NCBI GenBank assembly: GCA_013115145.1
Contig: JAAPAO010000286.1
Location: 1-40,471 of the forward strand
Direction of reading: 5' to 3'
DNA from: Perkinsus chesapeaki
Lineage: Eukaryota; Perkinsozoa; Perkinsida; Perkinsidae
DNA length: 40,471 nt
Both the position numbers and the translations under genes were made by a program. Numbering within the stretch: position 1 is the stretch's first letter; the number at the start of each line of letters is the position of its first letter. The notes below the pieces were generated by a model. The model searched no databases and was not told the DNA's origin. It worked only from the letters and a program-made list of their open reading frames with translations. Positions 1 through 40,471 of this stretch are shown here, piece after piece.

Positions 1-1110
1 TTGTATCGTCGGACTCCACAATCGTTACCAGTATTTCGTGTTCAGTTATTCGCAAGGTGTCCATTCTCGAGCAAATGTGCCGCCAATGATGGAGACCACA
101 AAGTATGTATTTATGACTTATAGTGGAGGACTGTACTCCACCCTCCCTGCGGGGCACATCTTCAAGATGCGCGCTCTCCTATGTCTACTCAATCTCCCAT
201 ATTGTCAGCTTAGGTCAAGAAGTTATATTTTGTCCATAGCTCTTAGTAAGAGCCTCTTACCCAAAGCTAGTGAAGCTGAGAGTCTTGTGTATCGTGGAAG
301 CCAGACTCTGAGTATACAAGTCTTAGGTAATCTTTCTGTTGGCAGCGTCTGGAATCCTTCTGTTGCATTCTTCATATCTAACCATTGTTCTTACTGTTAT
401 TCGCACTATTCCTCACGGTCAGGACAGCTCTCCGTCTATTCCCGGTACAACTATACAATAGATTAGAGAGCCGTGGATCAAACCGAATCATGTAGGCAGT
501 CCACAACTGAGTGCACATGAGAGCAAGAGGCACTGCTATACGATTTAACACACTTTAGAAGGACGTTTTTATCGGACAAAATGTATCGAATGTGGAACAA
601 TAGCAGGTACAAGCCATTGACTTTAAGGTGTCCTGCTACTATAGATCATTCAGTTGAGCGCAAACTGTTCTCGGCAGATCAGAACTGCACTGAGGTGGGT
701 TTTCTGGATACAGTGTAGTAGACTCTGTGGAGAAATCCCGAAAACGGTTCCCCTCTGATGTAGTGTAATTACGTCCAGGCAGTTGGTCCATTTTCATCTC
801 ACCGATTACTAATTATTCATCCGCTACCACTTCGTCCAATCAGAATGGCCGGTACTCAGTTTTGACTCATTCGAGGACCTGCAGCTCTTCTCTGACTAAG
901 GTCAGAGCTGCTTTGCGTGGAAAGCGCCCCGCGTCACCAACCCCAACGATGAGGTTCAGCCTGCAGCAGCGTCCAGCAGCTCTTGTGTAATCGTATCTTT
1001 CGCTTGATGTTTTCATGTGTGTGTGCCTTCTTAAGTGATGTGTTGTGTGACTTAACTTGTGTCCGTGTTATTGTCCGATGCTTGCGAGAAGTTAGGTAAT
1101 GCTATTTCTG
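1..1110. other. No gene resolved
   Basis: About 1.1 kb with short open frames only. A 142-residue plus-strand frame at 38-466 has no recognisable motif, no convincing splice context and ordinary noncoding texture, so it is not called. Distal exons of the minus-strand C2-domain gene to the right may extend in here, but I could not join any in frame. Confidence 0.4.
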
Positions 1111-1189
1111 AGCCCTACCACAGTTGATTTGAAGCGAGACATATACGATCGGTGAAATGGCACTGGATGGAGCGGCAGCAGAACTGCCA

Positions 1190-2257
1190 AGGTGGATGAA
1201 ATGACAATGGATGAATCAACAATGGATCAAGAGAAAATGGCACGGGTGTATGGTGGGATTTGCAGTGGACATCAAGCGAGCCGTAAAAGTCCTGAAACTC
1301 CGCAACACCATTGCTGGTCATGTCGACTTCTCCGGTAGACTCCTTCACTCCACCGATATCAAACTCTATCGAATACTCTTGGCAACCTAAGGTAGCTGTG
1401 AGAAGATCACCAAAGCGCAAGTCGTGTCATCATAGGGGAAGAGGTCATGACAGTATGGAAGACGTAAATAGGTTGCTAGGCAAACAGCATGCACAAGTTA
1501 CCCAGCGCTGAGGCACTTTGGTACCTGCGATCTTAAGACCGGTGATTTTAGGGTTCATTATGGAGATAAAAAAAGAGGGCCTATAGCCATGAGATAATTA
1601 GGAATATCATCATCGTCATCTTCTTCAGATGAACTCTCTACTTCTTGTTCGTCAGCCTAAGGCGAACAGAAATCACATCAACTTCAGATGCGGAGAGACT
1701 GAGTAGGCCCTACCTTCGCCGCCTCATAATCATCATCACTATCGCCAGACATATTGTAACCAATATCGACAACGAAAGTTTCAAACTCTATACGAGCACC
1801 CAGACACACTTGACTTAGCGGTATCTTCACTTGACCTTCCTCAGCGTCCATCAACCTAGTGATAAAGGATAACCATAACACATACAGAAGATGCTACTCG
1901 GTTAGTGCAATGGTGAACTGCGCCCAGTTGCTGTATCTGCTGCCCTGTTCAGTATATCCTATGGATCCTGTCATCTCCTAATAATAACCCTCAGTCGCCG
2001 AAGTGTGAATTCATCCTTACAAACATCTGTACGTAATAATGTTTGCAATAGACATAAAAAGACGCCATAAAGTCCTCAAACTCAACGACTCCCATTCGAC
2101 CTCTAATCACGGGCGACTCTTCTCTGGTGCCAGCAAGTTCAAGCGTGACATAGTATTCTCTCTCCCCTGGCAAAACTAACTCCGTTTACTAATGCAGACG
2201 GGCTACCACTTGTGGGCTCTTACCTGTCTTTGGCATATTCCGTAGCTTCACTTCCAT
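1190..2257 (-). CDS. C2-domain protein with acidic linker (3' end unresolved)
   Basis: The likely start is the ATG at 2257. Exon 1 (2257-2224) joins 2166 and reads through LRNMPKTGEREYYVTLELAG, the opening strands of a C2 (Ca2+/phospholipid-binding) beta-sandwich, on to VVEFEDF, the usual 'FNE-F' position. A later exon near 1865-1713 carries EEGQVKIPLSQV, like the end strands of a C2 domain. Next comes an acidic run with five consecutive Asp residues (about 1670-1610). A second C2-like start (KITGLKIAGTKVPQ) follows near 1545-1510, then YSIEFDIGG and VAEFQDFYGSLDV at 1380-1270. C2 domains dock proteins on membranes or mediate protein contacts. The order C2, acidic linker, C2 fits a multi-C2 adaptor. 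The 3' end was not found; it could lie below 1190. Family assignment rests on motif spacing only. Confidence 0.5.
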
Positions 2258-2775
2258 TATAACTCACCGTCAATGGCGCTGATATCCTCATCGAGAAGGG
2301 TATCTGTAGTCAGTACAGGTAAGGGTTAACATGTCATGAATGACTCACATCATCAAAGGCATCCCTTGATGTCATTCCCTTGTGTGCTAGTAGCACAGTG
2401 CTACAGCCATTCTCAATAAACAAAGAAGCAGCAGCAGCAGCCAAACTTAAGAGGTATCCTATACCGACAATGCTGTTGTTGGCTCAGTGGTGATTCGTTC
2501 CTAGCGACTATGGGACACTTGCGTCTTTGTGCGCATCAAATGCTACTTGTGTGAGGCGATCAGCGAAGGAGACCTTCGCCAGGTCATTTCGACATGCTAA
2601 ACCTCCCCAGTTGCTCGTAGTTCCAGCAGTCGTCCTGCAGAACCGCGGTGTTACCGTTTACAATGTTAACAGGTGCTTCTGCATACCCGCCCCAGTACTC
2701 GGCAACTCAATTCTCTATAAAGTGGAAACGTTACCTTCACAAAATACCAACTAAGACTTAATCTCATAAAACAAA
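2258..2775. other. Intergenic, no gene seen
   Basis: About 520 bases between the stop of the FGAM synthase gene and the start of the C2-domain gene, both on minus. It should hold the 3' UTR of the former and the promoter of the latter. A short AGC run (about 2426-2442) is the only simple feature. Confidence 0.5.
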
Positions 2776-5700
2776 CTATAGTGCCTTCAGCTGCTCCACA
2801 TCGAGGTCCATGTCCTCGGCAACCGATACCATCGTTGCTGTCATACGACCAGTCATGCCACCACCACCACCGAACTCGGGGGCCATCCTGCTCTCCGACC
2901 ACTCCACTATATTCCTAAACATAGTCGCCCACGGACTGCCCCTGATGCCCTTCCACTCCCTAGGCATCCAAGGCCACTGCCAGGTCATAGAGCAGCGCTC
3001 TGGATGAGGCATCATAGCGAGATGTCTGCCATCAGGGGTAACCAAGCCGGCGATACCGTCGATCGAACCATTGGGGTTGAAGGGGTACACCGACGTGGGG
3101 GCACCTTGGTCATCGACGTATCTCAGAGGGGCCAAATGTGAGTCCATAACCTAACAACGCGGATGCAACGGCTTAAGCCTGGAGGAACCACCTTAGTGTA
3201 AACATCTCTATCGGGGAACAAAGCCCTCCCCTCCCCATGGGCTATCCATACGCCCAAGACACTGCCGCCCATCCCTCTAAACCAGGTGCCAATTGCTGGT
3301 GAAGCCGGGTCCAACGCCACAGATACGAAACGAGACTCGTAGCGGCCGGAACGATTGTGAACAAACCTAACAAAGGTGCCAAGGGACTTCCTTTGGCTGG
3401 GACAGGAGCTTACCTTGCACGTTGAGCCAAGTCTAGCATGCCTCCCTTATCTGTCTTGCCTGGCACCCAGCCCAACAGGCTCATCAGCTGGCAACCATTA
3501 CAGACACCGAGGGAGAAGGTGTGCTGAAGCATGATACGTAGTAACACTGTGCTGTATAGTAGCAGCACTTTGCTAGTGTTACTACCTCTTCATCATAGAA
3601 CCTCTGTAGTTGATCACGGCATCTGGTATTAAAGGTGGCCTTACCAGCCCAACCCTTAGCCGAGTCCAATACATCACCGTAAGAGAACCCTCCAACAAAG
3701 GCTACTCCGGCGAAACCTGACATCCTCGACCCTTCCTCCTCGACCACAGATCCCCTGGACCTCACCTTGCAGTGTCGTCCTTCCCGTGGCGATATCGCCC
3801 ATGATGACATCTACCGGCAGAGCCCCCGCGTTCCAAAAACTCGCCGCCATCTCCCGATCGCCATTGGAGCCTTCCTCTCTAATAATCGCCACACGTACCT
3901 TCCTTTGGGTGGACGCTGGAGCCCTGGGAAGGGGGGCGAAGGTCAAACGATAGGGCGGGGTGGTGGTCCTTGAGGCCATCACATCTGAAAGAGATGGTCA
4001 TGACGACGACACGGCACGTCGTGTTAGTGCGGCGGACCTCTCTCCTGTCGAACACACGTAACATCAGCCTGGAGCTCCTCCAGCTTAAAGCTGGTCTTCT
4101 CCCACTGAAGCCTAATATCCTTCACGCTCTCCACCATCAACTGCCGTCGAGCTCCGCCTTTCATTCTCAATTCAACCTCGACATTCGTGCTGCCGCTGAC
4201 ACCGTTGCCCAACACTTTGCACTTGGTTTTCTCCCCGTAGGCAGCCATGACTGTTGGCACGTTGCTCGTGGCAACCTCCAGAATGAGCCCTGGCCCCTCA
4301 CTGAAGAGGTACTCCATAACATTCCCACTGCCGCCTTCATCTTCACGGAGATTGCCCTCATCGATCGATATAAGGTATCCATTATGGCCGCCAGACATTA
4401 TCATCTCGCATGCGGCAACAAGCAGGCCTCCGTCCGACCGATCGTGGCCAGCGGAAATTACTCCGCGGGAGATGAGGTCCTAAAATGGCAAATAGTGAGG
4501 CGCCGGAGAGCAGCTTGTCCGCACCTGGGTGACCAGGAAGGCATGCCTGAGCTGGTCCACGTGGAAATCGCTAATCCTGCCATCAGCATTCAGGTGGCCG
4601 CTCTGCAGCATCACGTGGGCAAGTGAGGTGCCCTTGAGGGAGGGACATGAGTCCAAGTCGACCAATAATAATACGGACTCCGACGGTGATAGTTTAACGT
4701 CAGGAGTGACCTTAACTGTGACATCAGGTACTGCTCCATACACCGATACGACCACTTCACCAGGGGCCTAAGATAATACAAAAAAGCTATGAAGAGCGTG
4801 TATGGTCGCACATCGAACCCCTCCGAGAGTGAATTCCCCTCTGTGTATTTTCTATCGAAACCCTGAGCCTGGGTGCAACCTCCCTGCTAGGCTCACCTTA
4901 ACAGTCTCCTTGTTGTCCTCTGGTCCATCATCCCTCCTAGGGCACTGAGCCGCCATGCTAAGGGAATCCTTACCACCATCGATAGCAATGCCAATATCAG
5001 ACATAACCTCATCGATTGCCTCCGCCACTTTCAGCATCTTGTATCCCTCTCCAGGCAGCTTGGCCGCCCACATCCAGTTGCCACTGCATCGCACATCCTC
5101 AAGATTCTCCAGCTTAACCCATACAAGATTCGTCAGAGCTTCAGCAACAGCCAGCCTGGCCATTGCTCTCAGTGAGGAATCATCTCCAGAGAGACCAATG
5201 ATCGGTCTCTCCCCAATGGCCGTTGCCGAGCCTTGGATACTGAGCATCGATGTTGCTGTTACTGCTACGTTTGCCAGTGGTGTGTGGAATGGTCCCACAC
5301 ACTGCTGTTGGGCAATGAGACCGGTGACGGAGCGATCGACCTTGTTGCAGAGGAACCTCTTGGAGCCCACTGACACTAACCGCATAACCTGAAGACATTA
5401 CTAAGGCCTCTCCACCTGGCACCTGGCCAATTGATCATTTTCATCAAGATTCAACAAGGAGACAATTAAATGCAATGTTTTATTGATAGATTCCCCAATT
5501 GGTAAGTACGGGCCGATTTCACATACATTCCCCCCCGCAGTCGGCGAGCCCTCCCAACCTACCTTCCACAGAGCCGTCTTCACATCCTCCTCGAAGTGAC
5601 CGAGTTTGTGATCGACCGACTTAGGCTTGGTAAGATGGAATGTCTTCTGTGGCATTTTACAGAGCACCTTATCAAGCGGCAGATCCACAGGTACTTTACC

Positions 5701-7743
5701 ATCTCTGTCGACCACCCTGCATCGACCAGTCTTAACAACACTACCAACCTTCGACCAGGGCGCCCCCTCCCTACGACACAGATCTCCCAGCAGCCCCAGC
5801 TTGCTCTCTGGTAGAAGTAACGCATCATTCTCCTGATACTCAGCTATCCACAGCTCCAACGCGGACATACTGGGATCACCAATCAGCATGTGTTTCATGT
5901 CAATCTCGAGGCCAGTCGGCTCCCCTATCTCCTTGAGGACGTTGCCGGCCCCACCAGCCCCTTGGTCATGGATAGACAGCACCGGGTTGGCCTCGCCCAT
6001 CTCTACTAGGTAACGGATGACCCTATTAACACGCTGGAGCATCTGAGGATCTCCTCTTTGCACCGCATTAAAGTCTAACTCTTCCTGGTTCTCCCCGGCC
6101 ACCATAGAGCTCGCTGCACCCCCACCAACCCCAAGGCGATAGGCCGGTCCACCCAACTTAACTATGGCCGCTCCTGGCATCGGCGGGGTCTGCTTCAATC
6201 TGTGCCGGCAGTCCATCGCCCCGAGGCCACCGCTCATCATTATAGGCTTCACCCACTCGATACGTTCCCCACCAACCACAGCCCCATAGCTTCGGCAAAA
6301 CCCATTCACAACAGGTTCGCCAAATTTATTACCGTAATCGCTGGCTCCATTGGAGGCTTGTATGAGGATGTCTACAGGGGCGGCCAGATTGCTCGGGTAC
6401 CGCCAAGATCGGTCCTCCCAGTCGACTTCATGCTCCTCATCTTCGAGATAGAGCGCTCCCACACAGTAAGCCGCAGTGCCCGCCACCACCAGGCTGCCTC
6501 GACCTGTACTTTGGCCATCTCTCAGTCGCCCACCAGTGCCAGTTTCAGCGCCAGGGAACGGGGCCACTCCACAAGGGAAGTTGTGGGTTTCGCATGTGAA
6601 GGTTATATCATATATAAGGGAGCTCTCGGCAAAGTCGCCAGTACTCATGTCAGGCAGCAGGCCAGTGAAGCCTCCAGCAGCTCCCCGGATGGCGGAACTG
6701 TTATCACTGAAGGCCACTGTGGAAGCGTTCGGACGACCGCCTTCCTTCTCCCTCTGCTGAACTCTTTTGTATGGGCTCTTAACGAGCTGGAAAAGTGTAT
6801 GGGGCACCTCCTCCCCGTCAACGACCAATTTACCACCGAAAAACCAATGTCGTGAGTGCTCACTGTTACCCTGGGCTAGATCGAAACATTCAACCTAATA
6901 GAGACGAGTAGGCCAGGGCGGCCACCTTCCGTGCTTACCGTGGTGGGATTGCGTTTAAGGTCGTCCCTGAACAACTTGACATAATAATCGATGTCCTGAG
7001 AATCGTACCCGAGACCATTGGATTCTGATAAAGCCACCATGAAGGCTAATTCCACTGGCCTCCCCTACCGCTGAAGCTTTCCAAAGCCTTCTGGCCCTCT
7101 CCCATCACGTCCACTTCTCCCCATGGGGCCGGCTTGGCCGCTTCTGCATACAGGAAGCCTCCAGATGCAACAGGATACTCCATCTCAGTCATACGGTCAT
7201 GGATCTAAGTGGGGTAATTCCAGTCCGGGAAAGAGACTGGCATCACCACCTGGGATAGAAAAGTGGCGCGTTGCTCGGTCGAGGATGGGCGCTTGATGAG
7301 ATACCTCCTGGTTCCTGAAGTGAGGGCCGTAAAGGAGAGTGCAGTTCTAATCGAGCTTACTCTCAATCCTTTCAATGCTGGAGATGCCAGCAGACAAGCA
7401 AATACTGACAGCGTTGGTGCACCAGGCGGTAACAAATTGCTGCCTTGGCCCGACTTCAACCACCTCTGTCGAACCGTCCTTAGCTTCGGTTAAAGAAGTC
7501 TCTTTGGTAGCAACACTTCCCAAACACGGGAATGTCTCTTGGAGGAGCCACAGGAGGCGGTTTTCCTCTTCAACAGTAAGGACAGTACCGGTGACCTGCT
7601 ATGGCAATGCAGAGGTTAACTTCGCCTTCATCAGCTACTTGAACGTTGAAGCATATTTCTTGTTCGATAACAACAACGTCCGAGTTTCTTAAACTCCTTG
7701 GCTCGACTCTGCGATAGAAACGAAGTGGCGAGGATGTGTTCAT
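2776..7743 (-). CDS. PFAS: Phosphoribosylformylglycinamidine (FGAM) synthase, 14 exons, 1381 aa
   Basis: It catalyses the fourth step of de novo purine synthesis: FGAR + ATP + glutamine to FGAM, in the cytosol. Exons (minus): 7743-7639, 7595-7361, 7314-7250, 7204-7069, 7024-6939, 6894-5563, 5388-4897, 4767-4525, 4479-4038, 3984-3766, 3716-3586, 3523-3414, 3366-3192, 3150-2776. They sum to 4146 bases, exactly 1382 codons. Order: N-terminal PurS-like part, linker, synthetase halves (NSEHSRHWFF, CETHNFPCGVAPFPGAETGT, GVGGGAASS, NVAVTATS, AVAEALTNLV, HDRSDGG), then a C-terminal class-I glutaminase. Nucleophile Cys1170 lies in LGVCNGCQL; His1306 and Glu1308 lie in MMPHPER. The domain set is the large single-chain type, closest to animal and plant proteins. 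A Gly-rich tail of roughly 35 residues extends beyond the usual C-terminus. Introns run from 41 to 174 bases. The start is the first ATG before FYRRVEP and follows a non-coding stretch. Function is secure. Confidence 0.97.
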
Positions 7744-8004
7744 CCCAGCTAACGGGTAAAACAAGGAGGTAAAACCCTAAGTACACAGGAGTGCAAGCAT
7801 GTCCCAACCGCCTCCCCAATACAACAGATCGCTGGTAACCAATGTGAATCTATTTCTAGCAGCCGCCACAGTTATTACAACTATAACTGAGTTATATGCC
7901 CGCAAATAAAGCCCTAATGCCGTGAAACTGTGTTGAAACGCAAAGTGCGCATACTGAGCACATGCACCAACCGGGGAGCCACGAAGAAAGTTTGCTCTCT
8001 ACAA

Positions 8005-8076
8005 GCCGGTTTAGCTTAGTGGTAGAGCGTCAGTCTTGTAAACTGAAGGTCGGCGGTTCGATCCCGCCATCCGGCT
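8005..8076 (+). tRNA. tRNA-Thr (anticodon TGT)
   Basis: Cloverleaf: acceptor GCCGGTT/ATCCGGC with one T-T mismatch, D arm GCTT...GAGC, anticodon stem TCAGT/ACTGA with loop CTTGTAA, T arm GGCGGTTCGATCCCGCC, discriminator T. No intron. A TTTT run at 8078-8081 serves as the RNA polymerase III stop. Lies 260 bases upstream of FGAM synthase, on the opposite strand. Confidence 0.95.
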
Positions 8077-8253
8077 ATTTTGTAGACGAGTTTGCCTTCC
8101 TTGTGAATGTACGAGCAAATTTCTGAGGCCATAGCCTCCCTTGAAGCACCTCCTAGGTAAAAGAGAGACTGGAGTTGTCTATTGAAACCAAACTAACAAG
8201 CAATCACAGAGCTTCCGATCTGAACACGAGAACGGCTCAGCTAAAATATCACA

Positions 8254-8327
8254 GCTCCGGTGGCTCAATCGGATAGAGCGTTGGACTTCTAATCCAAAGG
8301 TTGCGGGTTCAAGTCCCGCCCGGAGTA
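8254..8327 (+). tRNA. tRNA-Arg (anticodon TCT)
   Basis: Acceptor GCTCCGG/CCGGAGT (first pair G-T), anticodon stem TTGGA/TCCAA around loop CTTCTAA, T arm GCGGGTTCAAGTCCCGC, discriminator A. Intronless, same strand as tRNA-Thr and 177 bases downstream of it, with its own internal promoter boxes. Confidence 0.95.
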
Positions 8328-8802
8328 ATTTCAAATTTGAAAAGTCATTGCAATTCTCGTTTTACGCGAACGGACGAGACGTTCAGTAGTTGCTTAGTCC
8401 TGATTATATCTCAGCATTATACAGTACCGCAAAACTCAACACCACGCCTAATAGTGTACACAAAACTGTTGAAAGGGAGTAATGCCATAACCTAATCAAT
8501 TATGCAAATTTTGGGACTTCTGCGCTGCCAGTCGGACGCTTATTCGGTACAGCCTTTGAGAAAGAACATCTCCGATGGATAAGAGCACTACCACCATAGC
8601 AAATACATACGGGACTGAGGAACAGTAGTTCAGGCAACTTCAACAATCTAACAACTATCTCACCCCATGTGGACCACACACACGTTTTACTAAGGCCATC
8701 GACGGTCATCAGAGCATACGCGGAGCACACTGGATCGATACATGCATTGGTTCTAGAGTCATACCTAATACCCAATATGCGGCACGAGTCACTGGAAACA
8801 CA
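8328..8802. other. No gene resolved
   Basis: The trailer of tRNA-Arg, then about 450 bases with no clear feature. A 91-residue minus frame (8500-8775) lies just beyond the protease stop. It has no protease motif, so a further terminal exon is possible but unsupported. Confidence 0.4.
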
Positions 8803-10596
8803 CTACCGTTGTTGGCCTATGCATGCCGGCTTTAAAGCACAACCAAATCCAGCACTCGCAGTGGCTTCATTGGATGGCTTCACGACCTCAAACCCGACCC
8901 TGTTCCCGGCCCAGGTGATATTCGAGAATGCCGCGCGCAATGCTCGAATGCCGAATATAATCGGAGTGTTGGTGAACTCTCCTGTGAGCTGCGAACTGAA
9001 GCTCTGGAGACAGAGTGTCTTTTTGTCCTCCATCAGTAACGCCTCCAATGGTAAAGAGAAGGTAGGGGATGTCCTGAGACGTTAGTAATGCTGCCAGTTA
9101 TAAGGCAGCCGCCTCACCTATCTTCGTCGAGGCGGAAACTGAGTGTTGGCAAAGGACCATCGGCGATGCAAGTACGGTTACTGCTACTGCAGTGTAATGA
9201 TGATGCCCAACCGAGAAGGGACTCCAAAAATACCGAAGGAACTATTAAACATTCATGTAGTGTACCTAACCGTGTATGGCAATTATGTCGCTACAGCGCA
9301 ACCAGTGATAAAGCTCACTTGCGACGGCCAACCAACTTGAGCTAATATCGGGAGTCAGCATTCCAGATCCGCACATGGTGGGGTGATATCTGCCCAGTAG
9401 TAATTCCCGCCATATTGTGGCTCGACATTCCTTACACCATGAACCCGGGGTAACGAGGTAACCGCGGACCCGAGTCCTGCAGTCCTTCGCTCCAGATTCC
9501 TTGGCCAGAGGGAAGGTCGCCATTCCAGAAAAGAAGTCTAGAGTTTGGCAGGTCCAAAGTAACGCCTTGCAAATCTCCGTCTGTTTTGCAGAAGTCTGCG
9601 ATTGTGGAATCGTTCCGACACGTGAAGGCCGCTTCTGAGATACACCGTCATCAAGCCCCAAGCCGGTGTTGATCTGATCTTACTCGCAAGACCCAAGACA
9701 CCGGCTGATTCCCCGTTCGCTGATATCTGCCAAAAACACAACTCAAGGCCAGCATAGACCGCCGAGGAATTGAACGTAAGGCTCGTAACTCAGGCGACAG
9801 ACTAGGCGCGCAACTTGGGAACCGCGAGATCCCTTCCTACACCGCCAGTGATCCCTTCAGTGCCGTCCAAAGCCACACGGAGAGGAATTGAAACACTTCT
9901 GTTGACTGAACTAATCGACGCTTCTTCCACCACCTAAGACGATGTATCGAGTTTAGACCACTGCAATCTCGTCGCGCTACTCAAGCGTACCTCAATCCCC
10001 TCGTATTTAAAGTATCGCGGTCCGTCCAAATTAAGATAGTGGGTTGTTTCTGACAGACACACCTAGCTACGAGGTCCCGTGGTTGAACTATAGAAGAAGC
10101 AAGCGAACAGACTGTGCGGCGTTACTTCGCGCTTTATGCCAGTCCATGTCCTTGCTGGGCTCACACTTATAGAAGTCGCCAAATTTAGGAATATCGGCGT
10201 AGCATTCCGCCGGATTCCTGCAAGCTTGAACAGTGTTGCTGGCGTCAATGTTGTAGCATGCATCAGTTCGCTTTCCTGGGCCACAAGCAACCTACACGCC
10301 AAAGTAAGACAGGCGAGTCTACTATGTTCTTTTAACACGCGAATATAAAGATAGGTTCGGCGAGACAAGAGCTTCGCTCACTATTCGCTAACCCAACCAT
10401 TCCCATGTAGTACCGTTACAGTATCCGAGCCCATACTGTCTACAAGAAGCATCAAATCTTGTGCCGGTGAGCCTATCTGCACTCGGATACCCAGCCGTTC
10501 TCCTACTCGATCCAATGGCTGGATAATATAAGCTGCACAGCTTAGGAGAATGTGGTTAAGGAGGAGGAGCAGTGCAGTGAGACATAGGTGTCCCAT
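8803..10596 (-). CDS. Pepsin-type (A1) aspartyl protease-like protein with signal peptide, exons partly resolved
   Basis: It begins at ATG 10596 with a hydrophobic leader (MGHLCLTALLLLLNHILLS), then the N-lobe strands RVQIGSPAQDLMLLVDSMGS. This matches the family pattern 'iGtPpQ-f-llvDTGS', but the active-site DTGS reads DSMGS. Later minus exons carry a Cys-containing segment (ECYADIPKF...KCEPSKD, about 10225-10145), then AGVLGLASKIRSTPAW (about 9705-9655), equal to the pepsin 'GILGLG' flap region. Further on is PYLLFTIGG (about 9070), and the C-lobe closing strands IIFGIRALRAAFSN and NRVGFE (about 8965-8900) run to a stop at 8803. A1 proteases hydrolyse peptides at acid pH in the endomembrane or extracellular space. 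The second catalytic Asp was not located because the middle exons are unsolved. It may be an active protease or a catalytically altered relative. Confidence 0.65.
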
Positions 10597-10689
10597 TGTC
10601 TGGGTTAAGAAGGCTGTTTATGGCAAATAAACACAACCCCGATGTTTCTTGGTGAAAAGCCCAAAAATCAAGCGAACGCGCTTCGTAAA

Positions 10690-10771
10690 CGACACCTGAG
10701 GGATTCGAACCCTCGCGGGCAGAGCCCAACGGCTTAGCAGGCCGCCGCCTTAACCACTCGGCCAAAGTGTC
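10690..10771 (-). tRNA. tRNA-Ser (anticodon GCT)
   Basis: Minus strand, class II tRNA with a long variable arm. Acceptor GACACTT/AGGTGTC, D arm GGCCGAGTGGTTAAGGC, anticodon loop CTGCTAA, T arm GAGGGTTCGAATCCCTC, discriminator G. It sits 94 bases upstream of the protease start and is read in the same direction. Confidence 0.95.
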
Positions 10772-11668
10772 CTTGAGAATTGTTGTGGGATAGGTGGTCT
10801 GCCCAGCTTCTACAGACGAAGATCCTGTCATTGAGCGGCACCATTTGAGCCCATTATTTGGAACACTTTGAAGGGGGTCTTTAAGTAAATGACTTGAGCT
10901 CTTGATGTGACTGGATAGCACCGTCACGGAGTTCAGCTGGTCTATATATCAAGGAAATCTTAGCCGACTTAGGAGCCTCCGCTACCAGGGGGTCCGGGCC
11001 AACCCTCGGTAACCCTGTATTGATACAGTATTATTAACACTCACATCAGGGAGAGTCCGGAGAAGCTTGCTAGGCAATAGCTTGCGCACTTAATATGCAG
11101 GAATGCTTTGAGTGAGTTCGTTGGCTGACAACCAGCAAACCAGGCTAACCAATGGTCATCGACACTCTACGATGTTTTATTGCTGCAAAGTAAGTTGGCT
11201 TCGTCAGCTGGGCCACATTCAGAGCCGCGCTGGCAATCATATTGCGGAAAAATAAATTATAATCGATGGAGCTTGTCTGGGAAAGGGACGGAAGACATAA
11301 AACAAAATGAGGCACCATGCCTACTAGGCATGCCTAATCGAACTCTTTCCTGCTTAAGACATTGAAAAGAAAGGAAACCCCGAGAAGAGTTCGCACGATC
11401 CCTTGTATTCTGCAACACTCACTCCATGCGATGTGACTTGTGCGTGAGGTGCGGCGCCGTTATACTTTGTATTTGCGTATTTGTACAATCGGATCGATGA
11501 GAACGCGACGACTTCCATCGTGAAACGTCAAAACTATAGTATTGAAAGCTCCAAGGGTTCTAGCGTGAATCATCATGATAACGACGGCTCAGACAAAATA
11601 GGTTTCCGTGAAGTATCTAATCAAGCAAATGAATGCTCGGTGAGAGTCACAGTTAGGAGGACAAAATG
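10772..11668. other. Intergenic, about 900 bases
   Basis: No gene seen. Two compact perfect hairpins are present: CTGTAT..ATACAG at 11016-11029, and an odd-length palindrome ATGCCTACTAGGCAT at 11317-11331. This spacer lies between the upstream side of tRNA-Ser and the 3' end of the gamma-glutamyl hydrolase gene. Confidence 0.5.
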
Positions 11669-13215
11669 CTACCCTTCACGGGGCTTCCCGGTTGAGTTTC
11701 TCCACCCTGTGAAAACTAGAGGATAGTTGTATATCAACGCCGGAGCTTCCTCGGATACAGTAGAGCAGCTGACATAGGGACCGTTAGGTTCCCGCAAACT
11801 GTAATGATGAACTTACCCGTCGCGTGGGATGTGTGTACGGACACCATCGAGGAAAAAGTCACCGAAGAAACGATTCGCCGCAACGGAGATTCTTGAATGG
11901 TCTATAGAGAGCTTCGAGTTCCATTCGAATGAGGGCTTCTCAGGGTGAAACTGAACCGAGAAGTTGCCCCTTGTCGAAATCATCGTAGTCTACTTGAACA
12001 GCCCAAACGCCATCAAGGGCATTCCGACCCTCCACAACAGCAACAAAGTCTCTCTCAGAACCGAAGCTACGTGATGTTGCCAGAACGCGGAGGTCAACCA
12101 TAGCTTCAGGATACCTGAGAACAGTCGTAGAGTGAGTAAAGTGAGTAGAAAGAGGATACATGTGAAGTTGGTCTAGCCACACGCCCCAGTCGTGGTGATT
12201 GTAGGTCATATTTCTGGCCTCAGTGGCCTTCTTAACCTAACAACTGACTCAATACGAAATGGCTTAATATGCACCACCTCTGAAAAATAATGATCGCTCT
12301 CCATTACAGAGTCTTCATGTTTCGTCCACCGAAGTGTCAACGATACCTGCAAGAGATGAGGGAGCGTTCGTAAGTGTAATAGGGTATACATCGTCCGCTC
12401 CTGGTGTCTGCTCCAGAATAGAGTCGTTCTTAGCAGCTGAAGCATCAACTTACAAAACGTTAAGTAAACGATCTCCTACCAACTTGCATTATTCGCTCGA
12501 ATCCTAGGCATGTCCCGAAGACCGGTAATCCCTGCAGTTCCGCAGTCTGGCGGGCTTCTATGATCCATTTTGTGAGATTATCCCAAAGCAGCCCTTGGCC
12601 TCCACCGCCAGTAAAGAGGACTCCTAAAGATGCCAACCTGCAATGGTGAGCATCATACCTGAACCACACCTGAAACCATTCCGAGCAATGTGGACACTTC
12701 ATCCCGGCTTCCATAATGAGGAATTGGCACGACCTGACAAAGAAAAAGTAATCGATGTTTCGACGACCATCCAGCGAGGCGAGTTGAGGTGGTATCGATC
12801 TCACCTGGGCTCCAGCAGCCTCCAGCCATTTGACATAGCTTGCCGCGATATACCCTCCACCTCCAGCCGGGCACAACTTGCCACATGGCAGAGTGAGAAC
12901 CCCAACAAGGGGACGTCTGAAGGACAAAGGCTGGAACGGAGCCTGGGGGGAACCGCCGGAGCGAGAACCGAGCTAGATAACACTTACTGGCATGCAGCTG
13001 ATTCCGCGGCAGTTCCTGCCTGGAACCTCGACAACAGAGAGGAAATCGGAATATCTGAACCACAAGAGCGGGGACATGAGAACTGGGGCAGCACCTCAGA
13101 GTTAAGTAGCAGCAACGAGTCCATTAGCCTGCGCGGGCGGCTTACCGTTCTCCGCAGCCGGCCCTCGACACAGGATATACAGCAGCAAGCATACCGCAAG
13201 CCCTGATATCATCAT
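11669..13215 (-). CDS. GGH: Gamma-glutamyl hydrolase (folate hydrolase), about 364 aa
   Basis: It removes poly-gamma-glutamate tails from folates, normally in lysosome/vacuole or outside the cell. Exons (minus): 13215-13146 (signal peptide MMISGLAVCLLLYILC), about 13094-12988, 12930-12805, 12733-12670, 12623-12480, 12436-~12330, 12236-11994, 11950-11817, 11768-11669. Motifs: PLVGVLTLPCG, SYVKWLEAAGAQVVPIPHYG, GVLFTGGGG, nucleophile Cys in PVFGTCLGFE, conserved His in YNHHDWGV, FVAVVEG and catalytic His in VQFHPEKPSFEW, and finally EEAPALIYNYPLVFTG. This is the peptidase C26 order. Exon 2 (two equally good acceptors, 13094 or 13082) and the splice after ~12330 are uncertain. About 40 residues between leader and catalytic domain are extra to the family. 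The leader supports secretory routing. Confidence 0.93.
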
Positions 13216-13906
13216 AACTATTGGCCTTTTAGAAGAACACGACTGAGGTAAGAAACGCCACCCTCGAAACTGAAACCATAAGACACCGATTTCAGGCCGT
13301 CACGAGTCGGCGGTCATGTCTCCTTCTGACAGTCTACATAAAGGGGCCATCTCCGGCAAAGGATTCGACAATGAATGTGGCAATTAACCGTGGGAAGAAG
13401 ATACCGTGGGAAAACTGGGATTACACTGGGATCTTTTGCGTAGCTTGAAAAGAGCGTGAAGAAGAGATGGTGAGAGGTCGAGAGCCGTGGAGCAGAATTG
13501 TGTGCAGAGAAGCGGCCCCGAGTTGTATTTTGCCGTCACGTTGAGTCGTTGAGGCACGTTTGATGTGTACATCTGCTCTTGTGGAGGCACACCAGTTGCA
13601 GGTGTATGACCAGTCGAATCCCAGTTGTTCGATGGTGATGACTGGACAACTTCCTGGGAGGAAAGCAGAGCCATTATGGCTCTGCTACAGTTACTCAGTC
13701 TGCCGCCGACACGACTAGCAGCTCGATGAAATGAAATGTGACAGGCTTACGTGGCTACCTTAGGCGAGTGTGTTCCAGCATCCAGAAGATGCGGCAGCAA
13801 CATACGGTTATCAGCCATAACCAGATAAAACACGTAACAACCCAGGAGAGACAACTGGGGACAGCACTAGCACACAAAAGCACTTGCTCTTGAAGAGAAA
13901 GATTAT
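13216..13906. other. Intergenic; one unclassified 96-codon minus frame
   Basis: Between the MazG-like gene stop and the gamma-glutamyl hydrolase start. A minus-strand frame at 13674-13384 opens with ATG and is Ser/Thr/Pro rich, without leader, membrane segment or known motif. It could be a small gene, an upstream UTR frame or chance. Confidence 0.35.
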
Positions 13907-14768
13907 TTATTGAATTAATCGATCAAGGTCCAAGCTGAAGCCGCAGACGGTAACGATGCGAATAGCGTACCTGACCGCCATGTATGCGCAATCGCATGGA
14001 AGGGACTTCCTACAAGAGACAATCTGACACCTCCTCCGCAACTGGATCGTTATTGTTACTCGTACTGTTCACCGGCTCCACCAACAACTCACAGAGTTCC
14101 CCTACTTCACCGCACAGCGCCAGAGTCAGATTACTGTGAGGTCGGAATTTCAGCGCGCAGGACTGGCGAACTCACCGTGGCGTGTGATACTGAAGCCAGT
14201 CCCGTGCTTTGGCAAAGTTGCTCATCTCCTCGGCCATCTGACCAAGCGTTTCCACCGCATGAACCTCCAGAGCTCCTCCTGCTTGGCGAGCATGGCTGTA
14301 GGATTTGTACTCGTCGTACTTGGCCGAGGAACCACGTACGATATCTAATTATCAGAGTACTCCCGCCAAGCGATGCAAAAAGTAACACCAGCAGGGTATT
14401 TGCGCTTGTTCTTGGCCATCTTCAGGCCAGCAGCCTCGGAGACATCCACGCCCACACAGTTTGCTGTTATTAGTAGAAGTCGAAGAAGATCATGCAGACG
14501 ATCATGGAGCTTCTCAGCTTCACCTGCCAACATGTGACTACACAGGCCTCCCACCACAGAGCTCACCTTCACTCAAGTCGACGCCGCTGCGACCAGTATC
14601 TCCTTTCCACTGGAGCGTCTCAGCCACCAACCCTGCAGCTCGCGCCACTCTGAGCCCGCAGACCGCAGGAGATGAAGCCGCCTTTCCTAGTCTCTTCTGT
14701 ATCTCTTTAAGAGGCATGCTAGTGGCATCATTATCTCTGGCCGCGAAGGATTGATCTATTTCGACCAT
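13907..14768 (-). CDS. Tandem MazG / dCTP pyrophosphatase-like protein, 229 aa
   Basis: Exons (minus) 14768-14567, 14523-14389, 14344-14176, 14133-14014, 13970-13907 sum to 690 bases. Introns are 42-44 bases. All-alpha NTP pyrophosphatases (MazG, DCTPP1) cut non-canonical or excess dNTPs to monophosphates. Two copies of the fold are visible. Copy 1 (about residues 1-95): VAETLQWKGD, then LHDRLHDLL, then VGVDVSEAAGLKM and KNKRKYP. Copy 2 (about 130-229): FAKARDWLQYHTPRNLTLAL, GEVGEL, EEVSDCLLY, and it ends just after GFSLDLDRLIQ. Copy 2 keeps the metal-binding acids (E-x2-E and E-E-x-x-D), which copy 1 has lost. Copy 1 keeps the K-x3-N-x2-[RK]-Y-P tail, which copy 2 lacks. The start could be upstream. 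The gene lies 107 bases downstream of the HAD phosphatase stop, same strand. Confidence 0.85.
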
Positions 14769-14875
14769 TAAACTCCAGAAGCCGTGTTGCACACAGCAGT
14801 ACCTTCCGGGTTTTCTAACAAGTGCACTCGCAACACAAAGCCACTGTCCCGCAGAGTCAACTTTAATATACATTA

Positions 14876-16195
14876 TCATGTCGAACCAGCACTGTCGATA
14901 ACATACTCTGGCTTAACATCACCTAAGCATCAATGTTATGTTTGCCATCGAATTGAGTGTTACTCTCAGCTAGCTCGGCTTTCGAGCAACAGCCGGACAA
15001 GGCCAGACAGGAGGCCACCCCGGCGCGCTTGGCCATGAGGATGTCTGTGTCGAGTCTGTCCCCAATGACTATACTTCGTGATGCATCAAACCCTTCTTGG
15101 TCAATAACAAACCTTAACTGAAAGACGGTAGACTAATGAGTACACTACATTCGCCAGACGACTCACAAAATCTGGGTTTGGCTTCCCCAGCACTTCAGCC
15201 TCTTCCCGTCCGTTCATCCTCGCCACGGCATTCAAAGATGCCAGTATAGTGCCCTGCAATAGAACGCCTCAGACTGCAAAGCGCAAGGACCACTTTTCGG
15301 GTTAAGCTGCCGAGATTAGCGATTACAGTTGCCGGGATCCTCCATGGCCCTATCTGGTCAAACATGTCATCGTTGGTGGCATAAAAGAAGAAATTATCAT
15401 TCTGAGCCAACTCGAACGCCAAAGATACCCTGACACATCCCAGAAAAATGATGCCCGACGATGCAAGCTCATACCGGCAGAGCTTATTAAACGAGAAAGC
15501 TAGGTCCCAACCTAGCACGATACCATCAATCTTCGGGCTTGAAGATTCCGTCATCTCATCCGCCATAACCCGGAATTTCTCCTCCGTCATCGTAGTGTCG
15601 CCACCTGAGCATGAATGATCAGACGCCGCAGCAAGCCCGTTTGAGTGCATTTGATGGACCTCAGCGTCCATACCGTGGATGCTGCTTTGACGTACAGTCT
15701 CGACTCTGCCCTTCAGTTACGCAAGTGATCCCCAACTCGCTGAGCTCGTCCACAATGCCTCGGCCACCGATGACGTAGCTGAGCAAGAGCCAGCAGCAGC
15801 TTGCACACCATTGATGCTGGATGGAATATGATTACATACGCCGAGCATCGGGGTGCCTTTCTTTGACAACTCGCGCTGCATAATAACAAGATGGATGCAT
15901 CATCTCCTTAGAGGTCAGCTCGCTCAGCCCGAGGTCGGCGAACTTAGACCACATGTCGGAGCGAGATCTCGAGCTTGTATTGGTTACGAAGGTATACTAA
16001 CGAGTGTTACAATCCTTCTCTTCATCACACCGAGGTTACCTTCTTGCCCTTATTTCTCAACAACTCCAATGTGGTCTTTACGCCACTTATTAACTGACCT
16101 CCTTGCCAAATCACACCATCACAATCGAAGATGAAATTATCGTATTCATCAATAAGGTCACCTATTGATGACGATAGCTCCCGTTGCTGCATCAT
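14876..16195 (-). CDS. PGP: HAD phosphatase, phosphoglycolate/p-nitrophenyl phosphatase type, 316 aa
   Basis: Exons (minus) 16195-16040, 15996-15836, 15778-15721, 15659-15475, 15429-15327, 15253-15167, 15117-14964, 14922-14876 sum to 951 bases (317 codons). HAD motif I FIFDCDGVIW (nucleophile Asp, residues ~21-30), motif II in YTFVTNTSS, C2-cap strands YVIGGRGIVDELSELGI, IDGIVLGWDLAFSFNKL and ATNDDMF, motif III Lys in VLGKPNPDF, and motif IV VIGDRLDTDILMA. Length and order match animal PGP (321 aa). It hydrolyses 2-phosphoglycolate and related toxic by-products; pyridoxal phosphatase is the main alternative. The start ATG-ATG follows an in-frame TGA directly. Introns are 41-73 bases. Confidence 0.93.
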
Positions 16196-17041
16196 TCATA
16201 AATACAACTTCTATTATCATACACATTTTGATCAGCGTCGAAGATTCCGTCGATCAACTAAGAAATCAGTCTACCTTCCTCAGCTGAGCCCTGCTGAAAC
16301 TACTCCTAAACTGATGATGGACAATGCACAAATCGCCCCGAAGTCACTTGAAATTATCTTTCCTCGCCAACTCAGTACGTTTTATAGAATCAGGCTGTGT
16401 AGAATAAGCGCATTAATGTACCTCAGCACCGATGATCCGACTTATTATTTAATTCGGGTTCGATATTACGGAATTTACTATTCAATCAAATTAAGGAGGG
16501 CCCATGTGTGAGGCCGCCGATGTAGTAAGACCTCAGGCGAACTAACAGTGTAGCACAAAGAAAGCTCCGAGCTGCTGAAATACACCAGCAAACTGTTGCA
16601 TGTCTGCATCAGACTCGAAATTCGCAAGGTGTTTTGAAATAATGCTTAGACGGGAAACCGAGGAAAGCCTTGAAAGAGGTGAACGGGCTGTTCAGAACAG
16701 CTTGTACGATATAACACCACGGAACTCACTCCCTCGGCAGGAGTAGTCGGAAGAGCATGGCCGTGGCTGGCCATGCCCTAACACCATCCCTGGTGTCATC
16801 ATATGCCATTACTGCACTATAGCCCCTTCTGCGCGAACCTTCATATTCATCCCCCTAGCGGTTTGTCTACGTTCGACCCGGAAACTGCCCACGTCGAGAC
16901 CACCTCCGACGGGGCTGCTGCTGTTCAACAGTCACGCGCCGTGAAATGAGCGTATCTTGCTCTCTAACCTTTTTCGATGTCCCCTGTCTCCCGTAGTGGT
17001 TGTTGTCACATATTCCACCACCTTGAGATATAAACGATAAC
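16196..17041. other. Intergenic with a pair of hairpins
   Basis: The divergent spacer between the phosphatase (minus) and the secreted protein (plus), so it should hold both promoters. The plus-strand frame 16131-16511 has no recognisable motif and its first bases are antisense to the phosphatase. A perfect 8-bp hairpin GCATGGCC/GGCCATGC (16755-16776) is followed at once by ACACCA/TGGTGT (16781-16796), some 250 bases before the secreted gene. Confidence 0.5.
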
Positions 17042-17644
17042 ATGCGTTGGTTATCTTGTACTGTTATGCCACTGCTGGCCTCTGGAGCCGCGGGGGGTTT
17101 CCGTCAACCTTTAGTGCAACCATTAAGCTCGTCGTCACAGTCTAGGCCGCCGAGAAGGCCTATTCGTGGGCCCAATCCAAACGGTATGTACGTCGGTGGC
17201 TTCGATGATTACTGGATGAGATTCATTCCCGGAGCTGCTCATCGTGTAGAATATGAAGTTAAATCGGGTAAAGGGAAATCCCCCAGAGTCGGAGAGCACG
17301 CCACAAAAGGGTACGAAGTCAGTGAGAGACCAAGCCTCAAGTACAAGGGAGAAGACTATCACAAAATCTTAATGACGTTTGACAACACAGACTATGACGA
17401 TGAACGCTCCTCAGACCACCAGTCGCATAAAGTCGTATTCAAAGGGGATAAAGACGAAAAAGCAAACCTTTATTTTGATAAACGTTCTGGATACGAATTT
17501 TACGTCTCTGCCGACAGCAAGAAAGTCCTGTGCAAGGAAGCGAAGCTGCCGTCTGTCGAGGTGACTGTAGAAGGCCAGAAGAAGATGAGTTACACTGATA
17601 AAGGGGATACTGGGTATGTGCTTCTTAAGCAATCCAGTAAATAG
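17042..17644 (+). CDS. Small secreted protein of unknown function, 200 aa
   Basis: Single uninterrupted frame in a window where nearly every other gene is intron-rich. Residues 1-19 (MRWLSCTVMPLLASGAAGG) form a signal peptide. A Ser/Pro/Arg-rich spacer (about 20-45) could be a processing region. The mature part begins near GMYVGGFDDYWMRF and is Lys/Asp/Tyr-rich and probably all-beta. There is no transmembrane segment, no cysteine pattern beyond Cys6 and Cys160, and no motif I know. The texture ('G-Y-G' followed by alternating hydrophobic strands) resembles the expanded small secreted families I associate with Perkinsus; that is impression, not a search result. Hairpin pairs lie on both sides (16755-16796 and 17778-17813). 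Confidence 0.75.
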   Translation: MRWLSCTVMPLLASGAAGGFRQPLVQPLSSSSQSRPPRRPIRGPNPNGMYVGGFDDYWMRFIPGAAHRVEYEVKSGKGKSPRVGEHATKGYEVSERPSLKYKGEDYHKILMTFDNTDYDDERSSDHQSHKVVFKGDKDEKANLYFDKRSGYEFYVSADSKKVLCKEAKLPSVEVTVEGQKKMSYTDKGDTGYVLLKQSSK

Positions 17645-17777
17645 ATATAGTACGATAGGAATGTACATGACGACGATAGTGTTTGTGTGATGATGTTCAT
17701 GTTGATGTTCATAATCAACTCCACCGCCGCTCTGAGTTGTAGAGTAGGAACGCTAATATTGTAATAATTGAATAACC

Positions 17778-17813
17778 TTGTTGGCCCAACAATAGCCCAA
17801 CAATGTTGGGCTA
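17778..17813. repeat. Two abutting perfect hairpins downstream of the secreted-protein gene
   Basis: TTGTTGG/CCAACAA (17778-17792, one-base loop) abuts TAGCCCAACA/TGTTGGGCTA (17793-17813, 10-bp stem, one-base loop). Both reuse the core CCCAACA, so they look like copies of one unit. Starting 134 bases past the stop, they could form a 3' UTR structure or mark a transcript end. The 10-bp perfect stem is unlikely by chance. Confidence 0.7.
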
Positions 17814-18032
17814 TATGGATGGCTGATCGCCCCAACGATAATGATGAAGAGTAAAGACCCTTCATGGAGCTCCACTCAGCAAAAGTCTTGAGAAACTCTA
17901 TACCTCAACTGAGGAAGCTAGAAAGAAGATATGCCCCCACTGTTGAACACAAAGCAGTAGAAGACAAGCGAATGAACCATTGCAATAGCCATGGTAAAAC
18001 ATGATGTACTGTACTTTCGATGAACAGCTCAG

Positions 18033-21000
18033 TCACTTCCGACTGTTCACTTGTCGATGAATCTGATGTGACAGTCAGAGCGCGCATGTCCGGGATGCCT
18101 GCTACGTGGCAGAGGAGATCGACGTAGCTCATCTCGCCGCCGATCCTATCTTCACTGAGCGTGCCTAGTAGGCGAGCTTCCTCTTGTGTGTTCGGGAGAA
18201 CCACTTGAAGGGGTTGGAACCTATCCGTTGCAGTTAACGGCAGACCCAACGGACCCGTACGGGTGGGATCCTTTGTCTTTCCTTATTTGCTGAACAATGC
18301 ACCAAACTCGGCAAGCGAGGTCGCTGGTCTGCGGTGAAACAGCCTGGCAGTGGAAACCGATGCTTTCTGTGGTCGCTGTGGGTTTACCGGTATTCTGGTT
18401 CCTTCCAGCTGGCTGATGCCAAGAAGGTCATTGAGGAGGTCTTCACGAATCTCTCGACCAATGTACAATCGCAATGTCTGCGCGTCATCGATCAGATACA
18501 CTCCGGCCGGAGATATCTGAACAACTGCTTAGCAGTGACTTATCACCGAGATATCTCACTTCTTCAGCCGACGCTGCCACTGTTTCCGGTAAATAGACAT
18601 TATCTTCCACACCTGTTGGAGTTCCACATTGACACTGAAATGAAACAACAACATCCCTGCCGCCGCTTGCATCCTTGCCGTTTATACGGGCATATCATGG
18701 ATGGCATATATCCTCGGATAGACCCTGAATGTCGACTGATACACACTGTAGCCGAGAAGACTCATCAGACACTCATAGCGCTCATCGACTGATACGTCCG
18801 CCGCAGGTCGAAAGGCTGGCAACTGAAGGCGGGTATCCTGGGAGTAGTAGGTGTCGCAAGACCGGTTCACCACCTTCAGCAGGCCACCAATGTAGAGTGG
18901 CATCAACTTCAATGTCTCCGGCAGCAATAGCTGTGTACCTTCGGTAAAACAGTATATAAAACGGTAATCAGCAACTCCGAATCCCATGGCACAAGATTAA
19001 CAAGATGGCAGTATTATTATTATCAAAATATATCCCATCAAAATGATTAATAAGATATATCATTATCTATCTTATGTGTTAATAAGATAATGATAATATA
19101 GATATTGGAATTATAATAATTGGTCTCATCCTTCACTAGAGACTCACATACTCAACGTGTGATAACAAGTGTTCTATACTACCGAGTCCGCAAAGACGGT
19201 GAAGTCGCCGGAATTAGCAGTACAAGAAGATTACTGCCAGGAGAGAATAAAACTATAGACTTAGTGAAGTAGTGGAGATGCTTTCATAGGCATACTTGTG
19301 TGGGTTGGTGAAGTAGACGAGGAGCAGTTGATCCGGTAACCGTGCAGAACTGTGGTACACTGGCCAATGAGCTTGTCCTGACATAAACGACACCAACTGG
19401 CACTCCTTGCCGCTCCTTGCAGCGGATCCCTCCTTGATATGTTAGCAAGATACCTCACCTTAGGTGGTTCCCCTGTCGCCAGCATTTCCTCGGCAGCATG
19501 TCTCGCTAAGAGATTAGTAAGAGACTCAACATCAGGCGAGCGGAAGGCTCCAGAAAGGCTTGTAGTTACCGGCAATCGAAGAGTATGAACTCGCAGTAGC
19601 CTGGAGAGTAAATACCAGCAGAGTCATGGGGATGAGACACAGAGGCAGATGCTCTTGAGCATCGTATTCAGTTCTGTCAAACTGCAGCGTAACCTCACCT
19701 GATTCCCTCTGAATTGTGGTGAAGTATCGCCAATTGAAAGTACGCGTATCGAGCTTGTAGTGCCTCCTCCAGATAAAGGGAAAACCTAAGCCCCTATAGC
19801 AGCAGCCGAAGATAACACGTACCCAAAGACCGCATCACAGTCAATCCTCGGAAGTAGGAATCCTCCTCGAGGATCAGCAAGAGCGGGATGCAGCCGAGCT
19901 GTCTGCGACCATCTGCTCAAACATCGATCGATAGCCAGCCCTCGAGATACACCTGAAAAGCTCCTCTGAAATCCTGGCTACGCTTAGGGAATCGGTCTGC
20001 CTCAGACGACCACTATAAGCCGAAACGCTGAGTACAGGAACGACCGTTTCAGTGATTTGTATAACAACTTGGAACACCCTGTAATCCACACGCCTTACGT
20101 GCTTGCACAACACAACCATATGCCGCAGCTTTAGTAACAGCTCGGGCGATGTCAAAGTGAAGGGCCTCTCCATCCTGATGATGAGGCAGCCCCCTATAGA
20201 TGACCCTCCTGTCAAGAATAACTTACCCTCTCAACATCGAACGATCGATAAATGTGAGTGTTGCCTCCAGTATTCACCGTGAGATAGCAGAGAGTAGGCA
20301 AGTGGGAGGAGGCAGCACCAGCTACACTTACGTTGCCAACCGCCTCGTTGACCTCCGCCGCCGATGGCGCCCCGAGGAAGGTGTCAACGCTGACCTGAGT
20401 CGCTCAGTGGGGAGCCATCCCAGCATCACGGCACCTACGGCCTTCGAGATACACTTGGTCAGAATTGGTGACCAGAGCTCGGGATTCCTAGTTTGCAGCA
20501 GGGCCCTTCTCGACGCAGGAGTTTGCTCATTGGCATTCGGTATACCTGCCACAGTGAATGCAGCGGCGGTGGCCGGCTGGCGGCATGGCAAGCGACCTTT
20601 CGGATGGATCAAATGACCGCTGCCGATGTCTGGATAGGCACCTGAGCCACACACTCGTAGGTGAATGAGGAAATACGGTGCCGACTTACCATAAAACACC
20701 AGGACCGTGCCGCCGCCGTGCTTGGCCAACCCATCTACTGCCACTTGGAGGGCTGCAGCCCCGCAAGAGGAAGATGGTCCTAGTCGAGCAACCTCTAGAG
20801 AGAGCGCGGGAGCAGTCGTCACTTTTGGTAGATTCGACGTCGTGCAAGAGATGGTCCAACAAGTGAAGTAGCCCTTCTTCATTCTCATGAGGATTAACGA
20901 AAAGGGCATCGGACTGCGAAGGTCGAGTTCGGTTTCCTCCGATATGTTGTCAGCTCACATGGAGGGGCAAGAAGGGCTCTTCGATATCAGCCACCACAAA

Positions 21001-23724
21001 CTCCTCCGCTGTCGACATCCCGAGCCGATAGAAATGAATAACGTCATCGAAAAGGACCTGCCCTACCGTACTATTGGTCAGAGTAAAAGGTGAACTCACC
21101 AAACAGATCTCTGCCATGGTCGGCAGGTAGGGCAGTAAGCGGCGAATGCTAGCCATAACTTGGTGGAACATTCCGGAGACAACCTGGAAGAAGGATTTGT
21201 AGTTCCAGGGAAGCTCAAGAAGACAGCAGCAGCAGCAACCAGTACACTATGGTAGCTACAGTCGATAACAAAACATAAGCCTGGCGGACGCTCAGTCGAT
21301 GAGCCATCAGGACCTGAGTTTGGGGAGTATTCTGGGGAAGAATAGTGCAGACATACGCAAGTAGTCCGACGGAGCAACATAGTCCACACTGCCATATTGA
21401 AGCTCGGCTCTATCTCTTATACCAGCAACTGGACATTGATGTATCTGGACAAGGCCACAGATGGCTCTCAATGGCTGTATGGATAGAGGCAATAATGCGG
21501 CTGCAGCGGTAACTGCTATAGGCAACAACCACGCTATTCACTCGAGCAGGACGGTTTGCTGGAAGTTTTAACAGATCGTCCCTCCTCCTTACAACGACAG
21601 GGAAGATAGAAAGCAACACTTAACTAACTTTCTAAACTACTTCTCTTTGGATTGAAAAGAACTTGAGGATTTCGATTTATCAATCGGGTGTAAGTAAACC
21701 GCATGGAGTCAGAATGCACAGCTTGCCTGAGGGACTTCCATGACATAGCTGCAAAAGTTGCAAACACACTCCTCACCCTCACCGATCCATTGGAATGCAG
21801 GGTTAGCATAGGCTCTACCTGATCACAGCCACTACACTGTATTAGACGAGGAACAACAAAGAAGTATCTCGACATATGGCTGGATTGATACCGTCCTCGG
21901 TATCATACCGTATTTCCCTAAAAAGTGCTTGGAGGAACACCCATCTCGAAGGGCTTTGCTGTTTTTCCAGTGGTAAAAGGAGTTATATCAGTTATATTAT
22001 AACTCAGTCTCATAACAAGACTACAACCAGTACAGATCCGCCCTCGCTGATCGCTAAGGTTCAAGTCTCGACACGGAGAAGTATTCGGGACAGATTTAAA
22101 GCTCACATCGTGGGCAGCGCATTGGCCCTGACTCTGCGTAGTTGATTAGGGGTATGTCCTTCTCATCATTAGACAATTCAGCAAAGGGCTGTGCTATAAT
22201 ACCAATAGCAACGCCTGAGCTATGTACAGTAGACTGGAGTGCTGGTATCTGCTGGGCACCCAGGTAGGTGATGAAGGCCACCACAAGCGGGCAGTACGGT
22301 ATAGGTTGTTGATCGCAGGAAACGTGAAGACGCATTGCCCTTGTCGATAGCGGTGTAGACGCTGCACGCCGACGGCGGCAGCTGACAGAGACACGTTCTT
22401 GGCGATGACTGAGATGACCGACAACCGACTCCGGTCCTGTCAGTCTCGAAGCGGCGACCACCATGACGTTTGATAGGCTCTGATGGCCCCGTCGGTCGAG
22501 GGACCGAAGCTGCGTCAATCTTAGGGCCGCCGCCGCCGGGCCCAGCTCTGCTGTCTCCGACGGACATGCCTGAGCAAGCCGCCACCCTGTCCTCGGTGAG
22601 AAAAGCTTGTCCTACTAAACGGGACATGGTGATACTGCCGATTGCTGCGTGCCCTTGAAGGACTGCTTCCGGATGCTGATCGAGCATAGTTGTTCGGAGA
22701 TGAGTCGTAGGAGAGTGCAGCATCGCTGGCATCTACACAAAGAATAGTCCATACAAGCTCAGCCGTGGATGCATGTGGTCGACTACATTAAAAATATACA
22801 ATATCTACATTCTATACAGAGGAATAGTTTCGAGAAAAACCTGCAGAAGTTGCTGTTTACGTCGTTCGGTACCACAGAGTGAATTCGAGGGGTTAGCTTA
22901 GCCAAGTTGGGCGAGGAAGCCAATCATTAGTGCTAGTACACAGGTGGGGTAATGACAAACTGCTATATTTAAGACATACCACTGATGCTTCTGAGGCGAG
23001 GAGGAGGCAGACCAATAGGGGCTACCCTTGAGGAGGAGGAGTAGAAGGAAGACATCGGCACCTTACAAACTCGAGCTCGCAGTGGCAAGTCTTCAGCCAA
23101 CAGCATAGACTCACCGATAGCTCAGCAACATCGCCAGAAGCATGATAGTCTGAGCACTTCGGAACAGACACCGGGGCATTCACCGGTGGTGGAGGAGGAA
23201 GCCTGCCTCGATCTCTACCGTATGGCTGAGCAGCAGCAGCATCACGAGAATAGACATCAACACATGATCTAGCCTCACGGAAATGTGCTCCTATCAACGA
23301 CTGAAAGTGTTCCTAATGCTATAAAATGTCATGTTCCCGGACCGAAAGGCGGCTGATGCTGCGGTCCGCCCGGCACCGACTCCCTCCTAAGAGGCCTCAC
23401 CACTAAGAGCGGCCTGCTGCTGACATAAGGGATGTTATGGTTCACCGCGGTTGCCTCGACATGTTCGTGTGGGGGTGCTTGGGCCGGGGCGTATTCTGGT
23501 ACTCGAGACAGATGAATCGGCGACGGACACTTCTCAGGGCTAACACCTGCCCTCGAGGCATCGCTATAAGCAGCAGCAGCCTCAGAGGCAACCCCACCTC
23601 GATAGGCGCTACTGCTACGCCTGCTGCCATCGGGGGGACCTCGAGGGGAATGCAACGTCCCATAGTAACTCGTAACCGGACCGGAATGCTGGATAGGGTA
23701 CTCATTGCTCGTGCTGTGATGCAT
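18033..23724 (-). CDS. SEC24: SEC24, COPII coat cargo-binding subunit, about 20 or more exons
   Basis: SEC24 pairs with SEC23 and selects cargo at ER exit sites. N-terminus (about 23724-22520): Pro/Gly/Ser-rich low complexity. Zinc finger CPRC...CNFC, with the first Cys pair split between exons ending 22107 and starting 21818. Trunk: ELQYGSVDYVAPSDYL, PPGLCFVIDCSYHSVL, VLFDDVIHFYRLG, SSCGAAALQVAVDGLAKHGG, VDTFLGAPSAAEVNEAV, DIARAVTKAAAYGCVVQAR. Beta-sandwich and helical part: RVHTLRLPVTTSL, VESLTNLLARHAAEEM, LLLPETLKLMPLYIGGLLK. Gelsolin fold: VYLIDDAQTLRLYIGREI, then SYVDLLCHIHRQ near the stop. Resolved 3' exons: 19600-19459, 19377-19296, 18938-18688, 18634-18560, 18516-18388, 18343-18261, 18220-18106, 18062-18033. 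Start uncertain: 23724 is used, but the frame stays open to an ATG at 24048. Some trunk splice sites are unresolved. Confidence 0.93.
19000..19130. other. AT-rich block inside a SEC24 intron
   Basis: It lies within the 357-base intron 19295-18939, far longer than the usual ~44. The block is nearly pure A/T with repeats of TTAATAAGATA and its complement TATCTTA, so it can fold. It may be a decayed insertion. Nothing coding is seen. Confidence 0.6.
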
Positions 23725-24182
23725 GGATAGTTTATGAGGCCTTATGCCATACCAAGGCCAATCTGCAGCTGCTGCTGACACCACTAGCGGCAAGGATCGG
23801 CTTATCCACAGTGGAAGCTCGTCAAACCTTCCACTGTGAGCAGCTACGAAGTGTGCCCCTGAGGAAGGCGACAGTGCGGAAGACGGAGCTTCCGGTGCTA
23901 ATAAGAGTGGGACAAATCGGATTGTGTCGTTCTGTCTCCAAGGTCGGTTATAAATTAACACTGTTACTCTGATCCTTTGATTGATAAGAAAACTAGCATA
24001 GGAATGGTGACAGCACTTGGTTATGATGGGCAGCGATACTCCAACCACCGGCAGGCGAGTACAACAAGGAGAAGGACAGAGAACGATCGACAGAAATAAA
24101 CGGAAGGAGGCAAGAGTGACTTCGTCGGTGGTCTCGAATACATTGTGACACCCCCTTCTGCATCGCTTCTACCATCACTAAA

Positions 24183-25393
24183 TCAACACTGGCAGTTGGG
24201 CAGTTCATTAGAGCAATTATTAGCATTCCTGTCGTGCTCGTGGGGCGATATCTTCATACCACCTTGAGCCGTCAACTCTTGCTGATTCCTTCCCTCCGCT
24301 TGAGCTCGACTACGCTGGTTATAAATCTCTGAGAATTAATGACCAAACTCCACATCCCTCTCTAGAGTAGCCAACCCTACCCTGGAGCAGCTTCTCGAAT
24401 ATGTACTTTACATTCACTGAAGACACCGCTGAAGCCTCGGCAAAAAACAAGCCGTTTTCCTTGGCAAATGCCGCTGCCTCTTCAGTGCTCACCTGGCACC
24501 CAATTCAATCCGTCAGAGGTAACACAGGCTCACGGCTCATCATCCGAATAACTTTACGAGCCACGGATTATATACACTCGAGAAAACCTTCCAAATTTTC
24601 GCCCCGCTATGTTTACACTTTGCATCTATTTCCTACACAGTGCTGTAATGGCTTCTATAAAGCAAGACCAGAGCCTTTGAGACACTCCAACACTAATGCG
24701 TGAGATCTGCCACTAGGCGGTATGATCCGCGTTAAACATGAAATGGTAACACTACCATTTTTACCATACACCAAGTCGTCCGTAAAAAAAGTTATTATTT
24801 CTACTCTCAAGATACTACCGCTTGAGTCCCGTTGTAGGATTCCTATTACCTGTCTGGTCGATGGATCCTTGTCGACCAAATCGATCTTATTGCCGACCAA
24901 CAGTATAACAATATCCGGTTCAGCATTCTGCCTTAATTCCTCCTACACACCACTTATATAATCCTATCTAGGCCCGAGATTCCACTACCATCCACTTTGA
25001 GCAATTCACAAATGTGTTCCGTCTGGTCACATCATACACCAGCAGGGCTCCTACGGCTCTTCGGTAGTGTGCGGATGTTATGGCTCTATAACGCTCTTGC
25101 CCTGCGGTATCCCTAACAACCAGGCCTTCCAACATTACCCACCACGTTACTACCATATCTGAGCCTTCACCGTGCCTCCTACTGGCAAGGGAACTGTCCT
25201 AGTGGCGAATTCTACACCGATCGTTGCCGTGGGAGCACGAGGGAGAGTCCCCTTGATGTAACGTGATAGAAGATGAGTTTTGCCGACCGTTGCATCACCC
25301 ACTAGGACAACTGAAATCGACTTCCGAATTTAGCAAGTGTGCTTTAGTCCGAGCTTCAGTACTTTTGTAGAGGTGATCGTAGTCGTCGTCCAT
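24183..25393 (-). CDS. RAB11: RAB11 small GTPase, 6 exons, 220 aa
   Basis: Membrane-recycling and late secretory GTPase. Exons (minus) 25393-25363, 25310-25154, 25112-24989, 24942-24850, 24492-24381, 24328-24183 sum to 663 bases. Start [20 protein letters not shown] is the RAB11-type N-terminus with the P-loop G15-T22. Then TIGVEFATR (switch I; Thr is the Mg-binding residue), [20 protein letters not shown] (switch II and RAB11 signature), [14 protein letters not shown] (base specificity) and EASAV. The C-terminus ends Cys-Gln-Cys, a double-geranylgeranylation motif. Length matches the family (~216). Intron 4 (24849-24493, 357 bases) contains a perfect AAATGGTA/TACCATTT hairpin at 24741-24760. 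Next on the same strand is SEC24, another traffic gene. Confidence 0.97.
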
Positions 25394-25839
25394 TTAAAAG
25401 GTATTTAGTAACAAGGAACCAGAGGAGATTCACAAACGCTGACAAATTCATACCACTCTTTCGTCAAATCCTACACGAACTTCTCGTCACAGATACCTGC
25501 CTGAATGCACTGAGACCTCAAATACTGCACTCCATAAGTACAGGATTTGATACCGGGGAAATACCGGCTTTGCTAGGGCACATACCTGTTCCGCGCTGGT
25601 GTCGAGAAGTCTTCGTTAAGGAAATGTAAGATTTTCTAAGTGCGCAAGATTGATTTGCTCTTGAAGCCGATAGTCGAGATGTCCTTTTCGGTGCCGGGTG
25701 ACAATATACAAAACGTGTAGCTTACTTTGAACAAACAGTACGCCAATGGTCAAAAGCATTCACGCCATTCTTACAATAAGCCCTGTATTCTGCATTCGAT
25801 CTCTCCAAAGCGTCCTGGTAAGTACCGAGATACCGTTGA
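25394..25839. other. Divergent promoter region / possible 5' exon of ankyrin gene
   Basis: Spacer between RAB11 (minus) and the ankyrin-repeat gene (plus). A frame rich in His/Ser/Pro (about 25740-25828) ends at a good donor (GTAAGT, 25829) and may be an upstream exon of the ankyrin gene. The start codon was not settled. Confidence 0.4.
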
Positions 25840-27384
25840 ATGCAGCGCAGTGTGACAAAGCAGATCGAAATAGAGGAGATAGAGCCTCCTGTTATAACCA
25901 GCGGTGGGTATAGAGACGTCTTGGCAGAGGCTCTGCGAGATAACAGGAGCGCTGCGGACATACACAGTACTCCTCATCGGAGTAACTCATTCGATCATCG
26001 TATCCCCGATCAGATATCATACAAGAATGGTATAAAGTAAGCTCAACGATGGGCACTTCAGAGGCAACAGTCTTAGTGGATCTGAACGCAGAGGATGCCA
26101 TTACTGGTCGAACGCCTTTGCAAGAGGCTGTATTTAGAGGGCAAAGAGACACGGTGAGTAATGATACTTACTAATTACCAAACACTCATTGCTCGTGGTT
26201 ACTGTACTGCTGGTTAATTACGCGTCAGAAATGTCATACTTCACCCGATATCGCACTGAGTAAAAGTGATGCTCGGAGATGGATGTAAAAGATACCCCAA
26301 CTAAAGGCGATTTCGCAAAGAATCACTGCTCAGCGATTCAGATTCGAACACTAGAGGAGCTCAATTTCGAAGTTGAGCGCACCCATAATGCACGAGTGTG
26401 CAAGGGAGACTATCACATCCATACGTTCGTCGCAGGTCCGCCTCCTACTACACTACCCTGATGTCGACGTCGATGCTCCAACCCCACAGGGTGCTACCGC
26501 TGCCTATATGACTATACCTGATCGATGTGACATCCTCCCACTGCTCATGTCCGCTGGATCCAGTCCCGTCGAGGGTTGGAGGTAGCTCCTTAAGAATCTA
26601 TCCGTCCACTTCGACCTCAGACGTGGAAAATCTCCGTTGGAGAGAGCGGTTGAGACTGAGTCTATAGAATGCTTATCCGACCTTTATCGAGTGTCACCGT
26701 TTATCCTTCATCCGAACGAGGCTCCCGATGAGGGTGCGGAAGAACTTCTCAATATGGCATGGGAACCTGAGACGCAGTCATCGGCTAGCCATAAAGGGTG
26801 GGCTCTTGCATCCTTCAGTTAATACTCGTAACTGCAATGCAAGGTACACAGAGTTCAAGGCCCGTGTGATGGAGAAGGCGAGCAAAATCGCAACATTGGA
26901 CAAGCGTGAGGCTTTCTTGTCCCAGATTCACTTTCCCAGACTTCTTCAGGGTTGCCCATCATACGTTATCTCCATGCACTACACTTTGACTCCTTCGCTG
27001 TTGGCTTCACCTGGTGTGTTCTCGAGGCAGTCACCTTCTTCACGGCACTGTTCTTGCCTTTGCTCTGCCTCTATCACCTGGTTGTATGGGGCCCGCTAGA
27101 CTCAAGAAGGCCTTTAGAAGTATCAAGCATGCTTGGCATTGGGGATCCCCTCAAGTAGCAGTCTATGCTATTCAATGGGCTATTCGTCAGTCAGGACCCA
27201 AATGGGCTCCTCTGGTGCTTTGCTGCCCGAAAGTGCTCCGCCAACTGCACGGCTCAAGTGTCGAGGAATCCTCAGTACTACCGAAGAGATAGATGTTGAA
27301 GCTTGTGGAAGATTTGACATTGACTGCTTCTCACGAGTGATTTCCATGAAGAATGCCTGCTGGCTCAGTGTCTTCGTGAGTTAG
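25840..27384 (+). CDS. Ankyrin-repeat protein with membrane segment (5' and 3' ends uncertain)
   Basis: Exons joined in frame: to 25999, 26062-26153, 26436-26581, 26621-26797, 26844-26905, 26950-27083, then probably 27118-27365+. Ankyrin repeats: GRTPLQEAVFRGQRDTVRLL, DVDVDAPTPQGATAAYM, RGKSPLERAVETESIECLSD. A linker follows, then a long hydrophobic stretch (FAVGFTWCVLEAVTFFTALF and on to CLYHLV) long enough for one or two spans. The last part is Ser-rich and contains CGRFDIDC. The layout (ankyrin repeats, then membrane spans, then a Cys-containing stretch) recalls ankyrin-DHHC palmitoyltransferases, but the DHHC signature and spacing are absent. An ankyrin ion channel is an alternative. Intron 27084-27117 would be only 34 bases, so that junction is doubtful. 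It may continue into the membrane gene to the right. Confidence 0.6.
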
Positions 27385-27534
27385 CACTATCTACTCTACT
27401 TGTTCCTCATCACGTCATAGTCATGTCTCCTACCTAAGCGTTCAACTTGCCTTTTCGGGGATGTCAACCCCGCCAACAACACGCGTTACTTTGGCGCCTC
27501 TGTATTTTCTTTAATGCGCTTTCGATAGTCTACC

Positions 27535-29731
27535 ATGTCACATTGCCGTGAGATGAAGGACAATGGCTCTTGCTACCTCTGTCATCAGGTTAAGGTTCCA
27601 AGCATGTACGTCTCAGTCGGTGGTTTGGATGATTTCTTCTCACCAGAGGAGAGTAATCTCATCCCCCCCGACTGCCTGATGCCGAAAGCTCTCTCTTTCA
27701 GCACTTCAAGAGCGTTTGAAAATAATCGACCGGCGCCGTTTGATTCTGAGGATAGTTCATTATACTGAACTTGTGGTGCGCTGGTCAGCCTTGCTCGCGG
27801 TCGTCATATGGGTAAAGCCAATGCCTGCTACAGCTAACCTTGATATTATCCTTCAGATGGCATACGTAACAGATAGGCCAATTCTTGCAGTGACACTCAT
27901 GAGCGTTGGTGGATTACGCGTTGGCACTTCACTTCTCTTCACGGCACAGTAATCCGTCTCGATGAGCAACCCGGCGTTGATATCATTGCTCCTCCTCTGC
28001 CGCAGGGCTAAGGAGTCTCATCTTCTTGCTGTATTCGGGCAAGGTGCTCATAAGGTCATTGAAACTCGGATGAGGGCTCTTATGCGAACTGCCATCGAAG
28101 ATGAACCTGCGGGAGGAGCCACGACAGGGGAAAAGGTGCGCACCCCTCCCGAAACTGGTCCAGTGTCACTCGAGAGTCTTTACTTTTCAGATAATGAGGT
28201 GGCTCTTGAAGTTTTACTGTCGAGGATATTTTTCGCCGAGACGCAGTTCGCTTCTAGTGCCTCTAGCAACTGTTCTGGTCATCTCCATTGCAGCAGTAAG
28301 GTGGTCTATACTCATTATAGTCGGTAACACATCTTCCAGGTGACCTTCACAACCCACGGTCAATGGCTTTACTATGGGATGTTCCCCACAATGTAGGCTT
28401 CTGGTAGCTCGACATATCAACGCATCTGCTAAGATACAACCCTGCAGTGCCTCCAGTAGAAGTATTTGGTCGAGCCGGATCATTGGAAAGATATTTTGCT
28501 GTGTGGATGGAGGCTCTCTTCATAATAGTCACAACAGAGATGCTGTGAGACTATCGTGTTCAACGCAATTGTTTGCCTCTCTCTCACTGTCCGTTACGTA
28601 GCACACGTTCCTGGGGAGTATTAAGCCGGCATTGGATGGTTGCTGTTGGATGGTCGGAGCGAACTGAGACGACTGATTCAGAGTGCATCACAATTAAACT
28701 ACTGTACCCTCAGCTCGGACGTTCCCAGAACACTACGAGATGCAATTATTACACTCTCACGCTTCCGCACCGGTGTGACGTGTATCTCTCACACGCTTGG
28801 TGAATGCTTGTATCAATTCCGTTCGACTTGTGAAAAACGATCATGGGAACCAACAAGCATCGGCATCCGCTCTAGGTTTGGTATATGCGTTTATGCAATC
28901 GTCGCAATAGCAATACTCGAGGGTCGGTTAGATGGACAGAGGTAAGCAGTTACGGGCTGGCAGGGCGACTCCAGTAGTATTATCACTCTCAGGTATCTTA
29001 TGGAATCGTCTCACTACGTCGGATCTAATCCTGGAGAAGGCCAACATTTTCAGAAAAGTATGATAGTCGCAGCTCATCGAGACCGACATTTACCCCTATT
29101 CCCAGCACGCATATCAGACCGCCGCCGATAATAGGGACCACGTGATGGCACCTGCTTAGATCGCTATTCCAATACCTACTGCATTGGTGTGGCAGAGTGG
29201 CAAGGATGTTCTTGTTTAGGATGTGCAAGCGCCGTGAATCAAGTCTCTATTGATCAGTGGAGGCTTCTAAGACAACCCTTAATGTATCTCTACTCGTTTT
29301 ACATAGTAAGCTCTCGTAGACAATGTTTGTCATCCTGAATCGTGTCTCTGACATCGTGAAGGTAACACTCTTCCTGGGTGCCGGAATCGACATACTACTA
29401 CTCCTGAAGCAGCTGCCTGTTGGCCTTAATTACATCGGCAATGTCGCCACCATCTTCGTTTGGTGGTCGCTCCCGCTTGCAATCGGTAAGGGACCAATGC
29501 TTGCTAGAATTCCGCAAGCTTTTTCCAGGTCTCTTGTGGGTCGCGTTCCTAGCAGCTCGATCGAATTCGGTCTCCAAAAGTATGGATCAGCTACAATTTA
29601 CTTTGCCGTGCTTTCGAGCCATTGAATGGCCCACCGCCGTCTTCTCTTTATTGCTGACCATTTGCACGTACGGGCTTGAGCTCTATCTATTCACTCTCAC
29701 CACTGTCAAGGAAGACACCGCTCCCCTCTAG
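27535..29731 (+). CDS. Polytopic membrane protein region, exon structure mostly unresolved
   Basis: The first exon is probably ATG 27535 (CREMKDNGSCYLCHQ), joined by a ~50-base intron to LQERLKIIDRRRLILRIVHY and a span ELVVRWSALLAVVIW. Further hydrophobic segments lie in successive plus-strand frames: LATVLVISIAAVRWSILIIV (~28260-28325), AVWMEALFIIVTTEM (~28500-28545), RFGICVYAIVAIAILEG (~28870-28925), IVKVTLFLGAGIDILLLLK (~29355-29410), NYIGNVATIFVWWSLPLAIG (~29430-29485) and TAVFSLLLTICTYGLELYLF (~29635-29695). Seven or so spans suggest a channel, transporter or receptor; I cannot name the family. It may be one gene with the ankyrin part, two genes, or a decaying copy, since several frame changes lack clean splice sites. 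Confidence 0.5.
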
Positions 29732-30879
29732 AATCTAGATTCGTGCTTGTTGCTACATCCGGCAATCCGGATAACCTAATCATCATGCGATTTGCATGGT
29801 TGCTGCCATTGAGTTGAGTTAACAGTTGCTATCCCCTGAAGTTCGTGACATAGCGGAGCTTACTGAAACCGAGTAAGTGCCACTAAGAAGGGACCGATGG
29901 TCATATCTCTGGTCACACGGTGTGACTCACACCCGCCGCAGATCAGTAGTGTGCCATTACAGAAAAGAATTTGCTCTTTGAGGCCCTATCGTACTGCTAA
30001 CGTAATGCCACACAACGTTGGGGTAGTGAAGTGAGTTCATTGAACAATCTTCCGTTGCCTTTGAATTCTTCTTGCTGAATCTCAAAGAGTCTTGCTTAAT
30101 CTTGCTTAAAAAATTAACTCTGGTCAGACGATGAAACATAGTAGATCAAAATTCATACTTCAGGCTGTCTATTACGGTATATCGCCAGCACTCCCCCATA
30201 TTGCACCACAACCCGCAGCCAAATGGCAGGACAGGGACGCCGTCTTGTTGTGGAAGCTACCATAGAGAGAGTTGAACACAGCAAGCAAATGATGAGTCCA
30301 CGGTGGCTGCAACGACTTTCAACTTTAGCAGCTTTCTGCGAATTCGAAACTGTCCTTTCTAACTGTAGCTTCATCCATGTAGTCCTCTCCCCTTTGTACC
30401 TATTGTTATTGTGCTATAAGTACAACAAACCCATGCGAGCCTACTTCCATGTAGTATCCCTCAGTTGTCTCACCACGTATGCCTCCCACACTGCCACTCC
30501 TACCCTTAACGGGCGCGAGTCTGGCAACTTGTTTCACAGCCGGGTGCGATAAGTATCCCCACCTCTCCTCCCTGAACGGAGACTGCGGGTGAGCCTACGG
30601 CCCGTCCAGGGGTTTGAGTTTGGACCCCCCCCCCGAGGCGCCCGGCGCCGACAAATAATGTCACCCGGCGGGTGCTACTCTTGCTCGCGCGCATTGACTC
30701 GGCGACTTCAAGACTGTTAGGGCAACCAGTAGACCCTCTGTCAGTCTTGTATCACCGGCGCTTCACACGTTCTGTATTCGCCAGCTCCGTCGCTGAGAGT
30801 TCCCTTCTCCCAGTGCCCGCACTAAGAGGTTTCATATCTCATATGACGCGAGTCACGTCACCTTGCTCTGATACCTAAG
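29732..30879. other. Gene-poor spacer
   Basis: No supported gene. It contains a 15-base odd palindrome GTCACAC-G-GTGTGAC (29912-29926), a C10 run in a GC-rich patch (30625-30634, patch about 30560-30670) and an unclassified 109-codon plus frame (30223-30552) with a hydrophobic middle. The frame has competing frames on the other strand and is not called. Confidence 0.45.
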
Positions 30880-32020
30880 TAACTTAGCGTAAGTTAGACC
30901 TAACCTATGGTATGGCGGCTACAACTATACATGCGGGTTCCAGTACATTTGAAACCAACCCCTAGTAAGGGTGGGTAAGCTCGAATCGCGGTGAGGGTCC
31001 CTTACCACGATTCTAAATTTGAGAGTAGTTTAGTAATGTACATCCTCTGAATTAAACTCGATGAAGGAGTATAAAACGGCATATCAAAGGGGAAACAAGT
31101 ACAATACTTTACTATACCCAGCGAATCCCGCTGTCTTTATCGACCACTTTCCTTCACAAACGAATACAGCCCCTCTGTCTAGGACCTAGTGTGAGGTGAT
31201 CGGGACGATTCTCTCAGCTTCCGCCACTCCGCTTGCGAGGCTTCTCCGCTAGCCAGAAGCTTTCATTCAGCGTAGTAACCAACGTTGTCGATGTGACTAG
31301 TATTCTCGAAGACCTCCCAAAGCGGGGATTGCTTAATATTATCCCCGTTGTGCTCCTTGAGCAGCCTTTGCCTTACTGCTCTCGCTTAGTGCCTCGTCCG
31401 GGCTGGTAGGTAGTCTTCCTTCTTGGGCGTGTCAATCTCATTAATACTTCTTCTAGCACTATAAGCACGGCGATGTCACATCGCCAGTGGGAAGGACATC
31501 ACTCACGGGCATATTTCTGAAAGCTCAGTTTCACTGAGCTTCTCTGACATTTTATTGGCTGACTTCAGCTAATAAAATGTCAGCCTGACGAGCGGCTTCC
31601 CGGTCCGCTTTTCCCTGCGCGACAAAAGTGTGGTGCTCAACTCCGCTCCGGAACTACATCCACTCCCCTTAGTAATCCCACTGCGATATTCGCAGTGTCC
31701 TGTGACGACTCTAGGGGCTTGCTGCGTTCTAATACAGTATTATCAGGTGAGTTACTCACCGTGAGTACACCAGTAACGCGAAGGAGTCTCTACGTATTGT
31801 TAGTTTCTATGGTGCTAACAGGAAATGAGTTTAATTCAGAGGATGTAAGTTCCTAAACTACTCTGAAAATTAGAATAATGCGCAATTTTGTGCACAAAAT
31901 AGGACAGGGAGATCTTACGGGAGTTAGACCAGCGCTGCGCTGGTTGCGGCAACCAAGTTGTCAGAATGATAAGGTTATAGGAGTATACAGCCGAAATGAA
32001 CCTAAGGTTCAGAACCTTGA
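30880..32020. repeat. Cluster of compact hairpins / palindromes, possible structured RNA
   Basis: No coding frame of note. In order: TAACTTA/TAAGTTA (30880-30896); a 14-bp stem with one mismatch and one wobble (30984-31012); CGGGGAT/ATCCCCG (31323-31347); TGCTC/GAGCA (31351-31363); GGCGATGT/ACATCGCC (31469-31485); AAGCTCAG/CTGAGCTT (31521-31541); a 19-bp stem, 31544-31562 pairing with 31565-31583 with a two-base loop and one G-T pair; CACTGCGA/TCGCAGTG (31679-31697); TAATAC/GTATTA (31730-31742); GGTGAG/CTCACC (31746-31760); TGTTAG/CTAACA (31799-31820); TTTTGTGCACAAAA (~31888-31901); CCAGCGC/GCGCTGG (~31930-31944) with GGTTG/CAACC abutting; and AAGGTTC/GAACCTT (~32003-32017). The density is well above the rest of the window. 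Confidence 0.75.
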
Positions 32021-32847
32021 AACTTGGAACATTATGCACCTTCCTCCTCTCTCCTTGACCACAGCAAAACTCGCCGTTGTTAAGGACTTTTCGCACTGAA
32101 CGGAGATTGCGCATACTGTACTTCTTTCCACTACAGGACACTTCAATTTTGAGTGCGTGTGTGAGTTTAGAGTCCAACGGCAAAAATGGCTCAGACTATC
32201 CCGCTACCCGCGAAAAGCTCGCTGCGAATAATTAAGAGTATAGGTATCGTGAAAAAAGCACATCTAGGAGGCTAACTACTTCCGTTCAAGTAACCGCTGG
32301 CCGAGAAGTATAGTGAGTGTCTCGCTAATACTGCGGAACGCTCTTGAAATCGACGTCTGAATGCGACAGTCATATAACTAGTTGTTAAACAAACCCATAA
32401 TGGCCTTCATATCAGTGCACCACATAACATGTATGACTTATTCATACAGTGTACTGTACATCTGATTTGACATATCATATCTAGTGCGAATCAGAGCAAC
32501 CACTAAGGGATCGATTCTGTACTCGTGGTGGATGGTGAAGTGATTGGCGACAGGACGGCTATTATAAGGTCCTTATTTACACTGGTTATAACTCAAAGCT
32601 CCTTTCTCGGAAATACTGAAAAGTGATCTTCGCCAGGCTCGAACGAGAGTAAAAAACGAAGATTACCGAGCGAAGTGTAATTCTGGTTACCAGATTATAA
32701 TCAGAAATGACAATCACTGACCCTCCTAGCTAACGAGGTCGACGAAAAGATAAATATTCTCTGCTATCTGGTGCAGCCAGCGCTGAAGCCCCCACTTGGG
32801 CCGCCCCAGACGGTGAAAGATAGAGTGCTTCCTAATGTTTCCTGGCT
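32021..32847. other. Intergenic, no gene seen
   Basis: About 830 bases between the hairpin cluster and the GNAT gene stop. Shorter palindromes continue (TGTACTGTACA near 32455, GTATGA/TCATAC near 32430). The 115-codon minus frame at 31836-32183 crosses the hairpins and shows no motif. Confidence 0.45.
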
Positions 32848-33987
32848 TCATAAATAAAAGGCATAGACACGAATCTCACCATCTGACAGGAAGAGTTTTC
32901 GGGCAGCCAGGACTCTTCAGCCGCCAAGGTCAGGTGAAAAGATGCTCCACTTACCCATAACTTTAATGAATCCCAGCGTTTCGTAGAGTCGAATGGCATC
33001 CTTGTTGGTCGCCATAACATAGAGAGTCATTGCCAGCACATTACCCACGCTACGAGCCTAAAGAATAAGGCAAGTCGTGATAGTCAGTGTGACTCGTGAA
33101 CCAAATGTAAATTTCAAAGCAACAATTCGTTGTTGACGCACGAACAGGGAATCCTGTAATCTCCCCCATCTTTTCGTATCGTGGTCAGTTTTGTTACAAT
33201 TGTAGGACTCTAGAATCTAGCGCCTAACTGGTTTCACCGAGGAAGGCTTTTCATAACGAAGATATACGTAGAGCACTAAGAAGTGCCTGGCGCTTCAATG
33301 CGCGTACCCTATCGATGCTGTGACGGATGAGATGCGTTCCAATGCCGCGTCGACGAAATCCGCTGGATACCTCAACCTACCAGGAAAGAAGACTAGAATG
33401 CGCTCGATGACTACTTACGCTCGCTATATAGCCGAAGGTACCCTTCTTCTTAGGATCTGACCTGATGGTAGTAGCATCCGTATTGCATAAGGGAACATCC
33501 GGTGTAATGATTACACTGCAATCAGAGTCAACTAGCTACCCATTTCTGATTAGTAAAGGCCCAGAACTTATTATAGTTTCCTAGATCAAGTTAATAACTA
33601 GCTCTGATTACGTTGGAAGAGCCGGCTATAAGTAACGAGTGAATATAACGAGTCCGTACATTTTCGATCTGATAGCTTCTTCCTCTTTCTTGGATAGTGC
33701 CTCAGGTATCCTCATCAGGATGTATCCAACGACCTCCTGAAATTGGAAACTGGGAGTGCGGAATAAAGTCGGGAAGTTGTTCTTGCGAGCTTGGTATCAT
33801 TTGTGTCATCTCTTACATGGGAGTTTAATCCACCGTTGACAGCTACATAGCAGGGGATACCCGTAATCTCCAAACACTCGAGTTCGAAGAGAAAGTTATC
33901 GCAGTAGTCTTGACGATCATAGGTCCGGTAGCTTATATTTGTGCCTGCCGCAAGTACGAAGTACAGAAGACCGAAATAAAGTTTCAT
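32848..33987 (-). CDS. GNAT-family N-acetyltransferase with N-terminal hydrophobic leader, 193 aa
   Basis: Exons (minus) 33987-33817, 33736-33650, 33535-33419, 33376-33308, 33057-32955, 32882-32848 sum to 582 bases (194 codons). GNAT enzymes move acetyl from acetyl-CoA to amines. N-terminus MKLYFGLLYFVLAAGT is a signal peptide or membrane anchor. Core: GIPCYVAVNGG then EVVGYILMRIP (strands 2-4), GTFGYIASVEVSSG, the acetyl-CoA loop FRRRGIGTHLIRH (R-x-x-G-x-G), LAMTLYVMATNKDAIRLYE (beta6-helix) and TLGFIKVM. Layout and closing segment look most like the N-alpha-acetyltransferases NAA50/NAA60. NAA60 is Golgi-membrane attached, though through its C-terminus. The substrate is not readable from the sequence. 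The splice 33650/33535 is the least certain. Confidence 0.85.
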
Positions 33988-34858
33988 ATTATATAATAAG
34001 AGCTATCACGCTTGTCAACTGAACAGGATAATCGATGGGTACGAATTATTCTGTGAGATAACATGACAGTTGCTAGTCTTGCGGAACAGCGGGAATGGTG
34101 GCTTAGAGATAATACATGGGGTGTCCACTTGCCTGAACGCTATGTGGAGGACAGCACGAGGGGACGCAAAACACGGTTCGGATGTATCACATAATGCGAT
34201 TCGCATTGTCAAACAATATCATTTTATTCAAGCCACTCTTCCCGTTCATGCCCGCTTGTGTCTTCGTACGCGTAAGACACAATATAGTGAGTCACGCTGC
34301 ATAGTCTATGGAAGCAGAGACTTATTTCTCGCTGCTAGAAAATAAATAGTATACTTTGAAATTATTCATTTCGTTGGATCATTCAGACAACTTTAGTTCT
34401 TGTCTTCTTTGCCTGCTGATAGTTGCTGTTGGTGACGGACATGCGTGCTGTCTCCAACGAGCCATATGCTAATGGTGACTTCAACTATGTCGAAGGCTGA
34501 TGTTATAGCTTATCATGAGCTAGACCTCATAGACTTCATAATGAAGTCGTTACTCCTGCTACTCTAGTACATCAAGTAGGATGACATCCTAAGTATGTAA
34601 CCTCGGAACACAGTTCTCCTGTTTCACTAGGACAATATCGGCTGATAGAGTCGATTTCACGGATGCGCATGATCGAATTCTTCTCAGAGTTATACATGCT
34701 GCGTTGGCCGTCAATGTGACACGGTGGGCGGCTGACCTTGCACGAGGCTGCCAATCTGGCAGTGCCAAAATTACTGAACATGAAATGCGGCACTTGCTCC
34801 ATATGGAGGAGCCTACTCTGCCATAGAGTTGTGATGTCGTGACCTGGTCGTGATCAAC
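33988..34858. other. Gene-poor spacer with palindromes
   Basis: Upstream of the GNAT gene. No supported gene; frames here are short and overlap on both strands. It contains a 17-base odd palindrome GACTTCAT-A-ATGAAGTC (34532-34548) and AGGATG-A-CATCCT (34578-34590). Confidence 0.45.
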
Positions 34859-35462
34859 ATACTACAGCATTTCCTGGTCATGTTTCCGACATGCGCGCTG
34901 TTATTTCCGAGATACCGGCGGTATCATACCGCAGGCAAATATCCTCGCCGTTTAGATTTAGGAACCTCGGAAATCATTCAAGCGACACAAATTCATTTTC
35001 GTGAGACGAAGTCGTGTTACGGTGGGGACATGTGAATCACAAACGATGTATTTACACTTTATCTGTTTTTTTCTGTCTTATGGTCATTAGCATGTGTAAG
35101 CCGTGGCTCGTGTCGGGTCCCGATGCTCTGTAGTCTAACATGAGTTTGACTGGTGTGCACTGATCGGATATTTCATGCCTGTGTCGGATAATTGATTTCT
35201 GCGCAGAAGATTCTTTTGGATTGGCGCGCACCCGCGGATATTGGAAAGTAGGCTATCGGATATTTGAATGATAGTCGGATATTTGAGATGCACGAATCGT
35301 GCGGATATTAGAATGACTGTATTCGTCGGATATTGCACATGACCGAATCGGATAAATGGGTGCTGGTCGGAAATAATTGTGACGCGCCGGATATTTGCCT
35401 GCGGTATCTCGGAAATAATAGTGCGCATGTCGGAAACACGACCGGGAAATGCTGTAGTATCT
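34859..35462. repeat. Imperfect inverted repeat, arms about 90 bases
   Basis: The left arm (about 34859-34945) matches the reverse complement of the right arm (about 35378-35462) at close to 90 percent by eye. Shared blocks include ACTACAGCATTTCC, GTTTCCGACATGCGC, TTATTTCCGAGATACCG and GCAGGCAAATATCC. The left arm carries an extra ~14 bases (about 34916-34930) that create nested palindromes (GATACC/GGTATC). Both arms happen to encode the string FPTCALLFPRYRR in opposite directions, which is a reflection of the repeat and not a gene. The ~420-base middle shows no transposase, so this may be a MITE-like or fold-back element. Confidence 0.8.
35165..35447. repeat. Periodic CGGAWA motif array
   Basis: The motif CGGATA/CGGAAA (complement TATCCG/TTTCCG) starts at 35165, 35185, 35235, 35257, 35276, 35302, 35327, 35349, 35368, 35388, 35410 and 35431, with a degenerate copy at 35443. 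Most spacings are 19-26, about two turns of B-DNA. Sequences between motifs are not conserved, so this is not a simple satellite and not a CRISPR array. It overlaps the right arm of the inverted repeat, and the left arm carries the same motif in the opposite orientation. Confidence 0.8.
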
Positions 35463-36231
35463 GGCAGTGTCGCAGTGATTCTTCTATCATGCAACCATTG
35501 TACGGTACGTAATTTCTGTCCCGCATCTTAGCTTGAAGCTGACTAAATACCTGGGCGGTTCACTGCGGAGCTGTGACACGCCCAAGTAGCACGCATGCAC
35601 ACTGCACGGCCTCGATAGAACCCATCGTTTTTCGACTTTTCACCATCTAGCACGACTATGTGTAACTCATTGAGTACGGTCTATCGAGCTATTGCTAGAT
35701 CTCGAGCGTTGCAAGTGTATCCCGAGACCGAAAGTAGGTCGGGTGATAAAGTTCGGAAGCCGCCGGCGTCTGGGCGAGCGCGATAGTTGCTTGTGAAGCG
35801 CGCGTCTCCACGAAGATGGGTTACCTTGTTCTTCTTTCAGCTGGCCGGGCAGGTCTGCCGTGTTGTTCCGTCGTGGTTTACCCTTGGTGTATACCACCGC
35901 CTAAGCAGCTCGTAAATCTAGACTCCAGCACGCATTCGTTCTCGGCTGACTGCGCTGCTGTACGAGCGACTGTGAATGTTTTGAAGCACTCTTAATAGAT
36001 CTAGATTGTGTATAAAAAGACCGGAGTCAACCGAAACGGCCAGGCGAATGGTTTCTTCCCGCAGAGCCCGATATAAAGCCTATGTCACCAAGGCGGCCAT
36101 CCAAGGTTAACTGAATAACACCACTTATAGCAGTTCTTGCACTGCACATTGGCTTCATTCTATTACCATAACCACGTTTAGTCTTCTACGAGCCACGTCA
36201 TGATTATATATAGTACTCGTTACCTCTTAAC
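35463..36231. other. Intergenic, upstream of armadillo gene
   Basis: No supported gene. A 76-codon minus frame (35667-35897) is basic and lacks motifs. The last few hundred bases should hold the promoter of the armadillo-repeat gene. Confidence 0.45.
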
Positions 36232-37994
36232 ATGATATCGAGCCTTGGTCAACCCGGTGATGGTCTTGAAGGCCGTCGCTGTGTTCCTACAAGGGAGGGT
36301 ATCACCAATGAGCAACATATTGTAGCTTTCGCTGCCGAGGTAATGAAACCTCTAGGCGACTTTGACTTGAAGGCATTCTAGGATTTACCCAAGCCAAAAC
36401 CGTCAGAGCAGGTCCAGGTGGCATTTGCGAGCTGGGAGATGCCGCACCTGAAGTGATAAGCGCTCTCGATGAGCGATGCTAGAGAGAGGTGTTGTTAAGA
36501 TACCAGTTTGAGAATCCTGGCACTGATCGCTCAACGCGACTGAATATACTAGTTCACTTGGACCAGAGACTGTCCGACCCCATAGCTGCAAATGAAGCTG
36601 TACTATAAGGTATAGCAGCTTGGCGGTGGTTAGGGGGCTTTGTGTAGATAGAATGCGGCGTGTTGGACATGCTCGTTGCTTTCCTGGACGACATAGACCA
36701 ATCAAGAGTTACTCCTGATGGGGATGTTGACACACATTACAGGCTACTCGCATTGAAGGTATGCCATTGCTCTCAGTTTCTAGGATAGCCTTCTGACCAG
36801 GTCGTGTATCGGTTATCGAGATCTACTGTTGGTCGAGCTGCACTCGCTCATAATGGGAATGCACTACAAGCTTTGAAAAGAGAGGAGACTCTGCTTAGCC
36901 CAAGATGCTGGTGAGTTATGGATGTAAAGGCTTGGGACGGGTTATTGCAAGGTTAACAAGGCGCACGACGACGCTGGTCCTACTTGAGCTCTCCGGCTTC
37001 GCTGAGGGAGCGGCCAGGCTGTTCGATACCGGGTAATGTAATATGGGGTAAGGTTCCGTATCTATGGTAAGATACTTGGAAGTCCTGTATAGTAGAGTCT
37101 GTGTCCGAAGAAGCTCCCAAGGCCCAGTGGAGGGGAGGAGTGAGGGTAACTAAAGCTTTGCTAGGTAATAGAGCTAGCGTGGCTTCTTCAGTGCGTTGTG
37201 ATGTATTTGAAGTTCTCTCCAACATGGTGTCTCTTGGTCCAAGTGATGCTGGTAAAGTTGCTGCATCAGTAAGGACTCCATGATGACCGTGGGTTCGAAC
37301 CCCACCCCCGGCATTTTCAGTTTGCTGGCCTCCCTATGCTGATACCGGCATCTCCGACTAACTCCACTGTGTCATCAATTCTCCGCTTCCTCCTAGAAGT
37401 CAGCCTCGTTGGAGTGGATGCCAAGAAGGCTGTGTCGGCCGACTCGTCATTTGTACTAGAACTGGGGTGGAGGAGGGCCGGCACTAGTCTTTAATGTAGA
37501 CGAACAAGATAGTACTTCTCTTCATGAGTGTGGACGCTCCACCGAGCGTTGTTGATGTGGGATGGTCACTGGCAGCTAGTTTAACAGTACTAGTCGATGT
37601 TAAGACGGAGGTAATAGAGGTACCAGTAGCTAACATGATGCCAATTGAAGGTCTGGGATGCATGCCCGGACTTGCTGGATCATGTTATCGAGAGGCTGAC
37701 GGTCAACAGGCCGTCTCAGGGGGCAGTGTTGAGGCATGTTATTCAAGTTCTAGCAAATCTTCAAGAGCTTCCTACGTAGGAGTCGCTTTGCCTGCACAAC
37801 TGCTACTGTGCTCTGGTTAGCATTCGGGAATGGTTCCTGAGTCATGGCGCTGCTGAGGTACTGGATGCTATTGCTGAGGAGGATGGTCAAGATGCTACGG
37901 TAATCCAGGCGGAGAACTGATGGAGACGACTTGAAGGATTTAGGTTGTTAAGTTGGGAAAGACATCCGCGGAGCTACTCCGATTTAAGCCTTGA
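36232..37994 (+). CDS. Armadillo-repeat protein, 12 exons, about 398 aa
   Basis: Exons 36232-36339, 36382-36417 (or -36411), 36483-36599, 36648-36758, 36801-36910, 36952-37032, 37133-37268, 37321-37452, 37500-37610, 37651-37775, 37821-37899, 37944-37994 sum to 1197 bases, divisible by three. Helical repeats rich in Leu/Ala: LNILVHLDQRLSDPIAANEA, ECGVLDMLVAFLDDID, GRAALAHNGNALQALKREET, TLVLLELSGFAEGAARLFD, VRVTKALLGN, SILRFLLEVSLVGVDAKKAV, VLRHVIQVLANLQELP, SHGAAEVLDAIAEEDGQDA. 'L-x2-L ... N/A ... G-x-L-x-x-L' is the armadillo three-helix pattern. The N-terminus (SSLGQPGDG...TNEQHIVAFAAE) precedes the repeats. Of the named families ARMC6 seems nearest, but this is a weak guess. ARM solenoids bind partner proteins. 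Intron 7 (37269-37320) is tRNA-derived. Confidence 0.85.
37281..37317 (+). other. 3' half of a tRNA gene lying inside an intron
   Basis: A perfect T arm GTGGGTTCGAACCCCAC (37289-37305) is followed by the 3' acceptor strand and discriminator CCCCGGCA (37306-37313) and TTTT (37314-37317). Preceding bases (37281-37288) resemble the base of a variable arm. The matching 5' acceptor GCCGGGG and the D and anticodon arms are absent; that position is coding exon. It occupies most of the 52-base intron 37269-37320 (donor GTAAGG, acceptor TTTTCAG). Confidence 0.85.
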
Positions 37995-38163
37995 TTTACC
38001 AGCACGTTCTGAACCGTCACCCATGGACCACGTTAAATAGAACTACTTGCTACAGTCGTGGCAATAAGGAGTTGTGTTAGGGAGTTGGTCATATATTGGA
38101 AACGCGTCCACCATCCACTTTCTGACACCTCTAGCTGTGCCCTAGTTTTAATTAGCAACCTCC

Positions 38164-38531
38164 ATGTCTCTGGATGATACTGAGGGACCACGAGCAGCGC
38201 CTCGCCTTGATGGGCATAGTCATCACCGGTCTCGAAGTCGAGGTTGGAGACGACAAGAGGAAAGCACTAGTGGAGGGGTCGTGACCAGGGCCATCAAGGC
38301 TACCTTAAGATTCCTCTGGCGATGTGCCCTGCAAATATTCTATTTCGCCCGGTAGCATGGGGATATAGGTTTTGCCGCTCTATGCTCTCTGGGGTGGTAT
38401 CTTCTCTCGGCGAGTTGGGATTCTCTTTGGCGAAATTATTCCAAACTCGCGCTCCTGGGTCTACAAGTCACTTGTGTAGCGTCTGGCGACGATATCGAAT
38501 CCACTGTCTCCTTCCCCTCCTACTGGGCTGA
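38164..38531 (+). CDS. Possible small gene, unclassified
   Basis: A plus frame opens at ATG 38164 (Asp/Arg/His-rich, with SRSRGWRRQEES) and reads into a basic-hydrophobic stretch IKATLRFLWRCALQIFYFAR. An overlapping frame continues MLSGVVSSLGELGFSLAKLF to a stop at 38531. Together they could be one protein with a membrane-associating helix, but no intron longer than ~30 bases joins the frames cleanly. Not recognised. Confidence 0.3.
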
Positions 38532-40283
38532 GGTGGCCCTTAGTTTATGAGCCTTATTGCGTTCTCGTCCTACGGTAGTCCTAGTGGAAATCGGTCTTGT
38601 TTCTTCATAATATAATTTTCATTACGGTTTCTGTAGTGGGCCGAGACTGTGCCTTAGCTACTCTATCATCAATAACAATAGTGTAGTCGTCGTCCAGCAT
38701 AGTCGGGCTACTGTGCACCTCTGTGTACACTGTGTACACAACTTACTACTATACACAAGCTTTTATCTCAGAAATATATTGATTTCACTTATAACGTGAA
38801 GCTAAGTGACGTAGCTTAATTTATTAGCTCCGGCTTGTTCACCTGCTTGGGGCACCCAGGAACATACAGCCTTGACCATTCCGATAGGAATCTACACAAT
38901 AAGCTTTCCTCAATCAATTTGAACGGACTTTATTTAAATTTATAGATCGTAAAAAATTGTCAAATCAAATTCGTTATGTCGCTATTTTTCAATTTGTTGT
39001 CAAATTTGCTTTAAAACGCATGAGTCTATTTAAACGGATTCGTTGAATTTCAACCAGTGCGTAACCCCTAGCTACACACTGTTACATTACAACGCAAACA
39101 GCCGTTCTGTTTAACTCATCAAACACATTGTCGCGTGTGAAGTGGTGATTCACAGCTAGTTCCACGATGTAATTCCACGAAGCTCAATTCGCAATCCATG
39201 CTTGAATGATTCACTTTTGACGAGTTGACGTTGCGACGAGAGACCCTAGCACGCTTTGGATGTTATACTGCAGGTTTTCGGTGGCCTCTTCCGCATCGAT
39301 GCGAGAGTTGTAGGTAGTAGACTGCATGAGCAAGGCTGAGCATGTCTTGCCTGATGAACGATAAATACATGCCGAGAGCGAAATTCCGTTGTTCAGATGA
39401 GTAGCTTCGGTTCTCTTGAACTGCATAAAGAAGCTATTTAGTTTGCATGACAGCATGAGTATTTTAATTTTGAAAAAATATTTTAAATGTCTGGAAAACA
39501 GTTTTTACGTTGATCCAAGAGGGCTTTAACTTGACCGGTAAATGGTGTAGTATGTGTTGGTGTTGGTCAGGTTTAATGTATTACTTCTCCTAGTGGTAAC
39601 TGCCTATGCATGCTTCTTTCAAGGGATAAGCCTTCCTATTGTTACAATAAAAGGCGACTTTATGGGACAGGTAGGATGAGGAGGAGGATGAGGATGAGGA
39701 TGAGGCAATGGGCAGCACTCGAAATAGAAATGGTTACTCAAAGCACCTCTGCTATTTGAATTCCCCACCCACAGACGCACTGGCGGCGGGTCTACGTATT
39801 CCTCTTGTATATCTTGCGCTGTATTTTAGTACATCAAACCTCCTCCTCTTCGAAAGTGATATTGATAAGTTTCATTTAGGGATCGATAGATATCACCAAG
39901 TCTACTTTAGAGAGCCTTGAGAACTTCTTCGAGGAAGGCTTTTATTTGCCAGGTATGACTCATCTCATACCGCTCTCTCCCCAACTCTTTCTCAGGTATA
40001 CTAGTGCTTCTCTGCTCTGTCGTTGTGCCCATAGTGAAGCTCCTTATGATGTTTGTCATCTTTTTTATTCGTCGTTCCTTCCCAGAGAAGGCTCATCAGC
40101 TCATGTTTGTCCTCCGGTAATACCCTTACCAGCATCATCAGCATCATCATCACCATCGCTACCATGATACCTCTCTCAGGATTATAGCCAAATACCAAAT
40201 GCTTGATATCTTTGTAACGATAATAATGGTGGCATTTCTGAATCAGGTAGGACGACATCAATCGCAACCACCGGTCACTGGAA
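38532..40283. other. Mostly noncoding; AT-rich and simple repeats
   Basis: No firm gene. An AT-rich stretch lies at about 38900-39050. Palindromes: GTGTACAC twice near 38722-38740, AAGCTA/TAGCTT near 38800. A GAGGATGAG simple repeat at 39674-39705 would encode an acidic run. A plus frame at 39708-39920 (70 codons) and one at 39946-40167 may be exons of an unresolved gene. A CAT/ATC trinucleotide repeat lies at 40132-40158. Confidence 0.4.
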
Positions 40284-40471
40284 ATATCACATTATTATAG
40301 ACTATTGTACCTATATTTATTATATCACATTATTATAGACTATTGTACCTATATTTGTTATATCACATTATTATAGACTATTGTATCTATATTCATTATA
40401 TCACATTATTATAGACTATTGTACCTATATTTATTATATCACATTATTATAGACTATTGTACCTATATTTT
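40284..40471. repeat. 38-base tandem satellite, at least five copies, cut by window end
   Basis: Units begin at 40284, 40322, 40360, 40398 and 40436, each starting ATATCACATTATTATAGACT. Copies differ at only a few sites (for example a C-to-T change in copy 3 at the GTACC position, and TTGTT or TCATT ends). The last copy is 36 bases and runs to the end of the window, so the true copy number is unknown. It is about 80 percent A/T. Confidence 0.98.

Follow-up and report, generated by a model that had tools for sequence, protein, structure and literature searches.

A putative 52-nt intron of Perkinsus chesapeaki may belong to a genome-wide introner-like family resembling the 3' end of a tRNA gene

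How does a sequence resembling the 3' end of a tRNA gene come to lie inside a putative spliceosomal intron? The question is raised by positions 37269-37320 of the window, i.e. the 40,471-nt stretch of Perkinsus chesapeaki contig JAAPAO010000286.1 analysed here. The original prediction described these 52 nt as an intron between two armadillo exons, built from the 3' half of a tRNA gene, and suggested its birth, or complete replacement, by insertion of a tRNA fragment. Re-reading of the sequence bears out the coordinates and the letters of each part (GTAAGG donor, T arm, CCCCGGC, A37313, TTTT, and TTTTCAG acceptor), and the pol III-like T run indeed stands directly before CAG, where it would supply the 3' splice-site tract. 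The segment, its flanks, and the other genes of the window are composed as follows.

37269..37320, forward strand: putative 52-nt GT-AG spliceosomal intron, sense-orientation member of a tRNA-3'-end-like family (letters, intron fit, one of 17 strict genome matches, frame)
37269..37274, forward strand: 5' splice site GTAAGG (letters)
37285..37288, forward strand: V-loop-like tetranucleotide GACC (letters, family profile)
37289..37305, forward strand: T arm GTGGG-TTCGAAC-CCCAC, containing box B (letters)
37306..37312, forward strand: CCCCGGC, like a 3' acceptor strand (letters)
37313, forward strand: discriminator-like A (letters)
37314..37320, forward strand: 3' splice site, TTTT (pol III terminator-like) followed by CAG (letters)
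37071..37268, forward strand: upstream open frame of 198 nt ending in ...DAGKVAAS, no recognised protein family (frame, Pfam, homology search)
37321..37491, forward strand: downstream open frame of 171 nt starting with FAGLPMLIP... (frame); its end may fall in a further intron (by eye)
~4024-7580, reverse strand: PurL-type phosphoribosylformylglycinamidine synthase gene; two of its introns measure 44 and 45 nt (by eye), and identity to the nearest protein is 91% (source 'lgn')
8004-8077: tRNA-Thr(TGT), ordinary gene (ARAGORN, Rfam)
8254-8327: tRNA-Arg(TCT), ordinary gene (ARAGORN, Rfam)
10690-10771: tRNA-Ser(GCT), ordinary gene (ARAGORN, Rfam)

Judged from its sequence, the segment is most probably a genuine short GT-AG intron, with a tRNA-3'-end-like module as its body and a T run that doubles as the 3' splice-site tract. 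It contains an in-frame stop, and its 52 nt are not a multiple of three. Excision leaves frames open for 198 nt on the left and 171 nt on the right; when 52 nt are removed at random places in the window, 2.5% of the cases match this, giving the frame test modest strength. In coding scores trained on a small set of 17 ORFs, the left exon reaches 22.7 in the joined frame versus -44.8 and -45.2 in the other two, while the right exon is weakly coding (-6.9, the best of its three frames). The armadillo assignment was not supported: a 160-aa query that included a further guessed exon returned no Pfam family at E ≤ 10, and none of 161 candidates in the homologue search with the same query reached E ≤ 10. 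No homologue of the flanks supporting the splice was found in this search; neither a plasmid BLAST nor a look for another copy of the gene at the DNA level was productive.

Such flanks, one of them weakly coding and both devoid of a homologue or Pfam family in these searches, would also suit unspliced DNA, namely a non-coding stretch with a box-B element, or a pseudogene. This reading is at odds with the strong splice sites, the coding-like left exon, the rarity of equally open frames among random excisions, and the placement of other family members in conserved domains (see below), and we regard it as quite unlikely.

The tRNA likeness of the segment is confined to its 3' part. Its T arm is identical to that of tRNA-Leu(AAG) in the same genome, and its acceptor strand differs from that tRNA. 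Neither ARAGORN nor Rfam at the gathering threshold calls a tRNA at 37269-37320, and a permissive Rfam alignment to the tRNA model (37248-37313) scores 13.2 bits (E 4.2) against a cut-off of 29; the covariance search proposed earlier therefore finds no cloverleaf overlapping the intron. That no 5' half lies nearby also proved correct, as GCCGGGG was not found within 1 kb on either side (forward strand), leaving the segment with no acceptor partner there. The 23-nt core occurs as an exact match once in the genome and has 17 relatives at 2-3 mismatches.

A genome-wide search (35.4 Mb, 884 contigs) places these relatives in a much larger set. The box-B string GGTTCGAANCC gives 728 hits, real tRNAs included, versus 57 for the reversed pattern that served as control; for the 3'-end module GGTTCGAANCCCANNNNCGNCA, one mismatch being allowed, the counts are 187 versus 1; and the strict sense-intron pattern GTAAG..GGTTCGANNCC..TTTTNAG gives 17 versus 0, with lengths of 38-52 nt, the window intron being the longest. 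All of these are strand hits, in which a palindromic site can count twice. Among the 212 box-B sites of the sequence analysed, 24 overlap tRNA genes called by ARAGORN and were set aside; the other 188 correspond to 141 non-tRNA elements, the near-palindromic box B having caused double readings. These 141 copies are a non-random sample, taken as the best matches or the first places in contig order and oriented by a score drawing on part of the consensus. All of them carry the searched box B, so that its conservation among them follows from the search. Outside the searched string, they have in common a V-loop-like GG.C, YR before GG, G at +13, GGYA, and the T run. TTTT follows within an 11-nt span in 45 of the 141, versus an upstream background of 3%. 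At the V-loop-like tetranucleotide the family tends toward GGTC, and about nine in ten copies have C at tRNA position 48. In the first profile, whose 112 rows included some real tRNAs as well as double readings, nothing outside -15..+25 reached 0.15 bits. The window element is most likely a member of this dispersed family rather than a lone tRNA fragment, and as a family member it stands beyond chance.

Within the family, box B itself is more constant than its surroundings. When the loop was left open in the search, 125 hits were obtained versus 10 in the control, and 84 of the 100 listed loops were still TTCGA or TTCAA, real tRNAs included; box B therefore seems constrained or freshly copied. 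The best 45 PWM hits from 260 kb of window plus flanks, a list that includes duplicates and the window's three tRNAs and comes from a PWM that itself weights box B, had TTCGA or TTCAA in all but one case, and the continuum of a decaying repeat was not seen among them. Across the copies, CG, CA, and TG predominate at positions 50-51 and 63-64, an alternation suggestive of CpG decay, CA at 63-64 having been prescribed in the search for part of the set. TTCGAA, by comparison, retains its internal CpG, which the search had asked for; with the loop left open, most loops were still TTCGA or TTCAA.

What is kept of the tRNA in these copies is sequence, not pairing. A perfect T stem occurs in 4 of the 141 (6.5 expected by shuffling), the window element being one of the four, and a T stem with GU allowed in 9 (12.2 shuffled), whereas it is paired in 18 of 18 real tRNA hits. 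Thus the perfect GTGGG/CCCAC stem, which is present as originally described and was its most striking feature, lies at chance level within the family. Among 59 copies from the GGTTCGAANCC search, 51-63 is paired in 28 (27.0 expected), 50-64 in 27 (28.1), and 49-65 in 22 (24.0); the outer pairs do not covary, and the T stem is not maintained in the family. A complement of the acceptor strand within 150 nt was found upstream in 2 of 141 copies (1.3 expected) and downstream in 1 (1.1 expected). Of three box A patterns sought upstream of the copies, two were near background and the third reached 8.5% versus 4.3%, with none clear.

Several structural readings were discarded on these grounds. A permuted or intron-bearing tRNA gene lacks an acceptor partner beyond chance within 150 nt up- or downstream and has an unpaired T stem. 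RNA structure as the conserved property finds neither stem-like covariation nor an excess of folding: the window segment folds no better than its shuffles (z -0.18), and six others range from -1.50 to 1.63. Recurrent peptide readings of the KVVGSNP... type are explained by the DNA consensus rather than by a protein motif.

The view that the segment is a singular fragment of one parent tRNA with acceptor GCCGGGG, inserted in a single birth event, fares poorly here. It accounts for a perfect T arm identical to that of tRNA-Leu(AAG), and not for hundreds of related copies in which perfect stems occur at chance level, for an acceptor strand unlike that tRNA and without a partner nearby, and for an exact core found only once. 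We consider it highly improbable.

Do other copies lie in introns as well? For each copy the best enclosing GT-AG pair of 36-62 nt, a range that could hide longer introns, was scored with splice-site weights of our own setting and compared with 4000 random points from the same loci. In the sense orientation 10 of 141 copies score at least 5 versus 0.8 by the null, and in antisense 13 score at least 4 versus 2.3, two of these (L110, L096) reading better as sense. At a score of at least 3.5 in either orientation, 30 copies fit well into a putative GT-AG intron of 40-57 nt, versus 7.2 expected. They were labelled 15 sense and 15 antisense; three of the latter (L110, L112, L096) read better as sense, giving 18 and 12 after the orientation check. 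A good intron is absent at 85 of the 141 copies, and dicodon classification left the flanks of 131 unclassified. Once spliced, 93% of the 30 keep both flanking frames open for at least 20 codons, versus 48% of 1500 random points.

Further support comes from protein domains that cross the junctions. Ten recognisable-looking spliced peptides were picked by eye from 49 candidates scoring at least 2.5; five gave a junction-crossing Pfam hit at E < 1e-3, and four passed the Pfam cut-off. The latter are IF4E (1.3e-22; L151, sense), HATPase_c, a histidine-kinase ATPase domain (2.4e-14; L036, sense), dynein AAA_8 (9.8e-33; L054, antisense), and Trehalase (9e-14; L126, antisense, with an intron score of 3.1 and hence outside the 30). 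A DEAD helicase hit (7.6e-5; L043, antisense) is weaker and below the cut-off, as is TPR_2 (0.0014; L123), and no Pfam family was found for the other four peptides. The domain-supported introns are 46-54 nt long. At the dynein junction, 120 of the 120 listed homologues (of 488) are ungapped, in a search where the spliced-protein query favours such hits and some sources may be transcripts. Some family members thus appear, from their sequences, to form whole GT-AG introns in either orientation.

Copies without a good intron score carry the same module outside the searched string, so that the module is not simply a splicing motif. This feeds the main rival explanation, in which the copies are host-functional TFIIIC/box-B sites kept by selection locus by locus, some of them happening to sit in short introns. 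Yeast 'extra TFIIIC' (ETC) sites likewise have a box B without a tRNA; they are not known to form introns, and intron formation sets the present family apart from them. Selection on host sites would agree with the persistence of TTCGA/TTCAA under the open-loop search and with the lack of target-site duplications (TSDs; see below). It leaves unexplained the GGYA and T-run parts, as well as the module spanning introns from one splice site to the other, above chance and whichever way it is oriented, and remains in our estimate unlikely.

Further, SINE-like copies may have inserted into pre-existing introns that later shrank to about 45 nt. Short introns seem normal here, given the two ordinary introns seen by eye in the PurL gene, where others look longer. 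Shrinkage is harder to reconcile with a module that takes up almost the whole intron: a 44-nt intron that had received a copy would be expected to measure about 80 nt, as opposed to the 46-54 nt of the domain-supported cases. We take this course of events to be distinctly improbable.

We instead favour, as moderately probable, the reading of 37269-37320 as a canonical ultra-short intron of a genome-wide introner-like family built on a tRNA- or SINE-type 3' end. The family unit would comprise about 35-50 bp (V-loop-like AGGTC, box B, CCNRG, GGYA, T run), resembling the 3' terminus of a tRNA gene or of a tRNA-type SINE, and a copy landing in an exon could be removed in its entirety by splicing, whichever way it faces. 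For sense copies the splice sites would be GTAAG at the 5' edge and the T run plus YAG. Since 8 of the 17 strict sense introns have the start of GTAAG at exactly 17 nt upstream of GG, both sites seem to be carried by the element in a sense subfamily. In antisense, the complement of the T-run region would provide a purine-rich 5' splice site (such as GTAAGA, GTGAGA, or GTAAAA) and the other edge the AG, which varies in position and is therefore probably recruited.

The introns would have arisen by insertion of mobile copies, and copies without an intron fit would lie outside exons. Birth by insertion, as first proposed for the single locus, is plausible for the family as an introner- or SINE-like element and disfavoured as a one-off event. 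Box B may persist because pol III/TFIIIC is required for copying and the copies turn over fast; this would explain constant boxes in otherwise diverged copies, as would selection on TFIIIC sites. The mobility signature of introners, TSDs or near-identical copies, was not found: among 127 copies, TSDs of at least 6 nt are no more frequent than by chance (the longest match was exactly 5 nt in 43, 34.8 expected), and similar pairs are rare (one at 44/47, one at 39/47, the rest at ≤ 36/47).

A more specific origin would be from 3' tRNA halves cut in the anticodon loop, in which GT at 35-36 plus A37 and A38 acted as 5' splice site and the 3' tract came from the pol III terminator. The tRNA likeness would then run from about position 33-38 to the terminator, and the half would bring both splice sites. 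A hint in this direction is that the GTAAG of the 8 strict cases falls at tRNA position 35. Moreover, in 30 class-I-like copies outside sense introns, a subset chosen post hoc, T33 occurs in 17, A37 in 15, and A38 in 14 (uncorrected p 2e-4, 0.008, and 0.02). Over the full 106 copies of this kind, enrichment is absent for T33 (30, p 0.23), marginal for A37 (p 0.06), and modest for A38 (p 0.003). A base-paired anticodon stem was sought and not found in the copies, which speaks against an origin from tRNA halves; we rate it as tentative and rather unlikely.

How does the family compare with known systems? tRNA-derived SINEs carry a box B and a tRNA-like stretch; the present elements share the box B, and their likeness is limited to the 3' half, with no clear box A or 5' half, a length of about 40 bp, and occurrence in many introns in both orientations. 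A p-SINE1-like intron in rice CatA is, by its title, reportedly a single SINE-like intron on record. With introners, as described in the available part of a published survey, the family shares dispersed short repeats that act as whole introns with splice sites partly carried by the element (PMC9860276, Gozashti et al, 2022). Many introns at different loci share sequence, the shared part being the module and overall similarity low, and element edges coincide with splice sites, the antisense AG edge being variable. Introner families are defined by intron-intron similarity, whereas here the copies share mainly the tRNA-like box-B/3'-end module and no TSD is seen (PMC9860276, the part available). 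The same portion of the survey reports median family lengths of 30-654 nt, TSDs in 49 of 130 and terminal inverted repeats (TIRs) in 72 of 177 testable families, and some families with neither; the words 'tRNA' and 'SINE' do not occur in its main text. Introner elements of Amoebophrya are also repeated introns in a marine protist, but mostly non-canonical and with inverted and direct repeats, according to the accessible sections, whereas GT-AG introns with edge direct repeats at chance are found here (PMC7789003). Fungal introner-like elements (ILEs) are likewise on record (PMC4457414, in excerpt). Our literature search, situated mostly outside subscription papers and including portions of PMC9860276, PMC7789003, PMC12768974, PMC3443670, and PMC3151243, yielded no tRNA- or SINE-derived introner family.

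The origin of new introns is an open question, for which the introner survey, in the part available, points to DNA transposons (PMC9860276). If the reading favoured here is true, a tRNA/pol III-type element making introns both ways would be a different intron source. Ready-made splice sites would thereby be explained, the T run acting as 3' splice-site tract one way and as purine-rich 5' splice site the other.

Some individual loci deserve mention. L060 (minus strand) holds a longer tRNA-like sequence with an A-box-like CCAGTGGTTAG before box B that is not called by ARAGORN, possibly a SINE or tRNA pseudogene. In L137 and L157, the pair identical at 44/47, the likeness extends beyond the element, and the two may belong to a longer dispersed repeat. 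Scanned with a similar pattern, viral contigs yielded 28 stretches, each with one match. Three same-strand elements lie within about 720 bp at L083:1501-2240 (contig C18), and L030, L039, and L037 hold two or more each; the elements may be clustered in the genome.
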